A stretch of DNA of 62,465 nucleotides from the NCBI RefSeq assembly GCF_002067035.1, contig NZ_MVQB01000026.1:1-62465 (forward strand), written 5' to 3'. The stretch comes from Methanoregula sp. PtaB.Bin085 (GTDB lineage Archaea > Halobacteriota > Methanomicrobia > Methanomicrobiales > Methanospirillaceae). The position numbers were made by a program, and so were the translations under genes. Below the pieces are notes generated by a model, which did not search any database, had not been told where the DNA came from, and worked only from the letters and a program-made list of their open reading frames with translations. The stretch's first letter is position 1. Every line of letters begins with the position of its first letter. Of the stretch, positions 1 through 62,465 are shown one piece after another.

Positions 1-433
1 GCTATGGTGTCTTTGATTCACCCACTACTCAGAACACCATCACCGTCCTTAATCAGGGCTTTGCTGAGTATGGAGCTCCCCGCGAGATCCTGACAGATCA
101 TGGAACTCAGTTTGTTTCGGCCCGGGACCGGGAGAACGCCCGACACACGTTTGGAGAGTTCCTGGATCAATACGGAATCAAACACATCGTCGCACGGGTA
201 AAACATCCACAGACTAATGGGAAGATTGAACGGTTCTTCGGGGAGGTTGAACGGAAAATTGTCAGGTTCGGTTCTATTGACAAGGTTGTTCGATGGTACA
301 ACGTTGTTAAGCCTCATATGAGTCTCAACTGGGATGAACCGTGTAACGTCTTCTGGTACAGATTACCCCCTGAGAGGATTTTGGACTATGCAAAGAAATG
401 GTTATATGTGTAAAATTAATTCGGGATATCACA
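1..433 (+). mobile_element. IS481-like insertion sequence, 3' part, cut by window start
   Basis: This is the right-hand part of an insertion sequence. It carries the end of a DDE transposase and a short tail ending in ATATCACA. Read on the other strand the tail begins TGTGATATCCCGA, which fits the TGT-type tips of IS481-family elements. An inverted copy lies at 62033-62465; position p here matches 62466-p there. Hand comparison finds about 11 mismatches over 433 bp, most at third codon positions, and identity stops at the same base on both sides, which sets the element boundary at 433. The left part of the element lies outside the window. Confidence 0.85.
3..413 (+). CDS. IS481-like transposase, C-terminal fragment
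   Basis: An open frame runs from the window edge to a TAA stop and encodes 136 residues of an rve (integrase core) domain. LTDHGTQF contains the second catalytic Asp, and HPQTNGKIERFFGE contains the catalytic Glu with the usual QTNGKIER context. The first Asp and the helix-turn-helix region would be upstream of the window. The tail (WYNVVKPHMSLN...) is typical of the family. The frame is open, so the missing half is outside the window and this is not a frameshift. The gene points inward, as does its partner at the other end. Confidence 0.88.
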   Translation, partial: YGVFDSPTTQNTITVLNQGFAEYGAPREILTDHGTQFVSARDRENARHTFGEFLDQYGIKHIVARVKHPQTNGKIERFFGEVERKIVRFGSIDKVVRWYNVVKPHMSLNWDEPCNVFWYRLPPERILDYAKKWLYV

Positions 434-436
434 GTT

Positions 437-467
437 CCAGGTTTTTCCCCAGTAATCATGCACCTGG
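437..467 (-). terminator. Hairpin after the ABC-2 permease gene
   Basis: CCAGGT (437-442) pairs with ACCTGG (462-467) and begins directly after the stop codon of the minus-strand permease gene. It lies between that gene and the IS tip and may help end the transcript. No strong T-run follows, so the call is weak. Confidence 0.3.
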
Positions 468-1214
468 TCATCTCCCATTGTGAAGGTTATGCTGCTGAAT
501 GAGCTTCGCACCCGATGCAAAGATGATAATCACGACAATGAGAATCGCTGAATCAATAACCGGGGAATAGACCCCATCGCCCGTGATCGCCGTGTGGAAC
601 AGGTCGACGAGATACGTAAGGGGTGATAGCAGGTTCGTCCACGCCCAGTCCCCCAGCTTGTTTAACGGAATGAAGATACCGCTGACAAAGATGAGCGGGA
701 GCCGGACCAGGTTCGAGAACATCATGATGTTGGATGGCGTGTCTGTGGCCGGAGACGAGAGTAACGTCCCGAGTGCGGCAAAGGCAAGCGACCCGAGCAG
801 GAGGGCAAGGACAAGGGCTGCCGGATTTGTAAGAGACAGGTGCAGAAGAAACGAGCCGGCCAGCCAGACAAGGGTCGTGATAACGAAACCGAAGACGGCT
901 CCCGACAGGATATCGCCGAGGATGATGCTTTCGATGACCACCGGCAGGGAGACGAGCCTCTCGTACGTCTTCTCCCGCTTCTCCCACGGGGTGATGAGGG
1001 GACCGGTGGACGATGCGGAAAAGAAGAGCATCATGCCAAGGAAACCGGGGAAGAACAGGACGAGGTCAAGGTCCCGCCCGATGAAAAAGGTGAGGAACAT
1101 GATAAACGGGAACAGCAGGCCGAAGATCACGACCGATCCCTTGTAATAGTAGATCCGCATGTTCTTCTCGGTGACCATCAGGACGCTCCAGACAAATCGT
1201 TTCAGGTCCATCAC
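468..1214 (-). CDS. ABC-2 type transporter permease (DrrB-like)
   Basis: This 248-residue protein has about six hydrophobic helices and the ABC-2 membrane fold of the daunorubicin/multidrug exporter family. A cytoplasmic loop with PWEKREKTYERLVSLPV, followed by a hydrophobic stretch and the ...SNLVRLPLIFVSGIFIPL segment, is the usual DrrB/YadH pattern. It overlaps its ATPase gene by four bases (ATGA), so the two are translationally coupled. It is the last gene of the minus-strand run that starts near 8.3 kb. The substrate is unknown; export of a small lipophilic or chelating compound is possible from context. The IS tip lies 35 bp downstream, but the gene is complete. Confidence 0.88.
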   Translation of the reverse strand: MMDLKRFVWSVLMVTEKNMRIYYYKGSVVIFGLLFPFIMFLTFFIGRDLDLVLFFPGFLGMMLFFSASSTGPLITPWEKREKTYERLVSLPVVIESIILGDILSGAVFGFVITTLVWLAGSFLLHLSLTNPAALVLALLLGSLAFAALGTLLSSPATDTPSNIMMFSNLVRLPLIFVSGIFIPLNKLGDWAWTNLLSPLTYLVDLFHTAITGDGVYSPVIDSAILIVVIIIFASGAKLIQQHNLHNGR

Positions 1215-2128
1215 GCCTCCTCCGTCATCTCGATGAATGCCTGCTCGAGCGAAGGGGTCGATGTTGCAACCGAGAGGATCTTCAGGTTGTTCTGCTCTGC
1301 GACCCGTGTAAGGGCTTTAATCGCCCAGTCCGTATCGTCAGAATAGACCCGCCACTTGTCCCCGTGCGGCTCAGCCCGCGAGATGCTGCCGGTGACGAGC
1401 ATGCTGCCTTGAACGGACCGGTCGAATGAGACCTCGATGTAGCCTGCGGTGTCGAACTGCTTCCGTATCTTCTCCGGGCTGTCCGTGCCGATGATCTTCC
1501 CTCTGTGGATGACGCTCACACGGGAACAGAGAGCATTTGCCTCCTCGAGGTTATGTGTGGTGATAAGCACGGTGCTGCCCTCGCGGTTCATGTGCCGGAC
1601 CGTGTCGATCACGAGACGGCGGCTCAGGACATCGAGACCTGTTGTAGGTTCGTCCAGGAAAAGGACAGGCGGGGAGTGGACGATGGCGCAGGCAATGCTG
1701 ATCCGCTGCCGCATCCCTTTGGAGAAGGTCCGGACAAGATCGTCCTTGCGCGACTCCAGCCCGAGGCGTGCAAGGATTTCCTTTGCTTTCTCCTCCCGGC
1801 TCCTTCGGTCCATGCCATAGCACTTTGCCGTCCAAAGAATGTTCTTCTCCGCCGTGAGATCTGCATAGACCGTACCGTTCTCGGGGATGATGCCCATGTG
1901 CATCTTGGCCTCAAGCGGATCCCTCAGGATATCCACTCCGCAAATCCGCACGATCCCGGCATCCGGGATCAGGACACCAGTCAGCATCCGTATCGTGGTT
2001 GTTTTTCCGGCGCCGTTCTGCCCGAGAAAACCGAAGATCTCCCCCTTCTTCACGCAGAGGCTCACATCGTCGACCGCAGTGACCGGCCCGAACGACTTTT
2101 TCAGGTTCCGTGCTTCGATGATATCCAT
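1211..2128 (-). CDS. ABC-2 type transporter ATP-binding protein (DrrA-like)
   Basis: A 305-residue ABC ATPase. Walker A is GQNGAGKTTT, the signature is FSKGMRQR in place of LSGGQ, Walker B is VLFLDEPTTGLD, and the switch histidine lies in TTHNLEEA. The roughly 75-residue C-terminal extension matches the DUF4162-type tail of DrrA/CcmA exporters. I chose the ATG at 2128 because the protein then begins at the family start (MDIIEARNLKKSF); an in-frame GTG at 2152 would add eight residues. It pairs with the overlapping permease gene downstream. The 155 bp up to the peptide/nickel ATPase gene shows no clear promoter, so read-through from that operon is likely. Confidence 0.9.
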   Translation of the reverse strand: MDIIEARNLKKSFGPVTAVDDVSLCVKKGEIFGFLGQNGAGKTTTIRMLTGVLIPDAGIVRICGVDILRDPLEAKMHMGIIPENGTVYADLTAEKNILWTAKCYGMDRRSREEKAKEILARLGLESRKDDLVRTFSKGMRQRISIACAIVHSPPVLFLDEPTTGLDVLSRRLVIDTVRHMNREGSTVLITTHNLEEANALCSRVSVIHRGKIIGTDSPEKIRKQFDTAGYIEVSFDRSVQGSMLVTGSISRAEPHGDKWRVYSDDTDWAIKALTRVAEQNNLKILSVATSTPSLEQAFIEMTEEA

Positions 2129-2283
2129 GATGATCAGTCCCGCTTCACGCACGGGCGGGTTCGACGTGTTTCTGCCGGAACCGAAGAGCCGGCTTCACTC
2201 TCCTGCATCTCTTTCCATCGGTCTGGGAAAGGGAACCAGGGTCAGAAGAATGCTCTTCCCGGCCTTTCCCGGCAAGTAAACTG

Positions 2284-3021
2284 TTATACGGGTGCACCGG
2301 CAGAATATTCAGTCCCGACCCGGTCAAGGAATTCCTCCCTGCTGTACATTTTCCCCTTTCCCATCTCGAGCCAGAGGATCTCGTCGCACATCGCACACAT
2401 CACATCAGGGTCATGGGAAATGAACACATACGACACACCGGTCTCTCTCTGGAGATCCTGCATCAGCCGCAGGACCTGTGCCTGTACGGAGACATCGAGC
2501 ATTGATGTCGGCTCGTCGGCAACGACCAGCTTCGGGCCAAGCGAGAAGATCCGTGAAAGGACCGCCCGCTGGACCTCCCCGCCAGAGAGCTGGTGGGGGT
2601 ACCGGGCCAGGTGCTCGTCACGAAGCCCGACCCGGGCGATGAGCGGCGCGATCTTCTTCAGGGCTTCCTGAATCCCTATCCTGTCACGAACCATGAGCGG
2701 CTCTGCAACGCTTTCAGCAAGCGACATTCGGGGATTCAGGGATACCTCCGGGTGCTGGAATATCATCTGGAAACTCGGACGGAGCCGGAGCAGCTCCTTT
2801 GGCCTCATGCGGGCGAGATCCGTTCCCTGCATCAGGATTTGGCCGGAACTCGGCGCCTCAAGTCTCATGATGCATCGCCCGAGCGTGGTCTTGCCGGATC
2901 CGCTCTGGCCGAAAAGGCCGACAGTCTTCCTGCAATCGACCGTAAACGAGATCCCTGCGAAGATATCGCCGTGACCGTATGACTTGGAAAGTCCGGTCAG
3001 CCGGAGCACGGGTTGTGACAC
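2284..3021 (-). CDS. Nickel/peptide ABC transporter ATP-binding protein (OppF/NikE-like)
   Basis: A 245-residue ABC ATPase of the Opp/Dpp/Nik family. Walker A is GQSGSGKTTL, the signature is LSGGEVQRA, and LVVADEPTSMLDVSVQAQ is the Walker B/D-loop form typical of this family. FISHDPDVM carries the switch histidine. It starts with GTG and overlaps the preceding ATPase gene by 25 bp. It is the second of two ATPases, as expected for the heterodimeric ATPase of this importer class. The short C-terminal tail lacks the long oligopeptide-type zinc-binding extension. Nickel, a metallophore or a peptide are all possible substrates. Confidence 0.9.
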   Translation of the reverse strand: MSQPVLRLTGLSKSYGHGDIFAGISFTVDCRKTVGLFGQSGSGKTTLGRCIMRLEAPSSGQILMQGTDLARMRPKELLRLRPSFQMIFQHPEVSLNPRMSLAESVAEPLMVRDRIGIQEALKKIAPLIARVGLRDEHLARYPHQLSGGEVQRAVLSRIFSLGPKLVVADEPTSMLDVSVQAQVLRLMQDLQRETGVSYVFISHDPDVMCAMCDEILWLEMGKGKMYSREEFLDRVGTEYSAGAPV

Positions 3022-3941
3022 CGGACACCTCCCTCACGATCATCCTGAATGAGCCCCGGGTGGTCCGTGCAGCACCGGTCCGACATGAAGGAACAGCGGC
3101 TGGCAAACGAGCATCCCATGGGAAGCGCCATCAGGCTCGGGCTCTGTCCTTCGAGCGGAACGAGCCCGTTCTTTGGCATGGCCCGGATCAGGGCCTGCGT
3201 GTAGGGATGACGGGGATTCCTAAAAACCTGCGATGCGGGCCCAATCTCGATAATCTCACCGGCATAGAGGACCGCAATCCGGTCACAGAGTCGTTCTGCA
3301 AGGTACAGATCGTGCGTGATGAGAAGCAGAGACGCCTGCTCCCGCTCACGGATTCCTGCGAGCACCCGGGCCGTGGTCTCCCGCGCATGGTAATCGAGAC
3401 CCTTGGTGGGCTCATCTGCGATGATCAACCGGGAATGTTCCGCGATCGCGATGCTGGTCGTGAGCCGCTGTCGCATCCCGCCGGAGAGTTCGTGGGGATA
3501 TTCACGTGCGATCCGGTCCGACGGGATAAGGCCGACAGCGACGAGCAGGTTTTTAGCGGCATCCAGCGCAGCCTGTTTCTTCTCTCCACGTTCAATGAAG
3601 ATCTCTGCGATCTGCATGCCGTTCCTTACCAGCGGGTCGAGGGATCCTGAGGGATTCTGGGGGACAAGGGAGATGGTCCTGCCACGGAGCGCGTGCATCC
3701 GCTGGTCCGGCAGCCGGGTCAGTTCCTGCCCGTCAAAGAAAATATCGCCGGATATCTTTGCACTCGCAGGAAGCAGTCGGATGATTGCCTGCCCGATCAC
3801 GGATTTTCCCGAGCCGGTCTCTCCGACAAGGCCCAGGACTTCGCCTGGTTCCATGGAGAACGAGACGTCCCGCGAGGCATGCACGGTGCCATCACCGGTC
3901 GGGAAGCGGACATTCAGACCTTCAACGGATAGGAGGGTCAT
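2997..3941 (-). CDS. Nickel/peptide ABC transporter ATP-binding protein (OppD/NikD-like)
   Basis: A 314-residue ABC ATPase. Walker A is GETGSGKSVI, the signature is LSGGMRQRL, and the D-loop is LIIADEPTKGLD. The C-terminal oligopeptide/dipeptide domain is present: PRHPYTQALIRAMP, then a Cys-containing CSFASRCSFMSDRC segment, which in relatives binds an iron-sulfur cluster or metal. It overlaps both neighbours, so the five-gene importer is tightly coupled. It forms the ATPase heterodimer with the next gene. Family assignment is firm; the substrate is not. Confidence 0.91.
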   Translation of the reverse strand: MTLLSVEGLNVRFPTGDGTVHASRDVSFSMEPGEVLGLVGETGSGKSVIGQAIIRLLPASAKISGDIFFDGQELTRLPDQRMHALRGRTISLVPQNPSGSLDPLVRNGMQIAEIFIERGEKKQAALDAAKNLLVAVGLIPSDRIAREYPHELSGGMRQRLTTSIAIAEHSRLIIADEPTKGLDYHARETTARVLAGIREREQASLLLITHDLYLAERLCDRIAVLYAGEIIEIGPASQVFRNPRHPYTQALIRAMPKNGLVPLEGQSPSLMALPMGCSFASRCSFMSDRCCTDHPGLIQDDREGGVRCHNPCSG

Positions 3942-4849
3942 GCGATGTTCACCTGATCCTTATGGACGTCGAGGATATCCCGCAGGCCTTCGCCGAGCAC
4001 GTTAAAGAGCAGGACGACAACGGCGATGGCGAGGCCGGGAACAATGATGTTCAGCGGCGCGGTGCGCAGGAACTCCTTGCCTGCCCCGACCATGGATCCC
4101 CACTCGGGGATGCCCGGCGGGATCCCGAGACCGAGGAAACTCAGGCCGGACGTGGCAAGGATGACGTGGCCGACATCGAGAGTCGCGAGCACGAGGACCG
4201 GCATGATCGCGTTGGGGATCAGGTGCCGCAGTATAATCTGCCGGTCGGGCAGCCCCGCGGTGCGGGCGCTCTGCACGTATTCGAGGTTCCGGATCGCCAG
4301 CACGTCGCCCCGCATGAGGCGGGCAAAGCTCGCCCACTGCGAGAGGGTGAGGGCAAGTACCATGTTCAGGATACCGGCACCGATCAGCCCAAGCAGCGCG
4401 AGCGAGAAGATGATCCCCGGGAACGCGAGGAAGAGATCGATGCAGCGCGAGACCAGCTCGTCCACGATGCCCCCGTAGTATGCCGCGATGCACCCGATGA
4501 CGGTTCCTGCGGCAAAGGCGCAGCCGACCGTCAGGAACGCAATAATGAGGGATGTCTGGGCGGCGCACAGGGTCCGGCTGAACAGGTCCCGTCCCAGGTA
4601 GTCCGTTCCCCAGATGTGTTCGGGGGAGGGACCTTCATTCTTGTGCGGGAGACTCGTTTCGTTTGGATTATACGGTACAATGACCGGCGCTAGTGCAGCA
4701 ACCACGATGAGGACCCCCAGCAGCACAAGGCAGAGCTGGAATCCCGGGCGGCTGCGGATCTCCTGGATGATCCTGTTCTTCGAGCGGTCCTGATAACCGG
4801 AGGCGGTTCCGCCCCGGATATGTGGGATGGCTGTTGCATCTTCACTCAT
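3938..4849 (-). CDS. Nickel/peptide ABC transporter permease (OppC/NikC-like)
   Basis: This inner-membrane permease of 303 residues shows the BPD_transp_1 fold. The N-terminal OppC-type segment is followed by a long TM1, a loop with HIWGTDYLGRDLFSR, and the EAA motif near EYVQSARTAGLPDRQIILRHLIPN. I chose the ATG at 4849, which lies in an ATGAGTGA overlap with the stop of the upstream permease gene; the frame could extend to an upstream GTG inside that gene, which is less likely. It pairs with the B-type permease to form the channel for the binding protein at 5835. Confidence 0.9.
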   Translation of the reverse strand: MSEDATAIPHIRGGTASGYQDRSKNRIIQEIRSRPGFQLCLVLLGVLIVVAALAPVIVPYNPNETSLPHKNEGPSPEHIWGTDYLGRDLFSRTLCAAQTSLIIAFLTVGCAFAAGTVIGCIAAYYGGIVDELVSRCIDLFLAFPGIIFSLALLGLIGAGILNMVLALTLSQWASFARLMRGDVLAIRNLEYVQSARTAGLPDRQIILRHLIPNAIMPVLVLATLDVGHVILATSGLSFLGLGIPPGIPEWGSMVGAGKEFLRTAPLNIIVPGLAIAVVVLLFNVLGEGLRDILDVHKDQVNIA

Positions 4850-5789
4850 AACGGATCCTCGGGTCGATGACGTGGTAGAGCAGGTCGACACCCAGATTCA
4901 CGAGCAGGAACAGGGTGACGATAACGACAATACAGGAGGTGACGACCGGGATATCGTGGGAGAATACGCCGTCGACCAGCAGCTTGCCGATACCGGGCCA
5001 TGCAAAGATGTTCTCGATGATGACCGTGCCCGCGAGCAGGTGCCCGAAATAGACACCGAGCAGGGTGACGACCGGGATCAGTGCGTTCCTCACCGCATGG
5101 TTCCAGACAATGTTTTTAAACGAGAGCCCCTTTGCGATGGCAAACGTGATGTACTGCTGGCCTAACGTATCGAGCATGCTTGTCCGGACAATGCGGATCA
5201 CGACCGCGGTCGGGTGAAGGGCAAGCGCCGTTGCCGGGAGGACGAGATTGGCTGGTGTCCCGTATCCGGTGACCGGGAGCCAGTCGAGGGTCAGCGAGAA
5301 GACCAGGATGAGCATCAGCGCAACCCAGAACGAGGGGAACGCGATACTCACGACCGTTGCGCACCGTATAACGAGATCTCCCGGACTGTTCTCGTGGATC
5401 GCGGAGTAGATCCCAAGCGGGATTCCCAAGGCGATCACGATCAGCATGCTTGTGCAGGCAAGGACAAGCGTCGGGATTATGGCAAGGGAGAGCAGGCTCG
5501 CGACCGGCGTATCAAGGTAGACAAACGAGGCCCCGAAGTCGCCCCTCATGACGATACCGGACAGCCAGGTGATGTATTGCTTCCAGAGCGGGTCGGCCAG
5601 GTTGTACTGCTGGGAGACCTGGGTGAGGACTTCATCGGATACGGAATCCTCAAGGCCGACGAGTGTATGGCGTGCAATCGTCTCCGCTGATCCGCCGGGA
5701 ACGGCATGCAGCAGTACGAACGCGAGCACGGACGCTGCGAGGATTGTAAGAACCAGAAATCCCAGGCGCTTGGCAAGGTAGTAATGCAT
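4842..5789 (-). CDS. Nickel/peptide ABC transporter permease (OppB/NikB-like)
   Basis: A 315-residue permease with the OppB layout: TM1 at residues 9-28, an extracellular region with LADPLWKQYITWLSG, then five helices. The EAA loop is at TFAIAKGLSFKNIVWNHAVRNALIP, and the end is VDLLYHVIDPRIRYE, typical of the family. It lies 45 bp after the binding-protein gene and overlaps the C-type permease gene. Membrane location and role as half of the translocation pore follow from the family. Confidence 0.91.
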   Translation of the reverse strand: MHYYLAKRLGFLVLTILAASVLAFVLLHAVPGGSAETIARHTLVGLEDSVSDEVLTQVSQQYNLADPLWKQYITWLSGIVMRGDFGASFVYLDTPVASLLSLAIIPTLVLACTSMLIVIALGIPLGIYSAIHENSPGDLVIRCATVVSIAFPSFWVALMLILVFSLTLDWLPVTGYGTPANLVLPATALALHPTAVVIRIVRTSMLDTLGQQYITFAIAKGLSFKNIVWNHAVRNALIPVVTLLGVYFGHLLAGTVIIENIFAWPGIGKLLVDGVFSHDIPVVTSCIVVIVTLFLLVNLGVDLLYHVIDPRIRYE

Positions 5790-5834
5790 GGTTGCTCCAA
5801 AAGGGGGAGAATTACTGGATCTTCTGCACTCCCC

Positions 5835-7463
5835 CTATCCTGTGAAGGTCATGCCTGCGTCCATGCGCAGGTCGTGAGCCGTCGGATCGAACTTATACCC
5901 TTTCACGGAATCCTTCTTAGCGATAGTACAACCGTAGTCTGCGATCGGGATGGTGATCAGGTCGTCGAGGACATAAACCTCAAGCTCGTTGAACTTCCGG
6001 TACCGCTCGGTCTTGTCCGTTGTCTCCTTGGCGTCCTGGATCAGGGCGTCAAGGGTCTTGTTGCTGTATTTCCCGTAGTTCTGGTACCCGCCGGTCATAT
6101 ACCACTGCTCCATGATATACGAAGGATCCGGAACCATGGCGATGTTGGACGGGCTCATGACAAGGTCATAGCTTCCCGCTTTTTGCCGGTCGGTCGAAGC
6201 AGCGCTTGCCATGATCTCTACTTTCGCATCGATACCGATCTTCCGCAGCGAGTCACCGATCGCTTCAGCCATTGGTGGCAGCCCCGGCCGTTCCTGCGCG
6301 GAGACCAGATCGATGGTAAGCGGTTTGCCATCCTTCTCGACTATTCCGTCGCCGTTCGTGTCCTTGTACCCGGCTTCAGCAAGAAGGGCTTTTGCTTTTA
6401 CAGGATCGTAAGGAAGCTGCTGCAGGTTCTGGTTGAACCAGGCCATCTTGGGGATATAGATGCCCCGGGCAGGACCTCCCACGCCGTACAGGACGTCGTT
6501 GACGATATCCGTCCGGTTGATGGCAAGCGAGATTGCCTGCCGGACGCGCTTGTCCTGCAGTGGTGTCCGGTTGAAGTTGACGACCATCCGGTAGACCCGG
6601 GGCGTCAGGTACGTCTCGACATTGACATTGGGCAGGGCATCGATGCGTTTGACCTCGTTCATCGGGACATCGACGGTGAAATCAACCTCGCCTTTCTCGA
6701 TGGCCATAGCACGGGAATTGGAGTCGGGTATCCCGGAGATGATCATCCCTTCTAGGCTGACCGGCCCTCCCCAGTAGTTGGGATTTTTCTTCACAGTGAA
6801 CGTGCGGGTCTGGGCATCGAACGAATCGAAGACCATGGCACCGGTCCCGATGGGCTTCGAGAAGTTCCCGTTCGCGTCAAGGGAATCCGGGTGGATGATT
6901 GCCATATTCGGGTAGTGCAGGGCCTCTGGCAGGATTGGGTTTGGCTTGTTGGTCGTGATCTCGACAGTCAGCGGATCGATGACCCGGCAGGACTTGTAGT
7001 CCATGAGCACCCCGTTTGCGGAGTTCAGCTTCACCGAGCGGTCCAGGGAGAATTTAACCTCCTCCGCGGTCATCGGCTTGCCGTTGTGGAACTTCACGCC
7101 GTCACGGAGCTTCACTTCCCAAGTTGTCGGGCTGGTCTGCTTCCACGACGTTGCAAGATTCGGGATGAGTCTGAAGTTCTCGTCAGCCGAGATCAGCGAT
7201 TCGGTGACAATCGCTTTTTCGGTGATGAACACACCCTGGTTCATGGGATCGAACCCGGTGATCAGCCAGAGTTCCCCGAATTTCAGCATCTTGCCGGTCC
7301 CTGCTACCGCAGCGGCGGATCCCTGGGAGGATGCTCCCTGCGTAACCACAGGAGCGTTCACGCCTGTACCAGCCTGTGCACTGGTGTTCGTACATCCGGC
7401 AATAAAAATTCCCGCAACAAGCAGGAATACGAGTAAGCATACGGAAAGTGTTCTTGTCCTCAT
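5835..7463 (-). CDS. Nickel/peptide ABC transporter substrate-binding lipoprotein (SBP family 5)
   Basis: A lipoprotein of 542 residues. I chose the ATG at 7463 because it gives a textbook signal peptide (MRTRTLSVCLLVFLLVAG then a lipobox ending AGC); the longer reading frame would bury it. The mature part matches SBP_bac_5: NLATSWKQTSPTTWEVKLRDGVKFHNGKPMTAEEVKFSLDR, then VRQAISLAINRTDIV. It captures the ligand at the outer membrane face for the permeases and ATPases encoded directly downstream. Relatives bind oligopeptides, nickel or nickel/cobalt-chelate complexes. With a methyltransferase gene 44 bp upstream and many metal-uptake genes in the window, a metal chelate is a reasonable guess but not shown. 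Confidence 0.9.
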   Translation of the reverse strand: MRTRTLSVCLLVFLLVAGIFIAGCTNTSAQAGTGVNAPVVTQGASSQGSAAAVAGTGKMLKFGELWLITGFDPMNQGVFITEKAIVTESLISADENFRLIPNLATSWKQTSPTTWEVKLRDGVKFHNGKPMTAEEVKFSLDRSVKLNSANGVLMDYKSCRVIDPLTVEITTNKPNPILPEALHYPNMAIIHPDSLDANGNFSKPIGTGAMVFDSFDAQTRTFTVKKNPNYWGGPVSLEGMIISGIPDSNSRAMAIEKGEVDFTVDVPMNEVKRIDALPNVNVETYLTPRVYRMVVNFNRTPLQDKRVRQAISLAINRTDIVNDVLYGVGGPARGIYIPKMAWFNQNLQQLPYDPVKAKALLAEAGYKDTNGDGIVEKDGKPLTIDLVSAQERPGLPPMAEAIGDSLRKIGIDAKVEIMASAASTDRQKAGSYDLVMSPSNIAMVPDPSYIMEQWYMTGGYQNYGKYSNKTLDALIQDAKETTDKTERYRKFNELEVYVLDDLITIPIADYGCTIAKKDSVKGYKFDPTAHDLRMDAGMTFTG

Positions 7464-7507
7464 GAGAATCACGCTTTTTTCTGTCTGGAATTCAATCCGT
7501 TCCCGAA

Positions 7508-8269
7508 TCAGCCCTGCTTTTTTGCAGCAAGGATGTAGTACGTCTTCTGGGGCGCGAACCTCCGGTACCATGGCTGGAAGGGTTTCTGCATTTCGCGGAT
7601 GTACATCAGGTCCCGGAAACGCACGCCAAAGAATCCTGCCTCCTCAAGAAAAGAGATCATGATCTCCTTTGGGACTCCCCTGTCGTGAGGGAGGTAGCGC
7701 CGCAGGTCCTTGCTGTAATGGCTGTGGTTTGTCCGGTCGAAAATCCGGGCAAGCCCGTCACTCACCATCCGTTTCGTCCGCATGGAAAAACTCCGGTCCT
7801 TCCAGACCCCGTCGATGATGAGGACCGTGCCGCCATCCTTAAGGACCCGGTGCCATTCCTTCAAAGCAACCTCCGGGTGGGGAAGCGTCCAGAGCAGGTG
7901 ACGATTGACGACTACATCGAACATGCCACCATCGAACGGCAGGCGCTCGGCATCACCGGTCTGCAGCTCGATCGAAAGGCCCTGTTTGTGTGCCTTCTCG
8001 CGGGCTTTTGCCATCATTGCTTCCGAGAGATCGACGCCGGTAACCCTGTGGCCCATCTCTGCAAAGAGAAGGCCCATTGCCCTGGTGCCGCACCCGACAT
8101 CAAGAACGTCAAGCGGTTCCAGTGGCAGGTCTCGCTTCAGTTCCTGTTTCCAGGCTTCTTTCTCCTCAAGGGTCCCGATCCGGTGGCCGACATGGGTATC
8201 ATATGTCGAAGACGAAACATCCCAGATCCTCCTGACCGCGTCCTTGATCTCGGCATCGTTCATCACCAT
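7508..8269 (-). CDS. Class I SAM-dependent methyltransferase (UbiE-like)
   Basis: A 253-residue protein with the Methyltransf_11 fold. Motif I is VLDVGCGTRAMGLLFAE, the acidic residue that binds the SAM ribose is in VTGVDLSEAMM, motif II-like is TGDAERLPFDGGMFDVVVNRHLLWTLPHP, and VLKDGGTVLIIDG follows. The C-terminal cap is longer than in the smallest members. It is the first gene of the minus-strand run and sits just before the nickel/peptide importer. Methylation of a chelator, corrinoid or tetrapyrrole handled by that importer is an inference from position. The ATG two codons further in is an alternative start. Confidence 0.85.
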   Translation of the reverse strand: MVMNDAEIKDAVRRIWDVSSSTYDTHVGHRIGTLEEKEAWKQELKRDLPLEPLDVLDVGCGTRAMGLLFAEMGHRVTGVDLSEAMMAKAREKAHKQGLSIELQTGDAERLPFDGGMFDVVVNRHLLWTLPHPEVALKEWHRVLKDGGTVLIIDGVWKDRSFSMRTKRMVSDGLARIFDRTNHSHYSKDLRRYLPHDRGVPKEIMISFLEEAGFFGVRFRDLMYIREMQKPFQPWYRRFAPQKTYYILAAKKQG

Positions 8270-8323
8270 GACTAGGTGATTGGCCGGGGGATCGTAAAAA
8301 GATTTTGATATTTATTCACACTA

Positions 8324-8348
8324 AATATGAATTATATGGTATCATATT
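8324..8348. promoter_or_regulatory. Inverted repeat in the divergent promoter region
   Basis: AATATGA (8324-8330) and TCATATT (8342-8348) form a perfect 7-bp inverted repeat with an 11-base spacer, in an AT-rich stretch between the divergent methyltransferase and flavoprotein genes. The half-site recalls the TATGA/TCATA halves of bacterial NikR operators, but the spacer is shorter. A regulator site for the nickel/peptide operon is possible. Confidence 0.35.
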
Positions 8349-8466
8349 AGCATCTGATATCACAAAAGAATCAACAAATCAGATCTTATGCAAGGAACCC
8401 GGCATTACCGGTATTCCCTGCACCCGACCATATAGCATTTATTCCCGAAAAGACGAACATCCGGCC

Positions 8467-9039
8467 ATGAAACGATCCTTTGGGGCCCGGCCGGTCGCAT
8501 ACCCCCTGCCTGTTTTCGTTATCGGAACATACGATAATGGTGGAAAGGCTGATGCAATGGTAGCCGCATGGGGCGGCATCTGTGCGTCAGAACCGCCCTG
8601 TATTGCCGTCACGATCAACCCGGCCCACCAGACCTTTGCGAATATCAGCAACAGCAAGGCGTTTACGGTCAGTATCCCTTCTGTACGGTATATTGAGGAA
8701 ACGGATTATTGTGGTATGGTCTCCGGCAGGGACCAGGATAAATTCCTGACAACAGGACTCACTGCAGTCAGGGCTGAATTCGTCGGAGCACCGTTTATCG
8801 ATGAATTTCCGGTTGTCCTCGAATGCCGGCTATCGGGAATTCACGAGATTGGTTCCGCCCGGCAGATCATCGGGGAGATCCTTGATGTGAAGATCGATGA
8901 ATCGGTCCTTGATGCGGATGGAAAACCCGACCTGCAGAAGATCGGCACGTTTGCATTCGATGTCATGAGAATGGAGTATTATTCCCTGGGACCTGTTGTT
9001 GGCAAGGCATGGAATTCCGGAAGGAAGTTCATCCCGTAA
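8467..9039 (+). CDS. Flavin reductase-like / flavoredoxin-type FMN protein
   Basis: A 190-residue protein of the flavin reductase-like (FMN-binding split barrel) family. Diagnostic stretches are the N-terminal PLPVFVIGTYDNGGKADAM, AWGGICASEPPCIAVTINPAHQTFANI and FTVSIPS, which line the FMN site in flavoredoxins. It starts at the ATG at 8467; the frame is open further upstream but that part is low-complexity promoter DNA. Such proteins carry electrons or reduce flavin and iron chelates in anaerobes. It is transcribed away from the nickel/peptide operon and stands alone. Reduction of a metal chelate would fit the location but is speculative. Confidence 0.88.
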   Translation: MKRSFGARPVAYPLPVFVIGTYDNGGKADAMVAAWGGICASEPPCIAVTINPAHQTFANISNSKAFTVSIPSVRYIEETDYCGMVSGRDQDKFLTTGLTAVRAEFVGAPFIDEFPVVLECRLSGIHEIGSARQIIGEILDVKIDESVLDADGKPDLQKIGTFAFDVMRMEYYSLGPVVGKAWNSGRKFIP

Positions 9040-9196
9040 TGCAGAAATATCCCCCTCGTCTTTTTTCATAAACTTCCTGGTTACATCAGCGTGCGGGAGT
9101 AAGGAATAAATGAGTGCCGAAACGGGAAGAGCGGTGACCTGCCCGACAGCGCATTCATCCTTATTCAATTGATAGTGTTGTGAGAAAAATGCACGA

Positions 9197-9243
9197 TCGT
9201 TATAATATTAATAACGAGAAAAAAGAAAAATCCTGTTTAAATA
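9197..9243 (+). promoter_or_regulatory. Operator-like palindrome and TATA box for the binding-protein gene
   Basis: TCGTTAT (9197-9203) and ATAACGA (9211-9217) form a perfect inverted repeat with a 7-base spacer. Nineteen bases further is TTTAAATA (9236-9243), centred about 27 bp before the ATG at 9267. That is the normal archaeal TATA-to-start-site distance, so the transcript is probably leaderless or nearly so. The palindrome upstream of the TATA box could bind an activator or a metal regulator. Confidence 0.5.
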
Positions 9244-9266
9244 GTTTGAAAATTTGTATAATAAGT

Positions 9267-10454
9267 ATGAAAAATATGGCCAGAACACTGATTATCTGTT
9301 TACTTATCCTCATAACCACAATGCTCATCGCTGGCTGTACAAGCCAGAATCCCGGTACAGCCACACCGGTTCAGCAACAACCGTCATCAACCGCAGCTGT
9401 TCCCTCGATCCCTGTTGCTGGATCAACCCTCACCGTAACCGATCTCACGAACCGGACCGTGACCGTCCCTGCATCCCCGCAGAAGATCATCGGTGTCGGT
9501 GCCGGGGATGTACGGATGCTCGTCTACCTTCAGGCCGCCGACCGGATTGTCGGTGTCGACAAGATGGAGAAGGGCGCAACCAACAAAACAGCGCTTGGCA
9601 TGGGTCTGCCTTCTGGCAGGGACCGGCCGTACAGCATCGCCCATCCCGAACTGGCTGACCAGGCATATATCGGTACCAACGCCGTTGATGACCCCGAACT
9701 GATCCTTGCCCAGAAACCAGATATCGTCTTTGCAACATGGCGGACCGGCCAGCAGGCCGATGCACTCCAGGAGAAGACAAAAATCCCGGTCGTAGCGCTG
9801 GTCTCCGGCGACCTTGGGAAGAGCAAGTCCCAGTTCTATCAGTCACTGCGCCTCATGGGAAAGGTCCTTGGCAGGGAAGCGAGAGCCGAATCGGTCATTG
9901 CCTTTATTGACGGTACGATCGCAGACCTGAATAAAAGAACGAAGGATGCACAAAAGACCACGGCAAAGAAGGTGTACATCGGCGGCGTCTCCTTCAACGG
10001 CGCCCACGGACTCCTTTCTACCGAGCCGACATACCCCTCGCTAAAGATGATCAACGGGATGAACGTTGCATCCGGTGCAGGCACCGGCGGACAGGTCATG
10101 ATCGATAAGGAGCAGCTCCTCGCATGGGACCCGGATGTCATCTTCATTGATGAATCGAGCTATGCGCTTGTCGCAGCCGACCTTAAGGATCCGGTCTACC
10201 AGTCACTGAAAGCCGTGAAGAACAAGCAGGTCTATGGCCTGATGCCGTACAACTGGTACGCCAACAACTACGATACGGTCCTCGCGAATGCGTATTACAT
10301 GGGCAAGATTCTCTATCCCGACCAGTTCAGCGACGTTGATGCCGGCAAAAAAGCGGACGAGATCTACAGCGAACTTGACGGAAAGCCGGTTTATGCAGAG
10401 ATGCAGGCGTTGTTCGGGGGCTACAAGCCCCTGGATATCGCTTCATCCCAGTAA
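9267..10454 (+). CDS. Iron-complex/cobalamin-type ABC transporter substrate-binding lipoprotein
   Basis: A lipoprotein of 395 residues. From the ATG at 9267 the signal peptide runs MKNMARTLIICLLILITTML to a lipobox ending AGC. A Thr/Pro/Gln linker is followed by a Peripla_BP_2 domain opening LTVTDLTNRTVTVPASPQKIIGVG. IGGVSFNGAHGLLSTEPTYP and the VYGLMPYNWYANNYDTVLANAYY segment are closely matched in the protein encoded at 15664-16827, so the two are paralogues. It should deliver a chelated metal or tetrapyrrole to the permease encoded at 11542. No ATPase gene follows on this strand. Confidence 0.89.
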   Translation: MKNMARTLIICLLILITTMLIAGCTSQNPGTATPVQQQPSSTAAVPSIPVAGSTLTVTDLTNRTVTVPASPQKIIGVGAGDVRMLVYLQAADRIVGVDKMEKGATNKTALGMGLPSGRDRPYSIAHPELADQAYIGTNAVDDPELILAQKPDIVFATWRTGQQADALQEKTKIPVVALVSGDLGKSKSQFYQSLRLMGKVLGREARAESVIAFIDGTIADLNKRTKDAQKTTAKKVYIGGVSFNGAHGLLSTEPTYPSLKMINGMNVASGAGTGGQVMIDKEQLLAWDPDVIFIDESSYALVAADLKDPVYQSLKAVKNKQVYGLMPYNWYANNYDTVLANAYYMGKILYPDQFSDVDAGKKADEIYSELDGKPVYAEMQALFGGYKPLDIASSQ

Positions 10455-10470
10455 GTGGGAGGTGCAGAAC

Positions 10471-11520
10471 ATGCAGGACACTCCCCGAGTTTTGCCAGAT
10501 GGGTTCAACGTTTCGGACAACGGATCCGGCACCTCCCCTGATAAGATCCTTGAGGAGACCCTCTCAGGCCTCCGTCATTTCCGGCTGTTTGCATCCGCAT
10601 GCCGGCTTGGGATCTTTGCACAGTGCAGGGAACCCGTGACCGCTGACGAGATCAGTTCCCGTCTCGGGCTGAACCCTGACCTTGCGGAACTGCTGCTGAA
10701 ATCGCTCGTTGCCCGGCAATTCCTTACCGAGAAGGACGGGAAATTCTCCAATACCCCGTTCTCCGGACAGTACCTGGACCCCGCTTCCCCTTACTGCCTG
10801 CAGGACCAGATCACGCTCCAGATGCACCTTGCCGGTCTCTGGGACGACCTTGATAGTATCCTCAGAAACGGTCCCCGCATGTACGATCCGGAAGAATGGT
10901 TTTCCGAACTGATCATTCCGGCAATGGCTGCGAACGCGAAATGCAGCATCCTTCCAAAGACCGTAAAAGCGGTTACCGTACTCCCGGAGTTCCGGACGGC
11001 ACGTCGGCTGCTCGATATCGGAGGCGGCCATGGCCTGTACACGATTGCCTTCTGCCAGGAGAACCCGGCACTGGACGGAGTTGTCTTCGACCTTCCCGGC
11101 GTCCTGCCGGCAACAAAGCGCTACATTGAGTATTACCAGGCCGGACGGGTCAGCTGCACTCCCGGCAACTTCTTCACTGATTCGCTCGGTTCCGGGTTCG
11201 ACATTGTCTTCTCGTCATCGAATCCCGGGGGCAGAGCCCCGGCGCTCATCCCGAAGATTCATGAGGCGCTGAATCCGGGCGGGATCTATATCAACAAGCA
11301 GGGGAACGAGAACGTTCTCGACATCCCCGTGCTGAACCTTGAATGGAACATGTGGGCAATTAAAGGAGTTAAGAAGGACAAGCGGCAGTACTCGTTCAGC
11401 CATAGTGTCCCTCTCGCGGATTACAACCGCATGCTCGGAGAGCAGGGATTCATTGTCCGCGACGTCATCGCGCTCGATGAACAATCGGTCATGACCGTTG
11501 CGCAGAAGAAGAGTTGCTGA
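10471..11520 (+). CDS. SAM-dependent O-methyltransferase-like protein (HIOMT type)
   Basis: A 349-residue protein, starting at ATG 10471 behind a strong GGGAGGTG ribosome site. The N-terminal part (about residues 35-115) resembles the winged-helix dimerisation domain of plant-type O-methyltransferases: LFASACRLGIFAQCREPVTADEISSRLGLNPDLAELLLKSL. The C-terminal half is Methyltransf_2: ARRLLDIGGGHGLYTIAFCQ, then DGVVFDLPGVLP. It sits between the binding-protein and permease genes of one uptake operon, which is unusual for a simple importer. It may modify the imported or exported chelator. The substrate cannot be read from sequence. Confidence 0.85.
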   Translation: MQDTPRVLPDGFNVSDNGSGTSPDKILEETLSGLRHFRLFASACRLGIFAQCREPVTADEISSRLGLNPDLAELLLKSLVARQFLTEKDGKFSNTPFSGQYLDPASPYCLQDQITLQMHLAGLWDDLDSILRNGPRMYDPEEWFSELIIPAMAANAKCSILPKTVKAVTVLPEFRTARRLLDIGGGHGLYTIAFCQENPALDGVVFDLPGVLPATKRYIEYYQAGRVSCTPGNFFTDSLGSGFDIVFSSSNPGGRAPALIPKIHEALNPGGIYINKQGNENVLDIPVLNLEWNMWAIKGVKKDKRQYSFSHSVPLADYNRMLGEQGFIVRDVIALDEQSVMTVAQKKSC

Positions 11521-11541
11521 TGCAGACACGATCGGTGATCC

Positions 11542-12615
11542 ATGCATCTTGATAATCTCCCGGGAACGGGTGTGGGCGATTACCAGAAGTATACGCGGAG
11601 AAAAACGGTCTTCATCCTGTTCCTGTGCGGGTTGACAGCGGCACTCTTCTTCCTCGGGATCGTTATCGGTGCGATGACCCTGTCGGTGCAGGATGTGATC
11701 TCCAGCCTGGTCAGTCCCGCTGAAAGCAATGCTTCCCTTATCGTCTGGAGTATCCGCCTCCCCCGGGTTATTGCAGCACTGGTTGCCGGTGCGGGTCTCG
11801 CAGCCGCTGGCGTGGTGATGCAGTCCGTTCTCCGGAATCCGCTCAGCTCGCCATACACGCTCGGTATCTCCCATGCGGCCGGCTTTGGCGCGGCATTTGC
11901 AATCACGGCACTGGGTGCCGGGACCCTCTCGCATAATATCGCCGATGCCGTCACGGTCCGGAACCCATATATCATCACCATCTGTGCGTTTGCCGGGTCG
12001 ATGCTCGCTACCGCCGCACTGCTTCTCGTTGCCCGCTACCGGAATTCCCGGCCGGAGGTCATCATCCTCCTCGGCGTTGCCCTTGCCGCCCTGTTCACGG
12101 CGGGCACGACCTTTCTCCAGTACTTCTCTTCTGCGGACCAGGTTGCGGCCATCGTCTTCTGGACATTCGGGGATGTTGGGCGGGCAACATGGGGTGACCT
12201 TGCCATCATCGCCCTTGTCGTCATCCCCTCGATTGCGTATTTTGTGTACTCACGCTGGGACTACAACGCGATCGATGCCGGCGATGACGCGGCGCAGGGC
12301 CTCGGGGTGAACGTGGAGCGCTCGCGCACGGTCGGGATGTTCCTTGGTTCGCTTATCACGGCGGTTGTTGTCTCGTTCATGGGCATCATCGGGTTCATCG
12401 GCCTGCTCGGCCCGCACATGGTCCGGGCCATTGTCGGCAGCGACCACCGGTATCTCCTTCCGGCAGCGTGCCTCATGGGTTCAATTCTTCTCCTTGCAGC
12501 GGATCAGGTGGCCCGGGTCATCATTGCACCGGCAACCCTGCCGGTCGGGGTACTGACAGCATTCCTGGGAGCCCCGCTCTTCATCTGGCTGGTTCTGGGC
12601 AGGCAGAGGTTGTGA
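11542..12615 (+). CDS. FecCD-family ABC transporter permease
   Basis: A 357-residue membrane protein of the BtuC/FhuB/FecCD family. After a cytoplasmic N-terminus it has about ten helices, with WSIRLPRVIAALVAGAGLAA, MQSVLRNPLSSPYTLGIS and GFIGLLGPHMVRAIVG, the conserved blocks of the family. It closely resembles the permease encoded at 14578-15648, including the N-terminal YQ.Y..RK pattern. It is the third gene of the plus-strand module. No ATPase gene follows, so it probably shares the ATPase encoded at 13808 on the other strand or one elsewhere. Confidence 0.9.
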   Translation: MHLDNLPGTGVGDYQKYTRRKTVFILFLCGLTAALFFLGIVIGAMTLSVQDVISSLVSPAESNASLIVWSIRLPRVIAALVAGAGLAAAGVVMQSVLRNPLSSPYTLGISHAAGFGAAFAITALGAGTLSHNIADAVTVRNPYIITICAFAGSMLATAALLLVARYRNSRPEVIILLGVALAALFTAGTTFLQYFSSADQVAAIVFWTFGDVGRATWGDLAIIALVVIPSIAYFVYSRWDYNAIDAGDDAAQGLGVNVERSRTVGMFLGSLITAVVVSFMGIIGFIGLLGPHMVRAIVGSDHRYLLPAACLMGSILLLAADQVARVIIAPATLPVGVLTAFLGAPLFIWLVLGRQRL

Positions 12616-12667
12616 ATTAAAAAGAGGGCGGCCTTTTACCTTTTACCTATGTACTATCATCCCACCC
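12616..12667. terminator. Convergent intergenic region with T/A-rich stops
   Basis: The 52 bp between the converging permease and TrmO-like genes contain ATTAAAAAGAGGG and the pyrimidine-rich CCTTTTACCTTTTACC. T-rich tracts after the stop on the plus strand fit archaeal termination. No strong hairpin is visible. Confidence 0.35.
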
Positions 12668-13081
12668 TCATTTCACACAATCGAGATCCGGCACATATGG
12701 CTTGATGTCCACAACCGGTGTCCCGTCAAGTGCATCGAGCCCCCGGACCCGCAGCACATTACCCTCCCGGCCGAGCAGGTCCACGACAGAGAATGCAACC
12801 GGGTTGGGGCGGTTGGGCGAACGGGTGGCAAACACCCCGTGCTCGACTCCCTCATGCGGGGGCGTTGCCCGGAGCAGGGCCCGGTCGGCCCGGTCAAACC
12901 ATGACAGGACAATGAGGTGGGACTTCTTCTCAACATCATCCAGCCCGGTACGATACCGCTCATTGATCACGATCTCCGAAACGGTATCCGACAGCCTTCC
13001 CTGCCGGGGGGCATCCTTCTTAACCTTGTAAGGAGACCGCACATGGCCGATCGGCCGGATTTCGAAATTCAGGATTGTCAT
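12668..13081 (-). CDS. TrmO/TsaA-like SAM-dependent methyltransferase (UPF0066)
   Basis: A 137-residue protein with the compact TrmO beta-barrel. Family motifs are IGHVRSPYK at the N-terminus, FATRSPNRPNPVAFSVVDLL in the middle, and LDALDGTPVVDIKPYVPDLD near the end. I chose the ATG at 13081 (MTILNFEIRPIGHV); the frame is open further but the start fits the family. Bacterial TrmO N6-methylates t6A37 of tRNA-Thr with SAM. Here it is the last gene of a metal-chelate uptake operon behind FmdE. A tRNA role or a small-molecule methyltransferase role are both possible. Confidence 0.85.
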   Translation of the reverse strand: MTILNFEIRPIGHVRSPYKVKKDAPRQGRLSDTVSEIVINERYRTGLDDVEKKSHLIVLSWFDRADRALLRATPPHEGVEHGVFATRSPNRPNPVAFSVVDLLGREGNVLRVRGLDALDGTPVVDIKPYVPDLDCVK

Positions 13082-13100
13082 ATCCGCGAAAGATGCCGGT

Positions 13101-13796
13101 TCATTTTTTCTTCTTTGTAATATGCGAGCCGTTCGCACAGGGAATGCAGAGGACTTTTCCCTTCACCATCTTTGTCTTTGCATCAGCAACGGACTCTCCG
13201 CATTCCTCACAGGTCATGCTTTTAAAGATCCGCGCCTTCTTTGGCGCATCCATTTTTACCTTCTCGATTTTCATCAGCTTATCTGCGGGAGCATGGAGGA
13301 GATCGATGGTTGCCTTGTGCATCTTCTCGTGGAACTCTGCGGCCTCCATTTCCGTTGCCTTGCCGGAGAAGACCTTTGCCCGGAGGGCTATCATTCCCTC
13401 GTCCTCTGCTGCCTCGTTCCGGTTGAAGGTGATCCGCACCGCTTTCCCATCCTTCCGGTTGTAGAACGTGAACGCGTGCTTGCCATAATCGTGGATGACG
13501 AGGTTGCCCTTGCCGGCCGTTGTGCCGGCGATCACCTGGATCGCGTCAATGCCGCAGGCATCGGTCTCGCAGATGGCGACAAGGTCCTCGTCCTCCGGAC
13601 GCGAAACCCCGAGGGCTTCCATCGCAGCCTTGGCAGCACGGTACCCGTGGGCAAGGCCCGGGCAGGAATGCCCGTGGAAGCGGATGCAGTCATCGAACGT
13701 TACCATCGGGAGCACGGGATCGTGGGGGTGCGGGTGGTCGTGGCTGTGCCCAGTGTCGTTCCCGTGTTGATTTTTGTGGTTGTTGTTGTCGTGCAT
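13101..13796 (-). CDS. fmdE: FmdE-family protein with His-rich N-terminus and zinc finger
   Basis: A 231-residue FmdE protein. The first 27 residues hold eight His (HSHDHPHPHDP is the densest part), a likely metal-binding tail. The FmdE core follows: CIRFHGHSCPGLAHGYRAAKAA, then AICETDACGIDAIQVIAGTTAGKGNLVIHDYGKHAFTFYNR, with Cys and His that bind metal in relatives. The C-terminus is a DksA/TraR-like zinc finger (CEEC...CIPC). The ATG at 13796 lies eight bases after an AGGAG; a TTG two codons upstream is possible. FmdE is named from molybdenum formylmethanofuran dehydrogenase operons, but its exact function is not settled. Its operon place directly after the ATPase ties it to the imported metal. 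Confidence 0.92.
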   Translation of the reverse strand: MHDNNNHKNQHGNDTGHSHDHPHPHDPVLPMVTFDDCIRFHGHSCPGLAHGYRAAKAAMEALGVSRPEDEDLVAICETDACGIDAIQVIAGTTAGKGNLVIHDYGKHAFTFYNRKDGKAVRITFNRNEAAEDEGMIALRAKVFSGKATEMEAAEFHEKMHKATIDLLHAPADKLMKIEKVKMDAPKKARIFKSMTCEECGESVADAKTKMVKGKVLCIPCANGSHITKKKK

Positions 13797-13807
13797 GAAC
13801 AATTCTC

Positions 13808-14581
13808 CTATGCAATTTTACAGGCACCGGGAATAACACACCGGATGCCGCCGAATTCTCCAATCATGACCGGCAGGCCGTACACATCCTCGATGACCGA
13901 GGGGGTCACGATATCATTGCTGCCGTGAATATACACCGATCCGTTCTTGATGAAGATGAAGGTATCAGCAAACCGCAGTGCCTGGTTCAGATCGTGCATG
14001 GTCATGACAGCCGCTATCTTGTGGTCGCGGACAATATCGCGGATGGTCGTGAGGATATCCACCTGATTCTTCAGGTCAAGGTTGCTGGTCGGCTCGTCGA
14101 GGAGCAGCACCTTCGGCTCCTGCACGAGCGCCCGGGCAATGGCGACTTTCTGGAGTTCCCCGCCGCTCATCTCGTCAATATACGAGAGGCGGAGAGATTC
14201 CATGCCGAGTTTCGTGAAGATTGCATCCACGATGGCAATGTCCCGGGGCGTCACATCCCAGCCGATATGCGGGCGGCGGCCGAGCAGGACTGCATCGAAC
14301 GCTGTCAGGCGCCCGGTCTCCACCCGCTGCGGAACGTAACCAACACGGCGGGCGATCTCCATGGTGGTAAGACCAAGCAGGTTCTCGTCATCGAGCATCA
14401 CGGCCCCCTCCCGGGGCCGCAGGATCCGGTTCAGGCATTTTAAGAGCGTCGTCTTCCCGACCCCGTTGGGGCCGAGCACGGCAACGACCTGTCCCTGTTC
14501 AATGGAGAAGCCGATCTTCTCGAGAACGTTCCTGTTCCGGTACATGAATTTCAGTTCGTTTACGGTCAGCATTTCTGTCAT
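13808..14581 (-). CDS. Iron-complex/cobalamin-type ABC transporter ATP-binding protein
   Basis: A 257-residue ABC ATPase of the FecE/BtuD type. Walker A is GPNGVGKTTL, the signature is MSGGELQKVAIARAL, Walker B is VLLLDEPTSNLD, and the switch region is MTMHDLNQA. The C-terminal VYIHGSNDIVTPSVIEDVYGLPV is characteristic of the family (HG..ev.T.e.i..vYg). It overlaps the permease gene by four bases (ATGA). It is the only ATPase gene in the two converging uptake modules (9267-16827), so it may serve both permeases. Confidence 0.92.
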   Translation of the reverse strand: MTEMLTVNELKFMYRNRNVLEKIGFSIEQGQVVAVLGPNGVGKTTLLKCLNRILRPREGAVMLDDENLLGLTTMEIARRVGYVPQRVETGRLTAFDAVLLGRRPHIGWDVTPRDIAIVDAIFTKLGMESLRLSYIDEMSGGELQKVAIARALVQEPKVLLLDEPTSNLDLKNQVDILTTIRDIVRDHKIAAVMTMHDLNQALRFADTFIFIKNGSVYIHGSNDIVTPSVIEDVYGLPVMIGEFGGIRCVIPGACKIA

Positions 14582-15648
14582 CGTTTATACCCCCTGAAGA
14601 GAAGGAAGATGAATACCGGTGCTCCCATGAACGCTGTCAGGACGGCAACCGGCAGCACGAAGGGTGCAACGATCACCCGGGCCACCGTGTCCGAAGCAAG
14701 CAGCAGGATCGCCCCCATCACTGCGGAGCCCGGGATGAGGTAGCGCTGGTCGTCCCCGATGATCCTCCGTACCATGTGGGGACAGACCAGGCCCACGAAC
14801 CCGATCACGCCGAGCAGCGCGACAATGACGGCGGATATAAGCGCCGCTATTGTCATCCCCACAAGCCGGACGCGGGAGACATCGACGCCGAGGCCCTGCG
14901 CTGTCTCGTCACCGGCATCGATGGCATTGTAGTTCCAGCGGTTTGCTATGAAATAGAGCGTGCCCGCCCCCACGACAAACGACATCAGCGGCAGCATGTC
15001 CCATGTTGCCCGGCCCACATCGCCAAAGGTCCAGAAGACAACGGCAGCCAGCTGGGCATCGGTGGAAAAGTACTGGAGGAACATGACGCCGGCCGAGAAG
15101 AGGGAAGAGAGGGCGACGCCGGTCAGGACCATCACTTCCGGCGACGCTCCTTTGATGTGCGAGATCATCAGGATGACACCGGTTGCCAGCATGCAGAAGA
15201 TGAACGCGACCACTGTTGTCAGGTACGGGTTCGAGATGGAGATCGGGTTCGCCACGGTTGAATGGATGTTACCGGTCCCGAGAAGGACGACGGAGACCGC
15301 GGCCCCGAACGCACCGGCACTGGATATACCGAGCGTGAACGGGGACGCGAGCGGGTTCCGGAGGATGGACTGCATGGCAACGCCGGCAATGGCGAGGCCG
15401 ATACCGGCAATGACTGCCGCCAGTGCCTGCGGCAGCCGGATGTTCCAGATGATCCGTTCCCACTTGACCGAGGCGGAGATCCCAAAGAGGGTCTGGATTA
15501 CGTCAAGCGGTGGGATGGCAACGGCACCCACGGATATTGCCATCACAAACAGGAAAAATGCGACAAGGATGCCGAAGACGATCCACCGGACCTTGCGGTC
15601 AAGGTACGACTGGTAATCCCGGGGGACCGTTCCTTGTTCCAGGTGCAT
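14578..15648 (-). CDS. FecCD-family ABC transporter permease
   Basis: A 356-residue permease with about ten helices. Conserved blocks are WNIRLPQALAAVIAGIGLAIAGVAMQSILRNPLASPFTLGIS and GFVGLVCPHMVRRIIGDD. It is a close paralogue of the permease encoded at 11542, with shared features such as FWTFGDVGRATW and NAIDAGDETAQGLGV. It lies 15 bp after the binding-protein gene. It forms the dimeric pore for the ligand carried by the protein encoded at 15664. Confidence 0.92.
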   Translation of the reverse strand: MHLEQGTVPRDYQSYLDRKVRWIVFGILVAFFLFVMAISVGAVAIPPLDVIQTLFGISASVKWERIIWNIRLPQALAAVIAGIGLAIAGVAMQSILRNPLASPFTLGISSAGAFGAAVSVVLLGTGNIHSTVANPISISNPYLTTVVAFIFCMLATGVILMISHIKGASPEVMVLTGVALSSLFSAGVMFLQYFSTDAQLAAVVFWTFGDVGRATWDMLPLMSFVVGAGTLYFIANRWNYNAIDAGDETAQGLGVDVSRVRLVGMTIAALISAVIVALLGVIGFVGLVCPHMVRRIIGDDQRYLIPGSAVMGAILLLASDTVARVIVAPFVLPVAVLTAFMGAPVFIFLLFRGYKR

Positions 15649-15663
15649 GGCACTATTTCCGTA

Positions 15664-16827
15664 TCAGAGTGTAATTTTCGCAAACCCGAGATTCCGGTAG
15701 TTGCCGTTGAGTGTTGAGAAGACAGGCTTCCCGACAAATTTCGTGTAGATCTCGTCAGCTTTCTGTTTCGGGTCTACATCGGCAAACCGGTCTGGATACA
15801 GGACTTTTCCTATGTAATAGGAATCCGCAAGAACGGTCTCGTAGTTGGTACTGTAAAAGTTGTAGGGCAGGACACCGTACACGTTCCCGTTCTTCACGGA
15901 TTTGAGACTGGAATAGGCAGCGTTGGTCTTGAGTTCACCGATCGCTCCTTCGTTATCCATCTGGGTCGTGCCCACATCGATGAACAGGTACTCGGGGTCC
16001 CCGCTCACGATCACTTCCTTTGAGATATCTGCATGCTGGCTTCCGGACTGTGCTGCGATGTTCTTTGCATGTACCCAGAGGAAGGGCGGGTAGGCCGGCT
16101 CGGTCGAGATGATGCCATGGGCGCCGGCCGAGCTGACGCCACCAATATACACGGTCTTCTGCTGGTCAGCCGGAATGTCCTTCGTACGTCGCTCGAGATC
16201 TGCGGTTGTTGCATCAATGTATGCGATCAGTTCCTCGGCCCGTGCATCTTTCCCGAGCGTCTTTCCGATTAGCCGCAGGGAATTGTACATATCTGCTTTT
16301 TCAGCAGGGGTCCGGAGGGAACCGTACGGGAACCCGATGACCGGAATACCGGTCTTGTTCTGCAGGGTGTCGGCTTCCGCCGCGCTCGTTGCATTCATGG
16401 ACGTTGTCGAGCCGCTCTTGAAGACCACCTGCGGACCGATCCCGATGATCTTCTCCGGGTCATCCTTGCCCCGCATCTCGCCAAAGAGCGGGAGGGAGGA
16501 GAACTGCGGGTTCGCGATGCTATAAGCCCGGCCTTCCGGGGACTGGGCTTTCTTCTCGATACTGTCCACACCCACGACCTTGTCCTGCGCCCCGAGATAC
16601 ACGACATACCGGAGACAACCTGCACCGGAACAGATAATCTTATCCGGATTTGACGGGATAACAACGTTCCGGCCATAACCATCCGTGATAGTTGTCGTGG
16701 CTGATGATGCCGGTGTCCCGGTTGCGGCAGTCGGTGAAGGAGATGCGTTACCGGTACATCCGGCACATACTGCAAATGCAAGGATCAGTGTTGTTACGAT
16801 AATGAAGGACATCCATGTCTTTTTCAT
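15664..16827 (-). CDS. Iron-complex/cobalamin-type ABC transporter substrate-binding lipoprotein
   Basis: A lipoprotein of 387 residues. The signal peptide MKKTWMSFIIVTTLILAFAV leads to a lipobox ending CAGC, and a Thr/Pro/Ala linker joins it to a Peripla_BP_2 domain that opens TITDGYGRNVVIPSNPDKIICSG. CLRYVVYLGAQDKVVGVD and IGGVSSAGAHGIISTEPAYP match the paralogue encoded at 9267. It is the first gene of the minus-strand uptake operon that continues with permease, ATPase, FmdE and the TrmO-like gene. The ligand is unknown; FmdE suggests a molybdenum/tungsten, iron or similar chelate. Confidence 0.91.
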   Translation of the reverse strand: MKKTWMSFIIVTTLILAFAVCAGCTGNASPSPTAATGTPASSATTTITDGYGRNVVIPSNPDKIICSGAGCLRYVVYLGAQDKVVGVDSIEKKAQSPEGRAYSIANPQFSSLPLFGEMRGKDDPEKIIGIGPQVVFKSGSTTSMNATSAAEADTLQNKTGIPVIGFPYGSLRTPAEKADMYNSLRLIGKTLGKDARAEELIAYIDATTADLERRTKDIPADQQKTVYIGGVSSAGAHGIISTEPAYPPFLWVHAKNIAAQSGSQHADISKEVIVSGDPEYLFIDVGTTQMDNEGAIGELKTNAAYSSLKSVKNGNVYGVLPYNFYSTNYETVLADSYYIGKVLYPDRFADVDPKQKADEIYTKFVGKPVFSTLNGNYRNLGFAKITL

Positions 16828-16857
16828 ACGAATCTACAATTAATTAAAATTGAGTGT

Positions 16858-16876
16858 TATTAAAACATGATCATGT
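16858..16876 (-). promoter_or_regulatory. TATA box and operator-like palindrome for the minus-strand uptake operon
   Basis: On the minus strand TTTTAATA (16865-16858) lies 30 bases before the ATG at 16827, at a normal archaeal TATA distance. Directly upstream is the perfect 12-bp palindrome ACATGATCATGT (16865-16876), sharing one base with the TATA box. A protein there would block TBP/TFB binding, so this is a candidate repressor site. The surrounding 90 bp are very AT-rich. Confidence 0.5.
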
Positions 16877-16918
16877 GATTTTTTTTACTACAATGTTTTT
16901 GAATTTGTAAATTTCAGT

Positions 16919-17215
16919 ATGACTCAAAATAACAATTGTTACATTGTTTTCAAAATAAGGTTCAAGGAAATCATGAAAGACTGCGGGGAGAACAGCCCAA
17001 AGTCGCTTGCCGATGTCTTAAGGGAACTCCAAGACACCGGACTCATTGAACGTATTTCTTATAATGAGATCCCGCCGCGGGTCGAGTACCTGCTCACGGA
17101 GCATGGCCGGGAACTCCGCGAGGTGATCCGGCCCATGATGCGATGGGCCCGGCACCATAACCAGATCTACATGAGTTACCGGAAACCCCATATTGCCGAT
17201 GCACCGGATCCGTAG
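16919..17215 (+). CDS. HxlR-like winged-helix regulator, N-terminally short
   Basis: A 98-residue protein. From residue 13, RFKEIMKDCGENSPKSLADVLRELQDTGLIERISYNEIPPRVEYLLTEHGRELREVI matches the recognition helix and wing of HxlR regulators (RF.EL......S.k.L...L.eLe..GL..R..y..vPprVeY.LT..G..L). The first helix block of the family, including the Cys that senses stress in HypR-type members, is missing; the first 12 residues come from AT-rich promoter-like DNA. It may be a 5'-truncated relic or a minimal form. It diverges from the uptake operon at 16827 and could have regulated it. Confidence 0.6.
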   Translation: MTQNNNCYIVFKIRFKEIMKDCGENSPKSLADVLRELQDTGLIERISYNEIPPRVEYLLTEHGRELREVIRPMMRWARHHNQIYMSYRKPHIADAPDP

Positions 17216-17478
17216 CTGGAGGACACTCACTTTTTCCAGAAAAAATTATTCGATGGGCAGCATAACGCTGAACCGCAATTTGCTACAATATTAAATTTTT
17301 ATGCCTATAAGTTGCTACGAATTTGAAAAAGTATAAGAACAACCGGCCCCCATACTGGATACAGGGTATGGCCGGCACCGCCGGCAACACCTGACCCTTC
17401 GACAAGGTCAAAGCCACTCATGTTATTGGCCGTGCAGGGCCGGCGGGGAAACCGGTCCCGGCACGGGCAGGAGTTGAG

Positions 17479-17817
17479 ATGATGAAAGCGCAACTGTATG
17501 ACGGAAGCAGGAAGATCGAGGCCGATACCCGACGCGATATCTGCCTGTATGCGGCAGCCAGGCCCAGAAGATACTCCCCGGAATTCGCAAAACAGGGAAA
17601 GGATCTCTATCTCCACACGGATAGAGAGCAGAGAATGACATATTATCTGCATCTCTGGCATGCCGGCAGGAACGGGAGAGACAAGATCATGCCGATCTCC
17701 CCCGCAACCGCAGAACGGTTCCTGCGGGGGAAGGGGCTGACCTGTACCCTCTTCCCGAAAAGCAGCCCGATCGACACGCTCTACAACTGGGGGTATGGTA
17801 TAGCAGAAGAGTTCTGA
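17479..17817 (+). CDS. Hypothetical protein
   Basis: A 112-residue reading frame starting with two adjacent ATG codons. I do not recognise the family. It has no signal peptide or membrane segment. It is basic and rich in Arg and Tyr (RRYSPEFAKQGKDLYLHTDREQRMTYYLHLWHAGRNGRDKI), and it reads like a folded soluble protein. An overlapping frame on the other strand is longer but is Cys/Pro/Arg-rich shadow sequence. The gene stands alone between a regulator remnant and a non-coding stretch, so context gives no function. Confidence 0.5.
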   Translation: MMKAQLYDGSRKIEADTRRDICLYAAARPRRYSPEFAKQGKDLYLHTDREQRMTYYLHLWHAGRNGRDKIMPISPATAERFLRGKGLTCTLFPKSSPIDTLYNWGYGIAEEF

Positions 17818-18446
17818 ACACAGGATACTCACTCATTCACTCATATCCACGTCCCTTGTTCCGGGATGCGGGACCGGTGATTCCTCCAGGGAAATACCGG
17901 ATCCCGTTTTCCCATTGAAGATATCTCTTTTATCCAACAACGCTGGCTGAAGAGATGGAACGCCATCCAGAAAGCCGGTGCGGACGGGGCAACTGCACCG
18001 GCGCCGGAAGTCCGGTATACATTCCGGAAGATGCCGGGCCGGCAGCGTCTGCGGATATGGTAGTGCCGGGTGATACACCAGTTTGTCATGCCGGGAATGC
18101 ACTTGCAGGAACCGAACAGGAAAGGATGATAGCAGCAGACCTGCCTGCAGGGGAATAATGATCCCCCGGGCCATCAGAAACCCGGCTGGGGGAGGGAGAC
18201 AGTCAACAGAGACGATTTCATCCCTCCGTTTACCTCATTTTCCGGCCCGGATGACAGCGGTTCGTGGAAAAATGACACCATTGTTCCGGGAAATGCCTGT
18301 ATCTGCCCCCGATAAGCGGATATCCGGGCTTTCCTTTTCTGGAATCGTGGGACTGCTGCACTATTATTGTGAGAGGCAGGCCGGGACATGGGCTCGTTGC
18401 TGTTGACAAAGGAAGGCGAAAGATTGACTGCTGCCGGCGCGATCAC
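17818..18446. other. Gene-poor region upstream of cbiM
   Basis: About 630 bp without a convincing gene. Short frames exist on both strands but have shadow-like composition. A plus-strand frame at 17955-18158 has clustered Cys (RCGRGNCTGAGS) and may be a small protein. A short frame from about 18388 reads like the end of a winged-helix regulator (LLLTKEGERLTAAGA) and may be a remnant. Nothing else is supported. Confidence 0.4.
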
Positions 18447-18487
18447 AACTAAGCAATATTTATTTAGTTAAAACAAGTAAAGTTGTT
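18447..18487 (+). promoter_or_regulatory. cbiM promoter with TATA box and two inverted repeats
   Basis: AACTAA (18447-18452) and TTAGTT (18464-18469) form an inverted repeat with an 11-base spacer that encloses the TATA-like TATTTATTTA (18457-18466). A second perfect repeat follows: AACAA (18472-18476), six bases, TTGTT (18483-18487), which should lie over the start site 12-27 bp before the cbiM ATG at 18499. Their position over core promoter elements suits metal-dependent repression, for example by NikR or the regulator encoded at 19532. Confidence 0.5.
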
Positions 18488-18498
18488 CCTGTATTATC

Positions 18499-19191
18499 AT
18501 GCACATCATGGAAGGTTTCTTGCCGTGGCAGTGGTGCCTGATCTGGTGGATCATCGCGCTTCCCTGCCTCATGCTCGGCGTATGGCAGCTGAAAAAAGTC
18601 ATGCGGGCGGACCGTGAAGCACTCCCGCTCCTCGGAGTTGTCGGGGGATTCGTCTTCATCCTCTCGTCCCTGAAACTCCCTTCGGTGACGGGCAGCTGTT
18701 CGCACCCGACCGGTACGGGGCTTGCAACCATCTCGTTCGGGCCGTGGATCACCGCGGTTATCTGTGCCATCGTACTCCTGTTCCAGAGCCTCTTCCTTGC
18801 CCATGGCGGGCTCTCGGTTCTCGGAGCCAACATCGTGTCGATGGGAATTGTCGGGCCGCTGGTCGGGTACGGCATCTACCGGCTGCTCCGGGACACTCCC
18901 GTCAATATCTACGTCACGGTGTTCCTGGCAACTGCCCTTGCGGACATGTTCACCTATGTCACCACATCGCTTGAACTGGCGCTCGCGTACCCGGCTGCAA
19001 CCGGAGGAATCACCACATCGTTCATCATGTTCATGGCCATCTTTGCCGTGACGCAGATTCCGCTTGCGATTGTTGAAGGCATCGTGCTCGCGCTGGTGTT
19101 CAAGTATATCGTGGCGCTCAAGCCCGACATCCTGATCCGGCTGAAGATCTTTTCTGAGGAACAGATTAATGCCGCACGGGGGGAGGCCTGA
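18499..19191 (+). CDS. cbiM: ECF cobalt/nickel transporter substrate-binding subunit CbiM
   Basis: A 230-residue membrane protein with the CbiM N-terminus MHIMEGFLPWQWCL. In the family Met1 and His2 bind Co(II) or Ni(II) from the N-terminal amine and the imidazole. SSLKLPSVTGSCSHPTGTGLA contains the second conserved His block, and about six to seven helices follow, ending FSEEQINAARGEA as in typical CbiM. It is translationally coupled to cbiN. No cbiQ or cbiO adjoin; the nearest are at 40050-41775. CbiMN alone is reported to have some transport activity in the cobalt system, so the pair may work alone or borrow that energising module. Confidence 0.94.
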   Translation: MHIMEGFLPWQWCLIWWIIALPCLMLGVWQLKKVMRADREALPLLGVVGGFVFILSSLKLPSVTGSCSHPTGTGLATISFGPWITAVICAIVLLFQSLFLAHGGLSVLGANIVSMGIVGPLVGYGIYRLLRDTPVNIYVTVFLATALADMFTYVTTSLELALAYPAATGGITTSFIMFMAIFAVTQIPLAIVEGIVLALVFKYIVALKPDILIRLKIFSEEQINAARGEA

Positions 19192-19502
19192 TGGCACGGA
19201 AGTACATGCTCGAAATTCTCACTGCCGTTGCAATCATCGCGTTCTGCGGGCTCTTCCTGTACACCAGCGCGACAATGAAGGGTGCGGAATTCGCCGGATC
19301 CGACAACGTGGGATCCGGCCTTATCGCCGAGTTGTCCGGAAAGGACGTGGAAAGTTTCACACCGCTCATCCCCCAGTGGGAGCCGCCCAGCGGCGAGATA
19401 GAGTCCTGTCTCTTTGCACTGCAGGCTGCACTCGGAGGGATCTTTGTCGGCGGGGTGTTCGGGTACTGGCTCGGGCAGGCGCGGGGGAAAAGCGCGGAAT
19501 AA
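19191..19502 (+). CDS. cbiN: ECF cobalt transporter subunit CbiN
   Basis: A 103-residue protein with two membrane helices (residues 8-28 and about 73-96) enclosing an outer loop. The loop has GAEFAGSDNVGSGLIAELSG and FTPLIPQWEPPSGEIESCLFALQAALGG; the SD......I.........W..P.SGEIES.LFALQA pattern is diagnostic of CbiN. The start codon shares a base with the stop of cbiM. CbiN binds CbiM and is needed to load metal. Its presence points to cobalt rather than nickel for this pair, though this is not certain. Confidence 0.94.
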   Translation: MARKYMLEILTAVAIIAFCGLFLYTSATMKGAEFAGSDNVGSGLIAELSGKDVESFTPLIPQWEPPSGEIESCLFALQAALGGIFVGGVFGYWLGQARGKSAE

Positions 19503-19531
19503 TAAAAACAGTCATCCGGAGCTGGCGGACC

Positions 19532-20341
19532 ATGACCCGGGATAAGAAAGATCCTCTGAACACCATCCTGCGGAACAAGCGCGAGATCTCGCGTTTCCAG
19601 ATCCTTGCTGAAATTGCCGAGCACCAGCCGTCCGTGCGCCAGCAGGAGATTGCCGACAAACTGGGAGTCACCCCCCAGGCAATCTCGGAATATATCCGCG
19701 AGCTTGCAGACGAAGGCCTCGTATCGGCAAGCCGCCGGGGGAATTACGAGGTGACAAAGGCCGGCATTGAGTGGTTGCTTGCCAGTGCAGGGTCAATTGA
19801 ATCCTACGCACGGCACATCCGGAGTGATATCGTCCAGCAGGTTGCGGTCTGGACGGCGATTGCGGCCGAGGATCTCCGGGCCGGTGACGAGGCTGGAGTT
19901 TACATGCAGGACGGGTTCCTGTACGCGGCAAAGGGCCCGAGGTCTGCAACCGGGTCGGTCGTGGCCGATGCCGGAAAAGGAATGGATGTCGGTATAGCGC
20001 ACCTCGCCGGCATGATCGAGCACCGCGACGGCGTTGTCCGTATCTGCAAGATACCCGGGATACGCCAGGGCGGTTCACACCGGGTACAGAAGGAAAAACT
20101 GAAATCGGTTATCTCGGGGATCCGTTTTATCACAGCTGTCGGTGTTGAAGCGCTCGTTGCGCTGAAATCTGCCGGGAGAGAATCCGACCTGTTCTTTGGG
20201 GCACGCGAAGGGATCATTGAGGCGGCGCTCCATGGCATCGACTGCGCTATCGTGATCGTGGACGAGGAATTTTCTGATTTCGTGAAACGGCTTGAGACTT
20301 CGAAAATAACGTATGTTATCCACGATCTGACTGTTTCCTGA
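19532..20341 (+). CDS. Winged-helix transcriptional regulator with C-terminal sensor-like domain
   Basis: A 269-residue protein starting at ATG 19532. The N-terminal 75 residues form a winged helix: ILAEIAEHQPSVRQQEIADKLGVTPQAISEYIRELADEGLV, then ASRRGNYEVTKAGIEWLL. The C-terminal 190 residues form a domain of unknown function (DUF7839-like in archaeal genomes) with GSHRVQKEKLKSVI and AREGIIEAALHGIDCAIVIVDEEFSDFVKRLE. It lies 29 bp after cbiN in the same direction, so it is probably in the same operon and may control cobalt uptake. The ligand is unknown. Confidence 0.82.
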   Translation: MTRDKKDPLNTILRNKREISRFQILAEIAEHQPSVRQQEIADKLGVTPQAISEYIRELADEGLVSASRRGNYEVTKAGIEWLLASAGSIESYARHIRSDIVQQVAVWTAIAAEDLRAGDEAGVYMQDGFLYAAKGPRSATGSVVADAGKGMDVGIAHLAGMIEHRDGVVRICKIPGIRQGGSHRVQKEKLKSVISGIRFITAVGVEALVALKSAGRESDLFFGAREGIIEAALHGIDCAIVIVDEEFSDFVKRLETSKITYVIHDLTVS

Positions 20342-20388
20342 AAAAACGACGGGGCCGGCCAGACCGGAATGCCGTCAGCCACGTTTAT

Positions 20389-21381
20389 TCAGTACGCGCC
20401 GGCTTTAATCGTCACTACTCTGAGCGTGACGTTCACGGGGCTGACCTGCTGCCTGACAGCGAACATGCTGAAACCCTCACCGGAAAAAAGAGGATCAGCA
20501 ACATACCCGATATTGTTCCTGCAGTCTCCGGTCATTGCCGTGAAACTCTCGTTCCAGTTCCGGAATGTCGCGTTGCCGAAGGGGTTCATAGAGGACCTGA
20601 TTGTGATTGCAATAATGTCATGATACTCAACCGGCGTAACGCTGGACTCCAGCACGAGTTTCCCAAAACCATTGCCACCAGCAAAGGAGTGCCCCGGTGC
20701 TGTCGTGAGGTTCACCGCACGAAGCACGATCCGGGAGCAGGTATCGTCGGGTGATGAGAAAGTGAACCGGTTATTCGCAGTCGGTGTCACATTCTGGTAA
20801 AGCGTCCGGTTGATGGTATATTCCGCACTCCCGAACGATCCGGCAAATGCCGCGAGTGTTCCGGTGCCATTGAGATTGTTGCTCACGTCAATCATGTTGG
20901 CATACCCGAGAGGCCCCTGTCTCTTCCCGTCATACTTGGTTATATTCAGGTACCCCTCCTGCCAGCGGTATCCCTGGTCCTGCCAGAAATTACCCGAGGG
21001 TTCATACGAAATATTGACAAGCGTGCTGTTCATCTCCCCGATCAGGACGCCGCTGCTGTCATACAGGGAAACCGTGCAAACCGGCTTATCCTCGTCCATG
21101 ATCAGAAGTGATCCTCCCGAACGCAGCGGATTGAGAAAGACATCCCCGCCCCCGAGCTGGACCGGTTCGCTCACGGTCACCCCGTTCGCCCCTTCTGCAA
21201 CAGCCCGCTCGATATCAGAGGAAAAATGCTGGAACGATGATTCGACGTTATGGAGATGTACCGTTTCAGATTCCTCCTTAAGCGACGGGATATAAACCCC
21301 GTTGAAGATCGCAACAGCCGTTGCCGCAACCGCAAGAATAAGCATGACCGCGATGACCGGCGCTACCGCATCGTCCTTCAC
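20389..21381 (-). CDS. Archaeal type IV pilin-like protein
   Basis: A 330-residue protein starting with GTG, overlapping the preceding pilin-like gene by four bases. The N-terminus MKDDAVAPVIAVMLILAVAATAVAIFN is a class III pilin-type helix: a short charged leader, then AVAPVIAVML. The large C-terminal domain has many beta-type segments and N-glycosylation sequons. It is the last gene of the minus-strand pilus operon. It is longer than a major pilin, so a minor or tip pilin or a pseudopilin is likely. Confidence 0.8.
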   Translation of the reverse strand: MKDDAVAPVIAVMLILAVAATAVAIFNGVYIPSLKEESETVHLHNVESSFQHFSSDIERAVAEGANGVTVSEPVQLGGGDVFLNPLRSGGSLLIMDEDKPVCTVSLYDSSGVLIGEMNSTLVNISYEPSGNFWQDQGYRWQEGYLNITKYDGKRQGPLGYANMIDVSNNLNGTGTLAAFAGSFGSAEYTINRTLYQNVTPTANNRFTFSSPDDTCSRIVLRAVNLTTAPGHSFAGGNGFGKLVLESSVTPVEYHDIIAITIRSSMNPFGNATFRNWNESFTAMTGDCRNNIGYVADPLFSGEGFSMFAVRQQVSPVNVTLRVVTIKAGAY

Positions 21382-21830
21382 GGTGAACCCCTTCCAATGG
21401 TACCTGAAAAAAGAACCGCCCGGTCGGTATACAGCGAAACGCTCTCGTTGCCAAGAAGCGGCAGGCCCCGGTTCACCGTGATGTTGCTCTCAAGGTCGAA
21501 TGAATCCACGTCAGGTACCAGCATGAAGGGGGGAATGCCCCCAGACGTATAAGTAGTGACATCCCCGTCGGTTTCAAAAACTCTGACCCTGAGCGAATCA
21601 GCTTTCACCCAGTCCCCACCCTTGTGCCAGAGCATGATGTTCCCGGAGGTATCGTTGCTCACCATGATGGTGACGGACGGAACTCGTTCCGATGGGAGGT
21701 GATCGGCAAGCGACACTGAGAAGACTGAAACGAGAATCAGGACCAGGCTGATCATCAGCATCTCACCGACAACTTCCGAGACCGCGTTAAAGTTTTTCCG
21801 GGTATTGCGATACATGTCGGACACGCTCAC
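21378..21830 (-). CDS. Archaeal type IV pilin-like protein, short
   Basis: A 150-residue protein starting with GTG. After a basic leader (MYRNTRKNFN) comes AVSEVVGEMLMISLVLILVSVFSVSLA, the pilin N-terminal helix with the conserved Glu of the E-V-x-G pattern. A C-terminal domain of about 100 residues follows. Both ends overlap neighbours by four bases, so it is coupled between the platform-protein and long-pilin genes. A prepilin peptidase (EppA/FlaK type) would be needed for processing; none is encoded in this window. Confidence 0.8.
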   Translation of the reverse strand: MSVSDMYRNTRKNFNAVSEVVGEMLMISLVLILVSVFSVSLADHLPSERVPSVTIMVSNDTSGNIMLWHKGGDWVKADSLRVRVFETDGDVTTYTSGGIPPFMLVPDVDSFDLESNITVNRGLPLLGNESVSLYTDRAVLFSGTIGRGSP

Positions 21831-23653
21831 ACGATGAATACGAACAGGATGATTGCAGCCGCAAGGAGGGCGATGCTGTGCTTGAACCCGGCAAGGATGC
21901 TGTTCGAGCTGAACTGGCCGGCCATGATGCCGGAGAAGAGCCCGAGGATGATCCCGATCCGGAACATGTCGGTGATATTCCGGGCAATGTTGAAGGCGAT
22001 GTTGTACTTTGAGAAACTGACCATGAACGGCCCGTTCAGCTGATACGCCGTGAAGAGATAGATACCGAACGAGAGGTAGATGATCATGACGTATACGATT
22101 GCGGTATTGGCCCGCTCCCGCTTCATCTTCAGGTAATGCTCAAAGTCCGTGATGGCGATCAGGAAGATCTGCCGGAGGTCGTTCGTTATCTCCCCGGCCT
22201 TGACCAGCAGCGAGACAGCCCGCTTGACCGAGACGAGACCGATCCGCTGGTCCATCCGGACGAGCGCGGTGCTGATATAGGAGCCGGTACCGACATCCCG
22301 CGAGACAAGCGAGAGCTCTGAACTGAGCAGGCCCAGCTTGGCGGAAGAGATTCGCTGGATGGCATCCGGCAGCGTCAGCCCGATCTCCTCCATGTCCGCG
22401 AGTTCCCGCAGGAACTCCGGAATGTTTGCCTCGATGCTGTTCACGTACCGCTTCCGCCCTTCATAGGCAAGGGAGACCGGCGCCATGAAGGCAATGAGGA
22501 CAAGGCAGATCCCGGCTTCGAAGGTGTTGGCCGGGAAAACCCCGCGCAGGGCCCCGCCCGCGAGCAGGACAGACACAAGGGAGGCCAGGGCTGCACCTGC
22601 AGCCATGCCGTAACTGTACCGGGACATGTAGGCACGGAACGGGTGGCGCAGCTGATCGGCAATCCGTATCCGCTGTCGTCTTGCTTCGATATGCCGGTGT
22701 AGTTCCGGATCGGACGGGGCATCGCTGCCGAGCACGGGCGCGCCGGAACCGTACTCCACGCTCCCGCTGCTCGTGACCTCGAGGTTCTCCGGCGGAAGCA
22801 TCAGTGAGAGTATCCAGATCATGATAATCGCCCCGGCCGGGATGCAGATGTACATGAACGGCAGGAGCCAGGCCATGGCCGAGTGGCTGGTCATACCCTG
22901 TGCCACGATCATGATGATGAGGGCAATTGGCCCGGCAACGAAGGCTGATACATAAACCTCGGCCATGATCTCCATGGTCTTCAGCACGAGGTCGAGCTCG
23001 CGCCGGGCCTGCTGGTGGAAATAGTCAGTCTTCGATGCAAGATATGCGGAGAAGTCCCCGCCACTTTCGAAAACGATACACAGGTCGTTGAAGAAGTCCG
23101 CAAGGAGCGGCGACGGCGTTGTTTTCTGGAGATTGCGCATGGCAGTGATCATGTCGTCGCCAAAAAGTTCGACGTCCCTGACCACATGGCCGAACTCGGC
23201 TGAGACATCCGAAAACATCTGCCGTTCCTCATACACGCGCCGGATGACCGCGAACGGGGGCATGGTAGTGGAGAGCGCCTGCATGTATGAGACTGCGTAC
23301 GGGAGTTCGAGTTCGATCCGGCTCTTCCTTCCCCGCGCAACGATACCGGGATACAGGACCTGGTACAGCCAGAGCCCGGGCACCATCGAAACAAAGAGAA
23401 GCACCCAGAAGAGTGCCGGCGGGATGAAGGCAAACAAACCAAATGAGATGCCGGTCAGGGAGATGAAAGCGAAGAACGCAAGGAAAGCCAGGGCTGAAGT
23501 GATAACCGTGATACGGGTAGTACGGAGGTACTGCCCCGTTGTGACCGGCATGTGTGCAGCGCAGAGGTCACGGTCGAGGTGTGTGCCCATGACTGCCATC
23601 TCGGCCCTCCCGATGATGGCCCCTGTATGATCCAAAAACATGGGAAGGCGCAT
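21827..23653 (-). CDS. Type IV pilus assembly platform protein (TadC/ArlJ-like)
   Basis: A membrane protein of 608 residues with two T2SSF domains. The first (about residues 110-215) includes YMQALSTTMPPFAVIRRVYEE and LADFFNDLCIVFESGGDFSAYL. The second includes IPEFLRELADMEEIGLTLPDAIQRIS and VSLLVKAGEITNDLRQIFL. Several helices separate and follow them, as in archaeal ArlJ/TadC. I chose the ATG at 23653, one base after the stop of the ATPase gene. It anchors the pilus in the membrane and works with the ATPase encoded upstream. Confidence 0.9.
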   Translation of the reverse strand: MRLPMFLDHTGAIIGRAEMAVMGTHLDRDLCAAHMPVTTGQYLRTTRITVITSALAFLAFFAFISLTGISFGLFAFIPPALFWVLLFVSMVPGLWLYQVLYPGIVARGRKSRIELELPYAVSYMQALSTTMPPFAVIRRVYEERQMFSDVSAEFGHVVRDVELFGDDMITAMRNLQKTTPSPLLADFFNDLCIVFESGGDFSAYLASKTDYFHQQARRELDLVLKTMEIMAEVYVSAFVAGPIALIIMIVAQGMTSHSAMAWLLPFMYICIPAGAIIMIWILSLMLPPENLEVTSSGSVEYGSGAPVLGSDAPSDPELHRHIEARRQRIRIADQLRHPFRAYMSRYSYGMAAGAALASLVSVLLAGGALRGVFPANTFEAGICLVLIAFMAPVSLAYEGRKRYVNSIEANIPEFLRELADMEEIGLTLPDAIQRISSAKLGLLSSELSLVSRDVGTGSYISTALVRMDQRIGLVSVKRAVSLLVKAGEITNDLRQIFLIAITDFEHYLKMKRERANTAIVYVMIIYLSFGIYLFTAYQLNGPFMVSFSKYNIAFNIARNITDMFRIGIILGLFSGIMAGQFSSNSILAGFKHSIALLAAAIILFVFIV

Positions 23654-23654
23654 C

Positions 23655-25568
23655 TCATTCACCAAGGTTGTGCATGGCATCGGCAAGCTCGTAGATATCA
23701 GGCGATGGCACTTCAGCGGCATTACGAAGGAATTCCTCGCGTTTCTTCAGTTCCCTGTCCACCCGCTCCGGCGACCATCCCCGCATCGACGCGATCTCGT
23801 CCAGCACCCGGGACGGCACCGGGTTCCGCTGGATAGCATCCGTGTGGATATCCAACGAGTACAGCGTCCGGGGGACGATGGTGCCATTGTCGTCTACGGT
23901 GATCTCGCTGATGCCGGAGCAGCGGCGAATCCGCTTACTGCCGTACGTGTAGATTGCCTGGTTTACGACAAGGTCAAGGGCGGTGAACATGACCGGCGGA
24001 ACGCTGATCGGCTCGTGGGTCAGGCGGTTAATGGCCTCCCGGACATTGCCGGCATGGAGGGTCGAGAGCGTGGCGTGGCCGGTGTTCATGGCCTGGAAGA
24101 GCGTCTGTGCCTCCCTTCCCCTGACTTCGCCAACGATGATGAACTCGGGTCGCTGGCGCATCGAGGATCTTAAAAGCGAGAAGAGATCAATGTCTCCGGG
24201 TGCTCCGGCAGCGGCGAGCTCCCGCGTGATGGTCGGGAGCCAGTTTTTGTGAGGGAGCTGGATCTCGTGGGTGTCCTCGAGGCTGACAATCTTTGCATTC
24301 AGCGGGATGAAGAGCGAAACAGCATTCATGGTCGAGGTCTTGCCGCTCGCGGTGCCGCCGGCGATGATGAGGCTCCGGCGGTGCTCGATCACGAGCCAGA
24401 GGAAGGCAAGAACCTCGGGGCTGAACGTGCCGTACCGGATAAGGTCGAGAGGGGTCATCGGTTCTTTGCGGAACTTCCGGATGGTGAACGAGCTGCCCCG
24501 AAGGGAGACGACATGGCTGAACGTGATCTGCACCCGTGATCCGTCCGGCAGGGTGGCGTCCACCATGGGGCTTGAGAGCGAGATCTGCTTGCCCGCCTTC
24601 TGGGCGAGCTTGAGCACGAACTGGTCGAGTTCGCCTTCGCGGAAATGCACGCTCGTGGGCAGGCTCCCGTGCGTGCGGTGGAAGATGAAGATTGGCAGAT
24701 CTTCCCCGTTGCAGCTGATGTCCTCGAGCGCCGGGTCCCGCATGAGGGGATCGAGCGGGCCGAATCCCGCAAGGTCGCGGCGGAGGTAGTACGAGAGGAC
24801 CTCCAGACGTTCGGAGCTGATACGCGGGTGAAACTCCCGGATGAACCCGCCGAGCGTTTCGTTGTCCAGCGCGGAGACCGGCGGCTTGTCCGGGTCGTCA
24901 TACACGATCACCTTCCGGAGGTGGGCGGAGGTTTCGAGCAGCACGACCTGCTCGTCCCGGGTGATCGCGGGCTCATCAACGGTGTACGTGAACCCTTCGT
25001 TCCCCCTGCGGACGATCCGGACGGAGACGAACGGGGCCTCGATCCAGTACCGGTCAAGGAGAGAGGACGAATCAGCACTCAAAGGCGGCAGGTCTGGTGT
25101 ACAGGCCGGCTGCAGGCTGCCGGACGGAGGGCGGGATCCGATTCCTGCCCAAGAACTCGATACCGGGATTACCGGGGTCACTCCCGAGGGCGGAGGGGTG
25201 AAGCGGTGCCATACCGCCCCGGCAGTGAGAGCGAGGGATGCCAGCGAGAGGAGCCCGAGGAGCCCAAGTACGGGAACGGGAAGATCGATGAGGAGCGCGG
25301 TATAGCCGCTGAGAAACGCGAAAAGAAAAACTGCAAGAATCAGGATGTCGCCGGTGTCCGTGCGGTTCCCGAGCCAGGGAGGGAGAGATTGGAGCCGGGT
25401 AGGCAGGTGAACGGATTCAGGAGCAGAAGCGTGGGTATCCTCATTCACAGCCGAATTGGCTGTTTCCCTGCCGTTCTGAACCGGATCCATCTCTCCGGCA
25501 GAAAGAACACCGGAACATCCGGCTGAGACCATCGCCGCCATAACAAGTATCCGTTCATAAGTCTTCAT
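23655..25568 (-). CDS. Type IV pilus secretion ATPase (GspE/ArlI-like) with N-terminal membrane region
   Basis: A 637-residue secretion ATPase. Walker A is AGGTASGKTST (about 403-413), the Asp box is LEDTHE (430-435), Walker B is EFIIVGEVRG (475-484) and the His box is GHATLSTLHAGN (497-508). The N-terminal ATPase domain begins near residue 170 (LLDRYWIEAPF). Unusually, about 170 residues precede it: a signal-like start (ILVMAAMVSAGCSG), a low-complexity stretch, and two hydrophobic helices at about 74-94 and 99-120. With both helices inserted and no cleaved signal, the ATPase remains in the cytoplasm. It starts at the stop codon of the lipoprotein gene and powers pilus assembly. Confidence 0.9.
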   Translation of the reverse strand: MKTYERILVMAAMVSAGCSGVLSAGEMDPVQNGRETANSAVNEDTHASAPESVHLPTRLQSLPPWLGNRTDTGDILILAVFLFAFLSGYTALLIDLPVPVLGLLGLLSLASLALTAGAVWHRFTPPPSGVTPVIPVSSSWAGIGSRPPSGSLQPACTPDLPPLSADSSSLLDRYWIEAPFVSVRIVRRGNEGFTYTVDEPAITRDEQVVLLETSAHLRKVIVYDDPDKPPVSALDNETLGGFIREFHPRISSERLEVLSYYLRRDLAGFGPLDPLMRDPALEDISCNGEDLPIFIFHRTHGSLPTSVHFREGELDQFVLKLAQKAGKQISLSSPMVDATLPDGSRVQITFSHVVSLRGSSFTIRKFRKEPMTPLDLIRYGTFSPEVLAFLWLVIEHRRSLIIAGGTASGKTSTMNAVSLFIPLNAKIVSLEDTHEIQLPHKNWLPTITRELAAAGAPGDIDLFSLLRSSMRQRPEFIIVGEVRGREAQTLFQAMNTGHATLSTLHAGNVREAINRLTHEPISVPPVMFTALDLVVNQAIYTYGSKRIRRCSGISEITVDDNGTIVPRTLYSLDIHTDAIQRNPVPSRVLDEIASMRGWSPERVDRELKKREEFLRNAAEVPSPDIYELADAMHNLGE

Positions 25569-26360
25569 TCACGTATCCTCCCGCAAATGCCGGAGGATTT
25601 CCGGCGACAGCGTGGCTCTCCGGGATATACCGGTCACAGCAGTCTTCATCGGTGTCGTGTTCTGTAACGCGCCGGTGCTTAAAGACAGGGTGACATCGGC
25701 CCAGTTTCCCTCCAGCGTCAGGTGATACCATCCTTCCTCGTAGATCTTCATCGTGCGGTTTGTCTTCTGCGAACTATAGATCCCACCGTACCCGTCCTCT
25801 GCCACAAGGGCACGGGTTCCGTTGTCGCGGACAGTGAGCGTGAAGTACGGGCGGCCGATCGTTTTTTCCGTATTTCCCCGGCAGGACTCTGCATCCTCTA
25901 GACAATCGTGTAATGGTTCGATATCGAAAGATATCCAGAGGGGGCCGTTGTTCAGACTTGTTGCATTCACGACAAGGCCGGTTGAATTCCCCCTCAATGC
26001 AAAGGTCCTGCGAAAGTCCGGGTACCGGAGGTTTCGCGAAGGCTCTGCTGGTGTACTGATCCGCATCGCGTGCTGGGCCGGGTAGGGATCCGGGGTCATG
26101 TAGGGCGGTGCATCGGTAACAAAGACGGGCGATGAAGGGGCAGCATCTGTAACGGTCACCGGCACAGCGACGGACAGCGTTACCATGCCGGGAGGTATCA
26201 TCCTGGTTGGTATCGTATGATTTTCCTGCCCGTGAACTGGTCCTGCCATGCTCCCGTCATCCGAATACTGTTGCATGACCTTCAGGCAACCGGATACAGC
26301 TGCTGCGATCGAAAGCAGGAGCAGAATTGAAAGGAGGAATTGCCGGTTTCTCTCTCGCAA
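25569..26360 (-). CDS. Lipoprotein, first gene of the pilus operon
   Basis: A 263-residue protein with the signal peptide RQFLLSILLLLSIAAAV and a lipobox ending SGC. The start is a TTG; no in-frame ATG lies upstream. The mature part is beta-rich, with about 70 linker residues and then YFTLTVRDNGTRALVAEDGYGGIYSSQKTNRTMKIYEEGWYHLTLEGNWADVTLSL, which resembles a jelly-roll or carbohydrate-module fold. No known family is clear to me. It ends exactly where the secretion ATPase gene begins, so it probably serves pilus assembly or surface attachment. Confidence 0.68.
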   Translation of the reverse strand: MRERNRQFLLSILLLLSIAAAVSGCLKVMQQYSDDGSMAGPVHGQENHTIPTRMIPPGMVTLSVAVPVTVTDAAPSSPVFVTDAPPYMTPDPYPAQHAMRISTPAEPSRNLRYPDFRRTFALRGNSTGLVVNATSLNNGPLWISFDIEPLHDCLEDAESCRGNTEKTIGRPYFTLTVRDNGTRALVAEDGYGGIYSSQKTNRTMKIYEEGWYHLTLEGNWADVTLSLSTGALQNTTPMKTAVTGISRRATLSPEILRHLREDT

Positions 26361-26460
26361 ACACGGTGCCGGATTGTTATTGCTGATAATAATCGACCTC
26401 CCGTTTCATTGTAGGGTTGTTCTCTTAATACAAGTTAATTTGTTCTAAAACAATTTAAAA

Positions 26461-26500
26461 TGATCAACTTAAATAGTTTTAACACAAGCTACATTGATCA
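26461..26500 (+). promoter_or_regulatory. Pilin promoter within a 7-bp inverted repeat
   Basis: TGATCAA (26461-26467) and TTGATCA (26494-26500) are perfect inverted arms 26 bases apart. Between them is CTTAAATAG (26468-26476), a TATA-like element; the start site would fall near the second arm, about 85 bp before the first pilin ATG. A further repeat, TTGTT (26440-26444), four bases, AACAA (26449-26453), lies just upstream. The two operons diverge here, so this 220-bp region holds both pilus promoters. Confidence 0.45.
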
Positions 26501-26584
26501 AGCCATCAGCGGTGATACCATGCAGTCACTGAAATGAGAGAGATCTTTGCACATTGCATGATGGCCAGTGTTGGGAGATGAAGA

Positions 26585-27196
26585 ATGGAAAAGAAAACGA
26601 TGACTGAACCGGAGCAGGCTGTCTCGCCAGTAGTTGGCGTGATGCTGATGCTTGTGGTCACTATCATCATCGCAGCGGTTGTCTCCGCGTTTGCCGGGGG
26701 TCTCTCCACGGGAACAAAGAAAGCACCGCAGGCATCGATCGATGTGAAGTTCATGGAAGATGACGGGGGTATGGGACCCGCTTACGTTAACCTGAAAATG
26801 GTATTCGAGCATCTGAGTGGTGATCCCATTCCAACCAGGGATGTGAATATCATCACGTATTTCACGCACCCGAACGGTACTGCCCTTAAGCACACGCAGA
26901 CGCCTATCAGCGAAGCCACGGATTTGTACGGGCACGGAACCTACACGCGAGTCCCCCTGCTCAATGACATGTCCCTTGGCTATTCGGGCAATAACCCTCA
27001 CAAGGATTTCGGCAATTTCACCTGGAAGGCAGGAGACATTCTCAGTTCCGGCTCTGATGAGGGCACCAGCGCCATCCTCGGATTTGACATCACCGACGAT
27101 GATTACGAGTTTAAATCAGGATCGGTAGTTGATGTCAAGATCCTGCATACGCCCAGTGGCAAATACATTCTTGACAAAGAGGTGATTGTACCATGA
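26585..27196 (+). CDS. Type IV pilin, tandem copy 1
   Basis: A 203-residue pilin. The N-terminus has a short acidic/basic leader (MEKKTMTEPEQ), then AVSPVVGVMLMLVVTIIIAAVVSAFAGGLS, the Pilin_N (DUF1628) signature. The C-terminal domain (about residues 45-203) has beta-type segments: ASIDVKFMEDD, NLKMVFEHLSGDPIPTRDVNIITYF and SGSVVDVKILHTPSGKYILDKEVIV. An internal ATG at residue 6 is an alternative start. It overlaps the next pilin gene by four bases. It is likely a major pilin of the adjacent assembly system. Confidence 0.9.
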   Translation: MEKKTMTEPEQAVSPVVGVMLMLVVTIIIAAVVSAFAGGLSTGTKKAPQASIDVKFMEDDGGMGPAYVNLKMVFEHLSGDPIPTRDVNIITYFTHPNGTALKHTQTPISEATDLYGHGTYTRVPLLNDMSLGYSGNNPHKDFGNFTWKAGDILSSGSDEGTSAILGFDITDDDYEFKSGSVVDVKILHTPSGKYILDKEVIVP

Positions 27197-27819
27197 AGAC
27201 AGTAAGCGATTCGGCAGTCTCGCCCGTAGTCGGCGTTATGCTGATGCTTGTCGTTACGATCATCATTGCCGCCGTTGTGAGCGCATTTGCGGGGGGACTC
27301 AGTGGTGACCAGAGCAAGACACCGCAAACATCGCTTTCTGCCAGAGCGGTTATTGAAAATATCCAGGACACGGACGAAACCGACTGGGCACCGACCTACC
27401 CTGCAGGTTTCTCAGCAAAGAACGGTCTGCTCTTTGAAAACACCGGCGGAGATTCCTTTGCGCTCTCGGATATCTACATCCAGCTCCAGAGCGGCGATAA
27501 CAAGTACGATATCGACACGTTTGATAAAATTCAGACAACCCGGGGCACATGCCTCCCGTCCGATGTCACATCCTACATCATGGAAATCGGGGACTCTGAC
27601 GGGTTCATCTCCCCCGGTGACAAGTTTATGCTCTATGCAGATAACTGCCGCATTGATCATTCACCGGAAAATGGGTATAACCATGCTCAACAGATCTCCT
27701 GGAGACCTGAAGATGCAAAGGGCGGAAAAGCGGCATACCTGAATACCCGGCTCGAATACAAGGTCATCGACAAGACCAGCAGCCGCGTGATCAGCAGCGG
27801 CGAGGTTGTCCTGACATAA
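27193..27819 (+). CDS. Type IV pilin, tandem copy 2
   Basis: A 208-residue pilin. Its N-terminal helix (AVSPVVGVMLMLVVTIIIAAVVSAFAGGLS) is identical to that of copy 1 over 30 residues, while the C-terminal domain has diverged: FSAKNGLLFENTGGDSFALSDIYIQLQSGDNKYDI and LEYKVIDKTSSRVISSGEVVLT. This pattern, conserved helix and variable surface domain, is usual for tandem pilins that share one assembly machine. The leader is only seven residues. Start and stop overlap the previous gene by ATGA. Confidence 0.9.
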   Translation: MKTVSDSAVSPVVGVMLMLVVTIIIAAVVSAFAGGLSGDQSKTPQTSLSARAVIENIQDTDETDWAPTYPAGFSAKNGLLFENTGGDSFALSDIYIQLQSGDNKYDIDTFDKIQTTRGTCLPSDVTSYIMEIGDSDGFISPGDKFMLYADNCRIDHSPENGYNHAQQISWRPEDAKGGKAAYLNTRLEYKVIDKTSSRVISSGEVVLT

Positions 27820-27942
27820 CGGATTCAGGTCCCGCTGGATCTGACGCGGCATTATCATGGAACTGCGTTATGCACCTTAAACAGGATTTTTTTAAAGACC
27901 ATAAAAACGAATGCCGGAGAACCGGCAGTGAAAAATTGAAAA

Positions 27943-28323
27943 ATGGAGGCAGAGACCTTGGCAAGGATTATTGGGTTCAGACCACAGCAGGAAACGCATA
28001 ACCTTATTGAAAAATTCGAGAACGAAGTGCTGGTCCGGTACAACAACCAGCAGTTACTGGGGACAGTATACGTGGATATGCAGATGGATCGGTGGTCCGT
28101 GGCATTCGCTTACAACTACTCCAGGAAACCCGGGCTGAATGGTCCGGAGAATCCGCTTGAGGTGCGTTACTTGGTTCAGCCCCTGACGGTGGACCGGGTG
28201 CAGATGTTCCGGTCGGATACCGCGACCGAAAAGATACTGGATGCCGGAACAATCAGGGATAAGGACGATTTCCTACGTTTTGTCCTGGCACAGGAGCGTT
28301 CTCTTGCCCTCCATGGAGCATGA
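27943..28323 (+). CDS. Hypothetical protein
   Basis: A 126-residue soluble protein. It has no signal peptide and no family that I recognise. LIEKFENEVLVRYNNQQLLGTVYVDMQMDRWSVAFAYNYSRKPGL looks like a small alpha/beta domain, followed by VRYLVQPLTVDRVQMFRSDTATEKILDAGTIRDKDDFLRFVLAQERSLAL. It lies between the pilin genes and the cobamide operon. The 40-bp gap to btuC could allow co-transcription, but no function can be assigned. Confidence 0.6.
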   Translation: MEAETLARIIGFRPQQETHNLIEKFENEVLVRYNNQQLLGTVYVDMQMDRWSVAFAYNYSRKPGLNGPENPLEVRYLVQPLTVDRVQMFRSDTATEKILDAGTIRDKDDFLRFVLAQERSLALHGA

Positions 28324-28363
28324 AGGAGCATATAGGATCCGGTTCAGGGAGTGATCGCATCCT

Positions 28364-29311
28364 GTGACCCGCACCATCCCCGTCATCATCGCTCTCATCA
28401 TCGTGGCAGTCCTGACGATCATTCTCTGCACATTTATCGGCCCGGCCGGCTTCGGCTTCGTCACAACGGCGCCCGGGGCGGTTGATATCGTGGGCGGCAT
28501 CCGGCTCCCCCGTGTCCTTGCGGCATTCTCCGTGGGTGCAAGCTTAGCGGTTGCCGGTGCAGCCATGCAGGCGCTCTTCCGGAACCCGATGGCCGACCCG
28601 TACATCCTCGGCACATCATCCGGCGGGGCGCTGGGAGCATCGCTCGCGCTGGTCTTTCTCGGGGGATTCTTTGTCCCCGTCTGTGCATGGATCGGTGCCG
28701 TTGCTGCCATCCTCATTGTCTGGTTGATCGCGGGAAGGGGCGGCGTCATCTCGACAGAAACACTTCTTCTCACGGGCATCGCCGTCTCGTTCTTCTTCTC
28801 GGCCATCGTCTCGTTCCTGATCTCGGTGGCCGGCCAGAACGTCCACCAGATCCTCTTCTGGCTCATGGGGGGGTTCTGGAATGCATCGCCGTCCGACGCG
28901 ATCCTGTCGGCCGGTATCCTTGTACCGGCCGGGTTTCTCCTGTTCTTCATGGGCCGCGACCTCAATGCGCTCTCCCTTGGCGAGGAGACTGCCGCCCATC
29001 TCGGCATCGATGCCGCCCGCGCCCGCTGGACTGTGCTTGGCGGCAGCACCCTTCTTGTTGCCGGCGCCGTGTCCATCGCCGGCTCAATCGGTTTCATCGG
29101 GCTCGTCACCCCGCACATCGTCCGGCTGCTCCTCGGCCCGGACAACCGCATGGTAATCCCGGCCAGTATCCTAGCCGGCGGGATCCTTCTCGTTGTCTCG
29201 GATACCCTGGCCCGGACATTCTTCTCCGATCTGCCTGTCGGGATCATCACTGCATTCATCGGCGCCCCATTCTTTATCTGGCTCATCTACCGCCGGGGGG
29301 CCTTGTCATGA
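28364..29311 (+). CDS. btuC: Cobalamin/iron-complex ABC transporter permease (BtuC-like)
   Basis: A 315-residue permease starting with GTG. About nine to ten helices carry the FecCD blocks GGIRLPRVLAAFSVGASLAVAGAAMQALFRNPMADPYILGTSSGGALGASLAL and IGFIGLVTPHIVRLLLGPDNR. NPMADPYILG rather than NPLA.P..LG is common among BtuC-like members. It overlaps the ATPase gene and leads an operon that includes BtuF-like, CbiA-like and CbiZ proteins, so cobamide or cobinamide is the likely substrate. Assignment rests on family plus context. Confidence 0.9.
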   Translation: MTRTIPVIIALIIVAVLTIILCTFIGPAGFGFVTTAPGAVDIVGGIRLPRVLAAFSVGASLAVAGAAMQALFRNPMADPYILGTSSGGALGASLALVFLGGFFVPVCAWIGAVAAILIVWLIAGRGGVISTETLLLTGIAVSFFFSAIVSFLISVAGQNVHQILFWLMGGFWNASPSDAILSAGILVPAGFLLFFMGRDLNALSLGEETAAHLGIDAARARWTVLGGSTLLVAGAVSIAGSIGFIGLVTPHIVRLLLGPDNRMVIPASILAGGILLVVSDTLARTFFSDLPVGIITAFIGAPFFIWLIYRRGALS

Positions 29312-30597
29312 ACGGCCCAGATCCGGTCAATGCAGAGAATCTCGCTGCCGGGTATAACGGGGAAGAGATCATCAGGTCCGTCAGCTGCTCGTTTGAAAAG
29401 GGAACCTTCACGGGCATCATCGGCCCGAACGGCTCAGGCAAGACAACGCTCCTGCGGGCGATCAGCCGGATACTCCCCGCAACCGGGATCCTCGAACTCG
29501 ATGGCCGGCCGGTTTGTGACTATACGACTGCCGAGCTGGGCATGGTACTTGGTTTTGTCCCGCAGGACGAAGAACGGTCGTTCGCCTACACGGTCATGCA
29601 GGTCGTGCTGATGTCGCGGTATTCCCGGACAGGCAGGTTCTCCCCGTTATCACCAGACGATTATGCCCGGTGTAACGATGCCCTGGAACGGACCGGGATC
29701 GGCCGGCTGAAGGACCGGTCGATCCGGGCACTCAGCGGCGGGGAGTGGCAGCGGGTGCTCATTGCCCGGGCCCTTGCGCAGGATACGCCGGTGATCCTGA
29801 TGGACGAGCCGACATCGCATCTCGACCTCGCACACCAGGCCGGGATACTTTCGCTGGTACGCGACCTTGCCGGTTCCGGGAGGACTATTATCGGGGTCTT
29901 CCACGATCTCAACCTTGCCTCCCAGTACTGCGACAGGCTCCTGATGATCCGGGACGGGAAGATTGTTGCCGACGGGTCGCCGGCCAAGGTCCTGACCCCG
30001 GAAAATGTCTGGGATGTCTACGGGGCCGAGGTGGTCACAACCAGTCACCCGGCAACAGGCCGGACCATCCTGCTGCCCCTCGGAACCCGGCATGCGGACA
30101 GTCATACCAAAGATAACCAGAATGTTCTTGTCATCTCCGGCGGGGGAAGCGGGGGTGAACTCCTCCGTTTCCTGTACCGGAGGGGATATTCTGTCTCGGC
30201 CGGCATCCTTGCAACAACGGATTCCGATTATACCGTTGCAAAGGTGCTGAAGATCCCGTATATTCCGGTCATGCCGTTCTCCCAAATTTCGGACCATGCC
30301 CTTGAAAAACTGAAGCGGATGATCGCGCAATCTGACCGGATTGTCCTGTCTGCCCATCCGGTCGGAACCGGGAATTTACCGGTCCTCGAAGCGGTCCGGG
30401 GCACAGGCCCCGGGCGGCTGCTCATTCACCTGCCGGAGGGCCGGGACATTGCATCATATGACTTTGCAAAAGGCGCAGCGGCAGCCGTATACCAGCAGAT
30501 CCTCGATGCCGGTTCGCCCTGTTGTGAAACCCATGACAGCATACTCCGGCATCTGGAACAGGAATCCCAACGGAAAAACCGTGAAGGTGACCCATGA
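29308..30597 (+). CDS. btuD: Cobalamin ABC transporter ATPase (BtuD-like) with extra C-terminal domain
   Basis: A 429-residue protein from the ATG at 29308. Residues 1-260 are an ABC ATPase: Walker [11 protein letters not shown] (39-48), signature LSGGEWQRV (142-150), Walker [13 protein letters not shown], switch VFHDLNLA. Residues about 272-415 form a second domain, [37 protein letters not shown] then [19 protein letters not shown] and [12 protein letters not shown]. It looks like a Rossmann-type fold with a glycine-rich nucleotide-binding loop. Standard BtuD ends near residue 260. The extra domain may sense a nucleotide or corrinoid; its function is unknown to me. Confidence 0.9.
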
Positions 30598-31346
30598 GCA
30601 GACGCCCCCTCTTCATCTCGACCTACTGCTGCATTGACCAGCCGCTTGACAAGGCTCTTGGCATTCTCGCCGGCCGTACAACCCATGTCGAGATTCTTTC
30701 AGACGGCCTCCACAACCTGCTCGACGGCTCCGCAGCCTGTGACGAATACCCGCTTACGTACACCGTCCATGCCCCGACAAGCGAGACCAACATCGCGTCC
30801 GTGAACGAACGTATGCGGAGCGCTTCGGTTGCCGTCCTGGAAGACGTGCTTGTTGTCTGCAATCGTATCAATGCAACCCGCTGTGTCGTCCATCCCGGAT
30901 ATTCGGCATACGAACAGGTGAAGGACCGGTCCTCTGCGTCCCTCCTTCGTTCGCTTGACGACATTGTCCGTCTCCAGGATGAACACGGGGTGCGGGTCTG
31001 CGTGGAGAACATGGGTGCATGGGAATGCTGCCATTTCCGGACGCCGGCGTTTATCCCGGAACTGGCCTTGCGCGGGCTCGGGATGACTCTCGACTGCGGC
31101 CATGCCCGGCTGAACGGCAACCTCGATGCATTCCTTGCCGCCGGCGGCTCCTGCCATGTCCATCTCCATGACAATGACGGGTGTATTGACGACCATGCAG
31201 CATGCGGCAGCGGAACAACCGATTTTACTGCAGTGCTGCCGCGCCTTCCCACGGATGCATCGCTGGTCGTGGAGACACGCGGGCTTGCAGCAGCTGACGA
31301 GAGCATCTGCTGCCTTTCCTCAATCCTGAACGGAGAAAAATCATGA
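30594..31346 (+). CDS. cbiR: CbiR-like cobamide remodelling enzyme (AP-endonuclease-2 TIM barrel)
   Basis: A 250-residue TIM barrel of the AP_endonuc_2/xylose-isomerase-like superfamily. Likely metal ligands lie at strand ends: YTVHAPTSE, CVVHPGYSAYE, VCVENMGAW, GMTLDCGHARLNG, HVHLHDNDG and LVVETRG. CbiR of Akkermansia belongs to this superfamily and hydrolyses the phosphoribosyl bond of cobamides, giving cobinamide phosphate. Here the gene overlaps btuD and btuF and lies three genes from cbiZ, which strongly suggests a cobamide-salvage role. A generic sugar-phosphate isomerase cannot be excluded by sequence alone. Confidence 0.75.
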   Translation: MSRRPLFISTYCCIDQPLDKALGILAGRTTHVEILSDGLHNLLDGSAACDEYPLTYTVHAPTSETNIASVNERMRSASVAVLEDVLVVCNRINATRCVVHPGYSAYEQVKDRSSASLLRSLDDIVRLQDEHGVRVCVENMGAWECCHFRTPAFIPELALRGLGMTLDCGHARLNGNLDAFLAAGGSCHVHLHDNDGCIDDHAACGSGTTDFTAVLPRLPTDASLVVETRGLAAADESICCLSSILNGEKS

Positions 31347-32374
31347 AACCCACAACGACCCGTGTTCCCTGTCATAGTGCAGTAATCCTTATCCTTGCAC
31401 TGGCACTCTGCCTGAACATCCTGCCTGTTTCAGCCGTAACCGTGACCGACGATTCCGGCGCGAATGTCACGCTCGCAGCCCCGCCACAGCGGATCGTCTC
31501 GCTCGCCCCCTCCAACACCGAGATCCTCGCCGCGCTCGGCCTTCTCGACAGGGTCGTCGGGGTGACGGATGTCTGCGATTATCCCCCGGCCGTGAAAACA
31601 ATTCCCCGGATTGGCGGCTATTCAGCCATCAGTACCGAGAAGGTCTCCGCTGCACACCCTGACCTCGTCCTCGCATCCGATATCACGCCGAAGGAGACGG
31701 TCCGGCGCCTCCGTGCCCTCGGGCTGACGGTCATGGTCGTGTCGCCGCATAACATCGATCAGGTGATAGAGGACATCCGCAGGATCGGGACGGTTACCGG
31801 AGAAGAATCAACGGCAGACACGCTTGCTGCAAACCTCTCGGCCCGTCTTGCAGTCATTGCTCCGGCAAATCCTGCAACCCGGCGCCCGACCGTTGCACAT
31901 GTTGTCTGGAACAAGCCGCTCTATGTGAGCGGCAACGATACCCTGCAGGATGATATTATCGCACATGCGGGCGGTACGAATGCGTTTTCCAATGTTGACG
32001 GCTGGGGGACGGTCTCCCTCGAACAGTTCCTGATGAAGAACCCGGACATCGTCATTGTCAGCGGGGGAGGCGGCATGGACAATGCCATACGCGACGTAAT
32101 CCTCGAGGATTTCATGACGAGCCCGCAGTACGCCTCACTCTCTGCAGTAAAGAACCACCGGGTTTACGCTGTGAATGCGGATGCCATCAGCCGTGCCGGG
32201 CCGAGGATTGTAGATGCAGCCGAACAGGTGGCAGCGGATATCCGCGCCATGGAAATGGCCGACAAAACATCACGGGAGATCCCGGCACCTGCTGCACGGT
32301 CACCGGGATTCTGTGCCGGCAGCATTGTCCTCATCATCGGCATCATGGTCGTTCTCCGGGAGGCGGGGGCCTGA
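31343..32374 (+). CDS. btuF: Cobalamin-binding protein BtuF-like, with PGF-CTERM anchor
   Basis: A 343-residue protein with a signal peptide (VILILALALCLNILPVSA) but no lipobox. The Peripla_BP_2 domain follows: VTDDSGANVTLAAPPQRIVSLAPSNTEILAALGLLDRVVGVTDVCDYP is close to BtuF. The C-terminus is SPGFCAGSIVLIIGIMVVL followed by Arg, a PGF-CTERM type sorting signal, so the protein is probably anchored by an archaeosortase at its C-terminus. The other uptake systems in the window use lipoproteins. It overlaps cbiR and supplies ligand to BtuCD. Confidence 0.89.
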   Translation: MKPTTTRVPCHSAVILILALALCLNILPVSAVTVTDDSGANVTLAAPPQRIVSLAPSNTEILAALGLLDRVVGVTDVCDYPPAVKTIPRIGGYSAISTEKVSAAHPDLVLASDITPKETVRRLRALGLTVMVVSPHNIDQVIEDIRRIGTVTGEESTADTLAANLSARLAVIAPANPATRRPTVAHVVWNKPLYVSGNDTLQDDIIAHAGGTNAFSNVDGWGTVSLEQFLMKNPDIVIVSGGGGMDNAIRDVILEDFMTSPQYASLSAVKNHRVYAVNADAISRAGPRIVDAAEQVAADIRAMEMADKTSREIPAPAARSPGFCAGSIVLIIGIMVVLREAGA

Positions 32375-32417
32375 TGGTTCGCCTTTCCGGGCAAAGCAAC
32401 AGTCATGGGTGTCTTTC

Positions 32418-33761
32418 ATGCCGGTGACCATTCCCCGCATTGTTGTTGCCGGGACGGAGAGCGGTTGCGGCAAGACTTCTGTTGCCGGCGGCCTGATGGC
32501 TGCGCTTGGCGAGCGGGGTCTCCAAGTCCAGCCGTTCAAGACCGGCCCTGACTTCATCGATCCCACGCACCATACCGCTCTCTGCGGGAGGGTCTCGCGG
32601 AACCTTGACACGTTCATGATGGGGGAACAAGGCGTCCTGCAGGTATTCGTTTCGGCATCCCGCGGTGCGGATATTGCGGTTATCGAAGGTGCCATGGGCC
32701 TCTTTGACGGGATTGACGGAACGGATTTCGCGAGCACGTCCCACGTGGCACGGATCCTCGATGCCCCGGTCCTTCTCGTTGTTAATGCAGGAGCGGCATC
32801 GCGAAGCGTCCACGCGGTTGTCCGTGGTTTCCAGGCATTCGATCCCCGCATCAGGATTACGGGAGTCATCTTCAACAGGCTCGGAAGTGCCAGACACCGC
32901 TCGATGATTGCTGCGGAAGAATACGTCCCGGCCATCGGCTATATCCCCCGCCAGGGTGGACCCGGCGTGCAGAGCCGCCATCTCGGTCTTGTGATGGCAC
33001 ATGAATCGGACGGGATGGAGGCGTACGGTGCCGTTGTCCGGGACTCGTGCAACCTCGACGCAATCCTGGCGATCTCGCGGTCTGCCCCGGAGATGCCGCG
33101 TATTTCCTCTTCCGATGAGATGCCTGAAGCCGGAAAACGGGCGGTCATCGGTATTGCGTGGGACCGGGCATTTTGTTTTTACTACCAGGACAATCTCGAC
33201 AGGCTCAGGCAGGCCGGGGCAGAACTCAGATTTTTCTCTCCCATGGACGACAGGCTTCCGGACACCGATGGGCTTTACATCGGCGGGGGATACCCGGAGC
33301 TGTATGCCGGACAACTCGAAACTTCGCAGTGCAGGCATGCCATCCGCGAGATGGCTGACCGTGGCATGCCGGTGTATGATGAATGTGGCGGGCTCATGTA
33401 CCTGAGCAGATCGATCTCTGCCGATCGCGAGTACCGGATGGCCGGCATCCTGCCTGCCAGCGCAGAGATGACGGACAGGATCCAGGCTCTCGGGTACGTT
33501 AAAGGAACCTTTCCCGATTATACCGGATCATGGGCCGGTGCTTCTCCCGTTCTCGGGCACGAGTTCCATTATTCCCGGGTGATATGCGATCGCGATGCAC
33601 GATTCTCCCTCTGCCTGACGCAGGGCACCGGGATTCGTGAGGGGAACGATGGCCTCACCGAGCATAACGCGGTCGGGACGTATACCCATGCGTATTTCAA
33701 CGATACTTTCTGCCGGCAGTTTGTTGCCGCGGCGGAAGCGTTCCGGAGGAAGGGGAAGTGA
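32418..33761 (+). CDS. cbiA: Cobyrinate / Ni-sirohydrochlorin a,c-diamide synthase (CbiA/CfbB family)
   Basis: A 447-residue amidotransferase from the ATG at 32418. The N-terminal synthetase domain has the P-loop AGTESGCGKTS (11-21) and FKTGPDFIDPTHH, and IEGAMGLFDG. The C-terminal class I glutaminase domain has YIGGGYPELYA and nucleophile Cys323 in YDECGGLMYL. ALGYVKGTFPDYTGS and GHEFHYS are family hallmarks. CbiA amidates cobyrinate and CfbB amidates Ni-sirohydrochlorin for F430, and motifs alone do not separate them. The cobamide operon context favours CbiA, although a remodelling pathway from cobyric acid would not strictly need it. Confidence 0.87.
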   Translation: MPVTIPRIVVAGTESGCGKTSVAGGLMAALGERGLQVQPFKTGPDFIDPTHHTALCGRVSRNLDTFMMGEQGVLQVFVSASRGADIAVIEGAMGLFDGIDGTDFASTSHVARILDAPVLLVVNAGAASRSVHAVVRGFQAFDPRIRITGVIFNRLGSARHRSMIAAEEYVPAIGYIPRQGGPGVQSRHLGLVMAHESDGMEAYGAVVRDSCNLDAILAISRSAPEMPRISSSDEMPEAGKRAVIGIAWDRAFCFYYQDNLDRLRQAGAELRFFSPMDDRLPDTDGLYIGGGYPELYAGQLETSQCRHAIREMADRGMPVYDECGGLMYLSRSISADREYRMAGILPASAEMTDRIQALGYVKGTFPDYTGSWAGASPVLGHEFHYSRVICDRDARFSLCLTQGTGIREGNDGLTEHNAVGTYTHAYFNDTFCRQFVAAAEAFRRKGK

Positions 33762-34852
33762 ATGGGATCATTGACAGGGCCGTCATTCCTGCAAATGTAC
33801 AGATGGGACGCTGCGGGAATTCGGTGACCGTCCATTTCCTCGGGCCGTGCAATGTCCTCTCGACTTCGTGGCTGAATGGGGGATACCGGACAGATCTCAG
33901 GGCGGTCTTCAACCACCAGATCTCCCTTGAGGCCTGCGAGGCCTGCCACAACGGGAGACGGATCAGAACCTATCTTGAAGAAGTTGCTTCCGATCTCGGG
34001 TTCGATCCGTCTCGCGTGACCGGGCTGGTCACCCGTGCGGGGATGAAGAATACGGCGGTCGTTTCCGAAACATTCCGCGACCTTACCGTAGCTGCCATTG
34101 TGACTGCCGGCTTAGACAGGAACGGCGGCCGGGCCGGGGATCCTGCCTCTTATTATGAAAATGGCGATACGTTCGAGCCGGTGGGAGGCACGATCAATAC
34201 TATCCTGATCATCGGCGCTGACCTGCCGGAGCACGCGATGTCCCGTGCGCTGATGACTGCGACCGAGGCAAAGGCTGCAGCACTCCAGCAGCTGATGGCC
34301 CGGAGTATATACTCGACCGGTATTGCAACCGGGTCCGGTACGGATATGATTGCCATTGTCACGGATCCCGGCTCGCCGCTTCATCTGTCAGATGCAGGAA
34401 AGCACGCGAAGCTCGGCGAACTCATCGGGAGCACGGTTATCGGGGCGACGATAGAAGCACTGGAGATGGAGACCGGATTGTCGGCTGCATTCCAACGGGA
34501 TGTGCTCGTACGGCTCGCACGGTTCGGTGTCACGGTTGAGGATATCTGGAATAGCGCGAATATTCATCCACAACGATCGTTTTCCGACAACCGTGTAAAG
34601 GAAAAGTTCATGGAGCGTTTGCAAGAGCAGGCACGGGAACCGGAACGGGTTGCACTGGTGTCAGCAATTCTCCATATTGTCGACGAGGCCGGGTGGGGTC
34701 TTATACCGGAGGACGATGCAACCCGGGCTGCTTCACGGCTTATCCGGGATGGCTTTAGTACGGAGCGCACCGGGATCAACGATACCGGATCAATTATTCC
34801 GGATCTGGCCCGGGCACTGGCGGAATCTGCCCTCCAAGAGGATTTCCAATAA
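33758..34852 (+). CDS. cbiZ: Adenosylcobinamide amidohydrolase CbiZ
   Basis: A 364-residue protein starting with GTG in a four-base overlap with the synthase gene. CbiZ motifs are LGPCNVLSTSWLNGGY near the N-terminus, VTGLVTRAGMKNTAVVSETF, TINTILIIGADLPEHAM and ATGSGTDMIAIVTD. In Methanosarcina CbiZ cleaves the aminopropanol tail of (adenosyl)cobinamide to give cobyric acid, which re-enters the pathway with a new tail and lower ligand. The extra C-terminal part (VKEKFMERLQEQ...) appears in many archaeal members. It closes the operon and fits with the CbiR-like protein, which would feed it. Confidence 0.93.
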   Translation: MNGIIDRAVIPANVQMGRCGNSVTVHFLGPCNVLSTSWLNGGYRTDLRAVFNHQISLEACEACHNGRRIRTYLEEVASDLGFDPSRVTGLVTRAGMKNTAVVSETFRDLTVAAIVTAGLDRNGGRAGDPASYYENGDTFEPVGGTINTILIIGADLPEHAMSRALMTATEAKAAALQQLMARSIYSTGIATGSGTDMIAIVTDPGSPLHLSDAGKHAKLGELIGSTVIGATIEALEMETGLSAAFQRDVLVRLARFGVTVEDIWNSANIHPQRSFSDNRVKEKFMERLQEQAREPERVALVSAILHIVDEAGWGLIPEDDATRAASRLIRDGFSTERTGINDTGSIIPDLARALAESALQEDFQ

Positions 34853-34991
34853 CGCTGAAGAATCTCACCCATCCCGTTTTGTCAAAATCGCCCGGCCACA
34901 TATAAAGCCCGGATACCCACTAATCCCCATTAAAATCCCCCGTTTTCTGTTTTCCGGATTTATTCAGCCAAGCCCATGCTGGCTCTTTACG

Positions 34992-35126
34992 ATGGCTCCC
35001 CGCTTCAGGGCCGCTCCGCGGCACGGCGGCGCAATTACCTGTTGGGATAAACCGGAAAATTGAGGCCCCGCGGGGGCGGCAGCATCTATCATAATGGGGG
35101 ATTGAGGGGCATCAGTCCCCATCATC
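34992..35126 (+). repeat. Structured non-coding repeat, copy A (divergent)
   Basis: It shares GGCTCCCCGCTTCAGGGC at the left and GGGGCATCAGTCCCCAT at the right with the copies at 52756 and 58562, but the middle has diverged. The right end can fold as a GGGG/CCCC hairpin with an ATCA loop. It lies between cbiZ and nikR, in a 380-bp stretch without a gene. The rest of that stretch holds T- and A-rich tracts. Confidence 0.65.
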
Positions 35127-35231
35127 ACTTCTTTGAACATAATTTTACAGCGGCAGGGAGTCTACACTTTCGGATCATTCAGTGACGGTACAAATATTTT
35201 CCCTCAAGAAAAAACCGGAAAAAGAACTCCG

Positions 35232-35654
35232 TTAATCCTCCAGCGATATCGTCGTGAGCTTGACCGACTCAACCCCTTTCTGGGACATCAGCTTCTCAGC
35301 GAGGGCCTTGAGCTGGGTGCCGTCGCCATGGACAAGGATCACCTCAAGGCACCGGTCGTGGGTGACGTGCGAGTGGAGCGAGGCCTTGATGATGGACTGA
35401 TTGTCATGCTCGATATCGGTAAGGGTTGTCAGGAGGTTGCGCTGGTCATGGTCGTACACCATCGTGATGACACCTTCCCGCTCTCCTTTTACATCGGACA
35501 TCCACTTGTAGTACGTGATGTAGGTCCGGATCGCGTCGCGGATCCCCTCCGAACGGGAAGAGTAGCCGCGGTAGTTCAGGATCTCATCGAAACGGTCGAG
35601 AAGGTTTTTCGGCAGCGATATGCCAATCCGGGAGAGGTCGTCGTCCATGGTCAT
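35232..35654 (-). CDS. nikR: Nickel-responsive regulator NikR
   Basis: A 140-residue protein with an N-terminal ribbon-helix-helix domain (SRIGISLPKNLLDRFDEILNYRGYSSRSEGIRDAIRTYI) and a C-terminal ACT-like domain. The nickel-site residues are visible: one His in TDIEHDNQ, the H-x-H pair in SLHSHVTHDRCLEVILV, and the following Cys. Nickel-bound NikR tetramers repress nickel-uptake genes. It is transcribed alone towards the cobamide operon. Targets in this window could include the nickel/peptide importer and the CbiM systems. The 140 bp upstream include CACATGATGTG, a small palindrome near 35730. Confidence 0.95.
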   Translation of the reverse strand: MTMDDDLSRIGISLPKNLLDRFDEILNYRGYSSRSEGIRDAIRTYITYYKWMSDVKGEREGVITMVYDHDQRNLLTTLTDIEHDNQSIIKASLHSHVTHDRCLEVILVHGDGTQLKALAEKLMSQKGVESVKLTTISLED

Positions 35655-35966
35655 TGCTGTACCAGTGATGTGAATATCGTTGCTGCAGGTTTTTTAACAT
35701 TTTGAAAAAATATCCGATACGGTACCACATGATGTGATTTTCCGGGACCACGGAACAGTCAACAGGGATACACCGGCCCATCCTCTCTGTTTTTGGGAAT
35801 GCAGGGATTCCCTGTTGGACAATCACGGAAGTTTCCGGGCAATTGCCGGGACACAGGGGCGGGGGTAATCGTGCGGCTGTCGCCGGAAGGTCAGGGAGTG
35901 AATCCCCGGACCCTTACGCACGATATATCTCCTTTTTTATCCAAACAGAACAGACAGTACTTCAGT

Positions 35967-37256
35967 ATGGTTCAGTTCTGCCCGAAATGCGGGACGCAGG
36001 CTCCCGATGATGAATCGGTTTTTTGTAACAAATGCGGGACCAGGCTGCCCCCGGCTGTTCCGGTAAAACAGGATATCCTGTGCCCGCGTTGCGGGACGAA
36101 GGTAACCGATCAGCACTCCGTTTTCTGCGACCGGTGTGGCTCTCCCCTGCAAAAAGCCCCGCAGCCCCAGGCCCGGCAAACCCGGAAACAGCCGCCGGCT
36201 CCCCCGCCTGTATTGGCCCGTAAACGGTGCCTGTCCTGCGGAGCCCCGCTTGCATATGAGGACACGGATTATTGCGATGCATGCCTGGAGCATATGAGCA
36301 GGCCTGAACCGCCAGAACCGGCACCACGGAAAATCCCTGAACCCGAACCGGTCCCCGTTCCCCCAAAGGTTCCCGAACCGGAACGGTTCCCCGCCCCACT
36401 GCCCGTTGCCGTTGCCAGTACACCTGTTGCGGATGATATTCCTGCAGCGGATGAACCACCGTCAGGAAAGAGCAACCGGAAGTCCGTTATCGCCGCTGGC
36501 GCGATTGCCCTTGTTGCGATTATCATCATTGCCGTTGTTGCCGGGTTCGTGACCGGCATGATACCGGGATTTGGTAAAGATAATGCAACAGTACCGGCAC
36601 CTCCCGCTGAAGAACAGGCACCCGCAACCGCAGTCCCGACAAAGCACGTCACGACATCCCCGACACTGAAGATAACGCCGGCCCCAGAAAAGACCACGAT
36701 TGCCCCGGTCCCGCCAGCGAACGGGACAACGAACGTGTCTGCCACACCGGCGGTCAATGCGACCGTGACCTCCGCAGCGAATACCTCAGCGAATGTGACG
36801 GCCAGCGTGACGCCTTCGGTGACAAAACCCGTGTCCAACATCGACGCGTCCAGATCCTTCTCCATTGGAGAGACTGCAACGGACGGGAAGGGAAAACTGA
36901 CCCTGCACGGATACAGCCTCAAGGATAAGCTGAAAGATCCCACCCCGAGCAATGCCATCGGGAAAAAATACCTGATCCTGAATATCACGTACGAGAATCT
37001 CCAGCTGAATGCAACAACGGAAGTGAACCTCAGGGGTATGACCGTCGAGGATGCCGGGAGTTTTGCCTTTGACCAGGTTTCTGACGATCCCATGCTGGAG
37101 AGTCCGTTTTACCTGAGCGGGAAGACTGTCCCGCCCCTTGAGAACAGGACCGGCAACATGGCATTCATCATCGCACCGGATGCAACCTTCCTGAAATTCA
37201 AATATGATTTCGGTGACGGGAAGATTGCAGTGTTCCAGTTACCCCAGTATTTGTAG
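35967..37256 (+). CDS. Zinc-ribbon membrane protein with extracellular DUF4352-like domain
   Basis: A 429-residue protein from the ATG at 35967. Three N-terminal zinc ribbons: FCPKCGTQAPDDESVFCNKCG, a similar CPRCG...CDRCG, and CLSCGAPLAYEDTDYCDAC. A Pro/Glu-rich linker leads to a membrane helix at about residues 172-197 (AAGAIALVAIIIIAVVAGFV). A Thr/Pro/Ala-rich stalk with N-glycosylation sequons follows, and the last 140 residues resemble DUF4352 (FSIGETATDGKGKLTLHGY). The topology places the ribbons inside and the beta domain outside. Function is unknown; such proteins recur in Methanomicrobiales. Confidence 0.82.
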   Translation: MVQFCPKCGTQAPDDESVFCNKCGTRLPPAVPVKQDILCPRCGTKVTDQHSVFCDRCGSPLQKAPQPQARQTRKQPPAPPPVLARKRCLSCGAPLAYEDTDYCDACLEHMSRPEPPEPAPRKIPEPEPVPVPPKVPEPERFPAPLPVAVASTPVADDIPAADEPPSGKSNRKSVIAAGAIALVAIIIIAVVAGFVTGMIPGFGKDNATVPAPPAEEQAPATAVPTKHVTTSPTLKITPAPEKTTIAPVPPANGTTNVSATPAVNATVTSAANTSANVTASVTPSVTKPVSNIDASRSFSIGETATDGKGKLTLHGYSLKDKLKDPTPSNAIGKKYLILNITYENLQLNATTEVNLRGMTVEDAGSFAFDQVSDDPMLESPFYLSGKTVPPLENRTGNMAFIIAPDATFLKFKYDFGDGKIAVFQLPQYL

Positions 37257-37264
37257 GCTGCAGT

Positions 37265-37297
37265 AACCGGATTCAGGTAAATCCGGTTCCCTTTTTT
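37265..37297 (+). terminator. Hairpin with T-run after the zinc-ribbon gene
   Basis: AACCGGATT (37265-37273) pairs perfectly with AATCCGGTT (37280-37288) around a six-base loop, and CCC then six T follow. This is a strong intrinsic-type terminator beginning nine bases after the TAG stop. Archaeal termination relies mainly on the T-run. Confidence 0.75.
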
Positions 37298-37445
37298 CTA
37301 TACCCGGGATGCCTTTGCAGGACGGAAAAAATGGAATTCCGGTTTCAGTACTCCCTGCGGCGATACGCACGATACCATACTCTATTAACCCGGATGCACA
37401 GAACGAGATACGATTGATCGGGTTCAATCGCCTGGGAGATGCACT

Positions 37446-38369
37446 GTGAGGCGGAAGATCATCAGTATCGATGAAGAGAAATGCACGGGATGCGGCAGAT
37501 GCATCCCGGACTGCCCGGAGGGGGCGCTGCAGGTCATCGACGGGAAGGCACGGCTGGTCAGCGACCTCTTCTGCGACGGCCTCGGTGCCTGCATCGGCAC
37601 CTGCCCGGAAGGAGCAATCAGCGTTATCGAACGCGAGGCCGTGCCATACGATGAGAAGGCGGTGATGGCCACCATTGCACGACAGGGTAGTGCCGTAATC
37701 AGGGCACATCTCGAACATCTCGCGGGGCACGGCCAGACCAATCTCTACAACCAGGCTGTCGAGTACCTGATCGAGAACGCGATCCCGATCCCGGACCACA
37801 CCCCGCCGGAACGCGGGGCACGGGCCGCTTCCCGCGAAACCTGCCCCCCTGCTGCCGGGCGCATGGGTGAAGGGGTCTGTCCTCCCCCCGGCCCGCACTC
37901 CGTCCATCCCTTTGCCGGGTGCCCGGGCACTGCAGCGCAGAGTATCCTCCGAGAAAGAAACGGGCAGCGGATGCCGCGCCAGCCCGCGGGCGTGGAGGCC
38001 TCATCAGAGCTCCGGCAGTGGCCGGTCCAGCTCAGCCTCCTCAATTCCGCAGCACCGTATTTCGACAACGCAGACCTGCTCGTCTCGGCGGACTGCGTGC
38101 CGTTCGCGTACGCCGGATTTCACGACGACATCCTGAGGGGAAAGATCCTCATCATTTTCTGCCCGAAACTGGACGCGGATGTCGAAGGATACATCGCAAA
38201 ACTCGCGGAGATCTTCACACGGCACACCATCAGATCCATCACTGTCGCCCGCATGGAAGTGCCCTGCTGCGGGGGCGTGCGGTATGTTGTGGAGAAGGCG
38301 CTTGAGAACGCAGGAAAGAAGGTACCGGTTAAAGAGACGATGATCTCGATCCGGGGCAGGATACTCTGA
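37446..38369 (+). CDS. Two-[4Fe-4S] iron-sulfur protein
   Basis: A 307-residue protein starting with GTG. The N-terminal ferredoxin domain has two cluster motifs, CTGCGRCIPDCPEG and, after VSDLFCDGLGA, CIGTCPEG. The middle (about residues 110-185) is low-complexity and Pro/Arg-rich. The C-terminal half (LRQWPVQLSLLNSAAPYFDNADLLVSADCVPFAYAGFH and ITVARMEVPCCGGVRYVVEKAL) contains a CC pair and is conserved in many anaerobes. It is probably a cytoplasmic electron carrier or oxidoreductase module with an unknown partner. It stands alone after a strong terminator. Confidence 0.84.
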   Translation: MRRKIISIDEEKCTGCGRCIPDCPEGALQVIDGKARLVSDLFCDGLGACIGTCPEGAISVIEREAVPYDEKAVMATIARQGSAVIRAHLEHLAGHGQTNLYNQAVEYLIENAIPIPDHTPPERGARAASRETCPPAAGRMGEGVCPPPGPHSVHPFAGCPGTAAQSILRERNGQRMPRQPAGVEASSELRQWPVQLSLLNSAAPYFDNADLLVSADCVPFAYAGFHDDILRGKILIIFCPKLDADVEGYIAKLAEIFTRHTIRSITVARMEVPCCGGVRYVVEKALENAGKKVPVKETMISIRGRIL

Positions 38370-38607
38370 AACGGACCTGAAACTGGCGAGTGGGACATCA
38401 GACCTTTCCTGTACCTTTTTCCCTGACAGTCTGCCGAAACCGGCCAATGCTGACGTATCTCCGGTTATATTCACCGCCCGGTTCAATATATCCCGCAGGC
38501 CGGGATGGACTTGACCGGTTCCATGGTCCGAATATATACCAGACTGAGGGGACAGGTATGCGGGCAGACCGGCCCGGGAGCCGGTTGCCGAAAGGAGGAA
38601 ACACACC

Positions 38608-39141
38608 ATGCAACTATTCAGGCATCTCGGCCTGATGATCGCAGTCTTCTGGTGTGCTGCCATGGTTGTTGCACCCATGGCTGCTGCAGCAGGAGCAGGA
38701 CAGGATACGAACCACGCCCCGCAGAATATGGGCCCGGGACAGTCGGGTTCCGGGCAGGGATTCAACGGTAACGGTCTCTTCCAGCAGGGCGACCGGGCAG
38801 GCAATGCCGGGCCCGGGCAGGGCGGTCGTCCGCAGGGAATGGACCGGGGAAACATGACAGGCTTCATGAACAGGACGAACATGGCCCTGCCGGAGAAACC
38901 GGACCGTGACCCGGATAATGCGACTGCCATGAACATGACCGGATGGCACGGCCCCCGCGGGAACATGACCGGTATGAACGTAACCAATATGACCCCGCCC
39001 GATCAGCCGCCCCGGCAGGGCAGCGGGAACGGGCAGGGATGGCAGGGCAGCGGCCAGCCTCAGGCAGGCAACCGGAATGATTCCGGAAACAGCATGGTCA
39101 GCGAGCTGGTCAGCTGGCTGAAAGCCCACGGGATCTCATAG
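38608..39141 (+). CDS. Secreted Met/Asn/Gly-rich low-complexity protein
   Basis: A 177-residue protein with a signal peptide (LMIAVFWCAAMVVAPMAAAAG) and a strong AAGGAGGAAA ribosome site. The mature part is low in complexity, with repeated GQGGR/GNMTG/NMT units, many Met and at least eight N-x-S/T sequons. The last 15 residues (SMVSELVSWLKAHGI) form a short amphipathic helix. Met-rich, His-containing secreted proteins often bind soft metals, but no family supports that here. It lies between an iron-sulfur protein and the second CbiM gene. Confidence 0.68.
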   Translation: MQLFRHLGLMIAVFWCAAMVVAPMAAAAGAGQDTNHAPQNMGPGQSGSGQGFNGNGLFQQGDRAGNAGPGQGGRPQGMDRGNMTGFMNRTNMALPEKPDRDPDNATAMNMTGWHGPRGNMTGMNVTNMTPPDQPPRQGSGNGQGWQGSGQPQAGNRNDSGNSMVSELVSWLKAHGIS

Positions 39142-39329
39142 GATTCCGGCAGAGTACAGGCAGCAGGATACCCCGACAGTACAACAACCCGGGATTGCGG
39201 GACGGTCGGAATGACCGGTCCGCAGTACCGTCTCCCGACATTTTTTCTGCCATTATCAGGGTACTTTTCATCGCTCCGGGGGGAGTGGACACATGCAGCG
39301 GGTGATTTTCAGTTTCTCATATCATCCGG

Positions 39330-39971
39330 TTACCGGTCAACCAGGTCCGGCCGCATCTTCCCGATATACAGGACAACAAGGCCGGCCAGGAACGCCTCGA
39401 TGACCGCCACGGCAACATTGATCGACGCAATGAGGAAAAGCGAGGTGATCACCTGTTCCATGGAGAGGCCCGAGCCCTGGATCCCGGAGAGGCCGATGAT
39501 CCCCATCATGACACAGTTCCCGATGATCAGGCCGGAGAGGGTCGCGGCAACAGCCCGGGCAAAGACATTTTCGATAAAGGGCTTCAGTCCACGCCAGATA
39601 GCATACGCAACGAGGATCTCTGAAAGGCTGACAAGGGTATTTGCCCCGATCATCCCCCAGCCGCCGTGACCGATCGCGGCGGAGAGGATGTTGGCGATGA
39701 ACACGACAAGAAGCCCGATAACCGGGCCGGTGAGAATGGCGATGAGCGGCGTCAGGCTCAGATGCACCCCGGCCGCGATCGGAACCTCGACCTGCGAGAT
39801 AACAAACGCTGCTGCGACACAGAACGCAGCCAGGGTGATCCGGCGGTTGTCGGGCTTGCGCTGGTTGCGGATCAGGAACAGTGCGATCCCGATGATAGCC
39901 AGGGCGACCGCCCACCAGACAATCACCCAGAAGGGAGAGAATGCACCGTCTTCGAGATGAATATGTGCCAT
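39330..39971 (-). CDS. ECF cobalt/nickel transporter substrate-binding subunit CbiM/NikM (second copy)
   Basis: A 213-residue membrane protein of the CbiM family with about six helices. The N-terminus is MAHIHLEDGAFSPFWVIVWW instead of MHI..G; removal of Met before Ala would leave Ala1-His2, which keeps the second-position His needed for metal binding. AAGVHLSLTPLIAILTGPVIGLLVVFIANIL matches the core with the other His, and INVAVAVIEAFLAGLVV the end. It follows cbiO but has its own 78-bp promoter region with a palindrome. No cbiN gene is beside it. Nickel or cobalt are both possible. Confidence 0.88.
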   Translation of the reverse strand: MAHIHLEDGAFSPFWVIVWWAVALAIIGIALFLIRNQRKPDNRRITLAAFCVAAAFVISQVEVPIAAGVHLSLTPLIAILTGPVIGLLVVFIANILSAAIGHGGWGMIGANTLVSLSEILVAYAIWRGLKPFIENVFARAVAATLSGLIIGNCVMMGIIGLSGIQGSGLSMEQVITSLFLIASINVAVAVIEAFLAGLVVLYIGKMRPDLVDR

Positions 39972-40032
39972 GAGGATCCCGTATTTTCCGGATTACCATC
40001 GCCCCCGGTTGTATTGAATGTTATGAAAAAAT

Positions 40033-40049
40033 TTTGGGGTTGCCCCAAA
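40033..40049 (-). promoter_or_regulatory. 17-bp palindrome before the second cbiM (shared operator)
   Basis: TTTGGGGTTGCCCCAAA is a perfect 7+3+7 palindrome 62 bp before the cbiM start at 39971. A 17-bp relative lies before the DtxR-like gene (42285-42301). On the minus strand a T-run follows the hairpin directly after the cbiO stop, so it could also act as a terminator. The second copy, which lies before a gene and has no T-run, favours an operator. Confidence 0.6.
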
Positions 40050-40955
40050 TTACGATCCGGCCTGCCTGCCGGACATGATCTTCCCCAGTACTGCAACGAG
40101 GTCCCCGGTCTTCAGCGGGCGGGCTGCGGGGGCAATACCGGCAGCATGGCAGAGATCCAGGTATGCCTGTACGGGAGCAGGGAGGTTCAGCCCGGCTTCG
40201 GCGATGAGGGCCGGATCGTAAAAGACCTCTTCCGGCAGGCCTTCGGCAAAGACCGCCCCGTCCCTGACAAGGCAGATACGGTCGGCGATCCGGGCGGCAA
40301 GGTCCATGTCGTGGGTTGCAATGACGACGCTGATCCCGTGCTTCTCCTTCAGGTCGAGGATGATCTCCTCGATGATCGCGACATGAACCGGGTCGAGATC
40401 CGACGTGGGTTCGTCCATGGCGATCACTATCGGTTTCATGGCGAGGATCCCTGCAATGGAGACGAGCCGTTTCTGGCCGCCGCTCAGGTAATTGGGGATT
40501 TTATCGACAAGATCCGCTGCACCGACTGCCTTCAGGGATTCCATTGCCCGTGCCCGGGCCTCGTCCGGTGCGAGACCCAGGTTGAGCGGCCCGAACATGA
40601 CATCGTCAAGAACCGTTGGTGCGAAGAGCTGATCCTCAGATCGCTGGAATACAACACCCACCTCCTTCCAGAGGCCGGCCTGAGCACCTCCGGAGATCAC
40701 CCGCCCGTTCACCCAGATGGACCCCTGAGCCGGGAGCAGGAGGCCGTTGAGGTGCTCGATCAGGGTAGACTTGCCGGAACCGTTCGGGCCGCAGATGGCA
40801 ACGATCTCGTTCTTCAGCACGTAAAAACACATGTCGTGGATGCCAATGCTCCCGTCAGGATAGGTATGGCTTGCGCAGTCCACGTGGATCAGTTCGCGGT
40901 CGCGATCGAGCGGCGGGCAGTGAGGGGCTTCCGGACTCCTCCGGACAATCGTCAT
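40050..40955 (-). CDS. cbiO: ECF transporter ATPase CbiO/NikO
   Basis: A 301-residue ABC ATPase from the ATG at 40955. Walker A is GPNGSGKSTL, the Q-loop is VGVVFQRSEDQLFAPTV with the CbiO-type SEDQLF, the signature is LSGGQKRLVSIAGIL, and Walker B is VIAMDEPTSDLD. The C-terminal part EVFYDPALIAEAGLNLP is typical of ECF ATPases. The gene lies four bases after cbiQ. It supplies energy to the CbiM proteins and possibly to the CbiMN pair at 18.5 kb, which lacks an ATPase. Confidence 0.92.
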   Translation of the reverse strand: MTIVRRSPEAPHCPPLDRDRELIHVDCASHTYPDGSIGIHDMCFYVLKNEIVAICGPNGSGKSTLIEHLNGLLLPAQGSIWVNGRVISGGAQAGLWKEVGVVFQRSEDQLFAPTVLDDVMFGPLNLGLAPDEARARAMESLKAVGAADLVDKIPNYLSGGQKRLVSIAGILAMKPIVIAMDEPTSDLDPVHVAIIEEIILDLKEKHGISVVIATHDMDLAARIADRICLVRDGAVFAEGLPEEVFYDPALIAEAGLNLPAPVQAYLDLCHAAGIAPAARPLKTGDLVAVLGKIMSGRQAGS

Positions 40956-40959
40956 CGAA

Positions 40960-41775
40960 TCACCACCCCCGGTATGGCGATGCAAGAACTGCCGCGATGA
41001 CGACAGCACCGCTCACGACCAGAAGGCCGTACTCCGGAAACCCGGGAAGGGGAACATCCCCGGAGAGGGGATAGGTCCCGGTAAAGCCCCGGGAGCTCAT
41101 CGCTTTGTCCACCCGTTCGCCCCGCTCGAAGGACCTGATGAAGACCAGCGCAGATACGCTGGCAAAGAGCCGTCCCTGCACCCGCAGGCTCCGGGCAAGG
41201 CTGCCACCCCGGGAGCGGACTGACTTGAGCAGGGACGCCGTCATGGCAAGGGTGAGGAACAGGAACCGGTATGCCAAAAGGAAGATCTGGTCGATCGGAG
41301 CGGGAAACACCCGGGATATCAGGCCGGCAAAGTGCCGGTACCGGGTGGTCATCAGGAAAAAGAGGGAGTATGTAACGGTGATAATTGCCTTTATTACGAG
41401 AGTGATGAGAAGGAGGAGTCCGTTATCGCTCAGCACAAGCGTGATGCTGCAGCAGGTCAAGGCAAAGAGCGGCGTCCCGGGAACACTCCAGATCATGAGC
41501 CCGGCGAGCGAGACAACGAACAGGATCGGGATGGCATACCACTGCACCAGTTTTCCTGCGGGAAGCCCGGCAGTGAGGTAGAGGAGGAGGACGATGAGGT
41601 ACAGCCCGAGCAGCCAGGCAGGATCGCGGATGACGGTGACAAGGGCGACGATACAGAACAACAGGCAGGCTTTTGTCCACGGGCTCATGCGGGAGAAGAG
41701 CGAGTCTTTTCTCTCGGAGTAATACGTGATCAGGTCAAGGTCAGGAATATGGGGGGAGAGCATCGCGGAACTCAC
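40960..41775 (-). CDS. cbiQ: ECF transporter transmembrane subunit CbiQ/NikQ
   Basis: A 271-residue membrane protein with five to six helices. The cytoplasmic coupling region has the ECF T-component motifs SVRSRGGSLARSLRVQGRLFASVSALVFIRSFERGERVDKAMSSRGF, with the A-R-G patterns that contact the ATPases. The N-terminal HIPDLDLITYYSERKDSLFSRMSPWTK is CbiQ-like. Its start overlaps the stop of the regulator gene, so regulator, cbiQ and cbiO form one transcript. Confidence 0.9.
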   Translation of the reverse strand: MSSAMLSPHIPDLDLITYYSERKDSLFSRMSPWTKACLLFCIVALVTVIRDPAWLLGLYLIVLLLYLTAGLPAGKLVQWYAIPILFVVSLAGLMIWSVPGTPLFALTCCSITLVLSDNGLLLLITLVIKAIITVTYSLFFLMTTRYRHFAGLISRVFPAPIDQIFLLAYRFLFLTLAMTASLLKSVRSRGGSLARSLRVQGRLFASVSALVFIRSFERGERVDKAMSSRGFTGTYPLSGDVPLPGFPEYGLLVVSGAVVIAAVLASPYRGW

Positions 41776-42251
41776 GGCTGCCCCCCCTGTTCCGGCTCAC
41801 CCGGGACAGGATCCTGAGATCCCGTGCCGGCTCCAAGGCACCCGGTATCGTGGGTTATGGCACCGCAGGCACCATTCTGGGGATGGCCCATCGCACGACA
41901 CATGCGGTCGATAGCACCCTTCGAGACAAGGCTCTCGAACCGGCTGGCTTCCGCGCAGGCTTCCTCATCGCTCAGGCCGAAATGGGTCAGGGCCAGCGCA
42001 AGGATCCGGTGCCGCTTGGTCAGAAACCCGGCATACTCACGGCCAGACTGCGAGAGGACGGCACCATGGTACGGGGTCAGGGAAAGCAGGCCGGCGTCGG
42101 CAAGTTCGCCGAGAGTCTTTGTAACCGTAGACGGATCAACGCCGAACCGGACCGCCAGCTCACTCGTCCTGACCGCACCGCTGCATCCGGCGATATACTT
42201 CAGGTATGTTACCTTCCGGGGCGAGAGCCCGAGACCGTCACGGATCTCCAT
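41772..42251 (-). CDS. DtxR/MntR-family metal-dependent regulator
   Basis: A 159-residue protein starting at ATG 42251. The winged helix is KVTYLKYIAGCSGAVRTSELAVRFGVDPSTVTKTLGELADAGLLSLTPYHGAVLSQSGREYA, and the dimerisation/metal region is RHRILALALTHFGLSDEEACAEASRFESLVSKGAIDRM, where His, Cys and Glu are the usual ligands. The tail after MGHPQ has Cys and His (NGACGAITHDTGC) and may bind metal. As the first gene before cbiQ and cbiO it is the likely metal sensor for this ECF system. A longer frame exists upstream but runs through the palindrome. Confidence 0.87.
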   Translation of the reverse strand: MEIRDGLGLSPRKVTYLKYIAGCSGAVRTSELAVRFGVDPSTVTKTLGELADAGLLSLTPYHGAVLSQSGREYAGFLTKRHRILALALTHFGLSDEEACAEASRFESLVSKGAIDRMCRAMGHPQNGACGAITHDTGCLGAGTGSQDPVPGEPEQGGQP

Positions 42252-42284
42252 GGGGTTCCTGTTATGCGGCGATCCAGATGAATG

Positions 42285-42301
42285 TTTGGGATATCCCCAA
42301 A
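42285..42301 (-). promoter_or_regulatory. 17-bp palindrome before the DtxR-like gene (shared operator)
   Basis: TTTGGGATATCCCCAAA lies 34 bp before the regulator ATG. It has the same length and outer arms (TTTGGG and CCCAAA) as the palindrome before cbiM at 40033-40049. Placement in a core-promoter position before a metal regulator fits autoregulation. Confidence 0.6.
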
Positions 42302-42399
42302 TTTTGTTGCAGAAAAAACCGTCCCGTGTCCCTGCGGTCGCAGCTCCCGGGATTTTTCCAGGCACAGATGCACCGGCAGTCTGGTTCCGGAGCCCGGCC

Positions 42400-43674
42400 T
42401 TATCCCCGGCCGCCAGCCAGGGACCGGATAAACGATAGGATCCGGCCAAGGATGCCCGGAGCGTGTGATGCCATCTCCGGTTTTTTCGGGCTATCCGGTT
42501 TTTCTGTCAGGGGCATGGCAGAGCGCTGTCTCCTTTCCCGGCCGGTATCCCAGGGCATGGGTACGTCGGTACCTGCCCCGTTCATGGAAGACCCGGCAGC
42601 GGTATCCGGAGGCAGGTCAAGTTCTGCCGGGATTACTCTCCGTTCCATTATCACCGCCGTCTGGTCCACGGGGCGGTGCGCCGGCACAGTCCCGCCGGCT
42701 GCCGGAGCGGATTTTTCAGGTTCCGCAGGCTCACGCCGGTCTTCTTCCGTTTCAACGCAATCCGACGACATGGATGGTGGTACTTCAGGAACGTCTTCTG
42801 CCGGCACCTCGTGTATCGCAGGGACTGGCCCCGTGCCTGCATCCACCGGGGACGGAACCGATGATTCTTCCGTTTGCGCAGGGCATCCATGCGATTTCGG
42901 GAGCACCGACGGGCTTCCGCCTGTCGGCATATCGGTATCCCGGGATTCATCCGGAAGAGGCAGGGGTTCAGGTACGGGTAAGGGGGAGGATGCATCCTGC
43001 GGCTCAGAAACGATACGGAGTTCAACAGGCTGCGGGGCATTCACCTGCTGCTCAACGATCCGGTTCATCTCCCGGGCCAGTGACTCGATCAGCTCGCGTT
43101 CGTGCCGGATCCGCTCGTCGACAGCATCCATCACCGCCCGGAATTCTTCCTGCTCATTCTCCGGGTGAGGGACAATATCGTACTGGATCCGCATGTTCTG
43201 GCAGAGGCTGAGATCCACCTCGAGGCTCGTTGTCAGCGAGAGATACTCCTCGATCTTCTCCTGCGGGATGCCTGCTGCCTGCCACCGTTCGACAACCAGG
43301 CGGTTGGTGTCCCGGCGGGCAAGGACCTTCTCAATCGCCTCGATGATCTTTCTGGGGGAGACCGGTTTCGTGATAAAATCATCGATGCTGATCCGGTGCT
43401 TCTCCGCCTCCTCCACGCTGATCTTTTTTGCCGAGAACATGAGGACAGGGATGTGGCGGGTCCGCGGATCTTCCTTGATACGGGAAAGGGTCTCCCAGCC
43501 GTCCATCGGCTCCATCATGATATCGAGGATGATGACCGCAGGGATCTCGTGTTTCAGGATTTCAAGGCACTCGGCACCGCCATATGCAGCAAGAGGGCGG
43601 TAGTTCTTTTTAAGAAATGAGATAAGTCCCTCGACAATAAAGGAACTGTCGTCAACGATAAGAACAGTATCCAT
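42400..43674 (-). CDS. Response regulator with long disordered tail
   Basis: A 424-residue protein from the ATG at 43674. Residues 1-120 are a CheY-like receiver: VLIVDDSSFIVEG with acidic pocket, VIILDIMMEPMDGWE with the phospho-Asp, MFSAKK and DDFITKPVSPRKI with the Lys. Residues about 125-205 are helical (LVVERWQAAGIPQEKIEEYLSLTTSLEVDLSL, then a long coiled-coil-like helix). About 180 residues of Pro/Ser/Glu-rich disorder follow. The end, GILGRILSFIRSLAGG, is a basic amphipathic helix that may touch the membrane. No DNA-binding domain is present. Confidence 0.86.
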   Translation of the reverse strand: MDTVLIVDDSSFIVEGLISFLKKNYRPLAAYGGAECLEILKHEIPAVIILDIMMEPMDGWETLSRIKEDPRTRHIPVLMFSAKKISVEEAEKHRISIDDFITKPVSPRKIIEAIEKVLARRDTNRLVVERWQAAGIPQEKIEEYLSLTTSLEVDLSLCQNMRIQYDIVPHPENEQEEFRAVMDAVDERIRHERELIESLAREMNRIVEQQVNAPQPVELRIVSEPQDASSPLPVPEPLPLPDESRDTDMPTGGSPSVLPKSHGCPAQTEESSVPSPVDAGTGPVPAIHEVPAEDVPEVPPSMSSDCVETEEDRREPAEPEKSAPAAGGTVPAHRPVDQTAVIMERRVIPAELDLPPDTAAGSSMNGAGTDVPMPWDTGRERRQRSAMPLTEKPDSPKKPEMASHAPGILGRILSFIRSLAGGRG

Positions 43675-43969
43675 CTCTGCTGCTTCCTGAATTCCCATGC
43701 GTTCCGTCCGATCGGCACCCGGACTGGTATCCCCTGAAATATCGGAGAATCTCCGGGTCCTGCTCAGGGTACCTGTTTGAGCGGATGATGAATAAGGGTT
43801 TTTTTCTGTTCAGGTTTTTCTGCCATGCGATACAAAACAGGCACGGGAATCGCAGGATTACCTCAGTACTGCCGGCACCATAACCTGCAGCGGTGATATT
43901 CTCCACCACCTTCACAGGATCCGTAGCCTGCTGCACCTCCAGCTCGGCGACAGGTCTCCTGTAGTCAAC
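43675..43969. other. Intergenic region between divergent genes
   Basis: About 295 bp without a gene. It holds T-rich tracts near 43795-43830 and no recognisable RNA. The promoter of the minus-strand response regulator should be at the left end; no clear TATA box stands out. Confidence 0.4.
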
Positions 43970-43994
43970 TATATATGACAAAATGTCATATATA
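43970..43994 (+). promoter_or_regulatory. 25-bp perfect palindrome over the DUF2178-Xre promoter
   Basis: TATATATGACA (43970-43980), AAA, TGTCATATATA (43984-43994): an 11+3+11 perfect palindrome that includes TATA-like elements, 17 bp before the ATG at 44012. A regulator bound here would exclude TBP. Seventeen bases of it recur before the gene at 44858. The Xre-type protein encoded at 44457 is the obvious candidate binder. Confidence 0.7.
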
Positions 43995-44011
43995 CCAAAC
44001 AAAGGGACTGC

Positions 44012-44467
44012 ATGAAGAAGAACTCTTTTTACCTGATTGTCGGCTGTATCGCGCTCGCGCTGCTCGCCGTCTTCTGGTATTCCGTTGAACACCATATCCG
44101 GTTCATCACCGAGGCGGCATTCATTGTCGCGATCGTTCTTATCTATCTTATCCGGACGAAGGTGACCGATTTTATTGAGGACGAACGCACTACCCGGATA
44201 ACCGAACAGGCTGCGGTCCGGACTTTCCAGGTATTCTGGGTGATCCTGTGCGCATTTTCCATCGGTGCCGTCATGCAGATCCTGTACATCCCGTCGTTTC
44301 CCCAGGAACATTTCACGAATGCCGCAAGCCGCCCCCCGGTGATCCTCGGCCCGCGGCTCATGGGGTTCTTCCAGCTCTTCCTGCTCTGCCTGATGATCTT
44401 CCTGTACGTTGCGTTCAGGATTTATTATGCCCGCAAATACGGGGACTGGGAGACCGATGAAGAATAA
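44012..44467 (+). CDS. DUF2178-family membrane protein
   Basis: A 151-residue protein with four helices: about residues 6-24, 31-47, 73-93 and 112-138. Between the second and third is [27 protein letters not shown], the DE(R)...I.e.aa..t typical of DUF2178. The gene overlaps a small Xre-type regulator gene, a pairing seen across archaea and Firmicutes, where the membrane protein is thought to be linked to control of the regulator. Function is otherwise unknown. Confidence 0.84.
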
Positions 44468-44678
44468 GATCAAGGTGTTCCGCGCCATGCACGACATGAC
44501 GCAGGAGGATCTTGCACAGGCAATCGGGGTTACCCGGCAGACGATCCTTGCCATCGAGAAGGGAAAATACGTGCCATCTCTCGATCTTGCATTCAGGATC
44601 GCCCGTACCTTCAACGTCACCATCGAAGACGTATTCCAGTACGAGGCGGCATCACCGATCACGGTCGGGATTGACTGA
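44457..44678 (+). CDS. Xre-family small helix-turn-helix regulator
   Basis: A 73-residue protein that is almost all HTH_3: [60 protein letters not shown]. It belongs to the YozG/DUF2178-linked group, where the protein is just a DNA-binding domain. Start at 44457 overlaps the DUF2178 stop by 11 bases. It probably binds the palindrome at 43970-43994 and perhaps the related site at 44791. Confidence 0.92.
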
Positions 44679-44790
44679 ATCCGGACATGGGGTCACCAGC
44701 GCGTCCCGGGAGGATTCCGGCAGCGCAACCGCTGCAATCGTCCTGAACACGGCGTGTTGTTTTGTAAAAAATACCATTGAAAACAAAAAG

Positions 44791-44823
44791 TATATATGAC
44801 AAAATGTAAAATTTTCTTTACAT
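44791..44823 (+). promoter_or_regulatory. Promoter with partial copy of the 25-bp palindrome
   Basis: TATATATGACAAAATGT (44791-44807) is identical to the first 17 bases of the palindrome at 43970. Instead of the second arm comes an overlapping repeat, ATGTAAA (44804-44810), six bases, TTTACAT (44817-44823). The TATA-like start is about 60 bp before the ATG at 44858. The shared sequence suggests co-regulation with the DUF2178-Xre pair. Confidence 0.65.
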
Positions 44824-44857
44824 AATGTGTGCCCCAACACGCACATGCTGGTGAAGT

Positions 44858-46276
44858 ATGTCCCGCGAATATTCCCCTGGAACGAGATTTGCACAAAACC
44901 ATGATACCGTGTCAGAGAGATCTATCGTACGGAAACGAGCGGAAGGCACTGCTCTGAGGCTGCACTCCCTAGCCCTCATCAGCATCCTGCTTCTCTTCGC
45001 CGGTTCTGCCGTGGCCAGCGCTGCGCAGTCGTCCGGGGGAACGATGATCTCCGTAACAAACCCTCTCGACGCAGCGGCGCTCGTGTACGTATCAGGCTAT
45101 GAGATATCCCCGGAGGTCTTTTACCCGGGCGAGACCGGAACCGTGACCGTGTATGTGACGAACGCTGCCAACACCTCTGTGTCGGTATCCCAGCCGAACC
45201 TGATTGATTCCCATCTTAAGGTTATTAATATCGGGGATTTTGCCACGGCAACGTCCATCGGCCCCGGTGAGACCATCGAATTCAACTTTGTGGTCACCGC
45301 AACCGGAAGCGACGGCACCTACCTGCCGCTCTTCACGGTATCCACCAACGTATACGGGGCATCGGCAATCCATTCCCAGATAAAACTCAGGATCGATTCT
45401 TCGGACGTCAGGGCAAGTATCTCGCTCAAACCCGACCGGTTTTCGCTCGATACAAAGGACCGGGTGAATGTCAGTGTCGTCAACTCCCGGAGCGGCAATA
45501 TCACCAATGTCCTCATCGTTCCGGAGACAGTCGGTGCAACGGTCTCGCCCGATGAATCGTTCGCCGGGAACCTTGGTGCCGGGCAGTCCGTTCAGGTCCC
45601 GTTTTTTATCACCCCCAAGAAGGATACCACGGTCACGTTCCACGTGAGTTTCAAGAACGGGGACAACAGGCACACCACTGACGTTGTCCTCCCGGTAGTC
45701 CTCGGTGACAACAAGCAGGGCGCCGAGATTGTCATCAATAATATCGAGAGCACGAGTACCGGGAGCACCTTTACCCTGAAAGGCGACGTGACCAACAACG
45801 GCCTCACGGCTGCAAGGTCCGTCCTCGTCACGGTCGGGAGCCCGGCAACCCCGGTCGACCCGAACCCGGAGTACGCCATCGGGAACCTTGAGCCGGACGA
45901 CTTCTCGAGCTTCGAGGTTACCTATTCGAAGACAGGGCCCGGTGCTGTCCCGCTCATTGTCAGATTCAAGGACAGCGACGGCAACATGTTCAGCCGGCAG
46001 TTCACGATGGATGGCAGCAGCAACTCGACTGCGTACGGCCAGGGAGGGATGCCGGGCAGCGTTCCGGGATCCTCAGGCTCCTCGTTCAACCGTCGCAGCG
46101 GCATGTTCGGCTCCTTCGGTTCCGGCCTGAACCAGGTACCGCTCATCCCCATCGCGGTCATCCTCATCGCCGTCATCGCGCTGATCATTGCATGGAGAAA
46201 GGGCCTCCTGAAGGGGTTCGCCGGCAGGTTCCGGAAGAAACAGGACGATGATGACGAAGAACTGAAGGAACAGTAA
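44858..46276 (+). CDS. Membrane-anchored extracellular COG1361/CARDB-like protein
   Basis: A 472-residue protein behind a GGTGA ribosome site. A basic N-terminus and one helix (LALISILLLFAGSAVASAA) act as signal. The outer part has three Ig-like beta repeats of the S-layer/CARDB kind: SPEVFYPGETGTVTVYVTNAANTSV, KPDRFSLDTKDRVNVSVVNSRSGNITNV, and IVINNIESTSTGSTFTLKGDVTNNGLTAARSVLV. A Gly/Ser linker leads to a C-terminal helix (IPIAVILIAVIALIIAW) and a charged tail ending in acids. It precedes a MacB-type ATPase and permease and is likely the accessory adaptor of that transporter. Confidence 0.85.
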   Translation: MSREYSPGTRFAQNHDTVSERSIVRKRAEGTALRLHSLALISILLLFAGSAVASAAQSSGGTMISVTNPLDAAALVYVSGYEISPEVFYPGETGTVTVYVTNAANTSVSVSQPNLIDSHLKVINIGDFATATSIGPGETIEFNFVVTATGSDGTYLPLFTVSTNVYGASAIHSQIKLRIDSSDVRASISLKPDRFSLDTKDRVNVSVVNSRSGNITNVLIVPETVGATVSPDESFAGNLGAGQSVQVPFFITPKKDTTVTFHVSFKNGDNRHTTDVVLPVVLGDNKQGAEIVINNIESTSTGSTFTLKGDVTNNGLTAARSVLVTVGSPATPVDPNPEYAIGNLEPDDFSSFEVTYSKTGPGAVPLIVRFKDSDGNMFSRQFTMDGSSNSTAYGQGGMPGSVPGSSGSSFNRRSGMFGSFGSGLNQVPLIPIAVILIAVIALIIAWRKGLLKGFAGRFRKKQDDDDEELKEQ

Positions 46277-46293
46277 CGTTGCGGGCACGTGTC

Positions 46294-46974
46294 ATGCAGC
46301 AGACAGCCGTCATCGAACTCAATGACGTGAGCAAGATCTACCCCCTGCCATCCGGCGATGTCCTTGCCCTCGACCACATGTCGATCTGCATCAATCGCGG
46401 GGAGTTCGTCGCGATCATGGGACCGTCCGGGTCCGGCAAGTCCACGCTCCTCAACCAGATCGGGGGGCTCGATGTCCCGACCTCGGGCGTCCTGAAGATC
46501 ACCGGGAAGAACATCCGGAAGATGTCCGATACGGAACTGACCGATCTCCGCCTGAACGCGATCGGGTACATCTTCCAGAAGTTCAACCTCATCCCGCTCC
46601 TCACCGCGTATGAGAACGTGGAGTACCCGTACATCCTCAAGCACCGGGAGAATGACACCACCGGGAGGGTCAGCAGGCTTCTTGCCGATGTCGGCATCGA
46701 CCGGAAGATGGCAAAGCACAAGCCCGCCGAGCTGTCGGGCGGCCAGCAGCAGCGGGTCGCGATCGCACGGGCGCTCGTGAACGACCCGGACATCCTCCTC
46801 TGCGACGAGCCGACCGGGAACCTTGACACAAAGACCGGCGGCCAGATCATGGATATGTTAAAGGACCTGCACCGGCAGGGCAGGACTATTGTCATTGTCA
46901 CGCACGATCCCCTGATCGGGAAACAGGCAGAGCGGATCATCCAGATCCGGGACGGCAGGGTGGCGGAAGCATGA
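46294..46974 (+). CDS. ABC transporter ATP-binding protein (MacB/LolD type)
   Basis: A 226-residue ATPase. I chose the ATG at 46294 (MQQTAVIELNDVSKIYPL); a TTG five codons earlier is possible. Walker A is GPSGSGKSTL, the signature LSGGQQQRVAIARAL, Walker B ILLCDEPTGNLDTKTGGQIM and switch VTHDPLIGKQAERII, all of the LolD/MacB kind. It overlaps the permease gene by four bases. These systems drive mechanotransmission, export of peptides or lipoproteins, or resistance. Confidence 0.92.
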   Translation: MQQTAVIELNDVSKIYPLPSGDVLALDHMSICINRGEFVAIMGPSGSGKSTLLNQIGGLDVPTSGVLKITGKNIRKMSDTELTDLRLNAIGYIFQKFNLIPLLTAYENVEYPYILKHRENDTTGRVSRLLADVGIDRKMAKHKPAELSGGQQQRVAIARALVNDPDILLCDEPTGNLDTKTGGQIMDMLKDLHRQGRTIVIVTHDPLIGKQAERIIQIRDGRVAEA

Positions 46975-48239
46975 AGAAGAAAAATTTCCTCACAAAGGAC
47001 ATCATCCTCCAGCTCTCGGTCCGGAGCATCCGGCTCCACTTCCTCCGTTCGGTCCTTGCCGCGCTCGGGATCGTCATCGGGGTCGTTGCCATCTCGTCCA
47101 TGGGCATGATGGGAGCCAACATGACCATGTCGGTGACCGAGCAGCTCTCCTCGATGGCCAACGTCCTTGTCGTGAGGGCGGATACCGGCGGTGGTGGCGG
47201 GGGATTCTTCGCAGGGCCGGGTGGAGGGGGCGGGAGCACGTCCACCGTGCGGAGATCCTCGTCCTCGACCAGCACGAAGGATTACCTGACACGGGATAAC
47301 CTGGACGATATCATCCGGGCAGTCGGCACTTCCGGGACTGTCTATCCCCTGTACCAGGACAGCGACAAGATCCAGGTCGGCGACAATACCGGGCGGGCCA
47401 CGATTTACGGCATGCGCGATGACGACATGCCAAAGGTCCTGACCGTCGATAAGGGGGTGCTGCCCAACACCGCAGGCTCCATCGCTGTCGGCCCCTCGTT
47501 TGCAGAGCGGCAGGGCCTCACCATCGGCAGCCGGGTCACCATCGGCGATGCAACCCAGAACGAAACGGTCGCGAAATACCGGGTCGTGGGAATCCTGAAA
47601 GAAAAAGGCATGTCGATGGATCTCAACAGCGACAACGCCATCATCATGACCGAGAAGGCCTACGTGGGCCTGTTCGGGGGGGAGGAGGAGTACGACCAGG
47701 TCAACGTGATCGTGAGCGACATCAGCACGGTCAATGAGACAAAAACGGCAATCACCGACAAGCTGAACCGCAAGACGAACGTTGTCACGATCCAGGACAG
47801 CAGCCGGATGCTGGAGAGCATCACATCAACGGTCGGGACCCTGACAACCTTCGTCATGGCCATTGCCGGCATCTCGCTTCTCGTTGCCGCGACATCCATC
47901 TTCAACGTCATGATGATGTCGGTGACGGAACGGATCCGGGAGATCGGCATCCTGCGGAGCATCGGCACCCAGAAAGCCGAGGTTCGGAAGATGTTCCTCT
48001 ACGAAGCGATCATCCTGGGACTCGTTGGCGCGATCATCGGCGCGATCATGAGCCTCCTGCTCGGCTGGCTGGTGGTTCTCATCATGGTGGGAACAACGAA
48101 GTATTTCTTCACGTTCCAGAGCCTGGTCTATGTCCCCATGGCGATGGTGATCGGGATCGCCATCTGTATCTTCTCCGGGGTGTACCCGGCATGGAAGGCT
48201 GCCGATCTCGACCCGATCGAGGCGCTGCGGGCGGACTGA
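46971..48239 (+). CDS. ABC transporter permease (MacB/FtsX type)
   Basis: A 422-residue permease with the MacB layout: one N-terminal helix (LRSVLAALGIVIGVVAISSMGMMG), a large outer domain, and three C-terminal helices in the FtsX domain (MAIAGISLLVAATSIFNVMMMSVTERIREIGILRSIGTQKAEVRKMFLYEAIILG). The outer domain includes a Gly-rich, Ser-rich insertion at about residues 67-100 (TGGGGGGFFAGPGGGGG). It ends DLDPIEALRAD, as typical. With the ATPase and the CARDB-like protein it forms a tripartite-like archaeal system. Confidence 0.92.
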   Translation: MKKKNFLTKDIILQLSVRSIRLHFLRSVLAALGIVIGVVAISSMGMMGANMTMSVTEQLSSMANVLVVRADTGGGGGGFFAGPGGGGGSTSTVRRSSSSTSTKDYLTRDNLDDIIRAVGTSGTVYPLYQDSDKIQVGDNTGRATIYGMRDDDMPKVLTVDKGVLPNTAGSIAVGPSFAERQGLTIGSRVTIGDATQNETVAKYRVVGILKEKGMSMDLNSDNAIIMTEKAYVGLFGGEEEYDQVNVIVSDISTVNETKTAITDKLNRKTNVVTIQDSSRMLESITSTVGTLTTFVMAIAGISLLVAATSIFNVMMMSVTERIREIGILRSIGTQKAEVRKMFLYEAIILGLVGAIIGAIMSLLLGWLVVLIMVGTTKYFFTFQSLVYVPMAMVIGIAICIFSGVYPAWKAADLDPIEALRAD

Positions 48240-48257
48240 GGGACGGTGCCGGAAGCG

Positions 48258-49190
48258 TCAGCGCTTCCGCTTCTTTTTCTTCCGGTCCGGAGGGGCAGGA
48301 TCCCGCTCCTCGTCTTCCAGCATCCTCCGGGCCTGCATAAGGGCTTCCTTCTTTTCGGGGCTGACTTCCGGGTAGGCCAGATCCAGCCTTCCGAGCATGG
48401 CATTGATGATTGAGACAACCGCAAGACGGGTGAACCACTTGTGGTCGGCAGGAACGATGTACCACGGGGCCCACGGCGTGCTCGTGTGGTTGAACATCTC
48501 CTCGTACGCATCCATGTACTGCTCCCAGTACCGGCGTTCGAGCACGTCGGTTGCCGAGAACTTCCAGTTCTTCTCCGGCTCATCGATCCGCTCCAGGAAC
48601 CGTTTCTTCTGGGTCTCCTTTGAAACATTCAGGAATATCTTCAGTACCACAATGCCGTTGTCGCTGAGGTACTTCTCGAAATTGTTGATCTCCTCGTACC
48701 GGCGTTGCCATATTGTATCGGTTTTCCGGCCGGGCGGCAGCTGCTGGCGTTCGAGGAACTCCTTGTGAACCCTGACCACGAGGACTTCCTCGTAGTACGA
48801 GCGGTTGAAGATCCCGATGTTGCCGCGGCCGGGAAGGGCAAGGAAGTTCCGCCAGAGGTAATCGTGGTCCAGCTCCTCTTCGGACGGTACCTTGAAGCTC
48901 TTCACCTGGACTCCCTGGGGATTGACGCCCGACATGACGTGCTTGATGGTGCTGTCCTTGCCGGCAGCATCCATGGCCTGCAGGTTGATAAGCAGGGCAT
49001 ACGTGTTCTGGGCATAGAGCTTGTCCTGATGCTCTGCAAGGCGCTCAATCCCTTCTGCGAGCTGTTCACCGGCATCCCCGCGGGAGGACAGGCCCCCGGT
49101 ATACCCCGGGTCGTAATCCCTGCGGAGGTTGATTCGTGTTCCGGGCGGGACAATCAAACGTTTCAGTACCTTGTCAGGAAGCTGGGTCAT
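48258..49190 (-). CDS. ppk2: Polyphosphate kinase 2 (PPK2)
   Basis: A 310-residue PPK2. Walker A lies in LINLQAMDAAGKDSTIKHVMSGVNPQGVQVKSF, Walker B/lid in GRGNIGIFNRSYYEEVLVVRVH, and FLNVSKETQKKRFLERIDEPEKNWKFSATDVLERRYW forms the lid. TPWAPWYIVPADHKWFTRLAV closes the fold. The C-terminus ends in a basic Lys/Arg tail. PPK2 enzymes use polyphosphate to phosphorylate nucleoside mono- or diphosphates. It converges with the ABC operon and stands alone. Confidence 0.93.
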   Translation of the reverse strand: MTQLPDKVLKRLIVPPGTRINLRRDYDPGYTGGLSSRGDAGEQLAEGIERLAEHQDKLYAQNTYALLINLQAMDAAGKDSTIKHVMSGVNPQGVQVKSFKVPSEEELDHDYLWRNFLALPGRGNIGIFNRSYYEEVLVVRVHKEFLERQQLPPGRKTDTIWQRRYEEINNFEKYLSDNGIVVLKIFLNVSKETQKKRFLERIDEPEKNWKFSATDVLERRYWEQYMDAYEEMFNHTSTPWAPWYIVPADHKWFTRLAVVSIINAMLGRLDLAYPEVSPEKKEALMQARRMLEDEERDPAPPDRKKKKRKR

Positions 49191-49334
49191 GCAGCACCGA
49201 TACGTGGTTGTTGGCAGTGCTCCTGAATGAAACCTTCGGGCCTGGTTCCGTGCAGTCCCGGGAAAAAGAGAGAACAGGGCCGGGGCGCAGGACTGCTGAT
49301 GGATGCCCGGCCGGTGATTGCAGGGAGTGTCAGG

Positions 49335-50114
49335 TCAATTCCCGCACCTGCTGCAGCCCCCGGAGGAACTGACACCGGCCGAGGCAGCGCCCGCTTTCCC
49401 GGAGCTCAGGCCTGCATAGGACTCGAACGGCGGGTTGATCCGCTCGATCTCCTGCCCGGGCGTGGTGTTGGCAGCGCCGGCACTGAAATAACGGAAAGAG
49501 GATACAACTCCTTCGAAATCCTCTTTCTCGAACCGGTGGGAGGAGTCCGCGACAAAGACCAGCACGCTCGCGAACCCGCGCTCGTTCGCGCTGCCCTTGC
49601 GGGCAACGTATGCCACGGATGTCCTGCCGTCGGATGAGGACTCGAACCGGTCATAGACGATGTTGTTGATCGTTACCGTTGTCTCGGCCGGGGCCGGCAC
49701 CCATTTCCGGAACTGGTCGCGGTATGCCTGGTCCTGGCTCCGGGAAACGGTGTACGTAATGATGTAAAAGATATTATTGTCCCGGAGAGTGGTCCGGTAT
49801 TCCATCATCCCGGGATCATTGGCAGTCGTTATCCGGTACGTTGAAATATTCCATTCCACGGGGACCCGGAACGTGAAGAGGAGTTCGGAATCCCGGACAT
49901 CCTTCTGCTGAGAAACCTGCCGGATGATCGTAACAACCTGTTGGGGGACTTCGGTTGTCGCAGCAGCCTGAACAGATTCCGCCGGAGCGGGTGTCGGGAG
50001 GGATGCCTGGACAGCCTGCGTTGTCACGGGCGCGGGTCCTGCCTGCTGGGTGCACCCGGCAAGGAAGATGCACAGAAAAATACAAGATGCAAGGGTGATG
50101 GCAGAGTGTTTCAT
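49335..50114 (-). CDS. Lipoprotein of unknown function, paralogue 1
   Basis: A 259-residue lipoprotein from the ATG at 50114, with lipobox FLAGC. After a Thr/Pro/Ala linker comes a domain of about 150 residues: VVTIIRQVSQQKDVRDSELLFTFRVPVEWNISTYRI, then WVPAPAETTVTINNIVYDRFESSSDGRTSVAYVARKGSANERGFASVLVF and FEGVVSSFRYF. The neighbour encoded at 50408 has the same plan. The tail is Ser-rich and ends SGGCSRCGN, with two Cys. No known family is clear; it resembles PsbP-like or lipoprotein folds used for surface binding. Confidence 0.72.
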   Translation of the reverse strand: MKHSAITLASCIFLCIFLAGCTQQAGPAPVTTQAVQASLPTPAPAESVQAAATTEVPQQVVTIIRQVSQQKDVRDSELLFTFRVPVEWNISTYRITTANDPGMMEYRTTLRDNNIFYIITYTVSRSQDQAYRDQFRKWVPAPAETTVTINNIVYDRFESSSDGRTSVAYVARKGSANERGFASVLVFVADSSHRFEKEDFEGVVSSFRYFSAGAANTTPGQEIERINPPFESYAGLSSGKAGAASAGVSSSGGCSRCGN

Positions 50115-50407
50115 ACGGAAACGTGTATCCGGATGATAAAATATCCTTGTGGCTGTCGCCACGCGGGGAGACGTCCTTGTGGAGAGGGGCGGATTCTCCA
50201 GACACCGCTCGTGCGGTCTCACGGGATCGCCGGCAACAGGAATACTGAGATGTTACCGGGCATCCCATCGATGACAAGCGAAACCGGGATACGGGGACAT
50301 AATGCCAGGTCCGGATTATTCCTTCCCCGGGTATCTGTGAGGATGCAAAAACTGGGCGCCGGAATTACCGGCGTGATTCTGCCCGACTGATTTCCGTGAC
50401 GGAAGGA

Positions 50408-51214
50408 TTACCCTCTCCGTGCGGGGCAGGAGGATCCCGAGGAACTTCCTCCCTGGATCGAGCTGCTGCTCTTGACGGCAGACCGGGTGCCTCCGCTCTC
50501 GGTTTCATCGGGAATGATATAGGGGATCTCCCTGCCGGGCATGCTGCTGATCTTGTCGTGCGGGTAATACCGGAACGATGAAACAACCCGGTCGTAATCC
50601 TCGACAGCGAACGGGTTTGAGGCATCGGCCGTGTATGCAATCACGGTCAGGTACCCGAAATCGTTCATGCTCGCCTGCCGGGAAACATAGGTCACGTTTG
50701 TCGTGCCGTTAGCCGTTGATTCGAACCGGTCGAAGAGGATGCCGTTGATGGTAACAAGGGTCATGTTGGGCGAGGGGACCCATGCCTTGCATTCATCACG
50801 GTAATTCTGGTCACGGTTCCGGTAATTCTCGTAGTTGTGGATGTAGAACGTGTTGTTCTTTAAGAGGTCCGTCTGGTACATGAACCCTTCGTAGTTCTCG
50901 GGATTTGCCAGCCGGTACGTTGAGGGGTTCCATGTCACGGGGACCTGCAGCGAGAAGAGGAGTTTTGAGTCCTTCACATCCTTGACAAGGGGGATATAAT
51001 GGACGATGGTGACGACCGTCCGGGGAGCTTCGGTCTCCACGGGAACGGGAACCGTTGTATCGGGTACCGTGGGGACCGGCGTCGGCGGTTCGGTGGGGAC
51101 CGGCGATGCTGCCGTGGCTGTGGGAGTAGACGGGACCGACCCGGTAACCTGGGTACAGCCCGCGATGATGATACAGGCCATCACGGCCAGCAGGAGTATC
51201 CCTGAACATCTCAT
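50408..51214 (-). CDS. Lipoprotein of unknown function, paralogue 2
   Basis: A 268-residue lipoprotein with signal ILLLAVMACII and lipobox ending AGC. A Pro/Thr-rich linker leads to the same domain as paralogue 1: VVTIVHYIPLVKDVKDSKLLFSLQVPVTWNPSTYRL, WVPSPNMTLVTINGILFDRFESTANGTTNVTYVSRQASMNDFGYLTVIAY, and VVSSFRYYPHDKISSMPGREIPYI. It ends in a Ser-rich tail with one Cys (GSSSGSSCPARRG). The two genes are separated by 293 bp that includes no gene, so each may have its own promoter. Confidence 0.72.
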   Translation of the reverse strand: MRCSGILLLAVMACIIIAGCTQVTGSVPSTPTATAASPVPTEPPTPVPTVPDTTVPVPVETEAPRTVVTIVHYIPLVKDVKDSKLLFSLQVPVTWNPSTYRLANPENYEGFMYQTDLLKNNTFYIHNYENYRNRDQNYRDECKAWVPSPNMTLVTINGILFDRFESTANGTTNVTYVSRQASMNDFGYLTVIAYTADASNPFAVEDYDRVVSSFRYYPHDKISSMPGREIPYIIPDETESGGTRSAVKSSSSIQGGSSSGSSCPARRG

Positions 51215-51493
51215 GTACAGGATTTTCTTTGAGAGAGGCCATTATCCTTTTGCATGAGGCAGGATCGCGCTCCGGCGGAGAGCTGTCGTCCGGTTCCGTG
51301 AAGATGTGCCCCGGGCGAGCAAAGCGCGCAGGCAGCTCCGGATGAACATGCCCGCAGGCAATGCACCGGATCCCGCGGGTTTTCCGGCCGGCTTTTCAAA
51401 AAACCGCTCCGGTACCCTGCAGGTTTCCAAAATACATTCCTTTTTCAACTTAGAGAAAAAACGTAAGGATACTGTACGGATGAGGGGAACAGT

Positions 51494-51829
51494 ATGCTGA
51501 CCAAGAAGGAATTTGCTGACTGTATCTATAACGTGCTGACCCCGTACGACCTGCACGAGAAGATGAAATCCGTTCTCACGGCAGCAAAGAATACCGATAT
51601 CATCATCAACTATGGGAACGGCCATTTCCTGATCGGCCATAAAAAATACCGCGACGGCCTCGCTGTCTCAACCGACGGCTTCGGGCTCTGGGAGATCACC
51701 GAACTCAGATCCACCGAAGACAGGTCATACGAGTTTACCGATAAAACATTCAGAACGGAGAATACCGAGACTGTTGTCAGGGCAGTCGCCTCGCTCCTGA
51801 TAACGTGGGAAGAGTTCCAGGGATCCTGA
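51494..51829 (+). CDS. Hypothetical protein
   Basis: A 111-residue soluble protein with no signal peptide, behind a GAGGGGA ribosome site. KKEFADCIYNVLTPYDLHEKMKSVLTAAKNTDIIINYGNGHFLIGHKKYRDGLAVSTDGFGLWEITEL reads like an alpha/beta fold. I do not recognise the family. It converges with the DJ-1/PfpI gene. The 280 bp before it, up to the lipoprotein gene, hold nothing I can identify. Confidence 0.62.
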   Translation: MLTKKEFADCIYNVLTPYDLHEKMKSVLTAAKNTDIIINYGNGHFLIGHKKYRDGLAVSTDGFGLWEITELRSTEDRSYEFTDKTFRTENTETVVRAVASLLITWEEFQGS

Positions 51830-51867
51830 ATTCCCCGTTTTGCAAAGGAAAGACCGGGATATCCCGG

Positions 51868-52392
51868 TCACCATTCCACCGCAGTGAGGGTTTTAATGAA
51901 AGTCGCGGCAAACTCTTCTGCTGCCGCAGGACCGTTCGCCGTAATGATCCGGCTGTCGGTGACCACAGGCCGGTCAACCGGTATGGCACCCCCGGCCTTC
52001 ATCTCGCGGAACGAGACCGGGGTGTTGAAGAAGGTCGCCTTCTTCCCTTTCAGGATCCCGGCCCGGGCGAGCACGACCGGGGCAAGGCAGATCGCACCAA
52101 CCACTTTTGCAGTTGTCTGGAAGTACTTCACCATCCCCGCAAGGAGGTCATCATCCCAGAGGTGCATCTGTGCGCCGCCGCCGCCGACAACCAGAATCCC
52201 GTCATAGGCTTTGGGATCGACCTCCTCAAACGACAGGGTGGCGCTGACCTTCATCCCCAGCATCCCGGTACAGGGACCCCGTCTCTTGGAGGCCACATCG
52301 TAACCGATGCCGGCCTTCTGCAATGCTGCTGCCGGGATGGCAAATTCCTCGTCGCGGAATTTTTCCGGTGCAATAACGATGAGGATCTTCAT
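51868..52392 (-). CDS. DJ-1/PfpI family protein
   Basis: A 174-residue protein from the ATG at 52392. MKILIVIAPEKFRDEEFAIPAAALQKAG contains the conserved Glu of the active site, and the nucleophile elbow is VVGAICLAPVVLARAG with the catalytic Cys. ILVVGGGGAQMHLWDD is the usual glycine-rich loop. The family includes chaperone-like, glyoxalase and peptidase members. The gene is preceded by two 24-bp tandem repeats that may regulate it. Confidence 0.88.
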   Translation of the reverse strand: MKILIVIAPEKFRDEEFAIPAAALQKAGIGYDVASKRRGPCTGMLGMKVSATLSFEEVDPKAYDGILVVGGGGAQMHLWDDDLLAGMVKYFQTTAKVVGAICLAPVVLARAGILKGKKATFFNTPVSFREMKAGGAIPVDRPVVTDSRIITANGPAAAEEFAATFIKTLTAVEW

Positions 52393-52457
52393 ACATTGCC
52401 TCATACCGCTGCAATTATAAGAGGATTGCGGACCGGGCATTCTCTGCCCGGGACCGT

Positions 52458-52505
52458 AAATACCGGACAGATATTATCCGGAAATACCGGACAGATTTGA
52501 TCCGG
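52458..52505. repeat. Two tandem 24-bp repeats upstream of the DJ-1/PfpI gene
   Basis: The units 52458-52481 and 52482-52505 begin AAATACCGGACAGAT and end ATCCGG; they differ at two bases. They lie about 66 bp before the DJ-1 ATG on the minus strand. The spacing near 24 bp suggests two binding sites on one DNA face or a promoter-linked element. No coding frame uses them. Confidence 0.55.
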
Positions 52506-52755
52506 AAAAACCAGCAGCGGGCAGGAATTTTCACCAGAATCCTGCCTGTATTCATTGTTTCGTCACTGCATGCCAGCCCTTTTTTCAATCCGGCAATTTC
52601 ATAATTCTTTTATACCCCTTTATTTCCACTGGAAAACAGGCCCAGATTCCTTTACCATCAGCGCTGTTGATAACGATTTTCATTTAACAAAAAGCTGCGA
52701 TTCTGGAAAAACGCATATGAACAGGAGTTCACCAGGATGATGAAAATTATTTGAA
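52506..52755. other. Intergenic stretch without a gene
   Basis: AT-rich DNA between the tandem repeats and the structured repeat. Short frames are present but lack ribosome sites and coding-like composition. Nothing more is supported. Confidence 0.35.
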
Positions 52756-52940
52756 ATCTGGATATTTATGAGGGCTCCCCGCCTCAGGGCCTCTCCAAGG
52801 CACAGCGGGGCCAGAGCAGGTTCCGGGAAACGCTCATTGAAGGCCGCCGCGGGAGCGCCCCCGCGGAAGCGGTGGCAACTATCCTGAAGGGGTATGGGGG
52901 CATCAGCTCCCATCGTTTATTTCTGAGCGTGTTTTTCATG
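52756..52940 (+). repeat. Structured non-coding repeat, copy B
   Basis: About 185 bp homologous to the inverted copy at 58562-58745 (roughly 75-80% by eye) and partly to 34992-35126. Shared blocks are CTCCCCGCCTCAGGGCC, GGGGCCAGAGCAGGTTC, CGCTCATTGAAG, and GGTATGGGGGCATCAGC near the right end. The end folds as GGGGGC-ATCA-GCTCCC, with a G-T pair where copy C has G-C. It lies about 200 bp before the HD-domain gene. It has no coding frame common to the copies. Confidence 0.75.
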
Positions 52941-53106
52941 CGAAATTCATTCCGATAATGCACGTAATGGAATACGAAGATGACTCCCTCATTCTCCTGA
53001 ACGGGAAGATCACCCGGACAGCCCCCGGAATATTTTTCTTTAAACAGGATCCCGGCCTCTCTGCGGCTCTGGAGTTCTCCGTCCTGCAAAGGACCGCCCG
53101 CCCCGG

Positions 53107-53114
53107 TTTAAATA
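53107..53114 (+). promoter_or_regulatory. TATA box for the HD-domain gene
   Basis: TTTAAATA is centred about 30 bp before the ATG at 53141, so the transcript should be leaderless or have a leader of a few bases. The same octamer and spacing are seen before the gene at 9267. Confidence 0.6.
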
Positions 53115-53140
53115 CCCGCCGGTTCCACCGGTATACTGGC

Positions 53141-53755
53141 ATGGCACAGAATCAGAAAAATACCATTGAAATCATGCGCCGGTATGTTGAGGAGACCATG
53201 GACCGGCCCGGATCCCACGGCATAGACCATGTTCTGCGGGTCGTGCACCTCTGCGAGATGATCGGGAAGGAGGAGCATGCAGACCTGGATGTGCTCATCC
53301 CTGCTGCCCTTTTCCACGATATTGCACGGTCTGTTGAAGAGAAGGAAGGAATCCCTCACGAAATCGCAGGCGCAGACCATGCAGAACGCTATCTCCGCTC
53401 GATCGGGTATGATGAAGACCGGATTCCGGCGATCTCCCATGCGATCCGCTCCCACCGTTTCAGTACGGGCTGCGAGCCGGAAACGCCGGAGGCAAAGATC
53501 CTGTCGGATGCCGATAAGCTGGACGCGATGGGCGCCGTGGGGATAGCGCGGACATTCATCCGGGCAGGGGAGCACCGGGGGGAGATCCGGGATGGCGTGG
53601 ACCATATCCATACAAAACTGCTGCACCTCGGCGGCCTGATGTATACCGGCACGGCAGGAAAAATCGCATGTGACCGGCACGCGTTTCTCTCCCTGTTCCT
53701 TGAAACGCTCGACCGTGAGGCCGCCCTTCCGGAATCCCGAAGAAGAGAACCCTGA
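53141..53755 (+). CDS. HD-domain phosphohydrolase
   Basis: A 204-residue protein from the ATG at 53141. The HD motif is clear: the first His in GSHGIDHVLRVVHLCEMI, LIPAALFHDIARSVEEKEG with the His-Asp pair, GYDEDRIPAISHAIRSHRF with the later His, and ILSDADKLDAMGAVGIARTF with the final Asp. These are the metal ligands of the YedJ-like uncharacterised HD group. The substrate may be a nucleotide or phosphate ester. The open frame further upstream lies across the TATA box and is not used. Confidence 0.9.
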   Translation: MAQNQKNTIEIMRRYVEETMDRPGSHGIDHVLRVVHLCEMIGKEEHADLDVLIPAALFHDIARSVEEKEGIPHEIAGADHAERYLRSIGYDEDRIPAISHAIRSHRFSTGCEPETPEAKILSDADKLDAMGAVGIARTFIRAGEHRGEIRDGVDHIHTKLLHLGGLMYTGTAGKIACDRHAFLSLFLETLDREAALPESRRREP

Positions 53756-53903
53756 AAAAAAGACCCGCTTGTCTTACCGATTATCATTTCATTTTCACCG
53801 GGTTTTTATTTTTTAAAAATATTTTAATAGGAGGCCGGGTGTATGATTATTTATTGCCGGTACCGCTCCCGGAGGCACGGTACCTGCCGGGAGACGAGGC
53901 CCG

Positions 53904-55334
53904 ATGACATTCAATGCAGACCCGGTTACGTTCATCAACCTGGCATTCTGTGTCGGTGTTGTCGCCCTGAGCCTCTGGTGGTACGGGAAGACAAAAAGCC
54001 GCACCCCGCTCTTCATCGGTCTGGCCTTCGGCCTCTTCGGTATCTCCCACACCTTCATTCTCTTTGGTTTGAACCGGCAGTACGAGCAGATCTATATCCT
54101 GGTACGGATGGCCGCATATGCGATCGTTGCGCTCGGCCTGTTCTTTATCGCTCTCGACGTCATACACCGCAAAAAAGCCGAGGACGATCTCCTGCATGCA
54201 AACGAGGAACTCAGGGCAGCAAACGACCAGCTGCGCCGGTCCGCAGCGGAACTGAAGAATAACCTTGAGGAACTGAACCGGAAGCGGGAGGAGCTTGCCG
54301 AGAGCGAGAAGAAGTTCCGTTCGATCTTCAACTCCCTTATCGACCTGTATTTCCAGACAGATATCAACGGCACAATCCTGATGGCTTCCCCGTCGCTGAA
54401 ACTGCTGAGCGGCTGGGAACCGGAGGAACTCATCGGCACGAATGTGGTTGCCCTGTATCCCGATGAAAAACAGCGCAGAGCCCTGGTTGACGAACTGAAA
54501 AGGAACGGCAGGGTGCAGGATTACCTTGTGCGGCTGAAAAACCGGGCCGGGTATTATATCAATGCCTCGGTGAACTGCCATATTATCCGGGACAGCGATG
54601 GCAATCCGGTGCTGATCGAAGGGACGATCCGCGATGTTACCGAGAAAAAAGCTGCTGAGGACGCCCTGTCGCTGGCACAGAAGAAACTGAACCTGCTCAA
54701 TACGGTCACCTTCCAGGATATCCAGAATGCGGTCTTCTCGCTGAATGGTTACCTGGAGCTGCAGCAGGAAGAGATACCCGGCGAAGTCCAAAAGGACTAT
54801 GTCACCAGGGAGCGGGAACTGGTCGGAACGATATCCGCATCCCTGAACTTTGCTGCCCTGTACCAGACCATGGGGCAGAATCCTCCCGGCTGGCAGAATG
54901 TCCATCACGCGTTCCTGTACGGTATTTCCCACCTGAACCTGCCGGATATCACCCGGACGATCAGCCTGGACGGGCTCGAGATCTATGCAGATCCGATGCT
55001 GGAGAACATCTTCTTCACGCTTGCCGAAAACGTTGTCACGTATGCGAAGGGCGCAACGGAGATCTCCCTGACATACCGCGAGGACGAAGACGGGCTGACG
55101 ATCTCGTTTGCAGACAACGGCCCGGCAATTCCGCCTGCCATGAAGGAGAAGATCTTCGAGCGGCATTATGAGAGGAAGCGCGGGGCCGGCCTCTTCCTTG
55201 CCCGGGAGATCCTCTCTCTCACCGGCATCACGATCCACGAGACCGGTGGCCCGCATTCCGGTGCCCGGTTCGATCTGCGGGTAAAAAAGGGAGGGTACCG
55301 GTTCGCTGGTAACAAGGATTCCCTGCACGGGTAA
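53904..55334 (+). CDS. PAS-domain histidine kinase-like protein lacking the H-box histidine
   Basis: A 476-residue protein. Residues 8-88 have three helices (MASE-like). A coiled coil (about 90-135) leads to a PAS domain with PAC (137-250). The kinase core follows: LNLLNTVTFQDIQNAVFSLNGYLEL, where relatives in methanogens have RHD, so Gln271 replaces the phospho-acceptor His. The ATPase part looks intact: N-box ENVV (375-378), G1 DNGPAIP (404-410) and G2 RGAGLFLAR (426-434). It may be a pseudokinase that regulates a partner or binds ATP only. No response regulator gene adjoins. Confidence 0.88.
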   Translation: MTFNADPVTFINLAFCVGVVALSLWWYGKTKSRTPLFIGLAFGLFGISHTFILFGLNRQYEQIYILVRMAAYAIVALGLFFIALDVIHRKKAEDDLLHANEELRAANDQLRRSAAELKNNLEELNRKREELAESEKKFRSIFNSLIDLYFQTDINGTILMASPSLKLLSGWEPEELIGTNVVALYPDEKQRRALVDELKRNGRVQDYLVRLKNRAGYYINASVNCHIIRDSDGNPVLIEGTIRDVTEKKAAEDALSLAQKKLNLLNTVTFQDIQNAVFSLNGYLELQQEEIPGEVQKDYVTRERELVGTISASLNFAALYQTMGQNPPGWQNVHHAFLYGISHLNLPDITRTISLDGLEIYADPMLENIFFTLAENVVTYAKGATEISLTYREDEDGLTISFADNGPAIPPAMKEKIFERHYERKRGAGLFLAREILSLTGITIHETGGPHSGARFDLRVKKGGYRFAGNKDSLHG

Positions 55335-55518
55335 GGGCAGCCGGTTTTATGGAAGGGGTGCCGTCCGGTACTGACAACGCCCCGTGACCCGGCCGGCTTC
55401 CCCTGGAACCACCGTCCAGTCCGGTCCCCTCCCGGACTCCCTGAACCGTTACAGCCGGCAGCGGCACGGGGGTATCACAGCGTTTATACTCCTGTCGGTT
55501 TTATCAATAGTGAAGTAC

Positions 55519-56259
55519 ATGACCAAAACCTGTGCGCAATGCGGCCACGCGGGGCTCGACGACCATGCGCTCTTCTGCAACCGGTGCGGTGCTCCCGTGC
55601 CCGAAGAGAAGAAGCCCGCATTCCCGGTCTGCCCGGGGTGCGGCACCGTCGTTTCCGACGAACTGGCACAGTTCTGCAACCGGTGCGGCACCCGGATCCT
55701 GCCGGTCCCGGTCGTCTGCAGCACCTGCGGCAGCCCGGCAATCGACAGCCATTCGCGGTTCTGCACCCGCTGCGGCACCACGTTTGAGCCAAAACCGGTT
55801 GCCCGGAGCATGACCTGCCCTTCCTGCGGCGCCCCCGATCCCTCCGGCCAGTCGCTTTTCTGCAACCGCTGCGGATCCTCGTTCAGCCGGCCGGCCGCGC
55901 AGATCCTCCACCAGCCCAACCCGGCACCGGTCGTTATCACCCAGCGGAAGCAGGCTGCACCGGCGCCGCTGGTCATCGTGCCGGAATCGGACTGGGAACC
56001 CTGGAGCGACGTCCCGCCGGCCCACACGAGTGCCGGCCCGGCAGCTCCTCCCGCCCAGCCGGAACCGCTCCATCATGACCAGCAGATCGCGATGCCCCAG
56101 AAGCGTTACTCCCATCTCCCGCTCGTTGCAGACGAGATGCGCAAGAAACCCGCACCATCGGAAGACCATCAGCCGCATGACATTGCCGGCCTTCCGCCCC
56201 GGAAGAAGTCGTCATCTTCGGGCAGGAAAGGCGTTCTTGGTTTTCTCAACAAGAAATAA
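55519..56259 (+). CDS. Protein with four zinc ribbons and disordered tail
   Basis: A 246-residue protein from the ATG at 55519; an in-frame GTG three codons earlier is possible. Four zinc ribbons fill residues 4-125: CAQCGHAG..FCNRCG, CPGCGTVV..FCNRCG, CSTCGSPA..FCTRCG and CPSCGAPD..FCNRCG. The tail is Pro/Ala-rich and ends in a basic SSSSGRKGVLGFLNKK. TTTATA about 33 bp before the ATG suggests a leaderless transcript. It has no membrane helix, unlike the ribbon protein encoded at 35967. Function unknown. Confidence 0.82.
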   Translation: MTKTCAQCGHAGLDDHALFCNRCGAPVPEEKKPAFPVCPGCGTVVSDELAQFCNRCGTRILPVPVVCSTCGSPAIDSHSRFCTRCGTTFEPKPVARSMTCPSCGAPDPSGQSLFCNRCGSSFSRPAAQILHQPNPAPVVITQRKQAAPAPLVIVPESDWEPWSDVPPAHTSAGPAAPPAQPEPLHHDQQIAMPQKRYSHLPLVADEMRKKPAPSEDHQPHDIAGLPPRKKSSSSGRKGVLGFLNKK

Positions 56260-56357
56260 CGGGCGCGTTCCGGCAGGTTTTCCCCCTGCCGGGATCACCA
56301 AATTGTTTTTGTAGTTCCCACTCACATCCTACCCTCAGCAATCCTGGAAATCCTCCC

Positions 56358-56921
56358 ATGAGAACCTCCTGCCTGCCGATCATCGCACTGGTCCTGTGCG
56401 CATGTCTCATCGTTGCCGGTTGCACCGATGAGGACACCACGCCACCGCCACCCCAACCCGTGAGCGGGAGCGGTGCCCAGCCCGGAGCGCTGATCCAGAC
56501 GTTCGGCAACATCACGGGGCAGGGTGTCATCCTCCAGGGTGTTCCCCGCGGGACGATCGATACCGTCACGTTCACCATCGGCCTTGCACAGGGCATCAAA
56601 ACGCTCGACATGAACGGTACAACGATCGCCTATGCGGATTCCGTGCGTACCGAGATCCTGACACCGGTACAGGGATATTTTGGCAACCCGCCTCCGGGCT
56701 CCTGGGGCATTATCGATGTTGCCGACCAGCTGGGGGGAGAGCGGAACATGCGGATTGATTTTGAAGAGAAATTCGTTGTCCGGATCAACCCGAAGGTTCC
56801 GGTTATTTCAGACCAGGTGTTCACGGTCTCGGTGAGACCTCCCGAAGGAAGACCCCTGATGATCCGGCTTATCGCTCCTGCGGAGATCGGTGAGCAGGAT
56901 AATGTTCTGCGGCCCCTCTGA
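56358..56921 (+). CDS. Lipoprotein with archaellin-like beta domain
   Basis: A 187-residue lipoprotein with signal CLPIIALVLCACLIVAGC ending in the lipobox. The mature part (about residues 45-187) has the archaellin beta-domain plan: GQGVILQGVPRGTIDTVTFTIGLAQGIKTLDMNGTTIAY, then WGIIDVADQLGGERNMRIDFEEKFVV and FTVSVRPPEGRPLMIRLIAPAEIGEQDNVLRPL. In archaellins the region after the N-terminal helix shows the same order, including the E-x-F and P.G..l.i.r..P motifs. The pilin helix is replaced by a lipid anchor. No archaellum genes are in this window. Confidence 0.72.
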   Translation: MRTSCLPIIALVLCACLIVAGCTDEDTTPPPPQPVSGSGAQPGALIQTFGNITGQGVILQGVPRGTIDTVTFTIGLAQGIKTLDMNGTTIAYADSVRTEILTPVQGYFGNPPPGSWGIIDVADQLGGERNMRIDFEEKFVVRINPKVPVISDQVFTVSVRPPEGRPLMIRLIAPAEIGEQDNVLRPL

Positions 56922-57015
56922 TCCCCTTCCGGACGGGGGCACCTGCCGGAAAAGGAAGGCAAAACAATAAAAACCCGGGATCGTCCGCTTCGGTGCGGCT
57001 GCGGGAACCGGCCGG

Positions 57016-58416
57016 TTATGGTTTTTTCAGCCGCTCCCTGAGGACAGGACTGTCGGTAAAAACCCGGGCAAACGGCTCGATCATGTGCTCCTTCGTATGC
57101 TGCTCCGCCTCCCTTCGTACCGGCGGGAGTGCCAGGAGCAGGGAGAAGAGACTGGTGCGGATCCGGCTGACAGGATCGTTCTGCGGGAAATCGTACATGC
57201 CGTGGGCTTTATAGTATGCGTGATCGGCTTTGAACATCGCCCGCATGTTCCCCCAGATCTCGTCACGGAGCACCTTGAGCCCCCCGGTGCGGGGGAAACC
57301 GGCAGGGGCGATATACCCGCTCTCCGCAAGCCGGAGCGCGTGCCCGCAGAGCGCATCGATCCGGGCATCGGTGAGCCCGGAGACAGGGCTCTCGTCCGAG
57401 ACCATGCCGGCAGGGTTCGCGCCCTGGACGGTGACAAACGCGGTCAGGACTTCGCGGAGCGTGGAGCACCGGGAAAGGGGCCCCTGGATGAGGAACGCCA
57501 CCTGCTTTCCTTCCAGGTACGGCACGTGGCCCCGGTAGAAACTCCGGTCAAAGAACTGCTTGAACGCCGCCGAGAGGTACCGGTCCCGGATCGGCCCGGC
57601 ATAGATGATGATATCCGCCGGCTGGATCGTCTCTTCAAAGAATTCACGGAACCCGTCGGTGTAGATGCAGGTGTTGTCAAAGGCGCAGCGGCAGCAGCCG
57701 AGGCAGCCCCCTTTGATTCCTGCCTCCTCGAGCGGGACGATGGATGCGGCCTTCCCGAAACAGGAGGCGGCCCGGCCCACCATCTTCTCGAGGTTCGACC
57801 CGGGTGTCGCATCGGACAGGATGAGGACGTTCTTTGTGCCGGCATCGAACGGCAGCGGTACAGGACCGGGCCGGTACTCCGGGCTCTCATGGTCAGCCGG
57901 CGGGTAGGTCTTCTGTATTTCCGGTCTCCGGGCCGCGGTATCGAAGAAGTCCTGGCCGAAGAGGACGAGGTTCCGCTGGTGTTTTTCAAAGAGCAGGTCT
58001 TCCGACTTTGCCATGAAGGCCCCGGCCCAGTTCATGCCAAGATCCTCGCTTATTGCATGGAGGTAGGCGTTTGCCGTGTGATCGAAGAAATGAATGGAGG
58101 TGGTGAGCGAGGCTGCGTACTTTCCCGAGAAGGCCGATGCCGCATTCCGGGTGAAGACCAGCTCGATGAACCGCTTGAGCTGCGCCGGAACGAGGAGGTA
58201 GTACACCGGCGTTGCGAACAGGACTGCGTCCGCGGAAGAGACAGACGCGATGATCTTTGCAAACTCTTTCTCATCCTTCTCGATGGCAGCAATCCGCAAC
58301 CCGATATCCTCGGTCACGAACGTGTGGGCGGGAAATGCCAGTTCGAGAAACCGGACGTACTGCATGGTGATGCTCTGCCTTCCCTTGGGGCTGCCGTTCA
58401 GTACACAGATCTTCAT
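57016..58416 (-). CDS. Two-domain flavodoxin-like NAD(P)H-dependent FMN reductase / iron-sulfur flavoprotein
   Basis: A 466-residue protein with two flavodoxin-like domains. The first begins MKICVLNGSPKGRQSITMQY with the FMN phosphate loop and has ATPVYYLLVPAQLKRFIE. The second begins VLILSDATPGSNLEKMVGRAASCF and has GGCLGCCRCAFDNTCIY, a Cys-rich segment like that of iron-sulfur flavoproteins, and AGPIRDRYLSAAFKQFFDRSF. Both carry the P.Y...p...k.f.dR pattern. Single-domain relatives are about 200 residues, so this is an internal fusion. It probably reduces quinones, flavins or reactive oxygen compounds. Confidence 0.86.
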   Translation of the reverse strand: MKICVLNGSPKGRQSITMQYVRFLELAFPAHTFVTEDIGLRIAAIEKDEKEFAKIIASVSSADAVLFATPVYYLLVPAQLKRFIELVFTRNAASAFSGKYAASLTTSIHFFDHTANAYLHAISEDLGMNWAGAFMAKSEDLLFEKHQRNLVLFGQDFFDTAARRPEIQKTYPPADHESPEYRPGPVPLPFDAGTKNVLILSDATPGSNLEKMVGRAASCFGKAASIVPLEEAGIKGGCLGCCRCAFDNTCIYTDGFREFFEETIQPADIIIYAGPIRDRYLSAAFKQFFDRSFYRGHVPYLEGKQVAFLIQGPLSRCSTLREVLTAFVTVQGANPAGMVSDESPVSGLTDARIDALCGHALRLAESGYIAPAGFPRTGGLKVLRDEIWGNMRAMFKADHAYYKAHGMYDFPQNDPVSRIRTSLFSLLLALPPVRREAEQHTKEHMIEPFARVFTDSPVLRERLKKP

Positions 58417-58561
58417 GGGAAATTCCTGGGAGAGTGTTTATCCGGGGGATCTATAAAGGGACGGGTTTTATCCGGAAAATGTATGAGAATCCATTGTACA
58501 ATGAAATGATCGCCCGCCTTGCGCCAGCCCGGATTCGATCACGGGGACATGCTTAAAATTT
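58417..58561. other. Promoter region of the flavoprotein gene
   Basis: About 145 bp. On the minus strand TTTATAG-like AT-rich DNA lies about 35 bp before the flavoprotein ATG. Nothing else can be recognised. Confidence 0.3.
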
Positions 58562-58745
58562 CAATGAAAGTCACGCTGAGATCCAATGATGGGGGCTGAT
58601 GCCCCCATACCCCCTTTATGATATGTGCCGCCGCCCCGAAGGGCGCCCCGCGGCGGCTTCAATGAGCGGTTTTCCGAACCTGCTCTGGCCCCGCCGTGCC
58701 CCGCGAGGGGCCCTGAGGCGGGGAACCCTCGTTAATATCCTGATT
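58562..58745 (-). repeat. Structured non-coding repeat, copy C
   Basis: Reverse orientation of copy B. On the plus strand the left end contains GGGGGCTGATGCCCCC, a perfect hairpin with a four-base loop. GCGCCCCGCGGCGG and CCCCGCGAGGGGCC are further self-complementary parts. Homology with copy B extends through flanking AT-rich bases (GGATATT and CAGCGTG-type ends), so the unit is near 185 bp. No shared reading frame exists. Confidence 0.75.
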
Positions 58746-58904
58746 TGTTTTTTTTATTGTACATCAATGAACTTCCGTTCATTCTATGATTATCCGAACT
58801 AGAAATCCCCAGTCGCTCCGATTCCTCATGGGATAAAACCAATAACTGCGAATCATCCCGCAGCCTAAGAAATGTTATTATCATTCCCGCTCTCACGGAT
58901 ACAC

Positions 58905-59762
58905 ATGACATCGTTACGTCGTTCCGGGCAGGTCCTGTCCGGGCTGTTTATCCTTGGAGCGCTGCTCGTCCTCGTGCTTGCAGCCGGCTGCACGCAGCAG
59001 AATGCAACGCCACCGGCCACCCCGCAGGTTACCACGCAGGCCCCGGCGGGCATGCCAAACCCCGCGTCCGTGTACTGCGGGGATGTTGGCGGCACCCTTG
59101 AGATCAAAAAGGATGCATCCGGCGGGGAGTACGGCATGTGCACGTTTGCAAACGGTACCTCCTGCGAGGAGTGGGCGCTCTTCCGCAAGGAAGGATGCAA
59201 GCCCGGTGTTGCACCGGCAGCAACCACTGCTGCGCCGGCTATCGGCATGGCGAACCCGGCTTCCGTGTACTGCGGAGAGGCCGGTGGAAAGACCGAGATA
59301 AAAACCGATGCTTCCGGTGGCCAGTACGGGATGTGCACGTTCACAAACGGTACTTCCTGCGAGGAATGGGCGCTCTTCCGCAAGGAAGGATGCAAAAGCG
59401 GTGTAGCCGTACAGACAACTGCAGCGGAGGGAAAGAAGATGGTGACCCTGACAGAAGCCGACAAGGGAAAGACTGAGGATATCGCACAGGGAACAAGATT
59501 TGCCGTCCAGCTGAAGGAGAACCCGACCACCGGGTTCCAGTGGAATGCAACCGTCTCCTCCGGCCTTACCATCCAGTCATCCGATTACCAGCAGGACAAG
59601 GCAGCCGAAGGAATGGTTGGGGTCGGCGGGACCCGGACATGGGTGGTTGTGGCAAACGATCTCGGCACCCAGAAGTTCTCGGCCGTCTACATGCGCTCGT
59701 GGGAGCCGGTGACCGGCAACGAGACCGGGTACAGCGTGAATGTTAATGTTGTGAAGATCTGA
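58905..59762 (+). CDS. Lipoprotein with two DUF333 repeats and an I42 (chagasin-like) inhibitor domain
   Basis: A 285-residue lipoprotein from the ATG at 58905; the signal ends in the lipobox AAGC. Two DUF333 repeats follow, at about residues 50-98 and 112-160: NPASVYCG..GG..EIK.DASGG.YGMC.F.NGTSCEEWALFRKEGC. They are about 85% identical, so the duplication is recent. Residues about 170-285 are an I42 inhibitor domain with ENPTTGFQW, GVGGTRTWVV and MRSWEP, the three loops that enter the cleft of papain-like proteases. It may protect the cell surface from secreted cysteine peptidases. Confidence 0.88.
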   Translation: MTSLRRSGQVLSGLFILGALLVLVLAAGCTQQNATPPATPQVTTQAPAGMPNPASVYCGDVGGTLEIKKDASGGEYGMCTFANGTSCEEWALFRKEGCKPGVAPAATTAAPAIGMANPASVYCGEAGGKTEIKTDASGGQYGMCTFTNGTSCEEWALFRKEGCKSGVAVQTTAAEGKKMVTLTEADKGKTEDIAQGTRFAVQLKENPTTGFQWNATVSSGLTIQSSDYQQDKAAEGMVGVGGTRTWVVVANDLGTQKFSAVYMRSWEPVTGNETGYSVNVNVVKI

Positions 59763-59767
59763 AGCGG

Positions 59768-59792
59768 CCGGGAATTTCCCGGAAATTTTTTT
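59768..59792 (+). terminator. Hairpin with T-run after the inhibitor lipoprotein gene
   Basis: CCGGGAA (59768-59774) and TTCCCGG (59776-59782) form a compact palindrome, followed after three A by seven T. It starts six bases after the TGA stop. This fits a terminator. Confidence 0.65.
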
Positions 59793-60705
59793 CTCAGGGA
59801 CTCCGGAAATGAAAAACCGGAAAAAAATCCCATTTTTTCATTACGCTCCGGAGATTTGTTCCGGATTTTTTACCGGAGAAAATTCCGGATTTTCACGCCC
59901 GGGATTTCGGCTCTGCAGGACCTTCAGTTTTTTCTGATGAACGGTTGGGCTCCCGCAGGTCCGGGCTGTGGGCCACCCTCCTGTCCTGGCCCCCCAGAGG
60001 GGCTATGGTATTCCGGGCCCTATACGGGCTCCGATTGCCAATCCGGCGATCCTGATCCCGGGATGAGGGGGCCAGGTGTCAACGGCCGGGAAAATTATTG
60101 ATTTAATGGGCTATTTTTCGAAAAAAAGCGATTAAACCGGGATTTGACCTGTTAAAATAGCGGGCCTGTACGGGCCGATCTTTTCCCGGCGTAGTTCAGC
60201 CCGCCGGAAATGAAAAAAGGGGGGGTTTCCGGATCCGGATATCCGGGACCGGACCTCGTCCGGGTATGCCTGGTGGGATGCCCAGCGGGGGCCATTTTGA
60301 CCTCCGTTTGCCCTTTTCCGGGAAAATTTTGTGTCTCATTCGCATTTTTTTGTGTCCCTGATTTTCAACGAGGGTGATTTTGGGCATTGATTGGCAGACA
60401 AGTTCCATTCTGCTCCGAAAAACCTGCCGTTTTGGGCCTCTTTAAACGTGAGAATTGGGAGGGAGGCAGACTCCCGGAAGTGTGAGGGATCTGCAATGGC
60501 AGGGATGGGCGACAGGGCAGTTTGCGAAGAGGGTCGGTTTTACGTCGGGGGAATGCGAGGGCGGTGCTTTTTTCAATCGGTAATCCGGCAATTTTTCTTT
60601 CAGGAGCCGGACGAAATGCCGGAAAAATTCCGGTCTCCTGCGCTCAATTTTTCCCGGAAAATATTTCGCAATCTATTTGTGGCACCGCACCGACTTTTTC
60701 ATCGC
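59793..60705. other. Long non-coding stretch with CCGGA-type palindromes
   Basis: About 900 bp without a convincing gene. It is rich in short CCGGA/TCCGG units and T-runs near 59790-59880. GCTATTTT (60110-60117) and AAAATAGC (60154-60161) form an inverted repeat. The related units GGGCCCTATACGGGC (near 60018) and GGGCCTGTACGGGC (near 60163) recur. An open frame leads into the gene at 60706, but its composition and lack of a signal peptide argue against coding. No RNA gene could be recognised. Confidence 0.4.
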
Positions 60706-61749
60706 ATGACCGCACGCCCGTTTGATCCTAAGAACCGGAGGAGACCTGTCTATACAGCGGTTGCCCTGGTACTCGTGATGGTGGCGGTGCTGCTGGCGGC
60801 GGGGTGTGATGAGAAACCAAGTAAGGATATAGTAGTAATCAAACTCACTCCCAATGCAACACTTTTCTGGTCCAAGGTAATTGATACCGGTGATGAAGAT
60901 ACGGCCGAAGAAATTATTCCAACATCTGATGGCGGTTTTGTGATATCGGCCGTATTATATGGTATGGATCATCCACAAGGACGTTATCCCTATCTCATCA
61001 AATTTTCCCGTGATGGAAATTTTGTCTGGAACAGGTCAACCTATGAATTGAATTGTGATTCCGGAACTTTAGCGAATACCCCGAACGGGGAAATAATCAC
61101 AGGGGCTGGCAATGATTCCTGTCGGTTTAATTCCGATGGCGAATTGATATCGAATAAAACAATAAGTCATGTCGATGGGATATCGTATCATTCATTGAGA
61201 GAACATGGATTTACAGACGCACCAACTTCTGTCATTGAACTTAAAAAAAGCCAGGGATATATCGTAGTGGTCCGCAATCAATCATATCAACCATTTTCCG
61301 TCGTTTTGGACTTGAATAGTACATTTATCAATGCAACACCGCTTGAAACTCTCCCGGAGATCTCACCTTCAGCATTCAGAGATCTCCAGTGGGAGTACAA
61401 AGATATTCCCGGTTATGTGATGCCCCACAATGTCGTGTTTTTTGACCGAATGGGAAATGCTGTTGCCAGACAAATCCTGTATAACACAAGTTCGTTTATC
61501 ACACAGACTGAAGATGGGGGTTACTTATCAGCCGGATTCCCCAGTTCATCAGGTTTTCTTTCACCGTATGTTATTAGTATCCCTGGTAAAGCAAAGGCAG
61601 GAACTTTGCATATGATAAAATTTTCCCCGGACGGGTCATTGCAATGGGATATGGCCGTCTCGAATGTAACTGCCAATGTGGCGGTAGGAATAATTCAAAC
61701 ATCGGATGGAGGTTATGCGATTCTTTGCGAGAATAATAAACTCTGGTAG
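60706..61749 (+). CDS. Lipoprotein with beta-propeller-like repeats, AT-rich
   Basis: A 347-residue lipoprotein from the ATG at 60706; the signal YTAVALVLVMVAVLLAAGC ends in the lipobox. Repeats of the type I.TSDGGFVI/IIQTSDGGYAIL, with KFS.DG...W between them, resemble secreted propeller blades (LIKFSRDGNFVWN, HMIKFSPDGSLQWDMAV). Base composition falls from GC-rich at the signal peptide to clearly AT-rich from about 60830 to the stop. The protein ends abruptly after a repeat (ILCENNKLW), so it may be a shortened or recently acquired gene. No function can be assigned. Confidence 0.72.
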   Translation: MTARPFDPKNRRRPVYTAVALVLVMVAVLLAAGCDEKPSKDIVVIKLTPNATLFWSKVIDTGDEDTAEEIIPTSDGGFVISAVLYGMDHPQGRYPYLIKFSRDGNFVWNRSTYELNCDSGTLANTPNGEIITGAGNDSCRFNSDGELISNKTISHVDGISYHSLREHGFTDAPTSVIELKKSQGYIVVVRNQSYQPFSVVLDLNSTFINATPLETLPEISPSAFRDLQWEYKDIPGYVMPHNVVFFDRMGNAVARQILYNTSSFITQTEDGGYLSAGFPSSSGFLSPYVISIPGKAKAGTLHMIKFSPDGSLQWDMAVSNVTANVAVGIIQTSDGGYAILCENNKLW

Positions 61750-62032
61750 ATGTGTGTTTCCTCGTTAGAAATTATTGCATTAACACAGAAATGTATTCTT
61801 TCAAATAGATATCAAATAAGGAATTTTTTTTTAACAACAGTTATTGAGATCAAATAATAACGCATATATATTTAGAAGAGTGAGAGTTCTTAATGCAATG
61901 GATGAGTTCACCAGCTTTCGACGGATGATGAACTCAATCCAGCCCGTAGGCATGAGTTGAATTGACTTCTTTCCTGATGAAGTTTTCCGCTTCTGCCTTC
62001 TCATGACTGCCAAAGGAGGCACTGAATCCAAT
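61750..62032. other. AT-rich intergenic DNA before the IS end
   Basis: About 280 bp of AT-rich DNA between the lipoprotein gene and the tip of the IS. A 66-residue minus-strand frame (61831-62031) ends in hydrophobic residues, but it has no ribosome site and no known family, so I do not call it a gene. The composition matches the preceding gene and suggests a shared foreign origin. Confidence 0.35.
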
Positions 62033-62465
62033 TGTGGTATCCCGAATTAATTTTACACATATAACCATTTCTTTGCATAGTCCAAAATCCTCTCCGGGGG
62101 TAATCTGTACCAGAAGACGTTACACGGTTCATCCCAGTTGAGACTCATATGAGGCTTAACGACGTTGTACCATCGAACAACCTTGTCAATAGAACCGAAC
62201 CTGACAATTTTCCGTTCAACCTCCCCGAAGAACCGTTCGATCTTTCCATTAGTCTGAGGATGTTTTACCCGTGCGATGATGTGTTTGATGCCGTGTTGAT
62301 CTAGGAACTCTCCAAACGTGTGTCGGGCGTTCTCCCGGTCCCGAGCCGAAACAAACTGAGTTCCATGATCTGTCAGGATCTCGCGGGGAACTCCATACTC
62401 AGCAAAGCCCTGATTAAGGACGGTGATGGTGTTCTGAGTAGTGGGTGAATCAAAGACACCATAGC
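62033..62465 (-). mobile_element. IS481-like insertion sequence, 3' part, cut by window end
   Basis: Inverted copy of 1-433, beginning TGTGGTATCCCGA at the tip (TGTGATATCCCGA in the other copy). It is cut at the same base as the left copy. Both transposase genes point into the window. The flanking bases beyond the two tips differ, so these are two independent insertions and not one duplicated segment. Confidence 0.85.
62053..62463 (-). CDS. IS481-like transposase, C-terminal fragment
   Basis: A 136-residue open frame truncated at the window end. It is the same rve-domain fragment as at 3-413. Of about ten differences in the coding part, eight are silent and two change residues (Tyr to His in the DQYG stretch, Val to Ile in HIVA). 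The mostly silent changes show that both copies evolved as working genes. The catalytic Asp and Glu contexts are kept. Confidence 0.88.
   Translation of the reverse strand, partial: YGVFDSPTTQNTITVLNQGFAEYGVPREILTDHGTQFVSARDRENARHTFGEFLDQHGIKHIIARVKHPQTNGKIERFFGEVERKIVRFGSIDKVVRWYNVVKPHMSLNWDEPCNVFWYRLPPERILDYAKKWLYV

Follow-up and report, generated by a model that had tools for sequence, protein, structure and literature searches.

The window, the whole stretch of 62,465 nucleotides analysed here, is one contig of the 2.9 Mb genome (98% complete) of Methanoregula sp. PtaB.Bin085, and positions 28364-34852 of its + strand carry btuC, btuD, an AP-endonuclease-2 TIM barrel gene, btuF, cbiA and cbiZ in that order. 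The sequence-only reading had described these six genes as tightly linked and mostly overlapping, and all six are indeed found at this place and on this strand, with successive junctions from btuC to cbiZ of -4, -4, -4, a short gap and -4 nucleotides, so that four of the five junctions overlap. In addition, a conserved ORF that had been overlooked ends 40 nucleotides upstream of btuC. The features are listed below; the start codon of cbiA was picked by eye.

27943-28323, + strand: conserved ORF of about 126 amino acids; no Pfam match; homologues at 46-65% identity
28364-29311, + strand: btuC, corrinoid ABC transporter permease; PF01032 (FecCD) 283.5 bits, BtuC model PRK09535 273 bits
29308-30597, + strand: btuD, corrinoid ABC transporter ATPase; ABC_tran 100 bits, PRK09536 304.7 bits
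30594-31346, + strand: CbiR-like AP-endonuclease-2 TIM barrel, proposed cobamide phosphodiesterase; PF01261 86 bits
31343-32374, + strand: btuF, corrinoid-binding protein; PF01497 (Peripla_BP_2) 128.8 bits, TIGR04281 154.9 bits
about 32418-33761, + strand: cbiA paralogue (cobyrinic acid a,c-diamide synthase family); NF002204 449.8 bits
33758-34852, + strand: cbiZ, long form extended at the C terminus; PF01955 195 bits

About ten Methanoregula-type loci encode a homologue of the 126-residue protein directly before btuC, and extra copies of the gene sit downstream of some operons; the gene at 27943-28323 is probably the first member of the cluster. Since the Rfam search gave no match, a cobalamin riboswitch was judged to be absent. 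A gene for the nickel-responsive regulator NikR (35232-35654, - strand) converges on the end of cbiZ.

For the import genes, the top NCBIfam models were PRK09535 for BtuC (cut-off 461 bits) and PRK09536, the corrinoid ABC transporter ATPase, for BtuD (cut-off 537 bits), and BtuF matched TIGR04281 as well as the BtuF model PRK03379 (128 bits), under the cut-off of each. Because none of the three proteins reached its equivalog cut-off, the corrinoid role of BtuCDF rests on gene context, and the presence of cbiA and cbiZ within the same operon suggests that the transported substrate is a corrinoid. BtuD also possesses a C-terminal domain of about 165 residues (about 30088-30594), which is conserved across Methanomicrobiales and has no match in Pfam. 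The predicted model of this domain is confident and Rossmann-like, with the motifs GGGxG, DSDY and GxGN, and its fold shows weak similarity to DprA and dehydrogenases.

Among 60 relatives, and then in the named genomes, the TIM barrel formed a distinct group (group A), apart from the remaining AP-endonuclease-2 paralogues that these genomes encode. In a 72-row tree, obtained by a quick search with no bootstrap and with rows that do not include bacterial CbiR sequences, group A was a single branch with 99% SH-aLRT support. Group A records came from Methanoregula, Methanolinea, Methanoculleus, Methanofollis and Methanocorpusculum. Named genomes supplied 41 group A loci, of which 36 had btuC, btuD or btuF no more than 3 kb away, whereas none of the 39 loci of the nearest paralogues had. 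Four of the five unlinked loci were short contigs or matches close to a contig end, and one, in Methanocorpusculum parvum (L128), seems real.

The shared core, btuC-btuD-TIM barrel-btuF, recurs across Methanomicrobiales, and the identical gene order in many of these genomes places the arrangement far beyond chance. We conclude that the operon forms a conserved unit for corrinoid import. The genes cbiA and cbiZ follow the core only in Methanoregula-type genomes, and not in every one of them; in most families the core operon contains the TIM barrel and no CbiZ, and most family members have no cbiA in the operon.

Several individual loci showed further features. The TIM-barrel gene of Methanoregula sp. 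SKADARSKE-2, whose genome is complete, carries an in-frame TAA (L136 7992-8741, the same as L013 1501-2250), and the adjoining btuD and btuF stay open. A Thermoleophilia bacterium record (L178 2901-6617) contains three neighbouring TIM-barrel copies that group within the Methanothrix-type archaeal proteins. In the window, two type IV pilin-like genes side by side (PF07790; 26585-27196 and 27193-27819) closely precede the operon. PF07790 genes, mostly paired and directly before btuF or the operon, were found at 7 of the 41 group A loci and at 0 of the 39 control loci; the source genome has only 8 in total.

The TIM barrel had been called CbiR-like and given the role of CbiR, and its top NCBIfam model is indeed CbiR (NF041277), although its score of 55.5 bits lies far under the curated equivalog cut-off, which is 105 bits. 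The model matched 13 of 13 sampled clade members with a better E-value than any other NCBIfam model, and the linkage that characterizes CbiR, a position beside cobamide biosynthesis or transport genes, is seen at the 36 linked group A loci. However, the cut-off was passed by none of the 60 relatives and by no protein in 393 genomes of the phylum. Furthermore, a haloarchaeal protein of a phosphonate operon scored 67 bits, Thermococcus proteins 62-73 bits and other haloarchaeal proteins up to 97 bits, and inspection of the 3.6 kb loci of the high-scoring haloarchaeal proteins revealed no cobamide genes among the visible neighbours. Since archaeal proteins in unrelated contexts score the same or higher, the CbiR-model score is unspecific at this level. 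The name CbiR is thus premature, and the best-supported description is that the barrel is CbiR-like by context and likely chemistry.

These observations bear on the possibility that the ancestor of Methanomicrobiales acquired a bacterial cobamide phosphodiesterase, a true CbiR, which then diverged. The consistent model matches agree with such an acquisition, as does the single archaeal taxon recorded by Mok et al. among the holders of CbiR homologues, the others being 275 bacterial taxa (PMC7733943). The scores, which are under the cut-off throughout and no better than those of unlinked archaeal proteins, and the tree, which places the barrel among archaeal paralogues, argue against it, making this origin very improbable. 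Matches from a plasmid tblastn search were also rejected as bacterial CbiR, as their neighbouring genes were of phosphonate, glycerophosphodiester, TRAP or sugar type, and both of the scored matches stayed under the CbiR cut-off. A plasmid search with a Thermoleophilia relative returned nothing, and viral contigs and phages yielded no useful relative.

In profile comparisons, MJ1311 of Methanocaldococcus jannaschii was nearest (E = 9e-44), followed by endonuclease IV (1.7e-18), IolI (1.4e-6) and epimerases (0.006). The AlphaFold2 model of the barrel (pLDDT 96) is likewise closest, among solved folds, to MJ1311 (3wqo; TM 0.88), which is described as D-tagatose 3-epimerase-like. The operon barrel is only 27% identical to MJ1311, for which we know of no link to corrinoid transport. 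Residues H59, H100, E138, D167, H170, H190, D199, H201 and E227 align with the nine positions that we take to be the trinuclear-site metal ligands of endonuclease IV (Nfo). The Nfo models themselves scored far under their cut-offs (31.7 against 244 bits and 25.9 against 129.65 bits). Each of the 22 sampled group A members keeps all nine ligands, which are invariant in the sister paralogues as well, so that the metal site, being common to paralogues without cobamide linkage, does not specify the substrate. The retention of the nine ligands makes phosphodiesterase chemistry plausible and sugar-isomerase chemistry unlikely.

The barrel might instead isomerize or epimerize sugars, or catalyse some other reaction that does not involve cobamides, and be kept in the operon for a different reason; a closer grouping with sugar isomerases had been named as the result that would speak against a CbiR-like enzyme. 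Although the predicted fold alone does not distinguish endonuclease IV from epimerases, the profile is nearer to endonuclease IV, the ligand set is that of endonuclease IV and not the smaller epimerase site, and the linkage to corrinoid transport is strict across families, which leaves a non-cobamide function quite improbable. It is plausible from the conserved residues that the barrel is a metal-dependent phosphodiesterase of the endonuclease-IV type, and we propose a cobamide as its substrate.

Like Akkermansia muciniphila CbiR (Amuc_1679; PMC7733943), the barrel belongs to the AP-endonuclease-2 TIM barrels, has His/Asp/Glu metal residues and is linked to cobamide or transport genes. Unlike the archaeal protein, CbiR is bacterial and is linked mostly to cobamide biosynthesis genes, and the archaeal barrel reaches about half the CbiR cut-off, in a comparison made through the model score. 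The barrel resembles bacterial CbiR, probably without direct kinship, and was most likely recruited from archaeal MJ1311-type barrels rather than inherited as a true CbiR.

The operon cbiA-family gene had been assigned to CbiA or CfbB. The family holds, and the scores and a careful tree decide for CbiA: the protein scored 449.8 bits with NF002204, above the cut-off of 254, whereas the CfbB model stayed under its cut-off of 560, and the gene lies in a clade of operon copies (100/100) next to the chromosomal CbiA. The grouping with CbiA rules out a CfbB identity. The source genome has three members of the CbiA/CfbB family, and its member on the CfbB side of the tree adjoins a gene that, by inspection, resembles cfbD.

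For CbiZ, the PF01955 score is well over the cut-off of 27 bits, as in the archaeal CbiZ/CbiS salvage enzymes. The operon protein differs from these in its long form: the CbiS model (NF038002) gave 83 bits against a cut-off of 250, the C-terminal part of the protein alone gave E = 0.004, and the similarity of the extension to the CobZ-like protein of the same genome is faint (E = 7e-4, 22% identity over 60 residues). A bifunctional CbiS identity is thus unsupported. CbiZ is encoded twice in the source genome. Of the genomes of the genus, 11 carried both long cbiZ and group A, 4 group A only, 1 long cbiZ only and 20 neither (Fisher p = 2e-5, uncorrected for relatedness and incomplete assemblies); the contig of the lone cbiZ-only genome begins inside btuF.

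Clusters of relatives (L220 266-13528, L226 6710-15844 and L219 6055-14001) contain a long CbiZ, BtuCD-like transporter genes and CbiK, together with a weak AP_endonuc_2 protein, chelatase-like AAA/VWA genes and a NifH-nitrogenase-like fusion, with a content that varies by locus. These clusters represent an unexplained tetrapyrrole system. The extra CbiA paralogue inside the operon, and the chelatase-like and nitrogenase-like genes of such CbiZ clusters adjoining in relatives, would agree with an operon that salvages or trims another imported tetrapyrrole or corrinoid precursor, with CbiA as its main enzyme. However, the operon cbiA is missing in most family members, and we regard a CbiA-centred function as quite improbable.

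The association of CbiR with CbiZ and with transport is already known in bacteria: nearly 20% of the taxa with CbiR homologues have CbiZ, and 25% of bacterial cbiR genes adjoin transport genes (PMC7733943). The suggestion that the pairing may be new therefore fails for the co-occurrence in one organism and stands for the archaeal setting, since we found no published description, in the open-access literature, of an archaeal btu operon that includes a CbiR-like gene. The closest parallel is provided by the DUF71-B12 clusters, in which an archaeal corrinoid salvage enzyme lies beside BtuCDF, although the DUF71 family is a PP-loop ATPase and the operon enzyme a TIM barrel (PMC3541065).

The source genome encodes CobS, with a CobZ-like protein next to it, as well as CbiB and a CobY-like protein (124 bits, under the cut-off of 175), whose gene lies, by inspection, beside a cobD-like gene; CobU is absent from this genome. 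Cbi-P is a substrate of archaeal CobY, and to our knowledge archaea are incapable of phosphorylating cobinamide. Bacterial CbiR converts AdoCbl to AdoCbi-P and alpha-ribazole, a reaction that proceeds only under reducing conditions without oxygen and is abolished by EDTA (PMC7733943), and archaea salvage unphosphorylated cobinamide through CbiZ (PMC3541065). A CbiR-type cut would feed rebuilding without CbiZ, because Cbi-P enters the CobY step directly. The earlier proposal had placed CbiR before CbiZ in one series; since the CbiR product suits CobY, CbiZ serves unphosphorylated cobinamide and CobU is absent, we infer that the two enzymes provide parallel entries, each for another kind of imported molecule, instead of consecutive steps.

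A reverse order, in which CbiZ first cuts the amide of the intact cobamide and the barrel then hydrolyses the released phosphodiester of aminopropanol and the lower-ligand nucleoside, recovering its parts, was also considered. An endonuclease-IV-type metal site suits such a small diester, and CbiZ is encoded somewhere in the genome, at least once, in 43 of 43 well-assembled relatives. However, the core operon of most families has the TIM barrel and no CbiZ, and archaeal CbiZ is predicted to be inactive on pseudo-B12 (PMC3541065); we consider this order unlikely.

Our main reading, to which we assign a probability of roughly 0.58, is that the cluster is a corrinoid import-and-remodelling operon of Methanomicrobiales, in which a TIM barrel recruited from MJ1311-type proteins cleaves the lower ligand and CbiZ acts in parallel. 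In this pathway, BtuF would capture cobamides and their fragments and BtuCD would bring them in. The TIM barrel would remove the lower-ligand nucleoside from the imported cobamide, leaving adenosylcobinamide-phosphate, which CobY and CobS would rebuild with the archaeon's own lower ligand. Beside this route, CbiZ would convert imported cobinamide to cobyric acid for CbiB, and the extra CbiA may amidate under-amidated imported corrinoids. A more far-reaching evolutionary scenario, which we put forward tentatively and somewhat short of even odds, is that a cobamide-cleaving phosphodiesterase arose from MJ1311-type barrels within Methanomicrobiales, independently of bacterial CbiR and convergently with it. 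The import operon would then have been built around this enzyme, and the second copies of CbiZ and CbiA would be later gains of the Methanoregula-type archaea.

Members of anaerobic communities both share cobamides and compete for them, and methanogens depend on a cobamide for methyl transfer; in bacteria, remodelling through removal of the lower ligand has been demonstrated. The cluster probably takes up foreign B12-type molecules and removes the variable lower portion so that they can be rebuilt. If this is true, methanogens would strip foreign cobamides and rebuild their own by a conserved, transport-coupled archaeal route, and the MJ1311-type proteins, whose structure is solved, would gain a functional lead.
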